Shown here: positions 1 to 64,000 of the stretch, in pieces
Layout: each line of letters begins with the position of its first letter
Position numbering within the stretch: the stretch's first letter is position 1
Assembly (NCBI RefSeq): GCF_002954715.1
Contig: NZ_MSCP01000001.1
Coordinates: 1-64,000 of the forward strand
Source of the DNA: Aliivibrio sifiae
Lineage (GTDB): Bacteria; Pseudomonadota; Gammaproteobacteria; Enterobacterales; Vibrionaceae
Direction of reading: 5' to 3'
Length of the DNA stretch: 64,000 bases
Notes under the pieces: generated by a model
What the model was told of the DNA's origin: nothing
Databases searched by the model: none
The model's input: only the letters and a program-made list of their open reading frames with translations
Translations under genes and position numbers: made by a program

Positions 1-1
1 A

Positions 2-91
2 ATAAATGAAATTATGCTAAATAGACACCACAAAGTGGTCGTTCAATTGGCTGGACTTTTTATTGAAGAGCTAGTGGTCGATAATCTATAG
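2..91 (+). CDS. C-terminal end of an unidentified gene (partial, 5' end outside window)
   Basis: An open frame runs from the first bases of the window to a TAG at 89-91 and would encode 29 residues ending in ...LFIEELVVDNL. The window edge cuts off the beginning, so neither length nor family can be judged and I do not recognise the product. The stop codon lies inside an 11-bp inverted repeat (83-114), which would fit a transcript end. The alternation of charged and hydrophobic residues looks protein-like, but 29 codons is too short to exclude a chance open frame. Confidence 0.35.
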   Translation: MNEIMLNRHHKVVVQLAGLFIEELVVDNL

Positions 92-114
92 AGGGATATA
101 TTGCTCTATAGATT
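83..114. repeat. 11-bp inverted repeat at the end of the first partial gene
   Basis: AATCTATAGAG at 83-93 pairs perfectly with CTCTATAGATT at 104-114 across a 10-nt loop. The repeat overlaps the TAG stop of the partial gene. No T-run follows on the plus strand, so it is not a textbook intrinsic terminator; it may be a weak terminator, an mRNA 3'-end stabiliser or a protein-binding palindrome. Confidence 0.5.
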
Positions 115-484
115 GATATAAAGCCCTATTAACGTAGTAACATTATATCAAAAGGCTTTAATCGATGTGTCTGTAGGAAAGTGAATAACTTGCTCTGAAA
201 GTGTTAACTCATCGGTAAAGGTAAAAGAGTTTAGATTGAGAGTGTTAGTGTATGGTTCTAAAGCGTAGAAGCTGTTAATTTAGTTGAGGTTATATATTTT
301 AATAATAGTAATTCTTTAGGTTTACAAATATATATTGAACTATATAAGAATCTCTCTCAGAGTGGATGATGATTTTAAAATAAGCAGAAGGAAGTTATTG
401 CGACCTTTAGTATACTCCATAGAGTTAAATGAATATAACAAGTTTAGATTACGGAAATAGGGTCCTGTGATATTTGTTTGGATA
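115..484. other. AT-rich gene-free stretch
   Basis: About 370 bases lie between the first partial gene and the tolC terminator. All frames are broken by frequent stops and no ORF has a convincing ribosome binding site. Composition is markedly AT-rich. I see no tRNA-like cloverleaf, strong hairpin or repeat array here. Confidence 0.5.
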
Positions 485-513
485 TAAAAAACGCCCGATA
501 ATAATACCGAGCG
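485..513 (-). terminator. Intrinsic terminator of tolC
   Basis: Read on the minus strand, a 9-bp stem (CGCTCGGTA with TATCGGGCG, two G-U pairs) closes a TTAT loop at 492-513 and is followed by six Ts at 491-486. It lies 45 nt downstream of the tolC stop codon. Confidence 0.8.
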
Positions 514-558
514 TTTACGGGCTTTATTTACTGTTCACCACATTGAGTTCAATAAATA

Positions 559-1884
559 TTATTGAGCTTGAGTTGTTTTACCTGCTTTTAAGCCCATATT
601 GATATCCATGATATCTTGTTCGCTTAGTGTACCAACAGCTTGCTTTAACTGAAGTACGCTTAAAATGTAATCATAGCGAGCATTTGCTAGGTTACGATTC
701 GCATCATATAAGCGACGTGTTGAATCTAAAACATCAACAATAGTACGTGTACCAACATCAAAACCCGCTTCTGTTGCTTCTAATGCAGAATTAGCAGAGA
801 TTACAGTTTGTTCGTAAGCTTTTAGTGCTCCGATAGATGCGTTGATATTGTTGTTATAAGCTCTAACATCTTTAGTTACTTCGCGATATGTTGCTTCTAA
901 GTCTTGGCTTGCTGCAACATATTGAAATTCTGCTTGGCTTGTTAACGAACTAGTATTACCACCAGTATACAGTGGGATGTTTAAGTTAATACCTGCGTTA
1001 ATGTCTCCATAACTATCATCATTAAAACCATTTTTAGTACCACTTTGGTCGGTGTAATTATAACCCGCATCAAACGTTAGGGATGGCATATGACCTGAAC
1101 TTGCAAGAGATATATTATCTTTTGCAACATCAGCGCTGATACGAGCAGCTAACAGGCTTAGATTTTTTTGTTGGGCTTCATCAATTAAGCTATCTGATGT
1201 TTGCTCTGATGGGCTTGCTGAGAAGCGTTTTGTATCTAATACACTTAGTTCCGTATGACCTTGACCTGTAATAACACGAAGATCTTCATAGCTATTTACT
1301 AATTGATTTTCTGTTAATACTTCATTAGCTAATACGCTATCGTACTCAGCTTGAGCATCATGTACATCGGTAATTGCAGATAAACCTACATCAAAACGTT
1401 GTTTTGTTTGTTCAAGTTGGCGACCAACAGCAGCTTTCTCTGAACGAACAAATTCTAAATTATCATTTGCACGTAATACATCAAAATAAGCTTGGGCAAC
1501 TCTTAAAATAACACCTTGCTGCTCTGCGGCATAAGCAGAATCAGCTTGGCGTGCACTTTTTTCTGCTATATCTAAACTAACCCAACTTGATTGTTGGTAA
1601 AGTTCTTGAGATAAATTAATACCTGCAGTTAAACGATCATTCTCACGAGTATCTAAATCACTACGTAAAATATTGTAGCCGGCACTTAAATCAATTTGTG
1701 GTAATAGAGAACTTTGCGAAGAGTTTACCGCTTCAAAAGCTGCATCTTTTGTTGCAGCAGCTCTTAGTAGTTGAGGGTCATTTTCTTTAGCTTGGTTATA
1801 AACTTGCGCAAGGTCATCGGCAGCAGCTAAAGAGCTGAAACTACCTAACGCCATTCCAATAAATAGTGGAAGCAGTTTTCTCAT
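559..1884 (-). CDS. tolC: Outer membrane efflux channel TolC
   Basis: Trimeric outer membrane channel of tripartite efflux pumps and type I secretion, spanning outer membrane and periplasm. The 441-aa product begins with a signal peptide (MRKLLPLFIGMALGSF, probable cleavage after ...LAAA, about residue 22). It shows the internal duplication of the family: two alpha-helical coiled-coil halves, each with a short beta-barrel stretch (the second around SYGDINAGINLNIPLYTGG) and the conserved helix ending in GLSAITDVHDAQAEYD in the first half and GTRTIVDVLDSTRRLYDA in the second. Length is close to E. coli mature TolC but lacks most of the long disordered tail. It is transcribed alone and divergently from nudF, the arrangement also seen in enterobacteria. 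Confidence 0.96.
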   Translation of the reverse strand: MRKLLPLFIGMALGSFSSLAAADDLAQVYNQAKENDPQLLRAAATKDAAFEAVNSSQSSLLPQIDLSAGYNILRSDLDTRENDRLTAGINLSQELYQQSSWVSLDIAEKSARQADSAYAAEQQGVILRVAQAYFDVLRANDNLEFVRSEKAAVGRQLEQTKQRFDVGLSAITDVHDAQAEYDSVLANEVLTENQLVNSYEDLRVITGQGHTELSVLDTKRFSASPSEQTSDSLIDEAQQKNLSLLAARISADVAKDNISLASSGHMPSLTFDAGYNYTDQSGTKNGFNDDSYGDINAGINLNIPLYTGGNTSSLTSQAEFQYVAASQDLEATYREVTKDVRAYNNNINASIGALKAYEQTVISANSALEATEAGFDVGTRTIVDVLDSTRRLYDANRNLANARYDYILSVLQLKQAVGTLSEQDIMDINMGLKAGKTTQAQ

Positions 1885-2116
1885 GGTGGTTTGTCCTGCA
1901 AAAATTGTTTTATATAATATAGTTTATAGAGTGTACCTTATCTCTCTATACTATGGCTGTAAAGATTACATTTTTTTACGTTTTATCTATTTTCGTTATT
2001 GTAATAGTGTGGAAAGGTTCTAAAAAAAATGTAAGCATTATCAAAAATGTTCAGTTAATTAATTGTTGCGACTATGGATGAATGATAAAACAGAACGCTA
2101 AATCTAGGAGATATAA
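1885..2116. promoter_or_regulatory. Divergent tolC / nudF promoter region
   Basis: This 232-bp AT-rich interval separates the start codons of tolC (minus) and nudF (plus) and must hold both promoters. Several TATA-rich hexamers are present on both strands, so I cannot assign -10/-35 pairs with confidence. The nudF Shine-Dalgarno AGGAGA at 2106-2111 is clear, five bases before its ATG. Confidence 0.5.
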
Positions 2117-2755
2117 ATGGATTCATCTTCAAATAAAGGATTAAATAATCAATTTACCTGCGATGATGTTGATGTTTTGTCGAAAAAATCACTCTACCAT
2201 GGTTTTTTTAATATGACGAAAATTACATTTCGGCATCAATTATTTAATGGTGGTTGGAGTGAAATAATTGAACGTGAATTGTTTGAACGAGGACATGCTG
2301 TCGCACTTTTACCTTATGATCCTATTGTAGATAAGGTCGTTTTAATTGAGCAGATTCGTGTTGGAGCTTTAGAATCAACGTCTCCATGGCAGTATGAAAT
2401 TGTTGCTGGGATGATTGATAAAGGTCAATCGTCTGAACAAGTAGCTATTAGAGAAGCTAATGAAGAAGCTGGAATAGTTGTTTCTCGATTACAAAAAATA
2501 TCGCATTTTTATCCTTCTTCAGGAGGGTGTTCAGAACAGCTTGATGTATTTGTTGGCTGTGTTGATACATCTACAGCTAAAGGTATTCATGGTTTAGAAG
2601 ATGAAGGTGAAGATATTAGGGTTCATGTCGTAGCCCGAAAAGATGCATATGCCTTAGTTACTAATGGTAGAATTGAGAATGCAGCCTCAATTATTGCATT
2701 ACAGTGGTTAGAGTTAAATGTTTCAGGGTTACGAACACAATGGAACATGAAATAA
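2117..2755 (+). CDS. nudF: ADP-ribose pyrophosphatase (Nudix hydrolase)
   Basis: Hydrolyses ADP-ribose to AMP and ribose 5-phosphate in the cytoplasm, limiting free ADP-ribose and helping tune cAMP/glycogen metabolism. The 212-aa protein carries a complete Nudix box at about residues 97-119 (GMIDKG..SEQVAIREANEEAGI), with the catalytic glutamates of REANEE, and the downstream glutamine/proline-rich region typical of the ADPRase subgroup (YPSSGGCSEQLDVFVG). A strong AGGAGA ribosome binding site supports this start. It is the first gene of nudF-yqiB-cpdA-yqiA-parE, the enterobacterial order; the next gene starts after one base. Confidence 0.95.
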   Translation: MDSSSNKGLNNQFTCDDVDVLSKKSLYHGFFNMTKITFRHQLFNGGWSEIIERELFERGHAVALLPYDPIVDKVVLIEQIRVGALESTSPWQYEIVAGMIDKGQSSEQVAIREANEEAGIVVSRLQKISHFYPSSGGCSEQLDVFVGCVDTSTAKGIHGLEDEGEDIRVHVVARKDAYALVTNGRIENAASIIALQWLELNVSGLRTQWNMK

Positions 2756-2756
2756 C

Positions 2757-3176
2757 ATGCGTAAATATCACGTTGATTTATCTACTCTAATGCGTGTTTA
2801 TGAAACTAATTATGCGAAACTAGTTTTACTTTTACCTAGAAATGAAAAAATCAGTGAACTTGTTAGCTATAAAGTGTGTCAGCAAGAATACCAAATTAAA
2901 ATATTAGAAGTGACAGTATATACAACGTTAGTTGAGGTTTATCAGATAGATAATAAACCAATATATCCACTTCCTAAATTAACGGTTAGACTTTATCATG
3001 ATGCTAGAGTGGCTGAAGTATGTGCCAGTCAGCAACTTGCCCATATAAAAGCAAAATATGATTATCCGAATGGAAAAATGCTTCAAAAAGATGAGAAACA
3101 CCAATTAAATCAGTTCCTAAGTGACTGGCTGACGTTTTGTTTAAAAAATGGGATAAGCCAAGAACCCATTTTCTAA
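2757..3176 (+). CDS. yqiB: DUF1249 family protein YqiB
   Basis: Conserved gammaproteobacterial protein of unknown biochemical role, 139 aa and predicted cytoplasmic. Family membership is inferred from length and position between nudF and cpdA, plus the recognisable N-terminal pattern YHVDLSTLMRVYETNYAKL, in which a helical segment precedes a tract of short beta strands. No catalytic motif or signal peptide is visible. It starts one base after the nudF stop, so it is probably translationally coupled. Related proteins are annotated only as DUF1249. Confidence 0.85.
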   Translation: MRKYHVDLSTLMRVYETNYAKLVLLLPRNEKISELVSYKVCQQEYQIKILEVTVYTTLVEVYQIDNKPIYPLPKLTVRLYHDARVAEVCASQQLAHIKAKYDYPNGKMLQKDEKHQLNQFLSDWLTFCLKNGISQEPIF

Positions 3177-3204
3177 AAAAGAATATATAAAGGTTGTAGC
3201 TATT

Positions 3205-4029
3205 TTGCTCTCTGAAACACTACTTAAGAATGAAAACGGCCCGATACGGTTGTTACAGATAACAGATACTCACTTATTTGCGCCAATAGAAGGAGCGCTA
3301 CTTGGTGTGCCTACCTTATACAGCTTTCAAAGCGTAGTAGAGCAAGTGCAGCAGCGTACATCAGATTTTAGTGCGATCTTGGCCACTGGTGATATATCTC
3401 AAGATCATACCGTTGAATCCTACCAGCATTTTGTAAACGGGATTAAACCTTTAGAAAAACCATGTTATTGGTTGCCAGGTAATCATGACTATAAGCCAAG
3501 CATGGGAGGGGTATTCCCCTCTCCTCAAATAAGGGCTTCTGAACACCTTCTTATTGGGAAACATTGGCAGCTAATAATTTTAGATAGCCAGGTTGTAGGA
3601 GTACCTCATGGTGCTTTATCTATAGAGCAGTTGGAGCTCCTAGACAAAGCTCTTACTCAATATAGAACTCGCTATTCATTGATTTTATTACACCATCATC
3701 CATTACCTGCGGGCAGTGCGTGGCTCGATCAGCATCAATTAAAAGATAATGAACATTTTTGGAATGTTATTTCTAAGCACAGTAATGTGAAAGGAATCTT
3801 GTGTGGCCATATTCACCAAGAGCTTGATCGAATGATTAATGGTGTTCGCTTACTTGCTACACCATCAACCTGCGTGCAATTTCTTCCTGATTCTGATGAT
3901 TTTGCACTAGATTCTCAGCCTCCAGGTTGGCGAACCTTAGACTTGCTGCCAAATGGTGATATTGATACAGAGGTGCATCGTCTAGAGCATTGTAATTTTT
4001 CAGCAGATGTTGAAGCCGGAGGGTATTAA
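3205..4029 (+). CDS. cpdA: 3',5'-cyclic AMP phosphodiesterase
   Basis: Hydrolyses cAMP to 5'-AMP and so sets the level of the CRP ligand. The 274-aa product has the full calcineurin-like metallophosphoesterase motif set: DTH near the start (QITDTHLF), GD (LATGDISQD), GNHD (LPGNHD), the histidine block LLHHHP and the terminal GHIH. Metal-binding residues all appear present. The reading frame begins at a TTG codon (3205) with the modest site AAGG at 3190-3193; no in-frame ATG lies upstream after the yqiB stop. The 3' end overlaps the longest form of yqiA. Confidence 0.93.
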   Translation: MLSETLLKNENGPIRLLQITDTHLFAPIEGALLGVPTLYSFQSVVEQVQQRTSDFSAILATGDISQDHTVESYQHFVNGIKPLEKPCYWLPGNHDYKPSMGGVFPSPQIRASEHLLIGKHWQLIILDSQVVGVPHGALSIEQLELLDKALTQYRTRYSLILLHHHPLPAGSAWLDQHQLKDNEHFWNVISKHSNVKGILCGHIHQELDRMINGVRLLATPSTCVQFLPDSDDFALDSQPPGWRTLDLLPNGDIDTEVHRLEHCNFSADVEAGGY

Positions 4030-4030
4030 A

Positions 4031-4615
4031 ATGAAGAAGCCAAGCTTATTACTATACATTCATGGTTTTAACAGCTCTCCTTTATCCCATAAAGCTCAAG
4101 TAATGGTCCAATACTGCAAAGAAAGCCGTTCAGATATTAAGGTTATTGTTCCCCGTTTGCCTTCTTATCCTCAAGAGGCGGCTGAATCTTTAATTAATCT
4201 TATTGAAAAATATAAAACTGAATTTACTATTGGATTAGTTGGAAGTTCATTAGGTGGGTATTTATCTGCGTGGTTAAATGATAAATATGGCTATAAAGCA
4301 GTCCTTGTTAATCCTGCTGTTAAGCCTTATGAGTTACTTGCTGATTATTTAGGGGTACAAACGAACCCTTATACTGGCGAAGACTACTTTCTTGAAAACC
4401 ACCATATGGTAGAACTGCAGGATTTATTAGTTAAAACCGTAGCCACTCCTGAAAGCTTATGGTTATTGCAGCAAGAAGGGGATGAAGTTCTTGATTATCG
4501 CCAAGCTGTCGGAAAATATGTAAATTGTAAACAAACTATTGAGAAAGAAGGGGACCATAGTTTTGTTGGCTTTGAACGTTTCCCTGAAAAAATAATTCAA
4601 TTTCTAAATTTATAG
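4031..4615 (+). CDS. yqiA: Esterase YqiA (alpha/beta hydrolase)
   Basis: Small serine esterase of the UPF0227/YqiA family, 194 aa, cytoplasmic; E. coli YqiA hydrolyses short acyl-CoA and palmitoyl-CoA esters. Visible motifs are the N-terminal oxyanion-region LLLYIHGFNSSP, the nucleophile elbow GSSLGGYLS (serine at about residue 72), a conserved aspartate in GDEVLDY and the histidine in EGDHSFVGFE. An ATG at 4007 is in frame, but GGAGGG at 4018-4023 places the better start at 4031, just after the cpdA TAA. It is tightly linked to cpdA and upstream of parE. Confidence 0.9.
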   Translation: MKKPSLLLYIHGFNSSPLSHKAQVMVQYCKESRSDIKVIVPRLPSYPQEAAESLINLIEKYKTEFTIGLVGSSLGGYLSAWLNDKYGYKAVLVNPAVKPYELLADYLGVQTNPYTGEDYFLENHHMVELQDLLVKTVATPESLWLLQQEGDEVLDYRQAVGKYVNCKQTIEKEGDHSFVGFERFPEKIIQFLNL

Positions 4616-4758
4616 TTACGCTTTATCTACCCGAAATACACAGTATCTATACAATCTTTAATACAAAGCCACATATTTAAAGAGGAATAGAGTCGATTGC
4701 TTGACTTTCTTTCCTCCCTTTCAGACTATGTAACAAATTTTAAGAAGCCTTCCGAGAT
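4616..4758 (+). promoter_or_regulatory. yqiA-parE spacer, possible parE promoter
   Basis: A 143-bp gap precedes parE. TTGACT at 4701-4706 is a good -35 match, followed 18 bases later by the weak -10 ACTATG. The only ribosome-binding-like sequence before the parE ATG is CCGAGA, so parE translation may be modest. There is no terminator between yqiA and parE, so read-through is possible. Confidence 0.35.
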
Positions 4759-6639
4759 ATGACTGAACAATATAATGCAGGAGCCATTGAGGTTCTAAAT
4801 GGCCTTGAGCCCGTTCGTCGCCGTCCTGGTATGTATACCGACACTACTCGTCCAAACCATTTAGGGCAAGAAGTAATAGATAATAGTGTCGATGAAGCCT
4901 TAGCCGGACATGCGAAAAAAGTTGAAGTAATTTTACACGCCGATCAATCTCTTGAAGTTATTGATGACGGGCGTGGTATGCCTGTTGATATACATCCAGT
5001 AGAGAAAGTCTCAGGAGTGGAGCTTATTTTATGTAAGCTGCATGCTGGTGGTAAGTTTTCAGGTAAGAACTACGAGTTTTCAGGCGGTTTACACGGGGTT
5101 GGTATCTCGGTAGTTAACGCCTTATCAAAACGTGTCGAAGTTACAGTTCGTCGTGATGGAGAAATCTATGAAATTGCCTTTGAACATGGTGAGAAAGTTT
5201 CAGATTTAACTGTTGTTGGAACTTGTGGTCGTCGTAATCGTGGTACTAGCGTACATTTTTGGCCTGATATCAGTTACTTTGATTCACCGAAGTTTTCTGT
5301 TACTCGCCTTATCAATAATTTAAAAGCTAAAGCAGTATTATGCCCCGGGCTAGAGATTGTCTTTAAAGATAAAGTAAACGATAAAGAACATAAATGGTGC
5401 TATGAAGACGGTCTTAAAGATTACCTTCTAGAAGGTGTCACTGGCTATACGTTATTACCTGAAGACCCATTCACGGGCGCATTCTTAGGTAAAGGTGAAG
5501 CCGCTGATTGGGCCGTAACTTGGTTGCCTGAAGGCGGAGAACTTGTTTCTGAAAGTTATGTAAACCTTATCCCTACTGCTCAAGGTGGTACGCACGTAAA
5601 TGGCATGCGCCAAGGTCTTTTAGATGCTATGCGTGAATTCTGTGAGTTCCGAAATTTATTACCACGTGGTGTAAAATTAACCGCGGATGATATTTGGGAT
5701 CGTTGTGCTTACGTTTTGTCGGTTAAAATGCAAGATCCTCAATTTGCAGGCCAAACGAAAGAGCGTTTATCTTCACGTCAATGTGCTGCATTTGTTTCTG
5801 GCGTTGTAAAAGATGCTTTTAGTTTATGGTTGAATGAAAAACCACAAATTGCAGAACTGATTGCTGAAGCTTGTATTGCTAATGCACACCGTCGTATGCG
5901 AGCAGCTAAGAAAGTTGTTCGTAAGAAGATAGCATCAGGCCCTACATTGCCAGGTAAATTGACAGACTGTTCAATTCAAGATTTAGCTCGTACCGAACTT
6001 TTCTTAGTGGAAGGGGATTCGGCGGGTGGTTCTGCGAAACAAGCGCGTGATCGTGAATTCCAAGCGGTAATGCCACTGCGTGGTAAAATTCTAAATACGT
6101 GGGAAGTATCAGCAGACCAAGTTCTAGCATCTCAAGAAGTTCACAATATTTCTGTCGCGTTAGGTATTGACCCTGACTCTGATGATTTATCAGGCTTACG
6201 TTACGGTAAAGTATGTATCCTTGCCGATGCCGATTCAGATGGTCTTCACATTGCGACTCTTCTATGTGCGCTATATCTGAAGCACTTCTCTTCTTTAGTT
6301 CGTGCTGGACACGTTTATGTAGCAATGCCACCGCTGTATCGTATTGACTGTGGTAAAGAGGTTTTTTATGCCCTTGATGAGGCAGAAAAAGAAGGCGTAT
6401 TAGATCGTTTAAGTAATAAACGTGCAAAAATAAACGTACAACGATTTAAAGGGTTGGGTGAGATGAATCCACTTCAGCTTCGTGAAACGACAATGGATCC
6501 AAATACTCGTCGTCTGGTTCAATTAACCATTGATGACGATGAAAAGACCAATGAAATGATGGATATGCTTTTAGGTAAAAAACGTGCAGACGATCGTCGT
6601 GCTTGGCTACAATCTAATGGCGATCAGGCAGAGGTATAA
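4759..6639 (+). CDS. parE: DNA topoisomerase IV subunit B
   Basis: ATPase subunit of topoisomerase IV, which decatenates daughter chromosomes together with ParC. The 626-aa protein (family about 630) contains the GHKL ATPase domain (EVIDNSVDEALAG around 40-52, DDGRGMP, GGLHGVGISVVNAL), the transducer domain and the TOPRIM domain with the catalytic EGDSAGG starting at E418 and the metal-binding DADSDG at 490-495. The C-terminal RFKGLGEMNPLQL motif is intact. parC begins three bases after the stop, so the two subunits are co-translated. Confidence 0.98.
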   Translation: MTEQYNAGAIEVLNGLEPVRRRPGMYTDTTRPNHLGQEVIDNSVDEALAGHAKKVEVILHADQSLEVIDDGRGMPVDIHPVEKVSGVELILCKLHAGGKFSGKNYEFSGGLHGVGISVVNALSKRVEVTVRRDGEIYEIAFEHGEKVSDLTVVGTCGRRNRGTSVHFWPDISYFDSPKFSVTRLINNLKAKAVLCPGLEIVFKDKVNDKEHKWCYEDGLKDYLLEGVTGYTLLPEDPFTGAFLGKGEAADWAVTWLPEGGELVSESYVNLIPTAQGGTHVNGMRQGLLDAMREFCEFRNLLPRGVKLTADDIWDRCAYVLSVKMQDPQFAGQTKERLSSRQCAAFVSGVVKDAFSLWLNEKPQIAELIAEACIANAHRRMRAAKKVVRKKIASGPTLPGKLTDCSIQDLARTELFLVEGDSAGGSAKQARDREFQAVMPLRGKILNTWEVSADQVLASQEVHNISVALGIDPDSDDLSGLRYGKVCILADADSDGLHIATLLCALYLKHFSSLVRAGHVYVAMPPLYRIDCGKEVFYALDEAEKEGVLDRLSNKRAKINVQRFKGLGEMNPLQLRETTMDPNTRRLVQLTIDDDEKTNEMMDMLLGKKRADDRRAWLQSNGDQAEV

Positions 6640-6642
6640 GAT

Positions 6643-8916
6643 ATGAGTTCAGAAATGTCCTTGGAAGGTGTTGAACAGCTGCCGCTGCGCAAGTTTACAG
6701 AAGACGCTTATCTAAATTACTCCATGTACGTAATCATGGATCGCGCATTACCTTATATTGGTGATGGTTTGAAACCCGTTCAACGTCGTATTATTTATGC
6801 AATGTCAGAGCTTGGTTTATCTGCGAATGCAAAATACAAAAAGTCGGCACGTACGGTTGGTGATGTATTAGGTAAATACCACCCACACGGTGATTCTGCA
6901 TGTTATGAAGCGATGGTACTAATGGCTCAGCCTTTCTCTTACCGCTACCCACTGGTAGATGGTCAGGGTAACTGGGGTGCGCCAGATGATCCGAAATCGT
7001 TCGCCGCAATGCGTTATACCGAATCAAAATTATCGAAGTTTGCTGATGTACTACTTGGTGAAATAAGCCAAGGTACGGTTGAATGGCAGCCAAACTTTGA
7101 TGGCACGATGAAAGAACCAAAGATCTTGCCTGCACGCCTTCCTCATATATTGCTGAATGGCATTATGGGTATCGCAGTAGGTATGGCGACAGATATTCCA
7201 CCTCATAATGTACGTGAAGTTGCGAATGCAACCGTACATTTATTGGATAATCCTAAAGCTGACTTAGATGAAGTGATGAACTTTATCCAAGGACCAGATT
7301 ACCCAACTGAAGCGGAAATTATTTCATCTCATACTGATATTAAGAAAATTTATCGCACTGGTCGCGGCAGCATTAAAATGCGTGCAGTATGGCATAAAGA
7401 AGGTAGCGATATTGTTATTACTGCGTTGCCACATCAAGTGTCAGGCAGTAAATTATTAGAACAAATAGCGAGCCAAATGCGCGCGAAGAAGTTACCAATG
7501 GTAGACGATCTTCGTGATGAATCGGATCATGAAAATCCAACTCGTATCGTGATCGTTCCGCGTTCAAATCGTATTGAAGCTGAACCATTAATGAATCACC
7601 TATTTGCTTCTACGGATCTTGAAAAAAGCTTTCGTGTGAACCTAAATATGATTGGTTTGGATTTACGCCCACAAGTTAAAGGCTTAGTTAGCATTCTTAA
7701 TGAGTGGATTGAATTCCGTCGCACGACAGTTCGTAAGCGTTTGCAACATCGTCTTGATAAAATCTTGGCTCGTTTACATATTTTAGATGGTCTATTGGCT
7801 GCGTATTTAAATATCGATGAAGTTATCGAAATTATTCGTACCGAAGATAATCCAAAGCATGAATTAATGACGCGCTTTGATTTAACTGAGATTCAAGCGG
7901 AAGCTATTTTAGAGATTAAACTTCGTCAGTTAGCGAAACTGGAAGAGATTAAGATCCGTGGTGAGCAAGATGAGTTAGCGAAAGAGCGTGATCAGCTTGA
8001 GAAACTATTAGGTTCAGAGCGTCGTTTAAGTACGTTAATTAAGAAAGAAATCTTAGCGGATGCAGAGAAGTTTGGCGATGATCGCCGTTCTCCTTTGGTT
8101 GAACGTGAAGAAGCAAAAGCATTAACAGAACGTGATTTAATTCCAAGTGAAACGATTACTGTTGTTCTTTCTGATAAAGGTTGGATCCGTCATGCTAAAG
8201 GGCATGAAGTCGACCCGACTACATTAAACTATAAATCAGGTGATAAATATCTTGCCCATGCTCGAGGTAAAAGTAATGCCCCTGCGGTATTTATGGGAAC
8301 CAACGGCAGAAGTTATGCGCTTGAGTCACATACCCTGCCATCAGCAAGAAGCCAAGGTGAGCCTATTACTGGCCGCTTAAATATTACGGCTGGTACTCAA
8401 ATTACTCATGTAGTTATGGGTGAAGAGGATCAAGCATGGTTAATCAGTTCTGATGCTGGTTACGGTTTTGTATGTAAAGGCAGTGATTTATTATCGAAGA
8501 ATAAGAATGGTAAGACGTTACTAACGCTTCCTGAAAATTCATTAGTAATGAACCCAGAATCTGTTTCCGATTTAGACAATGATGAAATTTTAGCAATCAC
8601 CAATGAAGGTAGAATGTTACTGTTCCCAATTAAAGATTTACCACAGCTAAGTAAAGGTAAAGGGAATAAAATAATTAATATTCCTGCTGCTCGCTCTAAA
8701 TCACGTGATGAGTTTTTATCTCACTTACTACCATTGCCACAAGGTGCGACTGTTACCTTATATGCCGGTAAACGTAAGTTAGGTTTAAAACCAAGTGATC
8801 TTGATAACTTTAGAGGTGAGCGTGGTCGTCGTGGTAGTTTACTACCAAGAGGCTTACAGCGAGTTACTCGTATTGATGTTAATGGTGAAAGTTCATCAAA
8901 TGAAGAAAGCGAATGA
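6643..8916 (+). CDS. parC: DNA topoisomerase IV subunit A
   Basis: DNA cleavage/rejoining subunit of topoisomerase IV. The 757-aa protein has the catalytic tyrosine in AAMRYTESK (Y125), the quinolone-resistance-determining region [15 protein letters not shown] with serine at 85 and glutamate at 89 (the sensitive wild-type residues), and a C-terminal beta-pinwheel domain with degenerate repeats. The start ATG follows AGAGGT within the end of parE. A strong terminator follows at 8937. It pairs with the adjacent parE. Confidence 0.98.
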
Positions 8917-8936
8917 TCTTCGTTTTATGAAGTGAA

Positions 8937-8971
8937 TAAAAAATAGCGCATGATAAATGCGCTATTTTTTT
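8937..8971 (+). terminator. Terminator after parC
   Basis: AAATAGCGCAT and ATGCGCTATTT form an 11-bp perfect stem around a GATAA loop, followed by T residues on the plus strand and preceded by As, so it could work in both directions for the convergent parC and degS. Confidence 0.9.
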
Positions 8972-9035
8972 ATCTATTAAACGATATTCTACGTAAAAAA
9001 ACAGGCCGTATTAATTAATACCATTGGTATGAAAA

Positions 9036-10103
9036 CTAATTTGAAGGATCTTCAGCAATGGTTACTTTGATAGTTTGAGCGACCCCTTTGCGAATTACAT
9101 CGACATCGACTTCTGTCCCTGGGCGTAATTCTGTAACAATATCAGTGACATTTTGTCTATTAATAACACTCTTACCATCAATGCTCGTAATTATATCTTG
9201 AGTAATTATGCCACTCTTTTCTGCTGGACTATTTGGTGAAACCCCTAGAACTAGGATGCCATTGATATTATCAGCATTCATAAGACGAGCCATTGCTGGG
9301 TTAATATCCCTGCCATCAATACCAATATAGCCTCGGATCACTTGCCCATCAGCAATTAAACGACGCATTATTTTATCAGCAAGAGCATAAGGAATAGCAA
9401 AAGATATTCCATAGGTTTCTAATTCGGTTGCTTGTTGGAAAGAGGCCGTATTGATGCCAACTAACTCTCCTCGAGTATTGACTAACGCTCCTCCTGAGTT
9501 ACCGCGGTTAATTGCAGCATCCGTTTGTATTAAGCCTTGCGTCCCATCGGCACTTAGCGCAGCTCGTCCAGTTGCTGAAATGATCCCGAATGTGGTGGTT
9601 TGTCCTAAGTTATAAGGATTACCTATTGCCAATACCACGTCACCAATGTCTGCTTGATAATTCGGATTTAATGGAATGACAGGAAGGTTTGTATCTTTAA
9701 TTTGCAGTACAGCGAGATCGGTGCGTTTGTCTTTGCCAATCAATTGAGAGTTAAATAATCGACCATCTTGAAGGGCTACAATGACTTGGTCCGCATCAGC
9801 AACCACATGATAATTGGTGATGATATAACCTTTATCACTAACGATAACCCCTGAACCTAAGCCTTCAGTATCTAAACGTAATCGGTCTTTATCGTTATAT
9901 TTTCTGCTATAAATATTAACAACAGCGGGGGCCGCACGGCGTACTGCATAATTAAATGAAATTTGATTACTTATTTGTTGAGAAGCTTGTTCTGTTGGGA
10001 TTTTTTTCGTGTTAATTGAGGAACGTAGATTAGGGAATGCAAGTAATAATACAGCAGCAGTTACTGTACCTATAATAGCTGAGCGCAATAAGAATGAAAG
10101 CAT
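9036..10103 (-). CDS. degS: Periplasmic stress sensor protease DegS
   Basis: Inner-membrane-anchored serine protease that makes the first cut in anti-sigma factor RseA when its PDZ domain binds misfolded porin C-termini, releasing sigma-E. The 355-aa protein has one N-terminal membrane segment (about residues 7-23), a trypsin-like domain with H99 (YHVV), D129 (RTDLAV) and S203 (GNSGGAL), and one PDZ domain (about 250-350). A single PDZ and a membrane anchor rather than a cleavable signal distinguish DegS from DegP/DegQ. Unlike in E. coli, no degQ-like gene adjoins it; it stands alone, 212 bp downstream of zapG. Confidence 0.95.
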   Translation of the reverse strand: MLSFLLRSAIIGTVTAAVLLLAFPNLRSSINTKKIPTEQASQQISNQISFNYAVRRAAPAVVNIYSRKYNDKDRLRLDTEGLGSGVIVSDKGYIITNYHVVADADQVIVALQDGRLFNSQLIGKDKRTDLAVLQIKDTNLPVIPLNPNYQADIGDVVLAIGNPYNLGQTTTFGIISATGRAALSADGTQGLIQTDAAINRGNSGGALVNTRGELVGINTASFQQATELETYGISFAIPYALADKIMRRLIADGQVIRGYIGIDGRDINPAMARLMNADNINGILVLGVSPNSPAEKSGIITQDIITSIDGKSVINRQNVTDIVTELRPGTEVDVDVIRKGVAQTIKVTIAEDPSN

Positions 10104-10315
10104 TGCCTTCCTAACCTTTAAAAATCTAAAAATAATTAGTTAGGATAACATTGAATGTTCATAAAAAGTAGAGATTGAATAAAGGAGGGAGGCGCTATTA
10201 ATTGGTGACGTTAATACGTTTAAACGAACAAGAGTTTCAGAATCAGAAGGCATTTTGTTGTCAAGGCACATGTATGATTAAGAAACCCTTAAAGTGTTAA
10301 TTATAAATTTTGGTG

Positions 10316-10771
10316 CTATGCGATCTTATCTTCTTTTTTTGCGTTGATATCAATTATTGGTTCATCATTTAATAAGCCTGTCGCACCATTTGCGTAATCT
10401 TTTGGTTGCTTATTCACTTCTTCTTTTATGTGAGCCACTTTTTTATTTAATTCAGGTGAAAGTGTCATTTCATCTAAACGGGCTGAAAATGGATTATCTT
10501 GCTCTGGTAGATTAGGCATAAGTTCTTTTGATGTTGAAGCCATATGGTCATACATCTTATTAAAGTCTTTTGCCAAAGCTTCTAGCATAGTAGCGCTTGT
10601 AGCAAAGTGATCAACTAACTCTTGACGGTATTGCTCTAGCTCATATTTGGATTTTTCTAAATCTTGTTTTAATGATTTTTGTTGTTTAATACCAGGTACG
10701 GTAATGCGAGAAATTAAAAAGCCAATAATTATACCAACGGCTAAGCCAATTAAGGCGTAGGTCCAAGCCAT
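10316..10771 (-). CDS. zapG: Cell shape/division protein ZapG (YhcB, DUF1043)
   Basis: Inner-membrane protein of the YhcB/ZapG family, linked in E. coli to coordination of lateral wall growth, division and envelope synthesis. The 151-aa product has one N-terminal transmembrane helix (WTYALIGLAVGIIIGFLI) followed by a long charged coiled-coil region (about residues 30-100) and a disordered tail. The chosen ATG follows AAGGAG at a good distance; a longer frame from 10810 adds 13 residues without a comparable site. It is divergent from zapE, as yhcB and yhcM are in E. coli. Confidence 0.9.
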   Translation of the reverse strand: MAWTYALIGLAVGIIIGFLISRITVPGIKQQKSLKQDLEKSKYELEQYRQELVDHFATSATMLEALAKDFNKMYDHMASTSKELMPNLPEQDNPFSARLDEMTLSPELNKKVAHIKEEVNKQPKDYANGATGLLNDEPIIDINAKKEDKIA

Positions 10772-10856
10772 GAAGTGCTCCTTATCATATTTATTAATAT
10801 GGGTCGGCATAACTGTGAGTTAGCCCACTCATTGAGTATGTTGAGATCATGCTACT

Positions 10857-12002
10857 ATGAAGAGAGTCAATCAACAAAAGAAAAGATTAAAACTGATGAC
10901 ACCATTAGAAAAATATCATCTCGACCTTCAACAGGACGGATTTCATCATGATAATGCTCAACAATATGCTGTAGAACAACTAGATGCTTTATATCGACGC
11001 ATATTAGAAACAAAAGTTCCTGAAAAGGAAGTAAAAAAATCGTGGAAACATTTTTTCAAAAAAGCGAAGCCTCAAAAGTTAACTCCAATCAAAGGGTTGT
11101 ATTTCTGGGGAGGCGTTGGTCGTGGTAAAACTTATTTAGTTGATACTTTTTATGACGCTTTACCAACAAAGAGAAAAATGAGAGTTCATTTTCATCGTTT
11201 TATGCAGCGTGTCCATGATGAGCTTAGGGAACTAAAACATCAATCAGATCCATTACTTGTGGTTGCTGATAAATTTAAGCAAGAAACTGATATTATCTGC
11301 TTTGATGAGTTTTTTGTTTCAGATATAACAGACGCAATGATTTTAGCTACACTACTAGAAGCATTGTTTGAACGAGGTATTACCTTAGTCGCAACATCGA
11401 ATATCATCCCACAAGAGCTTTATCGAAATGGCTTACAGCGAGTACGTTTTCTTCCTGCTATCGTATTAATTGAAACTCATTGTCAAATAGTAAATGTAGA
11501 TAGTGGTGTTGACTATCGCTTAAGGACATTAGAGCAAGCTGAGATTTTTCATTTTCCTTTAGATGATAAAGCGGAAAATAACATGAGAATGTATTTTGAA
11601 AAATTGACAGTGGACAGTGAATATCAAAAGAAGAAGATAGAAATTAACCATCGCCAATTAAGCGTGAAAGCAGAAGGTGATGGGGTTGTTCATTTTGAGT
11701 TTTCAGCATTATGTGAAAGTGCTCGTAGTCAGAATGACTACATAGAGTTGTCTCGCCTATATCATACTGTTTTACTTTCCAATGTTAAAATAATGGGAGA
11801 GCTTAATGATGATGCCGCTCGTCGTTTTATTGCCATGATTGATGAGTTTTATGAGCGAAACGTCAAATTAATCATCTCTGCAGAAGCAGATTTGAGCTCT
11901 ATTTATAAAAAAGGACGCTTAACGTTTGAATTTAAACGTTGTCAGTCTCGGTTAGTTGAAATGCAAAGCCATGAATATCTAGCGAAAGAACATTTATCTT
12001 AA
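10857..12002 (+). CDS. zapE: Divisome ATPase ZapE
   Basis: AFG1-like P-loop ATPase that associates with the Z-ring and destabilises FtsZ polymers in an ATP-dependent way late in constriction. The 381-aa protein has Walker A GGVGRGKT (residues 85-92), Walker B IICFDE (146-151), the family signature HFHRFMQRVH and an arginine-finger candidate in the FLPAIVLIE region. An alternative start at 10896 (MTPLEKYHLDL) is closer to the family N-terminus; neither ATG has a strong ribosome binding site. It is cytoplasmic, monocistronic and divergent from zapG. Confidence 0.94.
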   Translation: MKRVNQQKKRLKLMTPLEKYHLDLQQDGFHHDNAQQYAVEQLDALYRRILETKVPEKEVKKSWKHFFKKAKPQKLTPIKGLYFWGGVGRGKTYLVDTFYDALPTKRKMRVHFHRFMQRVHDELRELKHQSDPLLVVADKFKQETDIICFDEFFVSDITDAMILATLLEALFERGITLVATSNIIPQELYRNGLQRVRFLPAIVLIETHCQIVNVDSGVDYRLRTLEQAEIFHFPLDDKAENNMRMYFEKLTVDSEYQKKKIEINHRQLSVKAEGDGVVHFEFSALCESARSQNDYIELSRLYHTVLLSNVKIMGELNDDAARRFIAMIDEFYERNVKLIISAEADLSSIYKKGRLTFEFKRCQSRLVEMQSHEYLAKEHLS

Positions 12003-12136
12003 TCATTAATTCCTTTATTACGATAATTTAAGGTATTTATTTGATGTGATGAGGTTCAAATTTCATTTTTTTTGTGCTTTTTACCTAATATGTGAAATAT
12101 CTTCAAAAAAAAGATGATTTTTTCTTCACGCTTCAC

Positions 12137-12142
12137 TATAAT
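12137..12142 (+). promoter_or_regulatory. rplM-rpsI promoter -10 element
   Basis: A perfect TATAAT lies about 140 bp upstream of rplM, with A/T-rich tracts further upstream that could act as an UP element. No good -35 hexamer is visible at 16-18 bp spacing. Transcription would start near 12149 in CCTCCGACCC, so the transcript would carry a leader of about 130 nt. Confidence 0.6.
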
Positions 12143-12148
12143 CCTCCG

Positions 12149-12281
12149 ACCCACCGTTACTGTACTGGCGTAATTGCCAAGAGTGCCAACCACTCGAAGG
12201 GGTGATGACTGGGCTCAAAAATATACAGTGGGAGCGAAAGCTCCTAATCAGTGAAATTATTTAATAACGGGTATCATTAGC
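12149..12281 (+). promoter_or_regulatory. Structured 5' leader of rplM-rpsI (probable L13 autoregulatory leader)
   Basis: The roughly 130-nt leader contains several short hairpins: GGC/GCC around GTAATT near 12166-12177, GAGTG/CACTC at 12181-12195, and GGAGC-GAAA-GCTCC with a GNRA loop at 12231-12244, less than 40 nt before the start codon. In E. coli the rplM-rpsI operon is autogenously repressed by L13 at its leader, and I infer the same role here from position and structure. Confidence 0.5.
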
Positions 12282-12710
12282 ATGAAAACTTTCGTTGCTA
12301 AACCAGCCGCTGTAAAGCGTGACTGGTATGTTGTAGACGCTGAAGGTAAAACTCTTGGTCGTATCGCAACTGAAATCGCATCTCGCCTACGTGGCAAGCA
12401 TAAAGCAGAATACACTCCTCACGTAGATACTGGTGATTACATCATCGTTATCAACGCAGAGAAAGTACGCGTAACTGGTAACAAAGCAGCTGGCAAGATC
12501 TACTACCGCCACTCTGAGTTCCCAGGCGGTCTAAAATCTATTTCTTTCGAGAAACTGATCGATCGTAAACCTGAAATGGTTATTGAATTAGCTGTTAAAG
12601 GTATGCTACCACGTGGTCCTCTTGGTCGTGCTATGTACCGTAAACTTAAAGTTTACGCTGGCGCTGAGCATAACCACACTGCTCAACAACCACAAGTACT
12701 AGACATTTAA
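12282..12710 (+). CDS. rplM: 50S ribosomal protein L13
   Basis: Early-assembling large-subunit protein that contacts 23S rRNA. The 142-aa product has the usual length and the conserved landmarks [33 protein letters not shown] and [20 protein letters not shown]. Codon use is strongly biased towards preferred codons (CGT for arginine, CTA/CTT for leucine, GGT), as expected for a highly expressed gene. It is the first gene of the rplM-rpsI operon and probably its regulator. Confidence 0.98.
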
Positions 12711-12725
12711 TCGGGGATTATGGCA

Positions 12726-13118
12726 ATGGCAGAGAATCAATACTACGGCACTGGTCGCCGTAAAAGCTCAGCAGCTCGCGTTTTTATTAAACCGGGTACT
12801 GGCAACATCGTAATCAACAAGCGTAGCCTTGAAGTTTACTTCGGTCGTCCAACAGCACGTATGGTTGTTAACCAACCTCTAGAGCTAGTTGAAATGACTG
12901 ACAAACTAGACCTATTCATCACTGTTTCTGGTGGTGGTATTTCTGGTCAAGCTGGTGCGATCCGTCACGGTATCACACGCGCTCTTATGCAATACGATGA
13001 ATCACTACGTCCTGCACTACGTGCTGCTGGCTATGTTACGCGTGACGCTCGTTGCGTTGAACGTAAGAAAGTTGGTCTACGTAAAGCACGTCGTAAACCA
13101 CAATTCTCTAAGCGTTAA
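12726..13118 (+). CDS. rpsI: 30S ribosomal protein S9
   Basis: Small-subunit head protein whose C-terminal lysine/arginine tail (ending KPQFSKR) reaches towards the P-site tRNA. At 130 aa it matches the E. coli length. Two in-frame ATGs exist; GGGGA at 12714-12718 is 3 nt from the first (12720) and 9 nt from the second, and the [20 protein letters not shown]-terminus matches the family, so I chose 12726. It follows rplM by 15 nt and ends at a strong terminator. Confidence 0.98.
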
Positions 13119-13175
13119 TATTACGCTTACTTTGCCAAGTGGTTTTGTTTCAAAACTACTTTGGTTATTGTGGTC

Positions 13176-13203
13176 AAAAGCCCAGCAGAAATGCTGGGCT
13201 TTT
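13176..13203 (+). terminator. Terminator of rplM-rpsI
   Basis: AAAAGCCCAGCA and TGCTGGGCTTTT form a 12-bp perfect stem with a GAAA loop, running directly into Ts. Confidence 0.9.
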
Positions 13204-13520
13204 GTTGTTTTTGTGAGGTGAAATTATCTTCATTGCTTGAATTTTTCTATCTTTTCTTATCTTTTCTTCCTCCTCGCTAAAAAAAGCCTACCTAGTTCAC
13301 AAATGTTGCAAAAAAGTAGCTTTACCTTGTCAAAAAGTAAGGTTTTCTTTATCATTTATGGGTTAAAACAGCAGTGTAACTAAGTATGAACAAACTCTTT
13401 GGTTTTATTGAGAGTTTTAAGTCTTGGAATTCTGTTGTATCAAACCTTAAAAGTTAGCCGCAGCTCGAAAATGTATGGACATAATAAAAACTATATAAAG
13501 AGCAAATGGGAGAAAGTTGG
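13204..13520 (+). promoter_or_regulatory. petABC upstream region
   Basis: These 317 bases contain no credible ORF and must carry the petABC promoter. Two weak hairpins are visible: ACCTT/AAGGT near 13325-13345 and AAACTCT/AGAGTTT at 13392-13417, the second followed by TTTAAG. I cannot assign a -10/-35 pair with confidence. Confidence 0.4.
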
Positions 13521-14114
13521 ATGAGCAATGCGCCAGTGAGTAATGGTCGACGTCGTTTCTTAACTGCAACAACAGCTGTTGTTGGTGGTTTAGGAGCAGT
13601 GGCGGTGGCCGTACCTTTTATTAAATCTTGGAACCCGAGCGCAAGGGCGAAAGCTGCCGGTGCTCCGGTTGAAGTCGATATCAGTAAGCTTGAAGATGGG
13701 CAAATGGTTCGTGTTGAGTGGAGAGGAAAGCCAGTATGGGTTGTTCGTCGCTCAGACGCTCTTTTACAATCATTAACTGAAATTGATGGTCAACTTCGAG
13801 ATCCCTCTTCTGGGGAAGAACAACAACCTGAATATGCACAAAATGCGTATCGTTCGATTAAGCCTGAAATATTTTTAGCCGTTGGTATTTGTACTCACCT
13901 TGGCTGTTCACCTACCTATTTACCTGACAGTTTTAGTGAACAAGTTGAGGGGGTTAACTCTGGTTTCTTTTGCCCATGTCACGGCTCTAAGTTTGATATG
14001 GCTGGTCGAGTATTCCAAGGTGTACCTGCACCATTGAACCTTGTGGTTCCTAAGCATATGTACCTTAGCGATAGTCGTATCCTAGTTGGGGTTGATGAAG
14101 GAGGGGAAGCCTAA
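13521..14114 (+). CDS. petA: Ubiquinol-cytochrome c reductase iron-sulfur subunit (Rieske)
   Basis: Rieske subunit of the cytochrome bc1 complex, passing electrons from ubiquinol to cytochrome c1 on the periplasmic side. The 197-aa protein begins with a twin-arginine segment (GRRRFLTATTAVVGG) that becomes the membrane anchor. The [2Fe-2S] cluster motifs are CTHLGC (C124, H126, C129) and CPCHGS (C151, C153, H154), both intact. A longer frame begins at 13506, but GGGAGA at 13508-13513 fits the ATG at 13521. Its TAA overlaps the petB ATG by one base. Confidence 0.97.
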   Translation: MSNAPVSNGRRRFLTATTAVVGGLGAVAVAVPFIKSWNPSARAKAAGAPVEVDISKLEDGQMVRVEWRGKPVWVVRRSDALLQSLTEIDGQLRDPSSGEEQQPEYAQNAYRSIKPEIFLAVGICTHLGCSPTYLPDSFSEQVEGVNSGFFCPCHGSKFDMAGRVFQGVPAPLNLVVPKHMYLSDSRILVGVDEGGEA

Positions 14115-15382
14115 TGCAACCATTACTTGATTGGGTAGAGAAACGTCTACCAGCGATGAATGCATATAAAAAGCATTTGTCTGAATACCCGATGCCAAAA
14201 AACTTTAATTTTTGGTATTTCTTTGGCTCATTAGCCATGTTAGTTCTCGTTAATCAACTTATTACTGGAATTTGGTTAACAATGAATTATGTACCTTCTG
14301 GTGAAGGAGCGTTTGCTTCTGTTGAATACATCATGCGTGATGTTGATTATGGTTGGTTATTACGTTATATGCACTCAACGGGCGCATCAGCGTTTTTTGT
14401 TGTTGTATATCTTCATATGTTCCGAGGCTTAATTTACGGTTCTTACCAAAAGCCTCGTGAACTATTATGGCTATTTGGTATGCTGATCTTCTTAGTTCTA
14501 ATGGCTGAAGCTTTTATGGGCTATTTACTACCATGGGGACAAATGTCCTATTGGGGTGCTCAGGTTATTATTTCACTATTTGGTGCAATTCCAGTTATTG
14601 GTGATGATTTGACGCTATGGATCCGTGGTGATTATGTAATATCAGGAGCAACGCTCAACCGTTTCTTTGCATTGCATGTTATAGCATTGCCGATTGTATT
14701 ATTGTTACTCGTCGTATTACATGTTCTTGCTCTACATGAGGTGGGTTCTAATAATCCTGATGGTATTGAGTTAAAACAACCAAAAGCAAAAGATGACAAA
14801 GGTGAGCACAAAACTCAGTTTAAATTCCATGAGTACTATACGAAGAAATATAACATTATCGATTCAGTACCTTTCCACCCATATGGGACGGTAAAAGATA
14901 TGATTGGTGTGGCTGGTTTCTTATTCTTCTTCTGTTATGTGTTGTTCTTCAATCCAGAGATGGGTGGATATTTCTTAGAAGGCCCTAACTTTGAAGCAGC
15001 TAATCCACTTAAAACACCTGAGCATATTGCTCCGGTTTGGTACTTCACTCCGTTTTATGCAATTTTACGTGCGGTACCAGATAAATTAATTGGTGTTGCA
15101 GCAATGGGTGCATCGATTGTCGTGCTGTTCCTTCTTCCATGGTTAGATCGTTGTAAAGTTCGTTCATATCGTTACCGTAGTAAGTTGCATTTATTGAATA
15201 TTGCACAATTTACTGTCAGCTTTATTGCTCTTGGTATCTTAGGAGCACTACCAGCTACCTCTTTATATACATTGTTAGCTCAAATATTCAGTCTGACTTA
15301 CTTTATGTTCTTTGTTCTGTTGTTTGTCTACAGTAAAAATGAAGCGACGAAACCATTACCAGAGAGGGTGACATTCAAATGA
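14114..15382 (+). CDS. petB: Cytochrome b of the bc1 complex
   Basis: Quinol-oxidising membrane subunit with two b-type haems. The 422-aa protein spans both cytochrome b halves (eight to nine membrane helices) in one polypeptide. Haem-ligand histidines are in the RYMHSTGASAFFVVVYLHMFRG segment (helix B) and the FALHVIALPIVLLLLVVLHVLALH segment (helix D, written here only as landmarks). The Qo-site tetrapeptide reads PVWY at 307-310 rather than the PEWY of mitochondria and alphaproteobacteria. It lies in petABC with one- and four-base overlaps. Confidence 0.97.
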   Translation: MQPLLDWVEKRLPAMNAYKKHLSEYPMPKNFNFWYFFGSLAMLVLVNQLITGIWLTMNYVPSGEGAFASVEYIMRDVDYGWLLRYMHSTGASAFFVVVYLHMFRGLIYGSYQKPRELLWLFGMLIFLVLMAEAFMGYLLPWGQMSYWGAQVIISLFGAIPVIGDDLTLWIRGDYVISGATLNRFFALHVIALPIVLLLLVVLHVLALHEVGSNNPDGIELKQPKAKDDKGEHKTQFKFHEYYTKKYNIIDSVPFHPYGTVKDMIGVAGFLFFFCYVLFFNPEMGGYFLEGPNFEAANPLKTPEHIAPVWYFTPFYAILRAVPDKLIGVAAMGASIVVLFLLPWLDRCKVRSYRYRSKLHLLNIAQFTVSFIALGILGALPATSLYTLLAQIFSLTYFMFFVLLFVYSKNEATKPLPERVTFK

Positions 15383-16116
15383 GAAAGTTGATTTTAGTGC
15401 TTTTTGCTTTGTTGCCATCAATGGCAATGGCTGCTGGAGCTAGTGTTCCATTGGATAAAGCAAATAATGATATCCGTGACCAAGCATCACTTCAAAATGG
15501 CGCTAAGTTATTTATGAACTATTGTGCCGGTTGTCATTCAACTCAATACCAACGTTATGGAAGAGTGGCTGAAGATCTTGGGATCCCAGTAGATTTAATG
15601 ATGGATAATCTTGTTTTTGATCCAAATGCCAAAATTGGTGATTTGATGGAAAATGCGATTCCAGAAAAACAGGCGGCTAATTGGTTTGGTGCTCCGCCAC
15701 CGGATCTAACACTTGTGGCTCGTGTTCGTGGAACAGATTGGTTATATACTTATTTACGTACGTTTTATGCTGATCCTACACGTCCGTTTGGTGTGAATAA
15801 CATGGTGTTCCCAAGTGTAGGTATGCCGCATGTTCTTCAAGAACTCCAAGGGGTAACTACTCCTATTTATGAAATAACTACAGTAAATGGTGTTGAGCAT
15901 AAAGTAGTCGTAGGGGTTGAGTCAGATGGCACTGGAGAACTTAGCTCTGGTGAATATAATGTGGCTGTTCGTGATTTAGTTAACTTCCTTGAATACTCTG
16001 GTGATCCTGTACAGCTTGAGCGTCATCGCCTAGGTTGGTGGGTTATGGGCTTTTTAGTAATATTTGCCTTTGTTTCTTACTTGCTTAAGAAAGAATATTG
16101 GCGCGATGTCCACTAA
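15379..16116 (+). CDS. petC: Cytochrome c1 of the bc1 complex
   Basis: Periplasmic c-type haem subunit that accepts electrons from the Rieske protein. The 245-aa product has a signal peptide ending ...SMAMA, a CAGCH haem attachment site at residues 49-53, the downstream methionine-ligand region GVNNMVFPSVGMPHVL and a C-terminal membrane anchor (LGWWVMGFLVIFAFVSYLL). Its ATG overlaps the petB stop (ATGA). Haem attachment depends on the cytochrome c maturation system, which is not in this window. It is the last gene of petABC. Confidence 0.97.
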   Translation: MRKLILVLFALLPSMAMAAGASVPLDKANNDIRDQASLQNGAKLFMNYCAGCHSTQYQRYGRVAEDLGIPVDLMMDNLVFDPNAKIGDLMENAIPEKQAANWFGAPPPDLTLVARVRGTDWLYTYLRTFYADPTRPFGVNNMVFPSVGMPHVLQELQGVTTPIYEITTVNGVEHKVVVGVESDGTGELSSGEYNVAVRDLVNFLEYSGDPVQLERHRLGWWVMGFLVIFAFVSYLLKKEYWRDVH

Positions 16117-16145
16117 TCGTGATATTCTAGATCGTTAATTGTATG

Positions 16146-16174
16146 CAATGGAGGCTTCGCCTCCATTGTTTTTG
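16146..16174 (+). terminator. Terminator of petABC
   Basis: CAATGGAGG and CCTCCATTG form a 9-bp perfect stem with a CTTCG loop at 16146-16168, followed by TTTTT with one interrupting base. Confidence 0.85.
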
Positions 16175-16210
16175 TGTCACTACTATTTTAAGAATGAATA
16201 ATAGATGACA

Positions 16211-16235
16211 GGCACCAAAAAATGCGGTGCTTTTT
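16211..16235 (+). terminator. Terminator-like hairpin in the sspA leader
   Basis: GCACC at 16212-16216 pairs with GGTGC at 16226-16230 around a nine-base loop, followed by TTTTT at 16231-16235. It lies only about 27 nt before the sspA start. It could be a second terminator of petABC or an attenuator in the sspA leader. The 5-bp stem is short. Confidence 0.45.
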
Positions 16236-16262
16236 GCTCCTAGATAAATACCGGAGGGCTCA

Positions 16263-16898
16263 ATGGCTGTTGCTGCCAACAAACGCTCAGTAATGACGCT
16301 TTTTTCAGACGCTTCTGACATGTACAGTCATCAAGTACGTATTGTACTTGCTGAGAAAGGAGTAAGTGTTGAAGTTGAATTGGTTGAACCATCCAACTTA
16401 CCTGCAGAACTTGTAGAATTAAACCCTTACAAAACTGTACCTACACTAGTTGATCGTGAGCTTGCTTTATACAACTCAAATATCATCATGGAATATTTAG
16501 ATGAGCGTTTTCCTCATCCGCCATTGATGCCTGTTTACCCAGTCGCTCGTGGTAACAGCCGTCTAATGATGCACCGTGTTGAAACTAACTGGTATTCATT
16601 AGCGAAGATTGTTGAAGGTGGTTCTTTTGAAGAAGCTGAAGCCGCTCGTGCAAAACTGCGCAATGACTTATTAATGTTAGGTCCAATTTTTGCTGAATAT
16701 ACTTACTTTATGAGTGATGAGTTTAGCCTAGTTGACTGTTATTTAGCTCCGTTATTATGGCGTTTGCCATCAATGGGTATTGAATTATCAGGTCCTGGTG
16801 CAAAAGAACTTAAAGTTTATATGAGCCGTGTATTTGAACGTGATTCATTCCTAGCTTCGTTAACAGAAGCTGAGCGTGAACTGCGTTTAACTAACTAA
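16263..16898 (+). CDS. sspA: Stringent starvation protein A
   Basis: RNA-polymerase-associated protein with a glutathione S-transferase fold that supports stationary-phase and acid-stress transcription in E. coli. The 211-aa product shows the thioredoxin-like N-terminal domain (MTLFSDASDMYSHQVRIVLAEKG), the cis-proline region KTVPTLVDRELALYNSNIIMEYLDERFPHP and an all-helical C-terminal domain. The active-site residues for glutathione binding are not conserved, as usual for SspA. CGGAGGG lies 7 nt before the ATG. Its stop overlaps sspB by one base. Confidence 0.96.
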   Translation: MAVAANKRSVMTLFSDASDMYSHQVRIVLAEKGVSVEVELVEPSNLPAELVELNPYKTVPTLVDRELALYNSNIIMEYLDERFPHPPLMPVYPVARGNSRLMMHRVETNWYSLAKIVEGGSFEEAEAARAKLRNDLLMLGPIFAEYTYFMSDEFSLVDCYLAPLLWRLPSMGIELSGPGAKELKVYMSRVFERDSFLASLTEAERELRLTN

Positions 16899-17359
16899 TG
16901 GATATGAGTTCAATGATGCCGCGTCGCCCATACTTATTACGAGCTTTCTATGAATGGATTGTAGATAATGAGTTAACGCCTCATCTTGTTGTTGATGCAA
17001 CAATGAACGGTGTTCGAGTACCAGAAGAGTTTGTTCAAGATGGTCAAATCGTTTTAAACGTAGCACCGCACTCTGTTGGTAATCTAGAAATGGGTAATGA
17101 AGCGGTAACATTTAATGCTCGCTTCGGCGGTCGTCCACACTCATTAATTCTACCTCTTTATGCTATTCAAGCTATCTATGCCCGTGAGAATGGCGCTGGA
17201 ACTATGTTTGAACCTGAAGAGGCTTATGAATTAACATCTGATGAAGGCATTTTTGAAGAAGAGACGTTAAGTTCAGTTTCAGAACAACATCCTTCATCAG
17301 AAGATAAACCTGAGTCACCACGTCCTACTGGTCGTCCAAGTTTACGAGTAGTTAAATAG
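16898..17359 (+). CDS. sspB: ClpXP adaptor SspB
   Basis: Cytoplasmic adaptor that binds ssrA-tagged and other substrates and tethers them to ClpX. The 153-aa protein has the conserved substrate-binding domain (PRRPYLLRAFYEWIVDN... through ...AIYARENGAGTMFEPE, about residues 5-110), an acidic, serine-rich linker and the C-terminal ClpX-binding peptide RPSLRVVK. Both functional ends are intact. It is coupled to sspA through a TAATG overlap, and a strong terminator follows. Confidence 0.96.
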   Translation: MDMSSMMPRRPYLLRAFYEWIVDNELTPHLVVDATMNGVRVPEEFVQDGQIVLNVAPHSVGNLEMGNEAVTFNARFGGRPHSLILPLYAIQAIYARENGAGTMFEPEEAYELTSDEGIFEEETLSSVSEQHPSSEDKPESPRPTGRPSLRVVK

Positions 17360-17385
17360 TATGATGCTATTAAATTAATTGTATT

Positions 17386-17414
17386 AAAAAGCCTGCATTA
17401 CGCAGGCTTTTTTA
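17386..17414 (+). terminator. Terminator of sspAB (probably bidirectional)
   Basis: AAAAAGCCTGC and GCAGGCTTTTT form an 11-bp stem with an ATTAC loop and long T runs on both strands; it sits between convergent sspB and dolP. Confidence 0.9.
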
Positions 17415-17438
17415 TTTGTTCTATCTTATTTAAAGATA

Positions 17439-18026
17439 TTATTTTTCTACACTGCCACCTTGGCCATATTCAAAGGCTTTTATTACACCTTTGACACCTT
17501 TGATATTACGAGCGATATCTGCAGCAATGTCACCTTGCTCTTCTGTCACAAATCCCACTAAGAAGACTTCTTGGGCTTCGGTAAATACACTAACCTTAAT
17601 GCCATTTAATTCAGATTTAGCAAGTAAAGATGATTTTACCTTTGTGGTAATCCAACTGTCGTTATTCACTTGTGTAAAGGTTAACAAAGGACGAATTCGA
17701 ATTTGGTTATAAACAGTATTAACCCCATTCATTGCTTTAATTTGCTTCTCAAATTTTTGATTTATTTGAGCATCTTTAGCTTGTCCCATTAAAAGTATTT
17801 TACCGTCATAGGAAACAGCGTTGACTCGCATATTATATTGATAAGGGGATTTGTTCGCTAAACCTGTCGTTTCTAATGATAAGTTTTTATCTAGCAATTG
17901 TTCTTTCATTGAACGGTTGTCAGTTACCACAGATGCAGTTGTTGCTGCCCCCGCAATAAATAAACCAGCACACCCTTGCAATAAAACGGCAGAGAGCAAA
18001 ATTGCACTTAATCTAACTAATTTCAT
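17439..18026 (-). CDS. dolP: Outer membrane lipoprotein DolP (YraP), dual BON domains
   Basis: Outer-membrane lipoprotein that supports envelope integrity and, in E. coli, localises to division sites and interacts with the BAM complex. The 195-aa form starts with a lipoprotein signal (MKLVRLSAILLSAVLLQGC) with the lipidated cysteine at 19 and contains two BON domains (about 48-115 and 125-190). The longer frame from 18074 adds 16 residues and overlaps diaA; the signal peptide fixes the start at 18026. It is the last gene of lpoA-yraN-diaA-dolP, four bases after diaA. Confidence 0.94.
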   Translation of the reverse strand: MKLVRLSAILLSAVLLQGCAGLFIAGAATTASVVTDNRSMKEQLLDKNLSLETTGLANKSPYQYNMRVNAVSYDGKILLMGQAKDAQINQKFEKQIKAMNGVNTVYNQIRIRPLLTFTQVNNDSWITTKVKSSLLAKSELNGIKVSVFTEAQEVFLVGFVTEEQGDIAADIARNIKGVKGVIKAFEYGQGGSVEK

Positions 18027-18030
18027 ATAA

Positions 18031-18624
<594 letters not shown>

Positions 18625-18996
18625 TTACCCTTCAACAATTGCATTTTTGATCCAGTTGATTTCCTTACCTTGAGAGTGGATAGCAACTACATCAAATCTA
18701 AAAGATGTATGTTCAACAGAGAGCCCATTTTTCATGAGCCAAAAGAGAGCTGTTCGTTGTAATTTGCGCTGTTTCTGCCATGTTACCATTTCTTGAGCAG
18801 AACCGTAATTTGAAGATGTACGATATTTAACTTCGACAAAGACGAAGGTATCTCGATCTCGCATAATAAGATCGAGTTCCCCTGTTTTAGAATGGAAATT
18901 TCGAGCAATGAATATAAGTTGGTGTTGCTCTAGATGACGCTGAGCCACCAACTCATAATATTCACCTTTTGCTCGCTTATTCTGATTTCTCTCCAT
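18625..18996 (-). CDS. yraN: UPF0102 family protein YraN (nuclease-like fold)
   Basis: Small conserved protein with a Holliday-junction-resolvase/restriction-endonuclease-like fold; its function is not established. The 123-aa product shows the core acidic motif GELDLIMRD and the catalytic-type FVEVKYR (E..K) signature, with KGEYYELVAQRHL near the N-terminus. The start lies 20 nt inside the lpoA 3' end, so translation is probably coupled. It sits between lpoA and diaA as in other gammaproteobacteria. Confidence 0.93.
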   Translation of the reverse strand: MERNQNKRAKGEYYELVAQRHLEQHQLIFIARNFHSKTGELDLIMRDRDTFVFVEVKYRTSSNYGSAQEMVTWQKQRKLQRTALFWLMKNGLSVEHTSFRFDVVAIHSQGKEINWIKNAIVEG

Positions 18997-20788
18997 GAAT
19001 AGCCCAGCTCATTTGTCGTTGAATTACGCACTCTTTATTAATGCTGAGTTCACCTGTTTTACCATCCATTTCATAGTTATCTACTGCTTTCATTTGTGGT
19101 AGTTCAGTGATCAATTGGTAGGCGTCCATACCAAGTGCATGAAGTCGAGTTTCGCCATTACTGCTTTTTGGCCAAAGTTCATCGTATTGATTTTTGAAAC
19201 TATTATCTTCATTTATTAGTAGTGGGATATCACTAAATTCAATGCCATGAATTTCGACTAATTGAGTTTGGCGTCCGCTGTTACTTCGTGAGCTAGCGTA
19301 AAGTTTTGGCGGTGTAATTCCTGGATTTATCGCTACATCGATGAATGGTTTGAGTAATACCAGTTCACTGCTTTTTGCTACCATATAAACAGCATCAATA
19401 TCTCGACGGCTGCGTGGCTGAGACTCTAATTCCATCCCTGCTAATGCATTCATTTGGTAAATTCGAGCTTGGCTACTTTCAATACCAAATACGCTATTCA
19501 CTTTTTGTTGTAGTTGCGATTTTGAACCAAAATAACTTATAGACGGCTTTTTGGCTGTTAATTGGTACCATTTATCACTGAATGCTTCGCTTAGGCGTTC
19601 ACCCATTGTTCCTTGTGGTGCGAGAAATAATGGATGTTTATGACCTTGTTTAAAAAGATGGATCGCAGCCTGTTCAGCCTCTTGCTCTGGAGATAGAGTG
19701 AAATAACAGCTGTTTTTATCTACATCAATTTCACTTGGAATATTAAGAGCAAGTTGAGCTATGTTTGAGTTATTTAATGACTGAAATTCTTCTATTTTGC
19801 TGCGAACTAAAGGGCCAACAACAAATTGAATTTTTTCTTGCTCTAAAGTGGTCATAATATCTGCCATCGGTGTGATTTCAGTATCAATGATTTTTAGAGT
19901 AGTAAATTCACCACGTTCTTTATCTTCCATCATCATATTGATGAAGCCGTCACGTACTCGAATACCTTGGGGACCAAAGCGTCCTGATAGAGGTAGAAGT
20001 AACGCAACATTTTCAGGGCGAGTTATTTCAAGTGCAAGAATATCAAGCACTTCCTGTGGAGTATAAATTGCTGCAGGATGAGTTGGGTTTGCTAATAACC
20101 ACTCATTTAATGCCTCTTGAAGTCGAGTCGGGGAGTGTTTTAGAGTATCGAGATAGGTAGCTAATTGAACCCAACCATGTAAAACAGTTTCGTTGTTATT
20201 TAGCTTTATATCTTGAAGGTTCGCACTATTTAGAGACGATATATTTGTCCACACTTGAGACCATAATTGTTGTTTTTGATCTTCTGGAGTATAGGAATCA
20301 AGAGAGATTAGCTCTCTCGCTGCATTGAGGTTATCGCCGTTAAATAAATACAGTTCGTGACGTAATTTATAGTATTGAACCCATTGATTGTCTTCAATTT
20401 TCCACCATGCCTGAAAATTAAGAACTTGAAGCGCTTCTTCGTATTTATTTTGTGCTTTAAGCATTGTAGCTCGACTTAATTGAACTTCAGCGCTTTGAGG
20501 TGGAGATAATTGTAAGCTTGCTAATCGCGTAAGTAATTTGTTTGTTAGTTCAAAATCTTGCTCTTGCACTGATGCTTTTAATGCCATGATTAGAAAATCA
20601 GCTTGAAGCGTACCTTGTTTTTGATCTGCCTTTAAAATATAAGCGCTGCTCGTTTCTGATGGTGATTGTGTAATATCAAGGCGTTCAGGTGCTTTTGGTG
20701 AACTTGAACACGCAGCTAATGTTAGCGCTAAGGCTACAGGAGCTATAAGGCGTGTTACACTGTTCTTTCTAAGGGTCATATTTGCCAT
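18977..20788 (-). CDS. lpoA: Penicillin-binding protein activator LpoA
   Basis: Outer-membrane lipoprotein that reaches through the peptidoglycan to activate PBP1A. The 603-aa protein has a lipoprotein signal with lipobox LAAC (cysteine at 27), an N-terminal helical TPR-like domain (about 35-250) and a C-terminal domain resembling periplasmic binding proteins (VALLLPLSGRFGPQG onward). Length matches the family (E. coli is longer by a Pro/Gln-rich linker). It is the first gene of the minus-strand operon and diverges from rsmI; the first in-frame methionine is used, though MTLRKN four codons in is also possible. Confidence 0.95.
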   Translation of the reverse strand: MANMTLRKNSVTRLIAPVALALTLAACSSSPKAPERLDITQSPSETSSAYILKADQKQGTLQADFLIMALKASVQEQDFELTNKLLTRLASLQLSPPQSAEVQLSRATMLKAQNKYEEALQVLNFQAWWKIEDNQWVQYYKLRHELYLFNGDNLNAARELISLDSYTPEDQKQQLWSQVWTNISSLNSANLQDIKLNNNETVLHGWVQLATYLDTLKHSPTRLQEALNEWLLANPTHPAAIYTPQEVLDILALEITRPENVALLLPLSGRFGPQGIRVRDGFINMMMEDKERGEFTTLKIIDTEITPMADIMTTLEQEKIQFVVGPLVRSKIEEFQSLNNSNIAQLALNIPSEIDVDKNSCYFTLSPEQEAEQAAIHLFKQGHKHPLFLAPQGTMGERLSEAFSDKWYQLTAKKPSISYFGSKSQLQQKVNSVFGIESSQARIYQMNALAGMELESQPRSRRDIDAVYMVAKSSELVLLKPFIDVAINPGITPPKLYASSRSNSGRQTQLVEIHGIEFSDIPLLINEDNSFKNQYDELWPKSSNGETRLHALGMDAYQLITELPQMKAVDNYEMDGKTGELSINKECVIQRQMSWAIHGEKSE

Positions 20789-20924
20789 GGGTAATATACT
20801 GGTCCTACTTAAAAGGGCTGTTGTTACTATGGATGCTAATCACCCGAACAGCTAAAATATTATTTTCATTATAGTGATGTCTACTCATATTCCCTATATT
20901 AATCGCAGAAGAGATAGTAAACAA
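20789..20924. promoter_or_regulatory. Divergent lpoA / rsmI promoter region
   Basis: This 136-bp interval lies between the lpoA start (minus) and the preferred rsmI start. An in-frame ATG at 20874 would extend rsmI by 17 residues, but those residues are not family-like. No clear promoter pair could be assigned. Confidence 0.4.
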
Positions 20925-21788
20925 ATGACAGATCACAATTTATCTGTGGTAGAGACTGCAACTTTGTACATTGTTCCTACGCCAATCGGTAATTTAGGAG
21001 ATATAACGCAGCGAGCTTTGGAAGTTTTAAAGTCCGTTGATTTAATCGCTGCTGAAGATACTCGACATACAGGCAAATTATTGTCTCACTTTGGTATTTC
21101 TAGTCAAACATTTGCATTACATGATCATAATGAACAGCATAAAGCAGACCTGTTGATCAGTAAATTACAACAAGGTAAATCTATTGCCCTTGTCTCAGAT
21201 GCGGGAACTCCATTAATTAGTGATCCAGGTTACCATTTAGTGAACCGCTGTCGTCAAGCAAATGTCAATGTTGTGCCATTACCTGGTGCTTGTGCGGTTA
21301 TAACAGCATTATCAGCGGCTGGTCTACCTTCTGATCGTTTTAGCTTTGAAGGCTTCTTGCCGCCAAAAAGTAAAGGTCGTCGTGATAAATTTGAAGAAAT
21401 AGCACAAGCAGAACGTACATGTATTTTTTATGAATCACCACACCGTATTATGGATTCGTTAGAAGATATGCTGACGGTTCTTGGTGCCGAAAGACAGGTG
21501 GTTTTAGCTCGAGAGTTAACGAAAACTTATGAAACTATTCATGGTGCACCGTTAGGTGAATTGATTGAATGGATAAAAGAAGACGCCAATCGCAAACGTG
21601 GCGAGATGGTTTTATTGATTCATGGCTTCAGAAGTGAAGCAAAAGATGAACTTCCATTTGAAGCGACACGTTCGGTTTCTATTCTAGTAAAAGAACTTCC
21701 GCTTAAAAAAGCAGCGGCAATGGCTGCTGAAATACATGGTGTGAAGAAAAATGCCCTATATAAATGGGGTTTAGAGCATTTAGATTAA
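20925..21788 (+). CDS. rsmI: 16S rRNA (cytidine 1402-2'-O)-methyltransferase
   Basis: SAM-dependent methylase that 2'-O-methylates C1402 in the 16S decoding centre, acting with RsmH, which methylates the N4 of the same base and is encoded just downstream of rnpB. The 287-aa protein (E. coli 286) belongs to the tetrapyrrole methylase fold: [44 protein letters not shown] and [17 protein letters not shown] chose the ATG at 20925 by length and by AGAAGAGA upstream. It is transcribed alone towards rnpB. Confidence 0.96.
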
Positions 21789-21830
21789 GAGAATTGATAA
21801 AAAGGGGTGGTAACTTATAACTGACTCTTA

Positions 21831-21836
21831 TATCAT
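21831..21836 (+). promoter_or_regulatory. rnpB promoter -10 element
   Basis: TATCAT (five of six matches to the sigma-70 consensus) lies seven bases before the inferred 5' end of RNase P RNA. The -35 position at 17 bp (TGGTAA) is a weak match. There is no rsmI terminator in front, so read-through may also contribute. Confidence 0.5.
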
Positions 21837-21843
21837 TCGCTTC

Positions 21844-22254
<411 letters not shown>

Positions 22255-22255
22255 T

Positions 22256-22298
22256 AGCCCACCATAGTACTATTTCGGTAGTGTTATGGTGGGCTTTG
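22256..22298 (+). terminator. Terminator of rnpB
   Basis: GCCCACCATA (from 22257) pairs with TATGGTGGGC (to 22294) in a long stem, with an inner ACTA/TAGT stretch and a TTTCGG apex, followed by TTTG. Confidence 0.85.
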
Positions 22299-22334
22299 TG
22301 CTTTCTGCTACATTGGTTTAGAATTATCACTAAT

Positions 22335-22362
22335 TTGACACACATCTCTGTATTTTTAGTTT
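22335..22362 (+). promoter_or_regulatory. Candidate promoter for the rsmH-led dcw cluster
   Basis: A perfect -35 TTGACA at 22335-22340 is followed after 16 bp by TAGTTT (22357-22362), a moderate -10. It lies between the rnpB terminator and rsmH and is the obvious entry point for the division/cell wall cluster. No mraZ gene or MraZ-type tandem GTGGG repeat is present here. Confidence 0.45.
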
Positions 22363-22420
22363 ACACTTCCAACTAAAATTCAGTCGCTTATTCTCATAAT
22401 TACGGTAGTAAATACTCACT

Positions 22421-23371
22421 ATGTCTGAACAATTTCAACACGTATCCGTTCTTCTTCATGAATCTATTGATGGCTTAGCTATTAAACCTGACGGTATCTA
22501 TATTGATGGTACTTTCGGTCGTGGTGGTCACAGTCGTCAAATTTTATCACGATTAGGTGAAAACGGACGTTTGTACAGTATTGACCGTGATCCTCAAGCA
22601 ATAGCTGAAGCGAAAACGATTACAGATCCTCGATTTAATATTATTCATGGTCCATTCTCAGGCTTAAAGCAATATGTCGAAGAATTAGAGTTAGTGGGTC
22701 AGATTGATGGTGTTCTGCTTGATTTGGGTGTGTCGTCTCCTCAATTAGATGACGCAGATCGTGGTTTTAGCTTTATGAAAGATGGTCCTCTAGATATGCG
22801 AATGGATCCGACATCAGGAATGCCAGTGTCTCAGTGGTTATTAGATGCTGATGTAGAAGACATTACTTGGGTTATTCGTGAGTTTGGCGAAGACAAGCAC
22901 GCGTGGCGCATAGCAAAAGGCATTGTTGCTTATCGTGAAAATGAAGAAAATGAACCATTAACACGTACAAGCCAATTAGCGAAATTAATTTCAGATGTTG
23001 CTCCTAAGAGCTACAAAGAAAAGAAACATCCTGCGACACGTACTTTCCAAGCTTTCCGTATTTATATCAATAGTGAATTGGATGAGATTGATACTGCATT
23101 AAATGGTGCTCTTGATGTTTTTGCTCCTGGCGGTCGTTTATCAGTGATCAGTTTTCATTCATTGGAAGATCGTATGGTTAAGCATTTCATTCGTAAAGAA
23201 AGTAGAGGCCCACAAGTTCCTCATGGTTTGCCATTAACAGAAGCGCAGATTAAAGCGTTAGGCAGTGCAAAAATGAAGGCTGTTGGTAAAGCAATTAAAC
23301 CTACCGATAATGAAGTTGACGTTAATGTTCGTTCACGCAGTTCTGTGTTGCGTATCGCTGAGCGCTTATGA
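22421..23371 (+). CDS. rsmH: 16S rRNA (cytosine 1402-N4)-methyltransferase
   Basis: Methylates N4 of C1402 in 16S rRNA, the partner modification of RsmI. The 316-aa protein has the SAM-binding [15 protein letters not shown], the conserved [14 protein letters not shown] and the C-terminal [15 protein letters not shown] and [13 protein letters not shown] motifs. It is the first gene of the dcw cluster here because mraZ is missing. Its stop overlaps ftsL by four bases. Confidence 0.97.
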
Positions 23372-23694
23372 GTCAAAATACCTCACCACAATCTAATTTA
23401 ACAAAAATGATTGGCCTAGACCTTTTGGGTGTAGGTCGGTTTCATACTATCTTATTAATATGCATATTTTTTAGTGCTATTTGTGTGGTCTTAGCGACGC
23501 ACAATACTCGTCAAATGGCTGTTAAACGAGAGAATTTGTTACTTGAAAAAGACATTTTAGATGGTGAATGGCGTAATTTGATTTTAGAAGAAAGTGCATT
23601 AGCTGAACACAGTCGAGTGCAATCTCGTTCTGTTGATGAATTGAATATGGAACGACCTGCACCGGATAAAGAAGTTATAATTAAACTACGATGA
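23368..23694 (+). CDS. ftsL: Cell division protein FtsL
   Basis: Bitopic divisome protein that forms a subcomplex with FtsB and FtsQ and activates FtsWI. The 108-aa product has a short cytoplasmic tail, one membrane helix (about residues 27-45, [17 protein letters not shown]) and a periplasmic leucine-zipper-like coiled coil. Sequence conservation is low in this family, so identity rests on topology, length and position between rsmH and ftsI, with four-base overlaps on both sides. Confidence 0.94.
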
Positions 23695-25430
23695 AATTAC
23701 CAAATAGAAAAAAAAATAATAAACGAATCACCAAAGCGCCACCGACTCTTATTCAGTGGCGCTTTGGCGTTATTGTTTTCTTTGTTTTTCTCGCATTAGC
23801 TATCCTAATTGCAAGAGCTGCTTATATCCAAGTTATTGAACCTGATAACTTGATTAAGCAAGGTGACATGCGTTCAATTCGAGTTAAATCCCTTCCCTCT
23901 GCCCGTGGCATTATTTCAGACAGAAATGATGAGCAACTAGCTGTGAGTGTTCCTGTTGACGCCGTTTGGGCTGATCCTGTTGCCATTTATAAAGCAGGTG
24001 GCTTGGTTGAAGTTGAGCGTTGGTATGCTTTAGCTGATGTCTTAGGCTTAAAGAGAAAAGAACTGCTTTCAAAAATAGAACGTAACAAGAAGCGCCGTTT
24101 TATTTATCTCCAACGTCAAATTTCACCAGCGGTTGCTTCTTATATTCGAAAATTAAAACTGTCAGGTATTGGCCTGAAAGCAGAGTCTCGTCGTTATTAC
24201 CCAACAGGTGAGATCAGTGCCCATGTTATTGGTGTGACAGGTATTGATAGTCATGGTTTAGAAGGCATCGAAAGCAGTTATGATGGTTGGTTAACTGGCG
24301 AACCAGGTCGACGAACCGTTCGAAAGGACCGTTATGGACGGGTGGTTGAGAATATTTCGCTAAAAGAAAAGCAAGAAGGTAAGCCTCTTACTCTTAGTAT
24401 TGATCAACGTTTACAAGCTATTGCTTATCGTTCTATTAAACAAGCTGTTGCTGATTATCGTGCCATGTCTGGTTCTGTGGTCATGATTGATATTAAAACC
24501 GGTGAAGTGTTAGCTATGGTGAATGCACCATCGTATAACCCAAATGACAGAAGCCAATTACAAAGCTTTAGAATGCGAAACCGAGTGATTACCGATACAT
24601 TAGAGCCGGGTTCAACAGTTAAGCCTTTTGTCGTATTAGCGGCTCTAGATGGTGGGACTGCAAATCTAAACACTATCGTAGATACAGGTAATGGCATCAT
24701 GCGAATTGGTGGTAGTCGTGTTCGTGATAGTTCTAAAGTAGGTAAAGCCGATTTAACTACGATATTAAAGAAATCAAGTAACATAGGTGTTGCTCATCTG
24801 GCTCTCGGTATGCCTTTACAAGAACTTTTAGGTGAATACAGCGCTGTTGGCCTTGCTGATCCATCAGGGTTGAATCTTATCGGCGAGGCTACAGGAATTT
24901 TCCCTGATCGTCGTCGTTGGTCTGATTTTGAAATCGCTACATTAGCCTTTGGATATGGTCTTTCTGTTACTCCTATTCAATTAGCTCACGCATATGCCAC
25001 GCTAGGTGCTTATGGAGAGTATCGTCCGTTATCTATTTTAAAAACCACAGGACCGACACCCGGTAAGCAAGTGGTTAATCGTCAACATGCTAAAGCCGTA
25101 TTAGAAATGATGGAAACCGTAACTCAACCTGGCGGTACAGCAACTAAGGCTGCCGTTCCTGGGTATCGAGTGGCGGCGAAAACCGGTACGTCTCGTAAAG
25201 CGGTTCGTGGTGGTTATAGTGATGAATATATGACGGTGACTGCGGGCGTTGCGCCTGTGAGTAATCCTAGAATTGCATTAGTTACCATTGTTAACCAACC
25301 GCAAGGCGATGAGTATTATGCAGGTCAAGTTGCGGCGCCGATTTTTGGTCAAGTAATGAAAGATGCACTACAAATACTAAATGTAGCGCCAGACGAAAGT
25401 ACCGTAAAACATATCGATGTATTGAATTAG
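23691..25430 (+). CDS. ftsI: Septal peptidoglycan transpeptidase FtsI (PBP3)
   Basis: Division-specific class B penicillin-binding protein that cross-links septal peptidoglycan made by FtsW. The 579-aa protein has one N-terminal membrane helix (about 27-47), the pedestal domain with RGIISDRN, and a transpeptidase domain with all three active-site motifs: S308-TVK, S362-S363-N364 and K497-T498-G499. It is tightly packed between ftsL and murE. Confidence 0.97.
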   Translation: MKLPNRKKNNKRITKAPPTLIQWRFGVIVFFVFLALAILIARAAYIQVIEPDNLIKQGDMRSIRVKSLPSARGIISDRNDEQLAVSVPVDAVWADPVAIYKAGGLVEVERWYALADVLGLKRKELLSKIERNKKRRFIYLQRQISPAVASYIRKLKLSGIGLKAESRRYYPTGEISAHVIGVTGIDSHGLEGIESSYDGWLTGEPGRRTVRKDRYGRVVENISLKEKQEGKPLTLSIDQRLQAIAYRSIKQAVADYRAMSGSVVMIDIKTGEVLAMVNAPSYNPNDRSQLQSFRMRNRVITDTLEPGSTVKPFVVLAALDGGTANLNTIVDTGNGIMRIGGSRVRDSSKVGKADLTTILKKSSNIGVAHLALGMPLQELLGEYSAVGLADPSGLNLIGEATGIFPDRRRWSDFEIATLAFGYGLSVTPIQLAHAYATLGAYGEYRPLSILKTTGPTPGKQVVNRQHAKAVLEMMETVTQPGGTATKAAVPGYRVAAKTGTSRKAVRGGYSDEYMTVTAGVAPVSNPRIALVTIVNQPQGDEYYAGQVAAPIFGQVMKDALQILNVAPDESTVKHIDVLN

Positions 25431-25437
25431 GAAAGGG

Positions 25438-26919
25438 ATGATGCAGTTATCTGAATTAGTATTACCTTGGTGTGAATTAAATCAAACCGTTGAAATATCA
25501 TCCATGACATTGGACAGCCGCCAAGTATCTGTTGGTAGTCTATTTGTTGCAATTAAAGGTCACGCTATTGATGGTCGACAGTTTATTGAAGCTGCGATTG
25601 AGAATGGAGCATCAGCAGTTTTAGCCCAAAGTGATGAACTTAATGTTGAAGGTATGATTAATTACGTTGATCAAGTACCTATTATATATATTAATGATTT
25701 ATCAATAAAATTAAGCGCGCTTGCTGGTCGCTTTTATCAAGCAGATAAGCGAAAGATGAAACTAGTCGGTATTACTGGCACTAATGGTAAAACAACCATT
25801 TCTCAAATTATTGCGCAGTGGGCAACATTATTAAATACATCTGCTGGTGTTATGGGGACAACTGGCAACGGTTTATTATCGGATTTAAAGCCAGCGTTAA
25901 ACACAACGGGTAGCCCGATTGAAATTCAACAAACGCTCACTGAACTTGATCATATTGGAGCTGAGTTAACGGCTTTAGAAATATCGTCTCATGGATTAAT
26001 CCAAGGGCGAGTAAATGCACTTTCTTTTGATGCTGCTGTATTTACGAACTTAAGTCGAGATCACCTTGATTACCATGGTGATATGACTAATTACGCTGAA
26101 GCTAAGAAGCTATTATTCACTTCTCATCAGCCTAAATACTCAATTATCAATGCAGATGATATCGTCGGTGCTTCTTGGTTAAAAGAAATGCCTTACGCGA
26201 TAGCCGTTTCATTAAATAAAGAAGGTGTTGAACATCATTCTGGCAAGAAAGTTTTTGCTACATCGGTAGCTTATTCTTCTGAGGGGATTCACTTATCTCT
26301 TACTTCTGATTGGGGAGAGGCTGATTTATCTGTTCCATTAATAGGTGCATTTAATGCGAGCAATATTCTTGTCGCTTGTGCAACACTGCTTTCTCTCGGT
26401 TATGACATTCGTGAACTAGAAAAAACAGCCCCTAAATTAACCGCCGTTATTGGACGAATGGAATTATTTACAACAACAGGGAAAGCGAAAATTGTTGTTG
26501 ATTATGCTCATACGCCAGATGCTCTTGATAAAGCATTACAAGCATTAAGAGTTCATTGTGAGGGTCAACTTTGGTGCATTTTTGGGTGTGGTGGCGACAG
26601 AGATACAGGTAAACGACCAATGATGGCCAGTATTGCAGAGCAGCAAGCGGACATGATTATTTTAAGTGATGATAACCCTCGCTCTGAAGAGCCAAGCTCA
26701 ATAACTAAAGACATGTTAGCTGGGTTAAATAAACCAGAAATAGCGAAGGTAATTCATGACCGCTTTGAAGCTTGTGAGTATGCGCTATCTCAAGCAAGAG
26801 AAAACGATATTATTTTGCTTGCAGGCAAAGGGCATGAAGACTATCAAGTGCTTGCTAATAACACTATTCACTACTCAGATCGTGAAAGTGCACAGACATT
26901 ATTAGGACTACTATCATGA
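25438..26919 (+). CDS. murE: UDP-MurNAc-tripeptide synthetase (meso-DAP adding)
   Basis: Mur ligase that adds meso-diaminopimelate to UDP-MurNAc-L-Ala-D-Glu in the cytoplasm. The 493-aa protein has the ATP-binding GITGTNGKTT loop, the HLDYHGDM motif and DNPR at residues 412-415, the signature that selects meso-DAP over lysine. The start ATG follows GGAAAGGG after the ftsI stop. It overlaps murF by four bases. Confidence 0.97.
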   Translation: MMQLSELVLPWCELNQTVEISSMTLDSRQVSVGSLFVAIKGHAIDGRQFIEAAIENGASAVLAQSDELNVEGMINYVDQVPIIYINDLSIKLSALAGRFYQADKRKMKLVGITGTNGKTTISQIIAQWATLLNTSAGVMGTTGNGLLSDLKPALNTTGSPIEIQQTLTELDHIGAELTALEISSHGLIQGRVNALSFDAAVFTNLSRDHLDYHGDMTNYAEAKKLLFTSHQPKYSIINADDIVGASWLKEMPYAIAVSLNKEGVEHHSGKKVFATSVAYSSEGIHLSLTSDWGEADLSVPLIGAFNASNILVACATLLSLGYDIRELEKTAPKLTAVIGRMELFTTTGKAKIVVDYAHTPDALDKALQALRVHCEGQLWCIFGCGGDRDTGKRPMMASIAEQQADMIILSDDNPRSEEPSSITKDMLAGLNKPEIAKVIHDRFEACEYALSQARENDIILLAGKGHEDYQVLANNTIHYSDRESAQTLLGLLS

Positions 26920-28274
26920 TAGAAATGACATTAAATCAGATTGTGGCACTATGCGACGGTCAGCTAATAGGTACAGACTGCCAAGTTGTATCGGTATCTA
27001 CAGACAGTCGAAATATAGATGAAAATGGACTTTTCGTTGCATTAATTGGTGAGCGTTTTGATGCTCATAATTTTGCAAAGACAGCTCAAGAGCAAGGTGC
27101 TGTTGCGCTTCTTGTTTCCCGTCAATTAGACAGTGAACTACCTCAAGTTATTGTTAAAGATACACAAAAGGCACTTGGTTTTATTGCAGCTAATGCTCAT
27201 AAGCAATGTGATACCTTTACGTTCGCATTAACAGGGAGTTGTGGCAAAACAACAGTTAAGGAAATGCTGGCTTCGATCTTACAGCGTTCTGGTAATGTAT
27301 TAGCTACTGCCGGAAATTTTAATAACGAAATTGGTGTACCGCTGACGTTATTACGATCTCGTCCAAGTGATGATTTTGCTGTTATCGAGTTAGGCGCTAA
27401 CCATCAAAACGAAATTTCATATACGACTCAATTAGCTCGCCCAAATGTCGCATTAGTAAACAATGTTGCAGCTGCACACTTAGAAGGTTTTGGCTCTTTA
27501 AAAGGAGTTGCGAAGGCTAAAGGTGAGATCTTTGAAGGTTTACAAGAAGATGGCGTTGCTATTTACAATTTAGAAAGTAATGGCTTACCAGAGTGGTCAT
27601 CATTATTTGATGGTAAGACGGTATTATCTTTCTCTATGGATAATGTTACGGCAGACTTTTATGCATCAAATATTGAGGTGAACTCTATTGGAGAATCAAC
27701 CTTCATACTGAATACACCAATTGGCAGCATTACCGTCTCTCTGTCCATTATTGGTAAGCATAATATTGTTAACGCCGTTGCTGCGGCTGCATTAGCACTT
27801 CAAGCAAATAGCTCATTAAAAGATATCCAACAAGGCCTTCAAGAGCTAAATAGCGTCAAAGGTCGTGTTGCTGTTGAGGTGTTAGCATCGGGTTTGAAAG
27901 TTATTGATGATACATATAATGCCAGTGTTCCCGCAGTTAAAGCAGCAGTAGACCTTCTAGGTGAGTTTAATGCTCAGCGTTGGCTTGTTTTGGGGAATAT
28001 GGCAGAGCTTGGTGAAGAAAGCCTTGCACTTCACCGAGAAGTTGGTGAATATGCTGCCCCATATCAATTTGAGCAAGTACTTACTTTTGGTGACGATACC
28101 AAAGTGATCAGCGAATTATGCAATGGTCACCATTTTGAAACTCGTGATGCTTTAAATAAATACTTACAGCAAGAATTACAATTAATTAAACATAATGAGG
28201 TTACCGTGTTAGTAAAAGGTGCCAATAGTTCACGCATGAGCGAAGTGGTTTCTGCTCTTAAGGAGTGTCAGTAA
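26916..28274 (+). CDS. murF: UDP-MurNAc-pentapeptide synthetase
   Basis: Adds D-Ala-D-Ala to the UDP-MurNAc-tripeptide, the last soluble step of the precursor. The 452-aa protein carries the Mur ligase ATP loop [14 protein letters not shown], the [15 protein letters not shown] motif and the C-terminal [15 protein letters not shown] signature. Its D-Ala-D-Ala substrate comes from a Ddl enzyme that is not encoded in this cluster. Its stop overlaps the mraY ATG. Confidence 0.97.
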
Positions 28275-29356
28275 TGATTATCTGGTTATCTAACTTTCTA
28301 GAGCAATATTTCCCATTTTTTCGTTTATTTGAATACCTTAGCTTCCGAGCTATCTTAAGTATTATTACGGCATTATCTATTTCTTTATGGATGGGACCGA
28401 AATTAATTAGATGGTTGCAAAATCTACAAATTGGCCAAGTAGTACGTGATGATGGACCTGAGTCTCATTTTAGCAAACGTGGTACGCCAACAATGGGCGG
28501 TATCATGATTTTAACCGCTATTTCGGTAACGGTTTTCTTATGGGCTGATCTTACTAACCCTTATGTATGGGCTGTTATGTTCGTACTGCTAGGTTATGGT
28601 GCTGTTGGTTTTGTTGATGACTATCGTAAAGTAGTTCGTAAAAATACAGATGGTTTGATTGCTCGTTGGAAGTACTTCTGGCAATCAACAATTGCGTTAG
28701 TGGTTGCTTTTGCTTTATATGCTTACGGTAAAGATACGGCTGCAACACAATTAGTCGTGCCTTTCTTTAAAGAAATAATGCCTCAACTTGGTCTTGCTTA
28801 TATCCTTCTAACTTATTTCGTTATTGTAGGAACAAGTAATGCGGTAAACCTAACTGATGGCTTAGATGGTTTAGCTATTATGCCAACTGTTTTTGTTGCT
28901 GCGGGTTTTGCTTTTATTGCGTGGGCAACAGGTAACGTACAATTTGCTAATTACCTACATATTCCACATATTCCACAAGCAAGTGAGTTGGTTGTAGTTT
29001 GTGCCGCAATCGTTGGTGCAGGCTTTGGTTTTCTATGGTTTAACACTTACCCTGCACAAGTATTTATGGGCGATGTAGGTTCGTTAGCATTAGGTGGTGC
29101 GCTAGGCACAATAGCTGTTCTTGTTCGTCAAGAGTTCTTGTTAGTCATCATGGGTGGTGTATTCGTTGTTGAAACCTTATCGGTAATCCTACAGGTCGGT
29201 TCATACAAGTTACGTGGTCAACGTATTTTCCGTATGGCACCAATTCATCACCATTATGAATTAAAAGGTTGGCCAGAACCTCGTGTTATTGTGCGTTTCT
29301 GGATTATCTCTATGTTATTGGTTCTTATTGCATTAGCGACATTGAAGGTACGTTAA
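28274..29356 (+). CDS. mraY: Phospho-MurNAc-pentapeptide translocase (lipid I synthase)
   Basis: Integral inner-membrane enzyme that transfers phospho-MurNAc-pentapeptide to undecaprenyl phosphate, giving lipid I. The 360-aa form equals the E. coli length and has ten hydrophobic segments, with [11 protein letters not shown], the catalytic aspartates in [17 protein letters not shown] and the [15 protein letters not shown] motif. A GTG at 28265 would add three residues, but AGGAG at 28261-28265 is properly spaced for the ATG at 28274. Confidence 0.97.
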
Positions 29357-29357
29357 T

Positions 29358-30683
29358 ATGACTGGTTTTGGTGGTGTAAAAAGCGTTGTTGTCGTTGGTT
29401 TAGGAATGACAGGGTTATCTGTTGTTAAGCACTTACTTAGACAACCAGAAGCGTTAATAGTCAAAGTTATTGATACTCGTGAAACACCACCAGGCCAAGA
29501 CCAATTGCCTGAGCATGTTGAGTTATATTCTGGTGGTTGGCAACAAGACTGGCTGTTAGAGGCAGATCTCATTGTTACCAATCCTGGTATTGCTCTTGCT
29601 TCTCATCAATTGCAACCTGCGATTAAGAAGGGTACGCCGGTTGTTGGTGATATCGAACTTTTTGCTTGGGCAGTAACAGCTCCTGTGATAGCTATTACTG
29701 GATCTAATGGTAAGAGCACAGTAACGGACTTAACTGGTGAAATGGCGAATGCCGCAGGCGTCAAAACCGCTGTTGGTGGTAACATTGGTTTTGCTGCGCT
29801 CGATCTATTAGAGCAAGAGGCAGAGCTTTATGTTCTTGAGCTATCCAGTTTTCAATTAGAAACAACTTCATCGTTAAAATTAAAAGCGGCTGCATTCTTA
29901 AATTTATCCGAAGACCACATGGATAGATATCAGGGTATGGCTGATTATCGTCAAGCAAAGTTACGTATTTTTGATAATGCAGATGTATGCATTGTTAACC
30001 GCGATGACAAAGAAACGTACCCAGATATCAAAGGAAAAACAGTAAAAAGTTTTGGCTTTGATGAAGGTAACTACGGGTGTGTTATTCAAAATGGAGTTAG
30101 TTATTTAGCCATTGATTCAACGCCCATTATTGCAGCAGATGAATTAGGGCTTGTTGGTAAACATAATATTGCTAATAGTTTAGTTGCAATCGCATTATTA
30201 GATGCAGTAGGAATTAAGGTTGCTTCAACATTAGAAATATTAAGAACTTACAATGGATTGACACATCGATGCCAAGTGGTGGCTGATAATAAAGGTATTC
30301 GTTGGGTCAATGACTCAAAAGCAACAAATGTTGCAAGTACGCTTGCTGCATTATCTGGTCTAAAGATTGATGGTAAATTGCATTTATTAGTTGGTGGTGT
30401 CGGTAAAGGTGCAGATTTTTCCGAATTATCTCCCGCGCTACATGATTTGAACTTAATGATGTATTGCTTTGGTGAAGATGGTGATCAGTTTCTCTCTTTA
30501 GACCCTCGTTCTCAGCAATGCCAAACGATGGATGAAGCCATAGAGAACTTATTCCCTACATTAGCAGAAGGAGATATGGTTATGCTATCTCCTGCATGTG
30601 CAAGCTTTGATCAATACGCAAACTTCATGGCTAGAGGTGATGCATTCACTCAACTAGCAAGACAGTATTCAACTGAGAGTTAA
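29358..30683 (+). CDS. murD: UDP-MurNAc-L-alanine:D-glutamate ligase
   Basis: Cytoplasmic Mur ligase adding D-glutamate to UDP-MurNAc-L-Ala. The 441-aa product has a Rossmann-like N-terminal domain ([17 protein letters not shown]), the ATP loop [11 protein letters not shown], the catalytic-lysine region [10 protein letters not shown]...SEDHMDRY and the C-terminal [19 protein letters not shown]. It begins one base after mraY. Confidence 0.97.
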
Positions 30684-30685
30684 TT

Positions 30686-31888
30686 TTGATATTTGACCGC
30701 ATTAAACAATGGGTATCATCAGTTCAAGATTGGTGCTTAACGCCATCTCCTAAAGTGATGTTTGATCGTCAGTTAATCTGGATTGCTTTAGGATTAATGC
30801 TAACCGGTCTTGTTATGGTTGGCTCTGCATCATTCCCAATTAGTACTCGTCTGACAGGACAGCCATTCCATTTTATGATGCGTCATATGCTATTTGTTTG
30901 CTTAGCACTGGGAGCATCTTCTGTTGTATTGCGTATCAAGTTGGATGATTGGTTAAAATACAGTAGTCACTTATTATTAATTTCTTTTGTATTACTTGCG
31001 GCTGTTTTAGTTATCGGTAAATCGGTAAACGGCGCGGCGCGATGGCTGCCTTTGGGGATTTTTAATTTACAACCTGCAGAGGTCGCAAAACTCTCTTTAT
31101 TTGTCTTTATTTCTGGTTATCTTGTTCGTCGTCATGGTGAAGTAAGAGACAGTTTTAAAGGATTCGTTAAACCATTAGTTGTTCTTATAGGTCTTGCTTT
31201 TTTCTTACTATTGCAGCCAGATTTAGGAACAACTATCGTAATGTTTGTTACGACTATCGGTATGTTATTTATTGCTGGCGCTAAATTATGGCAGTTCATT
31301 GCGCTAGTGATGAGTGGTATCTCACTCGTTATCGTTCTGATTATTGCAGAACCTTACCGTATGCGCCGAGTGACCTCCTTCTTAGACCCATGGCAAGACC
31401 CATTTGGTAGTGGCTACCAACTAACACAGTCTCTTATGGCATTTGGTCGAGGTAGTTGGTTTGGTGAAGGTCTTGGTAACTCAATCCAAAAATTAGAGTA
31501 TTTACCTGAAGCTCATACCGATTTTGTGTTTGCAGTTGTTGCAGAAGAATTAGGGTTTATTGGTGTATCTTTAGTCCTTATTTTAATTTTCTCTTTGGTG
31601 TTAAAAGCTTTGCTTATCGGTCGAAGATGTTTGCTGCATGACCAGCGTTTTGGTGGTTTTTTAGCGTTTGGTATTGGTATTTGGTTTGCCTTCCAAACTT
31701 TAGTTAACGTTGGGGCTGCTGCAGGTATTGTTCCAACAAAAGGGCTGACATTACCACTGATTAGTTATGGTGGTTCCAGTTTAATTATTATGTCAGTCGC
31801 TGTATCTCTCCTTATTCGTATTGATCATGAGTGCCGTATTTTTCTAGAAAACGAGCCTCCACGGAGCGAAAATGAAGAACAAAAATAA
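30686..31888 (+). CDS. ftsW: Lipid II polymerase FtsW
   Basis: SEDS-family glycosyltransferase that polymerises lipid II at the septum with FtsI. The 400-aa protein has ten predicted membrane helices, the [22 protein letters not shown] segment and the conserved [19 protein letters not shown] loop containing the essential aspartate. The frame begins at a TTG (30686) two bases after murD; the next internal ATG (MFDRQLIW) would remove the N-terminal cytoplasmic tail found in homologues, so TTG is preferred. Its end overlaps murG by 17 nt. Confidence 0.95.
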
Positions 31889-32945
31889 ACGTTTATTAGT
31901 GATGGCTGGTGGTACTGGTGGTCACGTATTTCCCGGGTTAGCAGTAGCAAAGCAGCTACAGAATGAAGGTTGGGAAATTCGTTGGTTAGGCACGGAAGAT
32001 AGAATGGAAGCTGATTTAGTACCGAAGCATGGTATTGAAATTGATTTTATCAAAGTAAAAGGGCTACGTGGCCAAGGCATTAAGAAATTATTGGCAGCAC
32101 CTTTTCAAATTTTAGGTGCAATTTCCCAAGCAAAGAAACACATTCAAGCATGGCAGCCAGATGTTGTATTAGGCATGGGCGGTTATGTGAGTGGGCCGGG
32201 TGGAATTGCTGCATGGCTATCTGGGATTCCGGTTGTATTGCATGAGCAAAATGCCGTTGCTGGGTTAACTAATCAATGGTTATCTAAAATAGCAAAACGT
32301 GTATTTCAGGCTTTTCCAGGTGCATTTCCTAACGCAGAAGTTGTGGGGAATCCAGTTCGAGAAGATGTCTGTCAATTAGCTCAGCCAAGTGAACGATTTT
32401 CTGAACGTACAGGACCTATCCGAGTGTTAGTCATGGGGGGGAGCCAAGGTGCTCGCATTCTAAATACGACGTTGCCAGAAGCGCTACCAAAATTGAATCA
32501 CACTGTTGAAATTTGGCATCAAGCAGGTAAAGGAAATCAAGAAACTGTTAATCAAGCGTATTGTGATCATGGAATTACAAATGCAAACGTAACAGAGTTT
32601 ATTGATAATGTAGCTGAGGCTTATGCGTGGGCAGATGTATTAGTATGTCGTTCAGGTGCATTAACAGTATCTGAAGTATCAGCTGCAGGGGTTGGTTGTG
32701 TGTTTATTCCGTTTATGCATAAAGATCGTCAGCAAGCATTAAATGCAGATCACCTTGTACAGTGTGGCGCAGCGCAAATGATTGAACAACAAGATTTAAC
32801 AGTTCAGAGTTTGATTGGTACACTAAATGGATTAGAGCGAAAAGAATTATTAGAAATGGCATGTAATGCACGTAAAGCTGCAATTATTGATGCAGATGTA
32901 CGCGTTGCCAATGCGATTAAAGACCTCGCAAATAAAAAGAATTGA
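31872..32945 (+). CDS. murG: Lipid II synthase MurG (GlcNAc transferase)
   Basis: Peripheral inner-membrane glycosyltransferase that adds GlcNAc to lipid I to form lipid II. The 357-aa protein shows the N-terminal glycine loop [16 protein letters not shown], the [11 protein letters not shown] loop, the C-terminal UDP-GlcNAc site ([14 protein letters not shown]) and the [15 protein letters not shown] and [13 protein letters not shown] motifs. It starts inside ftsW and ends overlapping the region of murC initiation. Confidence 0.97.
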
Positions 32946-32953
32946 GATTTAGA

Positions 32954-34417
32954 ATGATAAAAGATCAAAAACTGCAATTAGCTGAAATTAGAACCATGAT
33001 CCCTGAAATGCGCCGCGTTGAATGCATTCACTTTGTTGGTATTGGCGGAGCTGGAATGAGCGGGATTGCCGAGGTTTTGCTAAATGAAGGTTATCACATC
33101 AGTGGTTCAGACCTAGCTGAGAATACGGTTACGGTTCGATTAGCTCAGAAAGGAGCAAAAATCTTTTTTGGTCATCAAGCAAGTAATGTTGAGAAAGCAA
33201 GTGTAGTGGTTGTTTCAACCGCAATCGATCCAGCAAATCCTGAAATTGTGGCAGCAAAAGAAAATCGAATTCCTGTTATTCGTCGTGCTGAAATGTTAGC
33301 AGAGTTAATGCGCTACCGACATGGTATTGCAGTTGCGGGTACACACGGCAAAACAACAACAACAGCATTAACTACTCAGATTTATTCAGAAGCTGGATTA
33401 GATCCAACGTTTGTTAATGGCGGTTTAGTTAAAAATGCAGGTACAAATGCACGCTTAGGTTCAAGCCGTTTCCTTATTGCTGAGGCTGATGAAAGTGATG
33501 CGTCATTCTTACACCTTCAGCCAATGGTTAGTATTGTTACTAATATTGAAGCCGATCATATGGATACCTATGGTGGTGACTTTGAAGTATTAAAACAAAC
33601 CTTCATTGATTTTCTTCATAACTTGCCATTTTATGGACAAGCTATTATGTGTATTGATGATGATGTAGTTAGAGAGTTACTTCCTCGCGTTAGTCGTCAA
33701 GTTATCACTTATGGTTTTTCAGAAGATGCAGATGTACGTTTGACTAACTATCGTCAAGTTGGTCAACAAAGTTTCTTTACGGTTCAAAGAAAAGATCGCG
33801 CTGATTTAGATATTATTCTTAATATTCCAGGAAAGCATAATGCATTAAATGCGACAGCAGCCATTGCTGTTGCTACCGAAGAAGACGTTGAAGACAGTGC
33901 TATTCTTTCTGCATTACTTAATTTCGAAGGCGCTGGTCGCCGTTTTGATCAATTAGGTGAATTTGAAACAGGCAATGGTCATGCGATGTTGGTGGACGAT
34001 TATGGACATCATCCAACAGAAGTTGATGTAACAATCAAAGCAGCTCGTGCTGGTTGGGCTGAAAAGCGTTTGGTTATGATATTCCAACCTCATCGTTATA
34101 GTCGTACTCGTGATCTATATGATGATTTTGCGAACGTGCTAGATAATGTTGATGTGCTTATTATGTTAGATGTTTATTCTGCTGGTGAAACACCTATTGC
34201 AGGCGCTGATGGTAGAGCGTTATGTCGAACTATTCGTGGTAGAGGAAAAATAGATCCTATTTTTGTGCCAAATATTGACGCATTACCACCTGTATTAGCT
34301 AATATAATTCAAGAAGGTGACTTAGTTCTGACTCAAGGCGCTGGAGATGTTGGTAAACTAGCAAAACAGCTAGCTTCAATGAAACTAAATATTGAAACAA
34401 TGAAAGACTTTGGGTAA
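32954..34417 (+). CDS. murC: UDP-MurNAc:L-alanine ligase
   Basis: First Mur ligase, attaching L-alanine to UDP-MurNAc. The 487-aa form has the N-terminal [17 protein letters not shown] dinucleotide-like fold, the ATP loop [12 protein letters not shown], the [11 protein letters not shown] and EADHMDTY motifs and the [10 protein letters not shown] signature. A TTG at 32942 would add four residues; the ATG at 32954 is preferred by comparison with E. coli. It is followed by a 210-bp gap where enterobacteria carry ddlB. Confidence 0.96.
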
Positions 34418-34627
34418 TTATTGTTTAATTAGTTAGAACTTCTAATAAAAATACGAATAATGGGATAGAATCCTCATTGTATTAATAATATGCTATCAGA
34501 GATTGGGATAGAGTGTTTTTGCACCCTATACTTATTAGTAGAATTCATTTTAACGTCACCATAAGGCGATTATTTTGTATAATTGGTTAATGTTGATGTT
34601 AGTTTCTAGTACTGTTGTGAAAATAAT
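34418..34627 (+). promoter_or_regulatory. murC-ftsQ spacer with candidate ftsQ promoter
   Basis: This is the largest gap within the dcw cluster. It encodes nothing credible and shows no recognisable ddl remnant. An interrupted hairpin (AATGGGAT/ATCCTCATT) lies near 34456-34476, and a perfect TATAAT at 34578-34583, preceded directly by TTTTG, is a candidate -10 for ftsQAZ; no good -35 is visible. Confidence 0.4.
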
Positions 34628-35398
34628 ATGATAAAAACGGTCAAAATGAATACTTCATTTGATAAAGAAAAAGTAAGGAAACATCTGCCAGGTGGCCTTT
34701 TTCTTTTTTTAGTCGTAATCATTTCATTATGGCTAGTTATTTCAACAGTAAGTTGGATGACAGATGAAGACAGGTTGCCTTTATCTCATATGATTATTCA
34801 AGGGCAGCTAAAGCATATTACAGCGGATGATATTCGTGAAGCGATTGACTCGATGGATTCCATTGGGACATTCATGACTCAAGATGTAAACAAATTGCAA
34901 AATGCATTGCTGTCGCTACCTTGGATTGCACAGGTATCGGTTAGAAAGCAATGGCCAGAAACGATTAAGGTCTTTGTAGTTGAAAATCAACCTGAAGCGA
35001 CATGGAATGACCGAGTGATCGTGAATCCAGAGGGTGTGGTTTTTAATGCACCGATGAGTGATTTGATGGAACCAAAACCAGCGTTATTTGGTCCAGAGAG
35101 TAGTAGTAAAGAAGTGCTGGATTTCTGGCATCAATTACAAAAGCAATTTGCACCATTACATACAAGTGTTCATAGTGTTGCATTAACCGATCGCTTGTCT
35201 TGGCAGGTTGTATTAGACAATGGCATTCGACTTGAATTGGGTCGTGATTCTCGGGAAGAAAGAGTTGAACGATTTATTGCTTTATATAAGCAATTAGAAA
35301 AGAAAAAGAATTCGATAGATTATATAGATCTTCGTTACGATACTGGCGCAGCTGTTGGATGGAAATCCGACAATGTAGAAGATAAAGAAGAGAATTGA
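34628..35398 (+). CDS. ftsQ: Cell division protein FtsQ
   Basis: Bitopic inner-membrane divisome protein that recruits FtsB and FtsL. The 256-aa product has a cytoplasmic tail, one membrane helix (about 20-42, LFLFLVVIISLWLVIS), a POTRA domain starting at LSHMIIQGQLKHIT and the beta domain (WPETIKVFVVENQPEATWNDR...). Length is usual for vibrios. It precedes ftsA by one base. Confidence 0.95.
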   Translation: MIKTVKMNTSFDKEKVRKHLPGGLFLFLVVIISLWLVISTVSWMTDEDRLPLSHMIIQGQLKHITADDIREAIDSMDSIGTFMTQDVNKLQNALLSLPWIAQVSVRKQWPETIKVFVVENQPEATWNDRVIVNPEGVVFNAPMSDLMEPKPALFGPESSSKEVLDFWHQLQKQFAPLHTSVHSVALTDRLSWQVVLDNGIRLELGRDSREERVERFIALYKQLEKKKNSIDYIDLRYDTGAAVGWKSDNVEDKEEN

Positions 35399-35399
35399 C

Positions 35400-36662
35400 A
35401 TGAGTAAAACGCCAGAAGGCAGTATTATTGTTGGTTTAGATATCGGTACAAACAAAGTTTCAGCATTAGTTGGCGAAGTTTTACCTGATGGCCAAGTGAG
35501 CGTTATTGGCTCTGGATCATGTCCCTCTCGTGGAATGGATAAAGGTGGCGTTAACGATCTTGAATCGGTGGTTAAATCGGTTCAAAGAGCGATTGATCAA
35601 GCCGAGCTTATGGCTGAATGCACCATTACATCTGTATTTATTTCTTTATCAGGCAAGCACATCGCTAGTCAAATAGAGAAAGGTATGGGGTCTATTTCTG
35701 AAGAGGAAGTGACTCAAGATGATATGGATAGCGTTATTCACACCGCTAAATCCGTTAAGATTGGTGATGAGCAACGTACATTGCATGTTATTCCACAGGA
35801 GTTCTCTATTGATGTACAAAAAGGTATTCGAAATCCAATAGGATTATCGGGTATGAGAATGGAAGTAAGCGTTCACTTAATTACATGTCATAATGATATG
35901 GCGAGAAATATTGTTAAAGCAGTTGAACGCTGTGGTTTAAAAGTTGAACATATCATTTTCTCTGGTTTAGCATCAAGTAATGCGGTAATCACAGAAGATG
36001 AGCGAGATCTTGGTGTTTGTGTTGTTGATATCGGCGCAGGTACAATGGATATTGCCATTTGGACTGACGGTTCCTTGCGTCATGCAGAGGTTCTTCCTTA
36101 TGCAGGCAATGCTGTTACCAGCGATATTGCTTATGCGTTCGGTACACCATTCAATGATGCAGAAAAGCTAAAAGTTAAATATGGCTGTGCAATTAGCGAG
36201 CATATTAATCGTGATGAAACAGTCAATGTTCCTAGCGTAGGTGGTCGACCATCTAGAAGTTTACAGCGAAGAATGCTAGCAGAAGTTATCGAACCAAGGT
36301 ATTCTGAACTGCTAGGCCTTGTAAACCAGCGTATTCTTGCAATTCAAGATAAATTACGCGCTGAAGGAACAAAGCATCATCTTGCTGCTGGTATTGTTTT
36401 AACTGGTGGTGGTGCACAAATTGAAGGTTTGGCTGATTGCGCAGAGCGTGTTTTTCAAACCCAAGTAAGAATAGGCCAACCTTTAGAGGTGACCGGTCTC
36501 ACAGATTACGTAAAAGAGCCTTATCAAGCAACAGCGGTAGGACTTTTGCATTACGGTAAAGAAAGTCAATTACATGACGATGAAGATTATGTGCCAAGTA
36601 AGCACCAATCTTTTGCTACCGTGATAAAGAAATTTAAAAATTGGATACTAAAAGAGTTTTAA
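35400..36662 (+). CDS. ftsA: Cell division protein FtsA
   Basis: Actin-like ATPase that tethers FtsZ to the inner membrane and signals to the divisome. The 420-aa protein has the phosphate-1 motif VGLDIGTNKVSALVGE, the phosphate-2 VCVVDIGAGTMDIAIW, the adenosine motif GIVLTGGGAQIEG and a C-terminal amphipathic helix (ATVIKKFKNWILKEF) that serves as the membrane-targeting sequence. It begins one base after ftsQ; ftsZ follows after 32 bp. Confidence 0.97.
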   Translation: MSKTPEGSIIVGLDIGTNKVSALVGEVLPDGQVSVIGSGSCPSRGMDKGGVNDLESVVKSVQRAIDQAELMAECTITSVFISLSGKHIASQIEKGMGSISEEEVTQDDMDSVIHTAKSVKIGDEQRTLHVIPQEFSIDVQKGIRNPIGLSGMRMEVSVHLITCHNDMARNIVKAVERCGLKVEHIIFSGLASSNAVITEDERDLGVCVVDIGAGTMDIAIWTDGSLRHAEVLPYAGNAVTSDIAYAFGTPFNDAEKLKVKYGCAISEHINRDETVNVPSVGGRPSRSLQRRMLAEVIEPRYSELLGLVNQRILAIQDKLRAEGTKHHLAAGIVLTGGGAQIEGLADCAERVFQTQVRIGQPLEVTGLTDYVKEPYQATAVGLLHYGKESQLHDDEDYVPSKHQSFATVIKKFKNWILKEF

Positions 36663-36694
36663 CCTGAGCGAACAGGAAGGAACGGAGAGAACAG

Positions 36695-37936
36695 ATGTTT
36701 GAGCCGATGATGGAAATGTCCGACGACGCAGTAATTAAAGTTGTTGGTGTAGGTGGCGGTGGCGGTAATGCTATCGAGCACATGGTACGTGAGTCAATTG
36801 AAGGTGTTGAATTTATCAGTGTAAATACTGATGCTCAGGCACTTCGCAAGACTAGTGTAAATACAGTTATTCAGATTGGTGGAGACATCACAAAAGGTTT
36901 AGGTGCTGGTGCAAACCCGCAAGTAGGCCGTGATGCCGCTCTAGAAGATCGTGAAGCCCTTAAAGAAGTTCTTGCTGGTGCCGATATGGTATTTATCGCA
37001 GCTGGTATGGGCGGTGGTACTGGTACTGGTGCAGCTCCTATTATTGCAGAAGTAGCAAAAGAATTGAATATTCTAACTGTTGCTGTTGTGACAAAACCGT
37101 TTAGCTTTGAGGGTCGTAAACGTCTTGCTTTTGCTGAGCAAGGTATTGAAGAGTTATCAAAACATGTTGACTCATTAATTACGATTCCAAACGAAAAACT
37201 ACTAAAAGTACTAGGCCGTGGTATCACATTATTAGAGGCATTTGCAAAAGCAAATGATGTTCTACGTAATGCAGTTCAAGGTATTGCAGAGTTGATTACT
37301 CGTCCTGGTATGATCAATGTCGATTTCGCCGATGTTCGTACTGTTATGTCTGAAATGGGACATGCAATGATGGGTAGCGGTATCGCAGTCGGTGAAGACC
37401 GAGCAGAACAAGCAGCAGAAGAAGCGATTTCAAGTCCTTTACTGGAAGATATCGATTTAGCTGGAGCTCGCGGTGTTCTTGTTAACATTACTGCGGGTCT
37501 TGATATGCGTCTTGATGAATTTGAGACAGTAGGTAATACAGTAAAAGCATTTGCATCAGATAATGCAACCGTTGTTATTGGTACTTCTCTTGATCCAGAT
37601 ATGACTGACGAAATTCGAGTAACAGTTGTTGCTACAGGTATCGGTACAGAAAAAAAGCCTGAAATCACGTTAGTGACAAATAAAGCAGCAGCGCCGGCTC
37701 AACCAGCACCAGTTGCTCAACCTGTTGTTCAACCACAAGCGAAAGCTCCGGTTGTTGAACCAACAGTAGAAAAAGCGGCACAAAACGTGCAGGTAACTAA
37801 GCCAGCAGTACCGCAAACTACACCATCAACGTCGCCTGCGGCAGGTGTTCAGAATGCAGGTGCAGCACAAGCTAAACCAGATCAAAAAGAAGATTACTTA
37901 GATATTCCTGCGTTTTTACGACGTCAAGCTGACTAA
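36695..37936 (+). CDS. ftsZ: Cell division GTPase FtsZ
   Basis: Tubulin homologue that polymerises into the Z-ring. The 413-aa protein has the tubulin signature GGGTGTG (about 107-113), the T7-loop region [11 protein letters not shown], an Ala/Pro/Gln/Val-rich linker (about 325-395) and the conserved C-terminal peptide [14 protein letters not shown] that binds FtsA, ZipA and ZapD. GGAGAG lies eight bases before the ATG. A hairpin follows at 37984 before lpxC. Confidence 0.98.
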
Positions 37937-37983
37937 TTAATCATCAAGCGATTTGGTTTTATTGAAAATTGTGTGCTAGAATA

Positions 37984-38010
37984 TCAAACCAGTTCCTAGA
38001 ATTGGTTTGA
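37984..38010 (+). promoter_or_regulatory. Stable hairpin between ftsZ and lpxC
   Basis: TCAAACCAGTTC at 37984-37995 pairs with GAATTGGTTTGA at 37999-38010 in a 12-bp stem (one G-U) with a CTA loop. No T tract follows, so it is not an intrinsic terminator. It sits 31 nt before the lpxC ATG and may be a processing site, a translational control element or, as DNA, a near-palindromic operator. Confidence 0.6.
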
Positions 38011-38041
38011 AATCAAGCATATTTATAGTTGAGATGAGCAT

Positions 38042-38959
38042 ATGATCAGACAACGTACACTGAAAAGTATCGTACAAATGACAGGCGTGGGTTTACACTC
38101 AGGCCGTAAAGTCACGCTTACTCTTCGTCCTGCAGCATCAAATACAGGTGTAATTTATCGTCGTACAGACCTTAATCCGCCAGTAGATTTTCCTGCGGAT
38201 CCAGAGTCAGTGCGCGATACGATGCTATGTACAGCGTTAGTTAATGATGAAGGCGTCAGAATCTCAACGGTTGAACACTTGAATGCTGCTTTAGCAGGCA
38301 TGGGCATTGATAACGTGGTTATTGAAGTTGATGCACCTGAAATTCCAATTATGGATGGCAGTGCAAGTCCTTTTGTTTATCTTTTACAATCTGCGGGTAT
38401 TGAAGAGCTTAATACAGCGAAGAAATTCATTCGTATTAAGAAACCTGTTCGCATTGAAGATGGTGATAAATGGGCAGAAATTCGTCCTTATAACGGTTTC
38501 CGCTTAGATTTTACTATCGACTTCAATCATCCAGCGATTGAATCAGATGACCAAAGATTAGTGTTTGATTTTTCAAGCCAATCGTTCATCAAAGATATCT
38601 CTCGAGCTCGTACTTTCGGGTTTATGCGTGATATTGAGTACTTACAATCACAAAACCTATGTCTAGGTGGTAGTTTTGATTGTGCAATCGTACTAGATGA
38701 TTACCGTATTCTTAACGAAGACGGATTACGTTTTGATAATGAATTTGTAACGCATAAAGTACTAGATGCTGTCGGCGACCTATATATGTGTGGTCACAGT
38801 ATCTTAGGTGAGTTAAGTGCTTATAAATCAGGTCACGCTTTGAATAATCAGTTACTTCGTGCTGTTCTTGCTGATCAAGAAGCATGGGAGTGGACAACCA
38901 TTGAAGATGAACAAGAATCACCAGTTGCATTTATGCAGCCAGGAATGGTTCTTGCCTAA
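38042..38959 (+). CDS. lpxC: UDP-3-O-acyl-GlcNAc deacetylase LpxC
   Basis: Zn-dependent deacetylase performing the committed step of lipid A synthesis. The 305-aa protein equals the E. coli length and has the zinc ligands in [14 protein letters not shown] (histidine at about 79) and [11 protein letters not shown] (H and D at about 238 and 242), plus [10 protein letters not shown] and the catalytic [19 protein letters not shown] segment. In E. coli its level is set by FtsH proteolysis through a C-terminal tail; the tail here ends MQPGMVLA, also non-polar. Confidence 0.97.
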
Positions 38960-38973
38960 CCCATCATCAAATT

Positions 38974-39005
38974 AAAAAAAGCCAAGCAGTTCGCTTGGCT
39001 TTTTT
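38974..39005. terminator. Bidirectional terminator between lpxC and dciA
   Basis: GCCAAGC (38981-38987) pairs with GCTTGGC (38993-38999) around AGTTC, flanked by seven As and six Ts, so it can end both convergent transcripts. Confidence 0.9.
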
Positions 39006-39014
39006 GTACCTGTT

Positions 39015-39485
39015 CTATTTTTTATTTGCCAAAGCAGCTAAACTTTCTAATCGTTTTTTTAGCTTTGGTGAGGCCGTTTCTGCCACCATTTCTAGTGCGC
39101 TTGCAGCTGCTGCTGAGAGTTCTCGCTTTGCTTGTTTTTCTGATTTATAGACTGCCGGCTTTTCACCAACAAAAGATCGAGCGAGATCAGGGTTGATCTT
39201 GATTTCTAAGTTAGATAAACCGGGTAAACCGTGGCGGCGGAAAGCAGATAAAATAGCTAGTCTTTCATAGTTAATTCGCGTCGCCCACACACTGCTAGAT
39301 ACTTCGATCACTAAGGATCCTTGGCGATAATTTGCCACGCGGCAATGATCTTCACATCCCGTAGGTAATGAATCTTTTAATACTTGAGATAGTTTAGATA
39401 AAATAATCGCTTTTTCTTGAAGATCTTTGAAGCGAGTATTATTAAAAAAATCATTCGCAGGTTGCGGTCTGTGGTCTCGCATCAT
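39015..39485 (-). CDS. dciA: DnaB helicase loader/operator DciA (DUF721)
   Basis: The 156-aa product belongs to DUF721/DciA, the ancestral replicative-helicase loader that vibrios use in place of phage-derived DnaC. The N-terminal KH-like domain is recognisable (LSQVLKDSLP..., CRVANYRQGSLVIEVSSSVWATRINYERLAILSAFR) and the basic, alanine-rich C-terminal part (about 105-156) is predicted flexible. V. cholerae DciA is of almost the same length and has been shown to load DnaB. It is monocistronic, convergent with lpxC and divergent from secA. The assignment rests on family pattern and genomic place. Confidence 0.88.
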   Translation of the reverse strand: MMRDHRPQPANDFFNNTRFKDLQEKAIILSKLSQVLKDSLPTGCEDHCRVANYRQGSLVIEVSSSVWATRINYERLAILSAFRRHGLPGLSNLEIKINPDLARSFVGEKPAVYKSEKQAKRELSAAAASALEMVAETASPKLKKRLESLAALANKK

Positions 39486-39817
39486 TAGTAATTCTCACAT
39501 ATAGAGTGCTATTTAATAGGCTAACACCAAAGAAAAAGTCATAAATGCCAATTAGATCTGAATTTTTCAGAATTGAAATCAAACTCTACGGATTTAGCTT
39601 AGGATTGCTTCGCATTATCGCTTATACTTTCCTAATTATTACTTATGATGACTAGCAACACAACAATCATGATAGGCCTTGAAAAATCAAAGTCGAATCC
39701 CCATAAGGTAAGTATATAAAGAAGTTTTTTTCTTAGAGTAATTTCTCTAGGTGATTGATTCACATTTCAGATAAACCGATCAGAAATGATCATAGAGATA
39801 AGAGAAGCAACGGAATC
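39486..39817 (+). promoter_or_regulatory. secA upstream region, no secM-like gene
   Basis: These 332 bases separate dciA and secA. TATACT at 39623-39628 is a candidate -10 without a good -35. A 24-codon ORF at 39645-39719 (MMTSNTTIMIGLEKS...) has no Shine-Dalgarno. A frame continuous with secA opens at a TTG (39755), but its residues are not SecA-like. No signal-peptide-bearing secM equivalent is present. Confidence 0.45.
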
Positions 39818-42541
39818 ATGTTTTCTAAAATTCTAACAAAAGTTATCGGTAGCCGTAATGATCGTACATTACGTAAGCTACGTAAAATCGTAGATCAAAT
39901 TAATAAACTCGAACCACAATTCGAATCATTACAAGACGAAGAATTAAAAGCGAAAACAATCGAGTTCCGTGCACGTTTAGAGCAAGGTGAAGATTTAGAT
40001 AGTTTATTACCAGAAGCCTTTGCAACGGTTCGTGAAGCATCTAAGCGTCTATATGGCATGCGTCATTTTGATGTTCAAATGATTGGCGGTATGGTATTGA
40101 ATGACAGCCAAATTGCAGAGATGCGTACTGGTGAAGGTAAAACACTAACAGCAACATTACCATGTTATTTAAACGCATTAACCGGTAAAGGCGTTCACGT
40201 TGTAACTGTGAATGATTACCTTGCAAAACGTGATGCAGAAACAAACCGTGAATTATTTGAATTCCTAGGCATGACCGTTGGTATTAACGTACCAAATATG
40301 CCACCTCAAGAGAAAAAACAAGCGTATTTATGCGATATTCTATATGGCACAAATAATGAGTTTGGTTTTGATTACTTACGTGACAACATGGCTTTCCGTG
40401 CTGAAGACCGTGTTCAACGTGAACGCTATTTTGCCGTGATCGATGAAGTGGATTCAATCTTAATCGATGAAGCTCGTACCCCTCTTATCATTTCAGGTCC
40501 TGCAGAAGATAGCTCAGAACTTTATACTCGAATTAATACATTGATTCCTCAACTTGTTAAACAAGATGAAGAAGACAGTGAAGAATACCGTGGTGAAGGT
40601 CACTACACATTAGATGAAAAAGGAAAACAAACTCACTTGACTGAAAATGGCCAAGAGTTTGTTGAGCAATTACTAAAAGATGAAGGCTTAATGGAGGCGG
40701 ATGATACTTTATATTCTCCTGCCAATATCAGTTTACTTCATCATATTAATGCCGCATTACGTGCGCATGTATTGTTTGAAAAAGACGTAGATTATATTGT
40801 AAAAGACGATGAAGTTATTATCGTTGATGAGCATACTGGCCGTACAATGCCAGGGCGTCGTTGGTCTGAAGGTTTACACCAAGCTGTTGAAGCAAAAGAA
40901 GGTGTTAAAATTCAGAACGAGAACCAAACTTTAGCATCTATCACTTTCCAAAACTTTTTCCGTTTATACGACAAACTATCAGGTATGACAGGTACAGCGG
41001 ATACAGAAGCATTTGAATTCCAATCTATTTATGGTCTTGATACGGTAGTAATTCCAACTAACCGTCCAATGACTCGTAATGATATGGGTGATTTAGTCTA
41101 TATGACAGAGGCAGAAAAATTTGCAGCTATCATTGAAGACATTAAAGGGTGTTCTGAACGTGGTCAGCCAGTATTGGTTGGTACGGTTTCGATTGAAAAA
41201 TCAGAGCTACTTTCAAATGCATTGAAAAAAGCAAAAATTAAGCACAATGTACTTAATGCGAAATTTCATGAAAAAGAAGCTGAGATTGTTGAAAATGCCG
41301 GTACATCAAGTGCAGTAACTATTGCTACTAACATGGCTGGTCGTGGTACGGATATCGTACTTGGCGGTAGCTGGCAGGCAGAACTTGCTAAAATAAACGA
41401 GCCGACTGAAGAGCAAATTCAAGCAGCGAAAGCTAAGTGGAAAGAAGCTCACGATGCAGTACTTGCTGCTGGTGGTCTTCATATTATTGGTACAGAGCGT
41501 CATGAATCACGTCGTATTGATAATCAATTACGTGGTCGTGCTGGTCGACAAGGTGATGCTGGTTCCTCTCGTTTCTACTTATCAATGGAAGATGCATTGA
41601 TGCGTATTTTCGCTTCAGATCGTGTGTCTAACATGATGAAGAAGTTAGGTATGGAAGAAGGTGAAGCAATTGAGCATCCATGGGTAACTAAAGCCATTGA
41701 AAACGCACAACGTAAGGTTGAAGGTCGTAACTTTGATATTCGTAAACAACTTCTTGAGTATGATGATGTAGCTAATGACCAACGTAAAGTGGTTTATGAG
41801 TTACGTGATGAACTAATGAATGTTGATGACATTAGCGACATGATTGCACATAACCGTCAAGATGTACTTGAAGGTCTATTTGGTCAATACATTCCGCCTC
41901 AATCTCTAGAAGAGATGTGGGATGTTGAAGGACTAACTACACGTCTACGTGCTGATTTTGATTTAGATATTCCAGTTCAAGAATGGTTAGATAGCGATGA
42001 TAAACTTCACGAAGATAACTTACGTGAAAAAATTATCGAAACGGCAATTCAAGTATACAAAGACAAAGAAGAGTCTGTTGGCGAATCTGTTCTGCGTAAC
42101 TTTGAGAAAGCCGTTATGCTACAAACGCTTGATGGTTTATGGAAAGAGCATTTAGCAGCAATGGATCACCTTCGTCAAGGTATTCATTTACGTGGCTATG
42201 CTCAGAAGAACCCAAAACAAGAGTACAAGCGTGAGTCTTTTGAGCTATTTGAAGGCCTACTTGATACCTTGAAGTTTGATGTTGTTTCGATTTTAAGTAA
42301 AGTGCGTGTACAGCAGCAAGAAGATGTTGAACGTATGGAAGAAAAACGCCTTCAGCAAGCGGAAGCAGCAGCTCGTCGCCAACAATTACAACATCAGAAT
42401 GCAGAGAGTCAATTAGATGATGGTGAAACATCAGAAGATGGCCATACTCCTGTAGTACGTGATGAACGTAAGGTTGGACGAAATGAGTCATGCCCATGCG
42501 GTTCAGGTAAAAAATACAAGCAGTGTCACGGAAAAATCTAG
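39818..42541 (+). CDS. secA: Protein translocase ATPase SecA
   Basis: ATP-driven motor that pushes preproteins through SecYEG. The 907-aa form ([15 protein letters not shown]...) has Walker [15 protein letters not shown] (about 102-115), the DEAD-like [14 protein letters not shown], the preprotein cross-linking domain, the second RecA-like domain with [15 protein letters not shown] and [11 protein letters not shown], and a C-terminal zinc-binding [14 protein letters not shown] that recruits SecB. Start chosen by the universal N-terminus; an in-frame upstream TTG at 39755 is unlikely. Confidence 0.98.
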
Positions 42542-42567
42542 TTGATATAGACTGTTTATAATTAATA

Positions 42568-42596
42568 GAAAGCCGCTATTTTTAGCGGTTTTTTTA
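42568..42596 (+). terminator. Terminator after secA
   Basis: CCGCTA (42573-42578) pairs with TAGCGG (42583-42588), flanked by As and followed by seven Ts. mutT starts 32 bp later, so part of its expression may come from read-through. Confidence 0.8.
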
Positions 42597-42627
42597 TAAC
42601 TAAAACTTATTGTAGGTAAGATTATTG

Positions 42628-43026
42628 ATGAAACGATTACATATTGTCGCAGCGATTATTTTGAATCCTAAACAGGATAAAGTATTTATTACTAAACGTC
42701 CTGATAAAGCACATAAAGGTGGTTTTTGGGAGTTCCCTGGTGGTAAAGTCGAAGCTGAAGAAAGTGCAGAGCAAGCATTAATAAGAGAGCTTAATGAAGA
42801 GGTTGGCATTAACTCAACTGAACTTCATTTATTTGAATCTTTATCTCATGATTACCCTGATAAATCGCTTTATTTTGATTTTTTTACTGTAACTCAATTT
42901 GATAATCAACCTTATGGGAAAGAAGGCCAAAAAGGCTTGTGGGTATCAATTTCCGAGCTTAAAAAGTATGAGTTTCCAGAAGCGAATATACCTGTATTAA
43001 ATAAAGTCGTAGAGCAATTTAATTAG
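42628..43026 (+). CDS. mutT: 8-oxo-dGTP diphosphatase MutT
   Basis: Nudix enzyme that removes 8-oxo-dGTP from the nucleotide pool and so prevents AT-to-CG transversions. The 132-aa product has the full Nudix box GGKVEAEESAEQALIRELNEEVGI (about residues 36-59; key residues G, E and REXXEEXG) and the FWEFPGG motif. TTG at 42625 is in frame, but AGGTAAG at 42614-42620 fits the ATG at 42628. The position after secA is the one seen in E. coli. Confidence 0.96.
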   Translation: MKRLHIVAAIILNPKQDKVFITKRPDKAHKGGFWEFPGGKVEAEESAEQALIRELNEEVGINSTELHLFESLSHDYPDKSLYFDFFTVTQFDNQPYGKEGQKGLWVSISELKKYEFPEANIPVLNKVVEQFN

Positions 43027-43053
43027 TAGTAATCTGGTATCAATAAATAAGCA

Positions 43054-43085
43054 TAAAAAAAGCGATCATGATGATCGCTTTTTTA
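43054..43085. terminator. Bidirectional terminator between mutT and yacG
   Basis: AGCGATCA (43061-43068) pairs with TGATCGCT (43072-43079) around TGA, with seven As before and six Ts after. It serves the convergent mutT and yacG operons. Confidence 0.9.
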
Positions 43086-43100
43086 TTACTTTGATTTTTA

Positions 43101-43322
43101 TTAGTATTGATCTTCAGACCAACCATCAGAATCTGACATGTCAGGTGCGCCTGGAATTGATTTTTCTTCATCAGCCCACTCACCGAAATCAATCATTTGA
43201 CATTTTTTACTGCAGAATGGGCGAAATGGACTTTCTGTATTCCATATAACAGCAGATTGGCAAGTTGGACATTTAACGATAGTTGGTTTAATTATAGGTT
43301 GTTCGTTATTTGATTCTGACAT
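43101..43322 (-). CDS. yacG: DNA gyrase inhibitor YacG (zinc-binding)
   Basis: Small zinc protein that binds GyrB and blocks DNA binding by gyrase in E. coli. The 73-aa product carries the four zinc-ligand cysteines in CPTC and FCSKKCQ and the following [10 protein letters not shown] segment. The frame is open for a further 28 residues upstream, but those residues overlap zapD; the MSESNNEQ start follows a GAGGAA site. It is the distal gene of a minus-strand series with coaE and zapD. Confidence 0.94.
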
Positions 43323-43329
43323 GTTTTCC

Positions 43330-44061
43330 TCAGCAGACAGCAAGCATAAACTCAATGTCTTTTTCACAATTCTTATTGGTTTCGAAAGACATAAAGCGTA
43401 ACGCAAAACGACTTTTATGCCCAGAGATCATTGGATAAACACCATTACCAATTGGGATTTCTAAACGTAATAGATTCGCATTTTCCATCTCACTTTGCAT
43501 AAAACCATTGCGTGCAATTTGTGGTTCAAAGCGTGCCGTTTCTCTTGTTAATCGTAACCATAGTGATAATGCATCTGAAAGAGAAAGTAGTTGAGACATC
43601 CAATTATGAGTATTTCTGCATCTCACTTCTAAAGGAAGATGTAACCAGTGGTGTAAGGCAGGAAGATCAAAACAACAATCACCACCGGGGATAAAAAAGC
43701 GTTGTTTTAATGCAGATAAAAAGCGATCTTCTTTTAAAGAGTGACCAGGACGAGTCGTTTGCATTAAATTATGATGAACTTGACTAATTTGCTCTAATAC
43801 TGAAAGCAAAGCAGATTGATCAACACCTTCAATATCCATCCAAGCTCGGTATTGTAAACGAAGCTTTTCTAAATCTTTGCCTAAGTCAGCTTTAACTTGA
43901 ACTTGCTCTAGAATATCGAGCATATTAAAAAGGGAGCTAAAGAAAACTTGGTATTCAAATGGTTGAGTTAAATCTGCAGAATGCCCAAGCTTACGAAATA
44001 GAGATTCTATTCGTAAATAAATTCGAGTCCTTTCATTTAAAGGGTGTTCAAATTTTTGCAT
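43330..44061 (-). CDS. zapD: Z-ring stabilising protein ZapD
   Basis: Cytoplasmic FtsZ-associated protein that bundles protofilaments by binding the FtsZ C-terminal peptide. The 243-aa product ([22 protein letters not shown]...) matches the family from the first residues and has the mostly helical N-terminal domain plus the beta-rich centre (NLLRLEIP). An ATG at 44076 adds five residues; GGA seven bases before 44061 favours the shorter form, but either may be used. It lies between coaE and yacG, as in E. coli. Confidence 0.94.
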
Positions 44062-44081
44062 GCCCAATCCATTCATAGTCG

Positions 44082-44705
44082 TTATTGATTCTCTTCATTT
44101 ATCGATTCTTGAGACAATAGCAGATATTTATTATGTAGCAGAGCTATTTCATTGTCCAAGTCATGAATATTGTGATCATTCTTAATAATGTCATCAGCAA
44201 TGGCTAGTCGCTCTGCTCGTGAAGCTTGTGAAGCGAGGATCGCTTTTACTTGCTCTTGATTTACTTTATCACGATTAACGGTTCGATTAATTTGAGTTTG
44301 CTCCAAAACATCAACAACAAGAATGCGATTTGCTAAATATTGCAATTGATTTTCAACTAAAAGAGGAACAACAAGTATTACATACTCTGATTGAGCTAAA
44401 GACAGTTGGCGCAGCATCTCTTCTCTAATTAAAGGATGTAGTAGGTCATTGAGCCATTTTTTCTCATCTGGACTTGAGAAAATACGTTGTCGTAATTCTG
44501 ATCTATTTAAATATCCATTTTCTAATAAAATCGATTTGCCAAAATGTTCGATAATTTTAGTTAATCCAATGGTGTTTGGTTCAACGACTTCACGGGCAAT
44601 AACATCGGCATCAACAAGGTCTATGTTGTGATTTTTATAAAAGGTATCGGCAACCGTAGTTTTTCCACTGCCAATTCCACCAGTGATCGCGATAACATAA
44701 CTCAT
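44082..44705 (-). CDS. coaE: Dephospho-CoA kinase
   Basis: Phosphorylates the 3'-OH of dephospho-CoA, the last step of coenzyme A synthesis. The 207-aa protein has the P-loop [12 protein letters not shown] (about residues 7-18), the [10 protein letters not shown] motif and the HPLIREEM and VVPLLVE motifs. The start was placed at [10 protein letters not shown]; the ATG overlaps the pilD stop by four bases, so coaE is translationally coupled to the pilus operon. Confidence 0.96.
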
Positions 44706-45589
44706 ACTGGGAATCCTAAAATCGAGGTAAAGTACCAATGGCTGATTTCATGACCCCATAAAAGGCATATCCAACCAGCAATGGCGAGATACGGACCAAA
44801 TGGAATGGCTTTATCAAAGCCATTTTTTTGAGCGCGGAGCATTGCTATACCAATAATAGCACCGACAACGGAAGAGAGTAGAACAAGTAAAGGTAATTGT
44901 TGCCAGCCAAGCCAAGCCCCAAGAGCGGCTAATAATTTGAAGTCGCCATACCCCATACCTTCTTTACCCGTTATAAGTTTAAAGCCCCAATAGATGGACC
45001 ATAAGATCAGATAGCCTGCCATCGCACCAATAACAGAATCTATTAAAGAGACTGAACTCCAACCAACTAAAGCGAGATATATTCCGGCCCATAAGAGCGG
45101 CAATGTGATCTGGTCAGGAAGCAACATGGTATCAATATCAATGAAGGTAAGAGCAATGAGTACTAGGGTAAATAAAACCGCTGCAATTGCAAAATAAGAG
45201 AAGGGCAAGAAATAAGATACGGCGAAACACATAGCGCCAGATAATAGTTCAATAGCTGGGTATCTAAAACTAATTGGGTTACTGCATTGTCGGCATTTAC
45301 CCTTTAATAATAACCAGCTAATTACGGGAATATTATCGTAGAATTTAATTTGTGTATTACATTTTGGGCAGCGAGAGCGAGGGACACTTAAATTGAATGT
45401 TTCTTCTTTTTCAGATGCGTTTTTTTGAGGCTGTAAGTCAGGAAAACAATCGATGCACTCTTTTTTCCATTCTTTTTCCATCATTATCGGTAAGCGATAA
45501 ATAACAACATTGAGAAAGCTACCCACAAGTAAACCAAAGAGAGTTGCAAAGAGTGGAAAAAGCCAAGGGTAGTAATCAAAAACAGCCAT
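44702..45589 (-). CDS. pilD: Type IV prepilin peptidase / N-methylase PilD
   Basis: Inner-membrane aspartic protease that cleaves and N-methylates type IV prepilins and, usually, type II secretion pseudopilins. The 295-aa protein has about eight membrane segments, the zinc-binding pair CPKC/CRQC in the cytoplasmic loop (about 72-105) and the catalytic aspartates in [11 protein letters not shown] and [14 protein letters not shown]. The longer frame from 45643 adds 18 residues before the first membrane helix; GGATG upstream of MAVFDYY fits better. It is the last pilus gene of pilABCD. Confidence 0.95.
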
Positions 45590-45693
45590 GTAAATGCATC
45601 CGATATCATTATAATTTAATGCATTGATTTTATCAGAGTTCATCTACATGAAGTAGATAGGAGCAAGTATTTCCGGATAAAATAGAGTTAAGT

Positions 45694-46932
45694 TTATCCA
45701 ATAACATTCATTAAGTTGAAAATAGGAAGATACATAGAGACCACTAGACCACCAATCATGACCCCTAAAAAAAGAATAATAAAGGGCTCAAGGATTTTCC
45801 CTAAATTATCGACGGTATTATCAACTTCGTCTTCATAGACAAAAGCAATCTTATTAAGCATGTCATCCAATTGACCTGATTCTTCACCAATCATGACCAT
45901 TTGCAATACCATCTCAGGAAAGGCTTGAGTGTGTCGCATTGCTAAATAAAGAGGCATTCCTGCGGCAGTGTTTTGTTGTACCGATAGTATAGCTTCTTGG
46001 TAGTAAAGATTACCTGCGGTTTTACTCGTGGTTTGTAAGCTATGTAAAATAGGTAACCCTGAGCTAAAACTGGTGGCGAGAGTTCGACTAAATTTCGCAA
46101 TAGCGGCTTTAGATAATACAGTACCGATAATAGGCAGTTGCAGACTTCGTCGGTTGAGCATAAATCGAAAATGGTAAGATTTCTTTTTTAATAAATGCAG
46201 GGATAGAGAAGCAAGCATCAACATTAATAAAATCCAGAATCCATAATTTTGTAAAAAATGGGAAGCATTGACGACTTGTTGAGTAAACCAAGGTAGTGCT
46301 GCGCCAAACCCTTTAAAAATGGCTTCAAATTCAGGAATAACAAACATAAGCATTAAAACAGTCACTGCAATAGCGATTAAAAAAACCATCGTAGGGTAGA
46401 TCATTGCTTTGACTACTTTTGCTCGCAATGCCTCACTTTTTTCTCTGTATTCAGCTAAACGAGCAAATGCATGCGATAAACTCCCGGTCTCTTCTCCTGT
46501 CGCCACTAAATCAATATAAAAAGAATCAAAGAGTGAGCAACTGGTAGAGAGTGCTTTTGAAAGTTGGGTTCCAGCCTCTATTGATAAACAGACCTGACCA
46601 AGTATGGATTTCATTTCGGCTTTAATATTGTTTTCAGCGATGAGCTGTAATGATTGCACTATGGGTACACCTGCACCAAGCATTGTTGCTAACTGGCGAG
46701 TGAAAAGAGTGATGTCTTTTCGTTTAACGGCGTGCTTCATTTTTTCAAAGCTAGAAATCTTACGTTTTTTAATTTTCTTTATTTGAATGCTTTGTTCATT
46801 GAGTTTTGCTCTGACTTCGACCTCAGTAAGTGCAAGGATTTTCCCTGATACTTTTTTTCCAGTGCTATTGATTCCACGCCATTGAAAGTTGTGTAGGGTA
46901 AGTGTTTTTATTTTAGTTTTTGGTTTTAGCAT
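45694..46932 (-). CDS. pilC: Type IV pilus inner-membrane platform protein PilC
   Basis: Polytopic membrane platform on which the PilB motor acts. The 412-aa protein has an N-terminal cytoplasmic segment ([15 protein letters not shown]), two copies of the GspF/PilC domain (about 75-198 and 278-400) with [16 protein letters not shown] and [17 protein letters not shown], and three or four membrane helices. Length matches the family. It lies 21 bp after pilB. Confidence 0.95.
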
Positions 46933-46953
46933 GAGAGGTTACTTACTTAAGAA

Positions 46954-48645
46954 TTAAAAATAAAGAACACGAGTGAGTTCTTGTAAGCTCGTTGTGCCAT
47001 CTTCAAGTCGTTTAATGCCGGATGTAACTAGGTTGTCCATACCTTGTTTGATGGCGAGTTGTTCAATTTGTCTTACTGTCGCTCCTTTAAGGATGGCGAT
47101 TGATAATTCACGCGTAAAGGGCATGACTTCATAAATACCGATACGGCCAGAGTAACCATGAGTACATTCATTACAGCCCTCAAGCCGAGCTTTAAAAATA
47201 GTACTTAATAAATCGATACCATATTCTTCTCGTGTTTCTGAACTAAGAGGGTCAACTTCTTTACAGTGAGGGCAAAGTCTTCTCGCTAAGCGTTGGGCGA
47301 TAATTAAACTAAGGGAAGAGGCAAGGTTGAAGTTTTCTATCCCCATATTACCTAAGCGAACTACGGTTTCTGCTGCTGAATTGGTATGGAGGGTCGAAAG
47401 CACTAAGTGCCCAGTTTGTGCCGCTTTTACTGCGATTTCTGCCGTTTCGAGATCTCGAATTTCACCGACCATGACGATGTCTGGATCTTGTCGTAAAAAA
47501 GAACGCAGGGCATGGGCGAAAGTAAACCCGATTTTAGGGGAGACTTGTACTTGGTTTACCCCATTAAGATTTATTTCTACCGGATCTTCAGCGGTGGATA
47601 TGTTTTTTTCTGTGGTATTTAAAATGTTCAAACCAGAATAGAGAGAGACGGTTTTACCACTGCCTGTTGGGCCAGTCATTAATATCATCCCTTGAGGGCG
47701 TTTTAATGCGTTAAGATAAAGCTCTTTTTGTTTGTCGTTGTAGCCTAATTTATCAATATCTAAACTTGCGGCACTGCTGTCTAATAAACGTAAAACGATT
47801 TTTTCTCCCCATAACGTGGGAAGGGAAGAAACTCGCATATCTATCGATATATCACTGTTCAATTTGAGTTTTATACGACCATCTTGTGGTAAACGACGCT
47901 CTGCGATATCAAGTTTAGCCATGATCTTTAAGCGAGCAGAAAGGCGACGACTTAAATGTGAAGAAGGTGAACTGTTCTCTACTAAGATCCCATCACAACG
48001 AAAACGGACTCGATAGGTTTCTTCATAAGGCTCAAAATGAATATCAGAGACACCTTTGCGGACGGCTTCTAAAAGAATTTGGTTAATAAAGCGGGTAACT
48101 GGGGCATCATCTTGACTAAGATCTTCGGTAGAGGTCATTTCATCAAGTGATACATCAACTAATGAGGCGAGCTCATCTTGAGTGATGTCTTTACGGTGCG
48201 ACGAATCAGAGGTTGAAATACTGCGTCCATACAGGCGACGTACTGCTGCTTCAAGTTGACCTTGGTCAGCTAAAACGAGAGTAATTTGTTTACCTGTGGT
48301 AAAGCGAAAATCATCTTCAACTTGGGCGATGCTTGGATCGCTGACAGCGAGTTGAATATTGCAACCGTCGTTAGAAATAGGCAGCGCTTGGTACTTAGTG
48401 ATCAGATCGCGTAAGCCCAACTTTTGACAACAATCGGCATAGTCATAGTGGGTAATATTAATGACATCTAAACCAAAGATGTGAGCAAGATGGCTGACGA
48501 GTTCGTCAGGGCTGAAAATATGCTCAGCCAAAAGCGCAGAAGGCACGGTGTGTGCCCCTGATTGTACGTGTTCGATAATGGTAATTTCTTGCGCCGAGCT
48601 GATGAGTTCAGCCTGACGCAAGATTGAAGCTAGGTTGGTGTGCAT
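46954..48645 (-). CDS. pilB: Type IV pilus assembly ATPase PilB
   Basis: Hexameric cytoplasmic ATPase that drives pilus extension. The 563-aa protein has an N-terminal MshEN-like domain that may bind c-di-GMP (to about 150), Walker A GPTGSGKTVSL (about 323-333), the Asp-box GEIRDLETAEIA, the His-box STLHTNSAAETVVRLGNMG and a tetracysteine zinc site (CPHC ... CNEC). All catalytic motifs are intact. Its ATG overlaps the pilA stop by one base (TAATG). Confidence 0.95.
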   Translation of the reverse strand: MHTNLASILRQAELISSAQEITIIEHVQSGAHTVPSALLAEHIFSPDELVSHLAHIFGLDVINITHYDYADCCQKLGLRDLITKYQALPISNDGCNIQLAVSDPSIAQVEDDFRFTTGKQITLVLADQGQLEAAVRRLYGRSISTSDSSHRKDITQDELASLVDVSLDEMTSTEDLSQDDAPVTRFINQILLEAVRKGVSDIHFEPYEETYRVRFRCDGILVENSSPSSHLSRRLSARLKIMAKLDIAERRLPQDGRIKLKLNSDISIDMRVSSLPTLWGEKIVLRLLDSSAASLDIDKLGYNDKQKELYLNALKRPQGMILMTGPTGSGKTVSLYSGLNILNTTEKNISTAEDPVEINLNGVNQVQVSPKIGFTFAHALRSFLRQDPDIVMVGEIRDLETAEIAVKAAQTGHLVLSTLHTNSAAETVVRLGNMGIENFNLASSLSLIIAQRLARRLCPHCKEVDPLSSETREEYGIDLLSTIFKARLEGCNECTHGYSGRIGIYEVMPFTRELSIAILKGATVRQIEQLAIKQGMDNLVTSGIKRLEDGTTSLQELTRVLYF

Positions 48646-49124
48646 TATTCTGCAGTTGTCTTTGTCTTACAGTTTTTAGGAAGTAAATCTTCATTAACGC
48701 CGTTTGTATCTGACGCTTTACAGCCCCAAGTACCACTATTATTTCTGGTTAATGAAAAACTTTTTCCGGATATTAAAGAGCTTACACTTGCGCTTGCTGA
48801 TGTTTTGAATGTAAATGTGATAGCACCACTAGCACCACTAACTCCTGTTCCTTGATCTACAAAGGCTATATCCCCAAGCTGCATGCCTATAGGTGCCCCA
48901 AGATCTTCATGAGTACCAACAACTGGAAATTTTCCATTTTCTACTGTATGAGCTTCTACATTAGTTTTTAGGCCTGATAGAGTAATTAAAGCAGAGGCTA
49001 CTTCAGCTTTAGCTACGTATTTTTGGTATTGAGGAATAGCTACTGCTGACAATACTCCAATCACTGCAACTACAATCATTAATTCAATTAAGGTAAAGCC
49101 TTTCTGTCCTTGACGTTGTTTCAT
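48645..49124 (-). CDS. pilA: Type IVa major pilin PilA
   Basis: Structural subunit of a competence/adherence type IV pilus. The 159-aa prepilin has a short leader MKQRQGQKG, the PilD cleavage site before F of FTLIELMIVVAVIGVL, the conserved glutamate at mature position 5 and a C-terminal disulfide loop (C at WGCKAS and C at PKNCK). A TTG at 49136 is in frame, but GGAGAG at -5 fits the ATG at 49124. PilA heads its own operon pilABCD-coaE-zapD-yacG. The globular domain usually varies between strains. Confidence 0.95.
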   Translation of the reverse strand: MKQRQGQKGFTLIELMIVVAVIGVLSAVAIPQYQKYVAKAEVASALITLSGLKTNVEAHTVENGKFPVVGTHEDLGAPIGMQLGDIAFVDQGTGVSGASGAITFTFKTSASASVSSLISGKSFSLTRNNSGTWGCKASDTNGVNEDLLPKNCKTKTTAE

Positions 49125-49417
49125 TTTTCTCTCCAAGATGAATCAGACTGATTCATGTTTTATTTGATGTGTAAAATAATAAATCGAATAAAAAGAGCGT
49201 GCAGAGAGAAAAAGAGAAGGTTCGAGTGAGGCATCACTTTATTATGTTGGCAATGAAATTTTCAAAATCAAATACGATAAACTTCAAGTTATGACATTTT
49301 TTAGTTTATGTTTGATCGCAATTCTTAATTTAGAAACAAAGAGTTAATTAACTATATTGAAGTTGTGTAGTGTGGGGTTAGTCAAAGTTATTTATGGGGG
49401 ATTATGTACAAAGAAAT
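49125..49417 (-). promoter_or_regulatory. pilA promoter region
   Basis: About 290 bp lie between pilA and the nadC terminator. No ORF is credible. AGTGAGGCATCACT at 49225-49238 is a near palindrome (arms AGTGA/TCACT, spacer of four) but differs in spacing from a CRP site. No sigma-54 consensus is visible. TfoX/CRP control is known for vibrio pil genes but cannot be shown here. Confidence 0.4.
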
Positions 49418-49448
49418 AAAAAAGGCCAACGTAATGTCAGCCTTTTTA
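49418..49448 (-). terminator. Terminator of nadC
   Basis: On the minus strand GGCTGAC pairs with GTTGGCC (two G-U pairs) around ATTAC, preceded by As and followed by six Ts. Confidence 0.8.
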
Positions 49449-49464
49449 ATCAGTTAGATAGCGG

Positions 49465-50406
<942 letters not shown>

Positions 50407-50476
50407 CTAGAGCAGAATTTCATCATAAGATACATACAAGTTGCATAAGTTACTTTAATTGACATAGGAATAGATG

Positions 50477-51028
50477 ATGAAATTCACTTTATCAACAGAT
50501 CATTGGCTTAATGAAGCAAAGCACGTGGTATCACCATTTTATGATGATCGTCCTGATGATAAAGATATCTCTTTACTTGTGGTGCATAACATCAGTCTAC
50601 CGCCAGGACAATTTGGTGGTTCTTATATTGAACAGTTATTTACGGGCACATTAAATCCAGATGAACATCCATTCTTTAAAGTGATCCACCAATTTCGAGT
50701 ATCGGCGCATTGCTTGATCCGACGTGATGGTTCAGTTGTGCAATTTGTTCCTTTTAACGCAAGAGCTTGGCATGCAGGGGAATCATCCTTTGCAGGACGT
50801 ACGCGATGCAATGACTATAGTATCGGAATTGAGTTGGAAGGGACTGATTTTACTGCTTATACTCAAAAACAATATGATAGTTTAGCTGTTGTAACAAACG
50901 TGCTACAAGACGCTTACCCATTGATTGTTGATAAGCGTATCACTGGTCATCAGTACATTGCCCCGCTAAGGAAAACAGATCCGGGGTTATCATTTCACTG
51001 GGAAAAGTTCCATAAGTTAAGGAAATAG
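50477..51028 (+). CDS. ampD: N-acetyl-anhydromuramyl-L-alanine amidase AmpD
   Basis: Cytoplasmic zinc amidase that recycles anhydro-muropeptides and thereby restrains ampC-type beta-lactamase induction. The 183-aa protein has the zinc ligands in VVHNISLPPG (histidine near 35), ITGHQYIAPLRKTDPG (histidine and aspartate) and the HAGES motif. Two ATGs are adjacent (50474, 50477); AGGA at 50466 is better spaced for the second. It precedes pdhR, an order shared with several enterobacteria (ampD-ampE-pdhR) but without ampE between. Confidence 0.95.
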   Translation: MKFTLSTDHWLNEAKHVVSPFYDDRPDDKDISLLVVHNISLPPGQFGGSYIEQLFTGTLNPDEHPFFKVIHQFRVSAHCLIRRDGSVVQFVPFNARAWHAGESSFAGRTRCNDYSIGIELEGTDFTAYTQKQYDSLAVVTNVLQDAYPLIVDKRITGHQYIAPLRKTDPGLSFHWEKFHKLRK

Positions 51029-51099
51029 AAGAGGTTAGCCTTAAAATTTATGTGCTTTGATTTCTTAATTTTGGCACATTAATCTCTGCTTATAGATTG

Positions 51100-51116
51100 A
51101 ATTGGTCAGACCAATT
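51100..51116. promoter_or_regulatory. PdhR operator 1
   Basis: AATTGGTCAGACCAATT is a perfect 17-bp palindrome that matches the E. coli PdhR consensus ATTGGTNNNACCAAT exactly. It lies 201 bp upstream of the pdhR start. Confidence 0.85.
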
Positions 51117-51234
51117 GTTTTTATTGTGTGAGCGTATTGTTAATTAACAATGTAAATCAACTCCATTCCATGATTCAAATCAACTTTTATCTAGACAAAT
51201 TCCCTTTTTTCATGATAACTTGCACCTCAAATAA

Positions 51235-51251
51235 AATTGGTATTACCAATT
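51235..51251. promoter_or_regulatory. PdhR operator 2
   Basis: AATTGGTATTACCAATT is a second perfect match to the PdhR consensus, 135 bp downstream of operator 1 (centre to centre) and 66 bp before the pdhR start. Two sites would allow cooperative or looped repression of the operon, relieved by pyruvate. Confidence 0.85.
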
Positions 51252-51316
51252 ATTTAAAGTGACGAATGACTCACGGTAATGTGGGAAGTAATCAACTTAA
51301 ATTAGGTTGAGCTACG

Positions 51317-52087
51317 ATGACATATCAAAGGATACGTCAGCCAAAGTTGTCCGATGTAATCGAGCAAGAGCTTGAACGGCTGATTTTAGAAGGAACCCTT
51401 TCTCCAGGGCAAAAGTTGCCAGCAGAAAGAGAGTTAGCAAAACAGTTTGATGTTTCTCGTCCTTCGGTACGAGAAGCAATACAACGTTTAGAGGCGAAGC
51501 ATTTATTAACTCGCCGCCAAGGTGGTGGAACATTTGTTAATAAGGGACTGTGGCAAAGTTTCTCAGAGCCGTTGTTAGATTTACTAGCAACTCACCCTGA
51601 AACACAGTTTGATTTACTTGAATCACGCCATGCGTTAGAAGGTATCTCTGCCTATTACGCCGCTTTACGTGGTAATGAAGAAGATTTTAAACGGATTAAA
51701 GAGTCACATAAGTTAATCCAACAAGCACAACAAGATGGTGATTTAAAAGCAGAAGCGTCTGCGGTTATGCATTGTCTTATTACGGTCACTGAATCGGCGC
51801 ACAATGTGGTATTACTTCACATGGTTCGTAGTTTAGAACCTTTGCTTGAACAAAACGTATTACAAAATTTTACTTTATTAAATCGTCGCGAAGCGGTGGT
51901 GAAAAAAGTAAGAGAGCATAGAGCTGAGATTGTAGAGGCGATAGTGTCAGGAAGGCCTGAAGAGGCGCGTTTGGCATCACACTCACATCTTGCTTATATT
52001 GAAGAAACATTGTTGGAATTGACAAAAGAAGAGAGCCGCCGAGAGTGCTCGCTTCGTCGAATTCAACAAAGTAATGATATGAATTAA
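51317..52087 (+). CDS. pdhR: Pyruvate dehydrogenase complex repressor PdhR
   Basis: GntR-family (FadR subfamily) transcription repressor that senses pyruvate. The 256-aa protein has an N-terminal winged helix-turn-helix ([47 protein letters not shown] region, about 12-60) and a C-terminal all-helical effector domain with the metal-binding-type H residues (for example [13 protein letters not shown] and HRAEIVEAI). Two perfect PdhR palindromes upstream indicate autoregulation of pdhR-aceEF. It is followed by aceE after 55 bp. Confidence 0.96.
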
Positions 52088-52142
52088 TTCGATTCATATC
52101 ATTGTCACCCTATTTGAACCAACAAATAAAAGGATAGCTCGC

Positions 52143-54806
52143 ATGTCTGACATGAAGCATGACGTTGATGCACTAGAAACTCAAGATTGGTTAGAAGCTC
52201 TTGAGTCAGTTGTACGTGAAGAGGGTGTTGAACGCGCCCAGTATCTATTAGAGCAAGTTCTTGATAAAGCTCGTTTAGATGGTGTTGATATGCCAACTGG
52301 CATCAATACTAACTACATCAATACCATCCCTGTAACGCAAGAACCTGCGTACCCTGGTGATGTTACTCTTGAGCGTCGTATCCGTTCAATTATTCGTTGG
52401 AACGCAATCATGATCGTTCTACGTGCTTCGAAGAAAGATTTGGATCTAGGTGGCCACATGGCGTCTTACCAATCTGCAGCTGCATTTTACGAAGTATGTT
52501 TCAACCATTTCTTCCGTGCTCCAAATGAGACGGACGGTGGTGATTTAGTTTATTACCAAGGTCATATCTCTCCTGGTATCTACTCTCGTGCTTTCGTTGA
52601 AGGTCGTTTAACTGAAGAGCAACTAGATAACTTCCGTCAAGAAGTTGATGGTAAAGGTATTCCTTCTTACCCACACCCTAAACTGATGCCTGAATTCTGG
52701 CAGTTCCCTACAGTATCTATGGGTCTTGGTCCTATTTCTGCTATCTATCAAGCGCGCTTCCTTAAGTACCTTGAAGGCCGTGGCATGAAAGAGACTGGCG
52801 CTCAGCGTGTATATGCTTTCCTAGGTGATGGTGAGATGGATGAGCCAGAATCACGCGGTGCGATCTCTTTCGCTGCTCGTGAAAAACTGGATAACCTATG
52901 TTTCCTAATTAACTGTAACCTACAGCGTCTAGATGGCCCTGTTATGGGTAACGGTAGCATCATTCAAGAACTAGAAGGCCTATTTAAAGGTGCTGGCTGG
53001 AACGTTGTTAAAGTTATTTGGGGTAGCAACTGGGATTCACTACTTGCTAAAGACACGACTGGTAAACTTCTTCAGTTAATGAACGAAACTATCGACGGTG
53101 ACTACCAAACATTCAAATCTAAAGATGGCGCTTACGTTCGTGAGAACTTCTTTGGTAAATACCCTGAGACTGCAGCGCTTGTTGCTGATATGACTGATGA
53201 CGAAATCTTCGCTCTTAAGCGTGGTGGTCATGATTCATCTAAACTGTTCGCAGCATTTAACAATGCAAAAGAAACAGGCGGTAAGCCAACAGTGATCCTA
53301 GCTAAAACTGTTAAAGGTTACGGCATGGGTGATGCAGCTGAAGGCAAGAACATTGCACACGGTGTTAAGAAAATGGACATGACTCATGTTCAACACCTAC
53401 GTGATCGTTTAGGTCTAGAAGACATCCTTTCTGATGAGAAAATTAAAGAGCTTCCTTACCTTAAATTGGAAGAAGGTTCTGCTGAGTACAATTATTTACA
53501 CGCACGTCGTGATGCGCTACACGGTTACACACCTAAGCGTCTGCCTAAGTTTACTCAAGAATTCAAAGTGCCAGAGCTTGATGCATTTGCTCCTCTATTA
53601 GGTGAGCAGAAGCGTGATATCTCAACAACGATGGCTTACGTACGTACACTAAATATCTTACTTAAAGATAAGAACATTGGTAAGAATATCGTTCCTATCA
53701 TTTGTGATGAAGCACGTACATTCGGTATGGAAGGTCTATTCCGTCAGGTTGGTATCTACAACCCACACGGTCAAGATTACACTCCTGAAGATAAAGGCAT
53801 TGTTTCTTACTACAAAGAAGCAACTTCTGGTCAAGTTCTTCAAGAAGGTATTAATGAGCTAGGTTCAATGGCATCTTGGGTTGCTGCTGCAACATCATAC
53901 AGCACCAACGATCTTCCAATGATCCCATTCTACATCTACTACTCAATGTTTGGTTTCCAACGTATTGGTGACATGGCATGGTTAGCGGGTGACCAACAAG
54001 CACGTGGTTTCCTATTAGGTGCTACTGCAGGTCGTACAACGCTAAACGGTGAAGGTCTACAACACGAAGATGGTCACTCACACATCATGGCAAACACAGT
54101 TCCTAACTGTATTTCTTATGACCCAACGTTTGCTTACGAGCTAGCGGTAATCATGCAAGACGGTATTCGTCGCATGTACGGTGAGAACCAAGAAAACGTT
54201 TACTACTACCTAACAGTAATGAACGAAAACTACGCAATGCCAGCGATGCCAGAAGGCGCTGAAGAAGGCATCCGTAAAGGTATCTACAAGCTTGAGTCTC
54301 ATGCTGGTTCTAAAGCTAAAGTTCAGTTAATGAGCTCTGGTACGATCATGAACGAAGTACGCAAAGCTGCACAGATCCTAAGTGAAGACTATGGCGTAGC
54401 GTCTGATATCTTCTCTGTAACATCGTTCAACGAGCTAACTCGTGATGGTCAAGATGCAGAGCGCTACAACATGCTACACCCAGAAGCAGAAGCGAAAGTA
54501 CCGTACATCACAACTGTTCTTGGTAACGAACCAGCAATCGCTGCGACAGATTACATGAAGAACTATGCTGAGCAAGTACGTGCATTTATGCCAACTGAAT
54601 CATACAAAGTACTTGGTACTGATGGCTTTGGTCGTTCAGACAGCCGTGAGAACCTACGTCGTCACTTCGAAGTTAACGCAGGCTACGTAGTTGTTGCTGC
54701 TCTAACTGAACTTGTGAAACGTGGTGATATTGAGAAATCTGTTGTTGCAGAAGCAATTGCTAAATTCAATATCGATACTGAAAAAACTAACCCGCAATAC
54801 GCATAA
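52143..54806 (+). CDS. aceE: Pyruvate dehydrogenase E1 component
   Basis: Homodimeric thiamine-diphosphate-dependent decarboxylase of the pyruvate dehydrogenase complex. The 887-aa product equals E. coli AceE in length and has the ThDP-binding GDGEMDEPESRGAISFA...NCNLQRLDGP region (GDG at about 230, NN-type end), the KGYGMGDAAEGKNIAHGVKK active-site loop and GEGLQHEDGHSHI. Codon bias is strong. It runs in pdhR-aceE-aceF, 12 bp before aceF. Confidence 0.98.
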   Translation: MSDMKHDVDALETQDWLEALESVVREEGVERAQYLLEQVLDKARLDGVDMPTGINTNYINTIPVTQEPAYPGDVTLERRIRSIIRWNAIMIVLRASKKDLDLGGHMASYQSAAAFYEVCFNHFFRAPNETDGGDLVYYQGHISPGIYSRAFVEGRLTEEQLDNFRQEVDGKGIPSYPHPKLMPEFWQFPTVSMGLGPISAIYQARFLKYLEGRGMKETGAQRVYAFLGDGEMDEPESRGAISFAAREKLDNLCFLINCNLQRLDGPVMGNGSIIQELEGLFKGAGWNVVKVIWGSNWDSLLAKDTTGKLLQLMNETIDGDYQTFKSKDGAYVRENFFGKYPETAALVADMTDDEIFALKRGGHDSSKLFAAFNNAKETGGKPTVILAKTVKGYGMGDAAEGKNIAHGVKKMDMTHVQHLRDRLGLEDILSDEKIKELPYLKLEEGSAEYNYLHARRDALHGYTPKRLPKFTQEFKVPELDAFAPLLGEQKRDISTTMAYVRTLNILLKDKNIGKNIVPIICDEARTFGMEGLFRQVGIYNPHGQDYTPEDKGIVSYYKEATSGQVLQEGINELGSMASWVAAATSYSTNDLPMIPFYIYYSMFGFQRIGDMAWLAGDQQARGFLLGATAGRTTLNGEGLQHEDGHSHIMANTVPNCISYDPTFAYELAVIMQDGIRRMYGENQENVYYYLTVMNENYAMPAMPEGAEEGIRKGIYKLESHAGSKAKVQLMSSGTIMNEVRKAAQILSEDYGVASDIFSVTSFNELTRDGQDAERYNMLHPEAEAKVPYITTVLGNEPAIAATDYMKNYAEQVRAFMPTESYKVLGTDGFGRSDSRENLRRHFEVNAGYVVVAALTELVKRGDIEKSVVAEAIAKFNIDTEKTNPQYA

Positions 54807-54817
54807 GGTAGAAAACA

Positions 54818-56698
54818 ATGACAATCGAAATTAATGTACCTGATATCGGTGCAGATGAGGTTGAAGTAACTGAGATTCTAGTTAAGGTCGGTGACCGAGT
54901 TGAAGAAGAGCAGTCACTGATCACTGTTGAAGGCGATAAAGCTTCAATGGAAGTTCCTGCGTCTCAAGCGGGTATCGTTAAAGAAATTAAAATTTCTGAA
55001 GGCGATTCAGTAACAACTGGTTCTCTAATTATGATCTTTGAAGCTGAGGGTGCTGCTGCACCTGCTGCACCTGCTGCACCTGCAGCTCCAGTAGCTGCTC
55101 CTGCTGCGGCATCTGTTGCTGAGCTTAAAGAAGTTCATGTTCCAGATATTGGTGGTGATGAAGTTGAAGTAACTGAAATCATGGTTGCTATTGGCGACAC
55201 AGTAGAAGAAGAGCAATCTCTTTTAACTGTTGAAGGCGACAAAGCATCGATGGAAGTTCCTGCACCATTCGCTGGTACAGTTAAAGAAATCAAAATCGCT
55301 GCTGGTGATTCAGTGTCAACTGGCTCTCTAGTTATGATCTTTGAAGTTGCAGGTTCTGCTCCAGCAGCTGCTCCTCAAGCGGCAGCAGCAGCACCAGTTG
55401 CAGCGGCTCCAGCAGTCTCTGCTGAGAAAGAAGTTCATGTTCCAGATATCGGCGGTGATGAAGTTGAAGTAACTGAAATCATGGTAGCGGTTGGCGATAC
55501 AGTAGAAGAAGAGCAATCTTTAATTACTGTTGAAGGCGACAAAGCATCGATGGAAGTTCCTGCTCCTTTTGCTGGTACTATCAAAGAGATTAAGATTGCA
55601 GCTGGCGATACAGTATCAACTGGATCTCTAATCATGACATTTGTTGTTGAAGGCGCAGCACCAGTTGCAGCACAAACGACAGCAGCACCAGTTGCACAAG
55701 CAGCTCCAGCACCAGTTGCAGCGGCTTCTGCTCCAGCAGCTACAGGTGAATTTGAAGCAAACAACGAATATGCACATGCATCTCCAGTTGTTCGTCGTCT
55801 TGCTCGTGAGTTTGGTGTAAACCTTGCTAAAGTTAAAGGTACTGGCCGTAAAGACCGTATCCTAAAAGAAGATGTTCAAAGCTTTGTTAAAGATGCACTT
55901 AAGCGTCTTGAATCTGGTGCTACTGCATCAGCTAAAGGCGGTGACGGTTCAGCTCTTGGTCTACTTCCATGGCCAAAAATTGACTTCAGCAAGTTTGGTG
56001 AAACAGAAGTTAAGAAACTTTCTAAGATTAAGAAAATTTCTGGTGCTAACCTACATCGTAACTGGGTAATGATCCCGCACGTTACACAGTGGGATAATGC
56101 TGATATCACAGAGCTTGAAGCATTCCGTAAAGAGCAGAATGCAATCGAAGCGAAAAATGATACTGGTATGAAGATCACGCCACTTGTGTTCATCATGAAA
56201 GCAGTAGCGAAAGCACTTGAAGCATTCCCATCGTTTAACTCTTCTTTATCTGATGATGGCGAAAGCATTATCCTTAAGAAGTACGTAAACGTAGGTATCG
56301 CTGTTGATACGCCAAACGGTCTTGTTGTTCCTGTATTTAAAGACGTGAACAAAAAAGGCATTTACGAGCTATCTGAAGAGCTAATGGCTATTTCTAAGAA
56401 AGCACGTGCTGGTAAATTAATGGCTTCTGATATGCAAGGTGGTTGTTTCACAATCTCAAGCCTTGGCGGTATCGGTGGTACAGCATTTACACCAATCGTA
56501 AATGCACCAGAAGTAGGTATCCTAGGGGTATCTAAATCTGAAATTAAACCAGTTTGGAATGGCAAAGAGTTCGCTCCACGCCTACAGCTTCCTCTGTCTC
56601 TATCTTACGATCACCGTGTGATTGATGGTGCAGAAGGTGCTCGTTTCATTACTTTCTTAAACAGTGCATTATCAGACATTCGTCGCTTAGTACTGTAA
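54818..56698 (+). CDS. aceF: Dihydrolipoamide acetyltransferase, E2 of pyruvate dehydrogenase (three lipoyl domains)
   Basis: Core E2 subunit that passes acetyl groups from E1 to CoA on swinging lipoyl arms. The 626-aa protein has three lipoyl domains with lipoyl-lysines in [10 protein letters not shown] at K41, K142 and K242, joined by Ala/Pro-rich linkers, then a peripheral-subunit-binding domain ([15 protein letters not shown], about 320-355) and the catalytic domain with [13 protein letters not shown] and the active-site [13 protein letters not shown]. Domains 2 and 3 are almost identical in sequence. GGTAGAA precedes the ATG. Confidence 0.98.
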
Positions 56699-56968
56699 TT
56701 AGCGGTAATTGAAATAAACAATAAGGTGGCAAATAAGCCGCCTTATTGCTTCATAAATTGAAGGTTAACTTCAGTTTTTAGAATTAAATACAATTTACGG
56801 ATCTTAATACTTTCTATAGGAAGTGTATTAACCTGAATTGTTGTCTAGCTCACAGGCTAACCCCATCTTGCTTTCACACTGTTAACATATATGTAAAATA
56901 AAGTCAGTCTGAAAACAATACTAGAACATCGGTCAGCCTGTTAGGGAAATGACTATAACGAGGTCAAA
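56699..56968 (+). promoter_or_regulatory. aceF-lpd intergenic region with hairpin
   Basis: A stem of ATAAGGTGGC with GCCGCCTTAT (one G-U) at about 56721-56746 lies soon after aceF but is followed by TGCTTCAT, not a T run. The remaining 220 bp probably carry a separate lpd promoter, as lpd in E. coli has, since Lpd also serves 2-oxoglutarate dehydrogenase and glycine cleavage. No promoter hexamers could be fixed and no PdhR palindrome is present. Confidence 0.5.
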
Positions 56969-58399
56969 ATGAGCAAAGAAATTAAAGCCCAAGTTGTGGT
57001 ACTTGGTGCCGGTCCTGCTGGTTACTCTGCAGCATTCCGTTGTGCAGATTTAGGTTTAGAAACAGTTATCGTTGAACGTTACAACACACTTGGTGGTGTA
57101 TGTTTAAACGTTGGTTGTATCCCATCAAAAGCATTACTTCACGTAGCTAAAGTTATTGAAGAAGCAAAAGCGATGGCAGATCACGGCATCGTATTTGGTG
57201 AGCCTCAAACGGACATCGATAAGATCCGTTTATGGAAAGAAAAAGTAGTTACTCAACTGACTGGCGGTCTTGGCGGTATGGCTAAGATGCGTAAAGTAAC
57301 AGTAGTTAATGGTCTTGGTAAATTTACTGGCGCTAACACTATTGAAGTAACTGGTGAAGATGGCAATACAACAATCAATTTTGATAATGCGATTGTTGCT
57401 GCGGGTTCTCGTCCAATTAAACTGCCGTTCATTCCTCATGAAGACCCACGTATTTGGGATTCAACGGATGCACTTGAGCTTAAAGAAGTTCCTAAGAAAC
57501 TGCTTATCATGGGTGGTGGTATCATCGGCCTAGAAATGGGTACGGTTTATCACGCGCTGGGTTCTCAAGTTGACGTTGTTGAGATGTTTGACCAAGTAAT
57601 CCCTGCTGCAGATAAAGATATCGTTAAAGTTTATACTAAGCGTATTAAAAACAAGTTTAACCTAATGCTTGAAACGAAAGTGACAGCAGTTGAAGCGAAA
57701 GAAGATGGTATCTACGTTTCAATGGAAGGCAAAAAAGCACCAGCAGAAGCTGAGCGCTATGATGCTGTTCTTGTTGCAATCGGTCGTGTTCCAAACGGTA
57801 GTTTACTAGACGCTGAGAAAGCGGGTGTTGCTGTTGATGAACGTGGTTTCATTAATGTTGATAAGCAAATGCGTACTAACGTACCTCATATTCACGCTAT
57901 TGGTGATATCGTAGGTCAACCTATGCTTGCTCACAAAGGTGTGCATGAAGGTCATGTAGCTGCTGAAGTTATTTCTGGTAAGAAGCACTACTTCGACCCT
58001 AAAGTAATTCCTTCAATTGCTTATACTGAGCCAGAAGTCGCTTGGGTTGGTAAAACAGAGAAAGAAGCAAAAGCTGAAGGTATTAATTACGAAGCTGCAA
58101 GCTTCCCTTGGGCTGCATCAGGTCGTGCAATCGCTTCAGATTGTGCTGATGGTCTAACTAAGCTTCTTTTTGATAAAGACACTAACCGTGTTATCGGTGG
58201 TGCAATAGTTGGTACTAATGCTGGTGAACTTCTTGGCGAAATCGGCCTTGCAATTGAGATGGGTTGTGACGCTGAAGATATCGCATTAACTATCCACGCT
58301 CACCCAACATTGCATGAATCAATTGGTATGGCTGCTGAAATTTATGAAGGTTCTATTACTGACCTTCCAAATGCAAAAGCAGTGAAGAGAAAAAAATAA
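56969..58399 (+). CDS. lpd: Dihydrolipoamide dehydrogenase
   Basis: FAD-dependent E3 component shared by pyruvate and 2-oxoglutarate dehydrogenases and the glycine cleavage system. The 476-aa protein has the FAD motif VLGAGPAGYSAAFR, the redox disulfide C45-LNVG-C50, the NAD motif GGGIIGLEMG, and the C-terminal active-site HAHPTLHES (H and E of the dyad). AACGAGGTC gives a ribosome binding site. It is separated from aceF by 270 bp and ends at a strong terminator. Confidence 0.98.
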   Translation: MSKEIKAQVVVLGAGPAGYSAAFRCADLGLETVIVERYNTLGGVCLNVGCIPSKALLHVAKVIEEAKAMADHGIVFGEPQTDIDKIRLWKEKVVTQLTGGLGGMAKMRKVTVVNGLGKFTGANTIEVTGEDGNTTINFDNAIVAAGSRPIKLPFIPHEDPRIWDSTDALELKEVPKKLLIMGGGIIGLEMGTVYHALGSQVDVVEMFDQVIPAADKDIVKVYTKRIKNKFNLMLETKVTAVEAKEDGIYVSMEGKKAPAEAERYDAVLVAIGRVPNGSLLDAEKAGVAVDERGFINVDKQMRTNVPHIHAIGDIVGQPMLAHKGVHEGHVAAEVISGKKHYFDPKVIPSIAYTEPEVAWVGKTEKEAKAEGINYEAASFPWAASGRAIASDCADGLTKLLFDKDTNRVIGGAIVGTNAGELLGEIGLAIEMGCDAEDIALTIHAHPTLHESIGMAAEIYEGSITDLPNAKAVKRKK

Positions 58400-58430
58400 T
58401 TTTCTCTCAAACCATTAGAGTTTAAATATA

Positions 58431-58461
58431 AAAAAACCGCTGATTAATCAGCGGTTTTTTA
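58431..58461. terminator. Bidirectional terminator between lpd and litR
   Basis: CCGCTGATTAATCAGCGG (58437-58454) is a perfect palindrome, flanked by six As and by seven Ts. It ends the convergent lpd and litR transcripts. Confidence 0.9.
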
Positions 58462-58486
58462 TTATCTACTTTCTGAGTTCTGAATA

Positions 58487-59092
58487 TTATTTATAAATAC
58501 ACAGCATATTTAAGAAGCAGTTAGCCGTATCTTCAAGCTCTTCAGCGGTGTGCTTACGGTTTGCTTGAATAAATACGGTATAACAGATGCCGTGAAGCAT
58601 TTTTGTTAAATTCTCAGGCGTATGATCATTACATACTTCATTGCGTTCAATGCCTTCAGCAAACATAGTACGAATGATCTTTTGATTATTCACCTGCGTG
58701 CTCAAGAAAAGAGGCCATACTTCTTCGCGAGTGGAAGTGCTCCATTCAAACCAAACTTTAATCCACTTATTATCAGATTGAACAGTATCAATAATGTTCA
58801 TTAATAATGTGCTAAGGTTTGAACGAACATCAACATCAAGAGAAATTGAGTCTTTAACGAATTGATGGAATTGTTCTTCTACTTTATTTAATACATCATC
58901 AACAAGATCTTCTCTTGTCGGGAAATAATTAAATACCGTTGCTACTGATACTTGCGCTATTTCAGCAACATCAGCATGGCCGCCACGACCAATACCACGT
59001 TGTGAAAATACTTCAATTGCAATATCAAGTAGTTGTTCTTTACGCTTTTCTGGAGACAGCCTTGTTCTAGGCCTTTTTTGGATCGTATCCAT
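58487..59092 (-). CDS. litR: Quorum-sensing master regulator LitR (LuxR/HapR/SmcR family)
   Basis: TetR-family DNA-binding protein at the end of the LuxO-Qrr cascade; in A. fischeri LitR activates luxR and governs luminescence and colonisation traits. The 201-aa product has the family N-terminus RPRTRLSPEKRKEQLLDIAIEVF, the helix-turn-helix ADVAEIAQVSVATVFNYFPTREDLVDDVL (about 41-68) and the helical dimerisation/ligand domain with WFEWSTSTREEVWPLF. AAGGAT is eight bases before the ATG and abuts GUUGGC, the sequence that Qrr RNAs pair with. It is divergent from hpt, the same arrangement as hapR-hpt. Confidence 0.95.
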   Translation of the reverse strand: MDTIQKRPRTRLSPEKRKEQLLDIAIEVFSQRGIGRGGHADVAEIAQVSVATVFNYFPTREDLVDDVLNKVEEQFHQFVKDSISLDVDVRSNLSTLLMNIIDTVQSDNKWIKVWFEWSTSTREEVWPLFLSTQVNNQKIIRTMFAEGIERNEVCNDHTPENLTKMLHGICYTVFIQANRKHTAEELEDTANCFLNMLCIYK

Positions 59093-59420
59093 TTTATTAT
59101 ATCCTTGCCAACAAATTATTATTTTATATAGGGTTTTATTATTATTATGCTCAATAACTTTACATAAGGCTGCTTATATATTCAACAAATATTCACCTTA
59201 TCAATTAAAAATATGACGAACTTAAAGGTTATTTATAAAAAATTGCAATGGTTTACCGTATTAATCGTTTGGATTTTAATTGATTTTATAAAATGAGCCG
59301 ATTAATCACAAAGTGGTATGAAAAACTTTTGTAATTCGACACATGTCATTCGTGGTTTTGTTGTAAACTATATAGGTCTAAATCCTACCGAGGGTAGGTT
59401 CAACGAATAAGTGAGATGGT
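59093..59420. promoter_or_regulatory. litR / hpt divergent regulatory region
   Basis: These 328 bases hold the promoters of both genes. In the litR leader GUUGGC (complement of 59107-59112) adjoins the ribosome binding site and matches the conserved GCCAAC of Qrr sRNAs. TTATCAAT at 59198-59205 is an exact half-site of the LuxR/HapR consensus and could serve autoregulation. Near hpt, CCTACC/GGTAGG (59384-59398) forms a six-bp hairpin 22 nt before the ATG. Confidence 0.5.
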
Positions 59421-59948
59421 ATGAAACATACAGTAGAAGTGATGATCTCTGAACAAGAGGTAAGTCAGCGAGTTAAAGAATTAGGCCAACAAATATCTGA
59501 GCATTATAAAGAATCAGAAGGCCTAGTAATGGTTGGTTTATTACGTGGTTCATTTGTATTTATGGCCGACTTAGCTCGTGCTATTGAAGCGCCGATGACG
59601 GTTGATTTCATGACTGCATCAAGCTATGGCAATAGTATGGAAAGCACTCGTGATGTTCGAATCTTAAAAGATCTTGATGATGACATTAAAGGTAAAGATG
59701 TTTTATTAGTTGAGGATATTATTGATACAGGTAATACCTTGAGTAAAGTATGCGAGATCTTATCTATTCGTGAGCCAAACTCGATTGCTATTTGTACTTT
59801 ACTTGATAAACCTTCTCGTCGTGAAGTTGATGTTAAAGTTGATTGGATTGGCTTTTCTATTCCGGATGAATTTGTTGTTGGTGTCGGTATCGACTATGCA
59901 CAGAAATACCGTAATTTACCTTATATTGGTAAAGTAGTACCTCAATAA
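59421..59948 (+). CDS. hpt: Hypoxanthine phosphoribosyltransferase
   Basis: Purine-salvage enzyme that converts hypoxanthine (and less well guanine) with PRPP to IMP/GMP. The 175-aa product has the PRPP-binding [17 protein letters not shown] (about 93-109), the [18 protein letters not shown] segment and the base-binding [22 protein letters not shown]. Length is typical (E. coli Hpt 178-182). A GTGAGATGG stretch provides a weak ribosome binding site. Confidence 0.96.
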
Positions 59949-60251
59949 TAAATATTGGATATAATTAAACAAATTATTAAAGGCGGGGGATACATCAGTA
60001 TTTTCCGTTTTTTTATTATCTATAGAACTGCTGATTATAATATATAGCTAAAAATAGGGCGGTTTGGATATATACAAAATATTTACTAAGTAAATAACCA
60101 AGTCAATTCAATATATCAGTGTGTTTATTTTGTTTTATTTTTGTTGATGATTTGTGCTTGATTATTAATCGCTAGCGGTTACAATTTAACCGTAAATCAA
60201 ATTTACAACTTACCTATTTATAGAATTAATTTTAAGTTTTAGGAGGTCAAC
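59949..60251 (+). other. hpt downstream spacer and promoter region of the small-protein locus
   Basis: About 300 AT-rich bases follow hpt. No clear intrinsic terminator is visible; GGCGGGGG near 59983 and a T run at 60010 are not joined by a good stem. Near its end lies the promoter described at 60158-60185, and the last 11 bases hold the AGGAGGT site of the leader ORF. Confidence 0.45.
60158..60185 (+). promoter_or_regulatory. Candidate sigma-70 promoter of the leader-peptide/DUF1127 locus
   Basis: TTGATT (60158-60163) and TACAAT (60180-60185) are separated by 16 bp. Transcription would start near 60192, about 60 nt before the leader ORF and 245 nt before the DUF1127 gene. Both hexamers are good but not perfect matches. 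Confidence 0.5.
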
Positions 60252-60329
60252 ATGACAGTTATTCATTCATACAAAATGTGTTGCGCCACCATTACATCGT
60301 TTACGCCTGTTAACGATCTAACTTTATAA
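60252..60329 (+). CDS. Putative 25-aa leader peptide with strong Shine-Dalgarno
   Basis: An ATG at 60252 follows AGGAGGT (60241-60247) at four bases, one of the best ribosome binding sites in the window. The 25-aa product reads MTVIHSYKMCCATITSFTPV... and ends at TAA 60327-60329. It has a Cys-Cys pair but no membrane helix or signal peptide. A hairpin follows 10 nt later and then a small DUF1127-like gene, so a leader peptide that reports on translation is the simplest reading. I know of no described homologue; it is too short for automatic ORF calling. Confidence 0.5.
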   Translation: MTVIHSYKMCCATITSFTPVNDLTL

Positions 60330-60339
60330 TTAATTCGTA

Positions 60340-60378
60340 ACCTTCTTGGCTGCGAATATTGCGGCTATCTAAGAAGGT
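60340..60378 (+). promoter_or_regulatory. Nested hairpin between the leader ORF and the DUF1127 gene
   Basis: ACCTTCTT (60340-60347) pairs with AAGAAGGT (60371-60378); inside, GCTGC and GCGGC close a GAATATT loop. No T run follows, so it is not a simple terminator. The 3' arm is purine-rich and Shine-Dalgarno-like. Ribosomes translating or stalled on the leader ORF would sit just upstream of this structure. Confidence 0.5.
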
Positions 60379-60437
60379 ATATTCCTATCTTGTTTATTTT
60401 AGTCGCGTTATTTCTAGCTATATTTTGGAGAAATATT

Positions 60438-60689
60438 ATGCGTCATTCATTATATCTACATTTAGCTACTTTATTAATTAAAGCCGATTTTGCACGAGAA
60501 GAGCGCGAATGGAAGCGAAGAATTCGTAAGGTTCAATATGAAATCCCATGGGGAAATGAATACCTTTTAAAAGACATAGGTTTACATGTTGATGGCCGAA
60601 CAATTAGTGATCTTGAAGTTCCTGAAATTAAAGCTGAACGTCAAGTTCGTCATCTTCGTCGACTCATACGTTTGCGAATAACAACGTAA
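60438..60689 (+). CDS. Small arginine-rich DUF1127-like protein
   Basis: The 83-aa product (MRHSLYLHLATLLIKADF...) contains LLKDIGLHVDGRTISD, which resembles the core of DUF1127/YjiS-like small proteins (consensus LLxDIGLxRxxI), followed by a very basic C-terminus (RQVRHLRRLIRLRI). It has no signal peptide in this form. GGAG at 60428-60431 supports the ATG at 60438. The frame is open upstream to a TTG at 60390, which would add a hydrophobic stretch. The function is unknown; alphaproteobacterial DUF1127 proteins have been linked to RNA turnover and stress. Family assignment is tentative. Confidence 0.75.
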   Translation: MRHSLYLHLATLLIKADFAREEREWKRRIRKVQYEIPWGNEYLLKDIGLHVDGRTISDLEVPEIKAERQVRHLRRLIRLRITT

Positions 60690-60690
60690 T

Positions 60691-60730
60691 AAAAAGCCAG
60701 AGAAAGAAGATGTGAATACTTTCTCTGGCT
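60691..60730 (-). terminator. Terminator of the carbonic anhydrase gene (shared hairpin with the DUF1127 gene)
   Basis: AGCCAGAGAAAG (60695-60706) pairs perfectly with CTTTCTCTGGCT (60719-60730) across a 12-nt loop. On the minus strand five Ts follow directly, making a good terminator for can. On the plus strand the stem is followed by AAATTTC, so termination of the DUF1127 transcript here would be weak. Confidence 0.75.
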
Positions 60731-60770
60731 AAATTTCTTGGTGATAAAGGACGAGTTGATTCGTTTTTTA

Positions 60771-61427
60771 TCACCCATTATTCACATGAGTGATTACAGA
60801 CATTGCTGCTTGGTAGGATATCTCTAATGACTCACGACTATGGCCTTTAACTCCAAGGTCATTTAGGACACCATCACCCATACCATATACAACTCCGTGC
60901 ACCTGAACGTCTTGACCTCGTTCCCAGGCAGTTTGCATGACGGTTGAATTACCTACGTTATAAACTTGCTCTGCAACATTTATTTCGCACAATTTATCAC
61001 CCCATTTTTCTCGAGGGATTTGACCAAATACGGTTCGATGTTTTAGATATAAATCTCTAATGTGAAGTAACCAGTTATTGATTAATCCTAACGGTGGATT
61101 TTCGATAGCAGCATTAACACCGCCACATCCATAATGACCACAAACAATGATGTGTTTTATTTTTAATACATCGACAGCATATTGCAATACGGATAAGCAG
61201 TTTAGATCGGTATGAATTACTTGGTTCGCTACATTACGGTGGACAAATAACTCTCCTGAGTGAAGTCCTGTTAAACGCTCTGCAGGAACTCTACTATCTG
61301 AGCAACCAATCCATAGGAACCCTGGATTTTGTCCTTCCTCAAGTTGGGCAAAATATTCTGGACGCCCAGCTTTAATTGATTTCGCCCATTTAGAATTGTT
61401 TTCAAAAAGCTCTTTGATCTCTGGCAT
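60771..61427 (-). CDS. can: Beta-class carbonic anhydrase
   Basis: Interconverts CO2 and bicarbonate, supplying bicarbonate for carboxylation reactions in ambient air. The 218-aa product resembles E. coli Can (220 aa): zinc ligands lie in [16 protein letters not shown] (Cys, Asp) and CGHYGCGGV (His, Cys), with the [18 protein letters not shown] and [12 protein letters not shown] motifs. The start [11 protein letters not shown] fits the family; a longer frame from 61454 adds nine residues. It diverges from a SulP transporter gene, a pairing that suggests bicarbonate handling. Confidence 0.95.
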
Positions 61428-61730
61428 TTTAAATTTTTCATCCCTTAAATACATAAGAAGAAGGGGTTTTACCTAAACTTCTTTCTGTTAAAAACGTCAA
61501 CAGGTTTATTTACTATACACAATGTTACAATTTCAATCTGCTAAAAAGTTACTCTAAAAGCACTCATCTGAGGAGTAGAAGCTTGAAATAAGGCGCTTTA
61601 TGGTGAGTATTAGATAAATAGGACATAAGGAAACGTGAATGGTTCTAATTAACTATTATGAGAGGTAAGTTACATTTGTTAAATTAAGCATCTTATCTTT
61701 GAGTTCATTATTTATTGCAGGGAGTGATTT
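61428..61730. promoter_or_regulatory. can / SulP transporter divergent promoter region
   Basis: This 303-bp interval has no credible ORF. TTGAAA at 61583-61588 with TATTAG at 61608-61613 (spacing 19) is a possible promoter for the transporter. Nothing comparable stands out for can. AGGGAG at 61719-61724 is the transporter ribosome binding site. Confidence 0.35.
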
Positions 61731-63386
61731 GTGTTTGGGCAACGATTTGAAAATATAAATCTAAAAGGTGATCTGTTTGGTGGTGTTACAACGGCTATCA
61801 TTTCATTACCATTAGCGCTGGCATTTGGTGTTGCTTCAGGAGCAGGAGCTGAGGCGGGTCTCTGGGGCGCAATAATGGTCGGTTTTTTTGCGTCCTTATT
61901 CGGTGGGTCTTCAACATTGATCTCTGAACCTACCGGGCCAATGACCGTTATTATGACTGCTGTATTAACCAGTATGGTTGCAAAGTATCCAGAGTCAGGC
62001 ATTGCAATGACTTTTACTGTAGTAATGATGGCAGGTGCTTTTCAAATATTATTGGGGACATTAAAACTAGGTAAGTACATTACATTAATGCCCTATAGCG
62101 TTATCTCTGGGTTTATGTCTGGCATTGGTATTATTTTAATTATCTTGCAGCTCTCTCCGTTATTAGGTCATGCAGCTCCGGCTGGTGGTGTTCTTGGCAC
62201 TCTTGGTGCCTTACCTGAAACATTAAGTCATTTAGATATAAAAGAGCTGTTTCTTGGCTTATTAACGCTTGTGGTTTTATTTCTTTTCCCAGAAAAGTAT
62301 AGGAAGTTTGTTCCTGCACAGCTAGTTGCTTTAGTTGCTGTGACTCTTATCTCAATCATTATTTTTGATATGGATTCTATTCGCCGTATTGGTGAAATAC
62401 CTGCCGGTTTGCCTTCTATTGTTATTCCCACAATTAATAGTGATATGTTTATGACCATGGTGATTGATGCACTTGTTTTGGGAACATTAGGGTGTATTGA
62501 TACATTGCTAACCGCAGTTATAGGAGATTCTTTAACTCGTAAAGAGCATGATTCTGATAAAGAATTACGAGGCCAAGGTTTAGCTAATATGATCTCTGGG
62601 CTATTTGGGGCTTTACCGGGGGCTGGTGCAACAATGGGAACGGTAACGAATATTCAAGTTGGCGCTCGCTCTCCATTATCTGGCGTATTTAGAGCTGCAG
62701 TACTGGCTTTAGTCGTATTAGTCGCTGGTGGGTTAACAGAACCGATTCCAATGACGGTATTGGCAGGTATTGCTGTTTATGTTGGTTTTAATATTCTTGA
62801 TTGGAGTTTTATTCAACGAGCTCATAAAGTCAGTTTTGCGGGCATGGCGATCATGTATGGCGTAATGCTATTGACTGTATTTGTTGATTTGATTGTGGCT
62901 GTTGGTCTTGGTGTTTTTATTTCAAACATCATCATTATCGAAAGGTTGAGTCGTGAACAAGCAAGACAAGTTAAAGCGATTAGTGATGCCGATGAAGACG
63001 ATGTGCCTCTAACAGATAGTGAAAGAGCGCTGCTTGATAAGGCAAACGGAAAAGTATTGTTCTTTTATCTATCAGGTCCAATGATCTTTAGTGTATCAAA
63101 GGCGATTTCACGTCAACATAGTAGTATTTCTGACTATGAGGTGATGATCTTAGATTTAACTGATGTGCCGATGATTGATGTTACTGTTGGTTTAGCCTTA
63201 GAGAATGCAATTAAAGATGCGTTGGATACAGATTGCCAAGTGTACTTACTATGTCCTAATGAGAATACGAGAATGCAGTTAGAAAAATTCCATATATTAG
63301 ATTTAATTCCGGAGCAAAAAACCTATTCTTTCCGTTATGAAGCTCTCAAGTCTGCGGTAAAGCAAGTCTCACCCATTATGAACTAA
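61731..63386 (+). CDS. SulP/SLC26 family anion transporter with STAS domain
   Basis: Inner-membrane transporter of the SulP family; substrates in the family include sulfate, bicarbonate and dicarboxylates. The 551-aa protein starts with GTG (61731) after AGGGAG, has 10-14 membrane segments including the signature region GLWGAIMVGFFASLFGGSSTLISEPTGPMTV, the LPGAGATMGTVTNIQVGARSPLSGVFRA motif and a cytoplasmic STAS domain (about 440-545; DVPMIDVTVGLALENAIKDAL). The neighbouring carbonic anhydrase makes bicarbonate a likely substrate, by inference only. Confidence 0.93.
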   Translation: MFGQRFENINLKGDLFGGVTTAIISLPLALAFGVASGAGAEAGLWGAIMVGFFASLFGGSSTLISEPTGPMTVIMTAVLTSMVAKYPESGIAMTFTVVMMAGAFQILLGTLKLGKYITLMPYSVISGFMSGIGIILIILQLSPLLGHAAPAGGVLGTLGALPETLSHLDIKELFLGLLTLVVLFLFPEKYRKFVPAQLVALVAVTLISIIIFDMDSIRRIGEIPAGLPSIVIPTINSDMFMTMVIDALVLGTLGCIDTLLTAVIGDSLTRKEHDSDKELRGQGLANMISGLFGALPGAGATMGTVTNIQVGARSPLSGVFRAAVLALVVLVAGGLTEPIPMTVLAGIAVYVGFNILDWSFIQRAHKVSFAGMAIMYGVMLLTVFVDLIVAVGLGVFISNIIIIERLSREQARQVKAISDADEDDVPLTDSERALLDKANGKVLFFYLSGPMIFSVSKAISRQHSSISDYEVMILDLTDVPMIDVTVGLALENAIKDALDTDCQVYLLCPNENTRMQLEKFHILDLIPEQKTYSFRYEALKSAVKQVSPIMN

Positions 63387-63404
63387 GCTTGTATATTAAA
63401 TCTT

Positions 63405-63437
63405 AAAAATGGCTGAATATTATATTCAGCCATTTTT
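63405..63437 (+). terminator. Terminator of the SulP transporter gene
   Basis: AAAAATGGCTGAATAT pairs with ATATTCAGCCATTTTT in a near-perfect 16-bp stem, with Ts at the end. Confidence 0.85.
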
Positions 63438-63503
63438 ATTTATACGATTTATTTTTGATGCTTGGGTGTGTTTAACATTAGATTGCTTTGATTAATCGTA
63501 AGC

Positions 63504-63515
63504 ATGCAATTGCAT
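63504..63515. repeat. 12-bp perfect palindrome upstream of the ABC ATPase gene
   Basis: ATGCAATTGCAT is self-complementary over 12 bp and lies 64 bp before the start codon at 63579. It could be an operator for a dimeric regulator, but I do not recognise it as the site of a known factor. Confidence 0.35.
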
Positions 63516-63578
63516 TCATCGTAATTCAACGATAAGCTAGGTATATTAATAGATGCTAATCTAAGTGATGGGTAAAAT

Positions 63579-64000
63579 ATGTACGCATTAGAAATAGAAC
63601 AATTACGTAAAACCTACGCCGATGGTTTTGAAGCGTTAAAAGGCATAGATCTAACAGTTAAGAACGGTGACTTCTATGCATTGCTAGGCCCAAATGGAGC
63701 GGGTAAGTCAACGACTATTGGGGTTATTAGTTCACTTGTGAATAAAACCTCTGGCCGAGTTAAGGTGTTTGGTTATGACATTGATACTCATTTGGTTCAA
63801 GCAAAACAACAGATTGGATTAGTGCCTCAAGAATTTAATTTTAATCCATTTGAAACAGTACAACAGATAGTTATACAACAAGCTGGTTATTACGGTGTGT
63901 CTCGCTCTCTTGCTAAAGAAAGAGCAAAAAAATACTTATCTCAGCTTGATCTTTGGGATAAAAAAGATGATCGTGCGCGTAATTTATCTGGTGGTATGAA
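63579..64000 (+). CDS. ABC transporter ATP-binding protein, YadG-like (3' end outside window)
   Basis: Cytoplasmic ATPase subunit of an ABC-2 type exporter. The 140 codons present begin MYALEIEQLRKTYADGFEALKGIDL and contain Walker A GPNGAGKSTT (about 38-47), the Q-loop GLVPQEFNFNPFE and the start of the signature motif NLSGGMK at the window edge. Sequence and the neighbourhood of can resemble yadG, which in E. coli lies beside can and is followed by the permease gene yadH; I would expect yadH next. The exported substrate is not known. Confidence 0.88.
   Translation, partial: MYALEIEQLRKTYADGFEALKGIDLTVKNGDFYALLGPNGAGKSTTIGVISSLVNKTSGRVKVFGYDIDTHLVQAKQQIGLVPQEFNFNPFETVQQIVIQQAGYYGVSRSLAKERAKKYLSQLDLWDKKDDRARNLSGGM

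Follow-up and report, generated by a model that had tools for sequence, protein, structure and literature searches.

In Aliivibrio sifiae a gene for an arginine-rich protein of 83 residues is preceded by a short leader ORF and a nested hairpin, and the question that this arrangement raises is what the leader senses, if anything, and how it might set the output of the small protein. The first-pass annotation of the window (the whole 64,000-nucleotide stretch of DNA analysed here) offered an answer in which translation or stalling of the leader switches the hairpin, the Met-Cys-Cys of the leader peptide being a possible sensor of metals or thiols. Small proteins of the DUF1127 type have been connected in several bacteria with biofilm formation, phosphate and virulence (PMC12218461, PMC12501420, PMC11707872). 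Their triggers are little known, and a deeply conserved leader that should respond to translation suggests a hypothesis about their role.

The leader unit and its DUF1127-like protein

The promoter, the leader Shine-Dalgarno sequence (SD1), the 25-codon ORF, the nested hairpin (hairpin B) and the 83-aa ORF described in the first-pass annotation are all confirmed (Table 1), and the observation proves larger than was first claimed. The whole unit is held in a gap of ∼820 bases between hpt, which ends at 59948 and encodes a phosphoribosyltransferase (Pfam), and a convergent gene at 60771-61454 that by eye has the look of a carbonic anhydrase. A terminator-like hairpin is located 3' of hpt at 59979-60012 (one such site found against 1.5 expected, no excess over chance), so that transcription of the leader unit is probably independent of hpt. 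Taken alone, the TTGATT-16-TACAAT match is no better than chance, with 6 found in 2101 bases and 8.8 expected; a promoter-like site is seen 5' of the leader in 120 of the 129 loci of the pairing set defined below, by a loose pattern used without a chance control. The hairpin directly after the −10 box has stem sequences that differ by eye among loci and is perhaps a 5'-end stabiliser. In 71 loci the RNA downstream of the −10 box has on average a more stable fold than its mononucleotide shuffles (mean z −1.76), and for the leader RNA of the window z is −2.47, with 3 of 200 shuffles folding equally well. Between leader and gene no intrinsic terminator is listed in the scan of the window, which covers terminators of that kind only.

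Table 1. Positions of the leader unit and its elements in the window
Feature	Position	Strand	Basis or remark
Promoter-like site TTGATT-16-TACAAT (TTGATT 60158-60163, TACAAT 60180-60185)	60158..60185	+	
Small hairpin GTAAAT/ATTTAC at predicted 5' end of transcript (start inferred)	60192..60206	+	By eye and genus alignment
Leader Shine-Dalgarno SD1, AGGAGGT	60241..60247	+	Four bases 5' of ATG 60252
Leader ORF (uORF), 25 codons	60252..60329	+	ORF list, conservation across loci
Anti-SD1, leader codons 9-14 (Met-Cys-Cys-Ala-Thr-Ile)	60277..60291	+	Predicted to pair with 60241-60254
Segment A (AUUCGUAACC), 3 nt past the end of the stop codon	60333..60342	+	Position conserved; pairing with B5' possible
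Nested hairpin B, outer stem CCUUCUU/AAGAAGG (arms CCTTCTT 60341-60347 and AAGAAGG 60371-60377, enclosing GGCTGCGA/TTGCGGCT)	60341..60377	+	Folding; genus variants
B5' arm (GGCUGCGAAU)	60348..60357	+	Covariation scan, alignment
B3' arm (UAUUGCGGCUA), partner of C	60357..60367	+	Covariation
Segment C (UAGUCGCGUUA), partner of B3'	60400..60410	+	Covariation
SD2 hairpin, AUUUCU 60410-60415 / AGAAAU 60429-60434	60410..60434	+	Pairing by eye; SD2 sequestration computed
SD2, GGAG	60427-60430	+	Within SD2 hairpin
ORF of 83-aa arginine-rich DUF1127-like protein	60438..60689	+	ORF list, homologue searches
Inverted repeat GCCAGAGAAAG/CTTTCTCTGGC, terminator-like, between convergent genes	60696..60729	.	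By eye; absent from terminator scan

The label DUF1127-like, given at first sight, is a fair one in view of the DIGL core and of the 15 out of 56 relatives that match PF06568 at E≤1 (best 5.6e-6), whereas the window protein itself matches no Pfam family at E≤1 and so stands outside formal DUF1127 membership. None of the 14 genus genomes has a match to PF06568 over the curated cut-off. PHROGs gives no family for the protein, and the NCBIfam matches, confined to single members and no better than E 0.02, are uninformative. A DUF1127 protein of V. alginolyticus is said to have been connected with biofilm by Feng in 2024, one citing text naming V. vulnificus. The motif LLKDIGL occupies residues 43-49, and an alignment of 56 family sequences shows D46 and G48 to be invariant and I47 at least 90% conserved. 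Members of the Pfam family such as YjiS and CcaF1 share with the 83-aa protein its small size, its arginine-rich character and the DIGL core, but the 83-aa family begins with a motif of its own, MRHS-YL-LA, and ends in a conserved tail, RHLRR...T (both from the 56 aligned sequences), and the window member lacks a profile match. Judged by its sequence, the protein is best named DUF1127-like.

The gene is present in 11 of 14 genomes of the genus, 151 of 197 of the family and 52 of 295 of the order, the last draw including Vibrionaceae; among the order genomes with weak matches (20 or more), f25 was left out. Group f2 is Moritella: the three of its proteins that were compared share 71-80 of their 83 residues with that of Moritella sp. 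PE36. A second set of named loci (80 kept of 95) is mostly Vibrio, plus four Moritella and Aliivibrio sifiae.

The RNA element follows the gene closely. A covariance model built from 41 sequences finds one clear site in its own genome (E 2.4e-10), and within the genus its matches coincide with the gene, with one site in each of the other 10 carriers (11 of 14 genomes in all) and none in the three genomes lacking it. These three (G008, G010 and G012) have neither protein nor element. A second match in the genome of the window (E 0.77) appears by eye to be antisense to a two-component sensor/regulator pair and was rejected. No Rfam family coincides with the element, whether in the window (E≤5) or in the 17 loci searched at E≤1. 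We also considered whether such a leader is a general trait of DUF1127 genes in the class, and rejected this: an SD-preceded ORF of 12-70 codons was found in 1 of 29 DUF1127 loci from other families, a rough control in which 30 of 45 listed matches were used, one was unparsed, and frames and starts were set by script, those of at least L251, L262 and L271 looking wrong.

The claim that the locus is undescribed stands for this locus as far as Rfam and the open-licence literature go, no title or abstract listed in searches of open-licence PMC papers describing the leader in Vibrionaceae. It does not stand for the principle, a uORF-controlled DUF1127 gene, duf1127_1 of Sinorhizobium meliloti, having already been published (PMC12218461). 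What is novel is this variant of the leader with its deep and readable conservation; uORF attenuation of DUF1127 itself is known.

Conservation of the leader ORF

Leader ORFs were called strictly when AGGAGG, GGAGG or AGGAG preceded an ATG and the frame had 20-55 codons and ended 90-160 nt upstream of the gene. Among the 135 loci of the leader set, or 134 without the duplicate L107, such an ORF is found in 118/134, compared with 2/2680 dinucleotide shuffles, and after thinning to less than 85% identity in 86 of 94; a conserved uORF with its own SD upstream of the gene, as in uORF attenuators, is thereby seen. Slightly wider limits give 78 of the 80 named loci, whose genomes partly overlap the other set. 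Thirteen loci left out of the leader set (L111-L123, eight of them repeats of used loci and five, L111-L114 and L116, new) all have a strict leader. The six f10 loci fail the strict test because their SD is CGAGG-like, the short ORF still being there. For pairing analyses 129 of the 135 loci were used, L107, L148 and L083 having been dropped and L064, L090 and L143 having no called leader. In these the two other frames hold stops in 126/129 and 121/129 cases, frame 0 being open by choice.

The first-pass annotation had tied its proposal to conservation of the frame and of the hairpin in other Aliivibrio. Both are kept in 11 of 11 genus members that have the gene, with a strict SD in 10 (the exception, L002, reads ATGAGGT), and the conserved leader RNA extends far beyond the genus to Moritella and three further families of the order. 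The loss of conservation on which the proposal was to fall, as regards sequence, thus did not occur.

The peptide is another matter. Leader pN/pS ranges from 0.43 to 1.21 over ten groups (0.70 in the genus Aliivibrio), and called leaders range from 21 to 67 codons. We conclude that the leader peptide, as its sequences read, is weakly conserved, whereas the RNA pairing is kept. A stalling peptide was considered and rejected, there being no conserved C-terminal residues by eye, this wide range of lengths, and the repeats of L141. In that locus, from family f13, tandem in-frame 24-nt repeats (KQARCALT units) extend the leader to 67 codons, with frame and stop position kept.

The stop codon, in contrast to the length, is a fixed point. 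A motif like segment A, defined by a loose pattern, begins 0-6 nt past the stop in 116/129 loci (324/2580 mononucleotide shuffles in the control), hairpin B starts ∼15-30 nt past it, and the start of the B5' arm is at most 36 nt away in 123/129, L073 among the six exceptions being a misplaced B. In four g8 loci (L087, L088, L103 and L108) the stop is 46-60 nt before B5', compared with the usual ∼20. The leader ends early or looks broken in L041, L064 and L083, where segments A and B are still there; in L041 another frame has a tail like that of its relatives, so that a frameshift or sequencing error is possible. In L090, also of g8, the gene is there (about 43% identity), but neither a leader ORF could be called nor a B core seen.

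RNA pairing within the leader

We compared native with swapped pairing for 120 window pairs in 55 Vibrio loci, five Vibrio loci plus identical ones having been dropped. Three helices rank highest: B5':B3' (z −13.7), B3':C (z −7.8) and SD1 with codons 7-14 (z −7.6). Next come the pairing of the leader SD to the end of the leader and that of C to SD2. Because z values of up to +6.5, opposite to the expected sign, also occur for some pairs, z serves for ranking and carries no calibrated significance. Covariation is seen for B5':B3', for B3':C and for the SD1 helix, and B3' can be in no more than one of them at a time.

SD1 is predicted to pair with about codons 7-16 in every clade, with clade means of −12 to −17 kcal/mol. 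The native partner beats the median swap in 119/125 loci (89/94 after thinning), and by clade in 55/58 for Vibrio, 18/23 for g8, 7/7 for f12 and f13 together and 6/6 for f10. The contrast is absent in Aliivibrio (5/10), g3 (3/6) and Moritella (4/10), in Aliivibrio and Moritella because the sequences vary little. The helix is within the best 10% of codon shuffles in 98/129 loci.

This helix also bears on the cysteines. At least one Cys occurs in 124 of the 129 leaders, which would suit a peptide that senses thiols, metals or Cys-tRNA through stalling. The Cys codons, however, are concentrated at the SD1 pairing, with 113 seen in 603 codons inside the helix and 17 expected, a 6.6-fold enrichment, while outside it they are at background, 92 of 3567 with 102.4 expected; conservation of Cys as an amino acid independent of the RNA is accordingly not seen outside the helix. 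CysCys is found in 11/129 leaders only. Helices are equally strong without Cys in them (−15.1 kcal/mol, n=29) and with it (−14.8 kcal/mol, n=100). In L043 Tyr replaces Cys, and its SD region reads GCGUAAAUG, compared with GCGCAAAUG in L027, so that the SD1 pairing is kept. Given also the weak constraint on the peptides, which diverge, we reject Cys-dependent sensing of metals or thiols, the most improbable of the explanations considered here. The Cys codons would be present because their RNA pairs with the leader SD and, to judge by sequence, Met-Cys-Cys would reflect this pairing and not the chemistry of the residues. Frequent cysteines of a leader peptide thus look here like a side effect of base pairing, which is a warning against reading leaders by eye.

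For B3':C, in which the B loop and 3' arm pair with C, the native energy is −16.4 kcal/mol compared with −10.7 for swapped partners, and the native pair beats the median swap in 127/128 loci (93/94 after thinning). By clade this is 57/60 for Vibrio, 15/23 for g8, 5/6 for g3, 7/7 for f12 and f13 together and 3/6 for f10; in Aliivibrio (5/11) and Moritella (5/10) the contrast is absent because of low variation. In a fixed register 501 cells are paired and 451 expected, a figure reached in 0/2000 permutations of 59 Vibrio and Moritella loci, and the pair types change, as at one Vibrio position where G-C, U-A, C-G and A-U all occur (register set by duplex folding). L073, with its misplaced B, was dropped from the pair-type analysis and from the SD2-opening and SD2-sequestration analyses below.

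RNAalifold on the alignment of 41 sequences returns hairpin B alone, with double changes in 1/7 pairs, and these sequences show little or no variation in the B5' core. Such invariance would suit a riboswitch, an RNA thermometer or a protein-binding autoregulatory site to which the ORF is incidental, and the DUF1127 protein CcaF1 is reported to bind RNA (PMC12501420). Against this, an ORF that recurs so regularly (118/134, and 86/94 thinned) is hardly accidental, no Rfam family matches at the element and the B loop can pair with C; we judge an element of this kind, with an incidental ORF, very unlikely.

The remaining helix, A:B5', is less secure. It is sterically plausible and near-isoenergetic with hairpin B in many loci, and before thinning the native pair beats the median swap in 74/107 loci (Vibrio 46/54, g8 8/16; scan z −2.0). 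After thinning this falls to 43.5/94, and the covariation support is gone. The helix forms little at equilibrium in g8, f12, f13 and f10, and in f10 there is almost no pairing (−1.3 kcal/mol). We have withdrawn A:B5' as a proven helix.

With 118/134 strict leaders and the conserved B3':C and SD1 helices, the leader ORF and its RNA structure appear to be placed so as to set small-protein output, in keeping with the original proposal.

Hiding of SD2 and a possible attenuator

The bases immediately 3' of C pair with the SD2 region, and C abuts the helix so formed. Opening SD2 costs a mean of 11.5 kcal/mol with hairpin B formed and A covered, and 6.8 kcal/mol in the B3':C state, which is cheaper by at least 0.5 kcal/mol in 120/128 loci and dearer in 1; forcing B3':C uses up C as a partner of SD2, so that this contrast partly restates the geometry. 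In 65/128 loci the native sequence hides SD2 more strongly than 14 or all of its 15 shuffles, and in 63/128 its sequestration is unexceptional. At equilibrium SD2 is mostly hidden, whether A is masked or free (clade means of the unpaired fraction 0.06-0.32). Since it is hidden whatever A does, a switch, if there is one, must act during transcription.

These features are best read as a translation-sensing uORF attenuator like toiL and duf1127_1, with a sign that we infer. More specifically, we give a probability of about 0.56 to a cis-acting attenuator coupled to the leader ORF, in which synthesis of the DUF1127-like protein would depend on translation of the leader and not on the leader peptide. 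When the leader is initiated and completed normally, the terminating ribosome would cover segment A, hairpin B would form, and C would be free to help hide SD2, keeping protein low. When initiation or elongation fails, through few ribosomes or ribosome inhibitors, A would pair with B5', B3' would pair with C, the SD2 helix would be shortened and the small protein would be made. Leader translation would in this scheme favour hairpin B and low output. A:B5' is the weakest link of the mechanism, and because it is unsupported the low-output sign is its least certain step.

The sign could also be the reverse, with leader translation needed to expose SD2 by coupling, so that good translation would raise the protein. 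All computed states leave SD2 mostly hidden, A:B5' has no covariation support, and in unconstrained folds masking of A, as by a terminating ribosome, slightly eases SD2 opening, by a mean of 0.7 or 1.4 kcal/mol; the easing is above 0.5 kcal/mol in 67 or 86/129 loci, and a change of more than that size in the opposite direction is seen in 15 or 13/129. With the competing helices made explicit, however, the B3':C state makes SD2 opening cheaper in 120/128 loci, and in both published relatives the gene is induced when uORF translation fails or stalls (PMC12218461, PMC12121999), which makes this reversal unlikely.

Comparisons with known systems bear on both the attenuator and its sign. The report of Kothe et al. 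2025 on S. meliloti duf1127_1 (PMC12218461) describes repression by uORF translation, induction by tetracycline and chloramphenicol, a uORF RBS that can pair with its own early codons, and a synonymous mutation showing that the RNA and not the peptide matters. Common to the two systems are a uORF before a DUF1127 or DUF1127-like gene and a hairpin between RBS and early codons, for which the native pair here beats the median swap in 119/125 loci; the locus described here differs in its covarying B/C segments and hidden second SD, its other protein family and its other host class. The same report describes premature, probably Rho-dependent termination with C-rich elements, and finds no role for a stem-loop between uORF and gene when mutated. 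Rho-dependent attenuation, with termination unless the early codons are blocked, would agree here with the related gene family, the similar hairpin and the intrinsic-terminator scan of the window, but it leaves the covarying B3':C helix and the hidden SD2 unexplained, and we regard it as decidedly unlikely.

The attenuator reading also has a counterpart in toiL, the uORF of the E. coli topAI-yjhQP operon, for which Baniulyte and Wade 2025 (PMC12121999) report a response triggered by several ribosome-targeting antibiotics and propose that the translation state of the uORF alters RNA structure at the downstream ribosome-binding site. Such control at the downstream RBS is the proposed common feature. 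In toiL, by contrast, the uORF sequence itself is in the repressive hairpin, stalling is sequence-specific and the target is a toxin-antitoxin operon, whereas here the leader is upstream of B/C, the target is a DUF1127-like protein and the peptide is unconserved (PMC12121999 for toiL).

The conserved pairing suggests that output of the small protein is tied to how well ribosomes work. In translational attenuators of the ermC type, too, leader segments exchange pairing partners, and the last of these pairings involves the SD of the target. They differ from the present leader, in which no conserved stalling peptide is seen, an SD1 helix lies inside the leader and conservation is broad and chromosomal.

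More tentatively, and with more doubt than confidence, the element, which is conserved in five or more families of the order, could be an ancient sensor of ribosome status whose response to faltering translation is release of the DUF1127-like protein. The two SD helices and the switchable B/C core would then gauge how fast ribosomes load on, and finish, a throw-away ORF. If this were true, DUF1127-type proteins would act in the response to translation stress and, taken with S. meliloti, translation-state control would be a recurring trait of DUF1127-type genes, reached by different RNA routes in two classes.

The genes around the unit vary. In the window (58487-61454) it is flanked by hpt and the carbonic anhydrase-like gene, and in several Vibrio loci, L013, L017 and L018 among them, it lies beside a gene that by eye is aldo/keto reductase-like; between the window and several Vibrio loci, the leader and the small gene move together despite these differing flanks.
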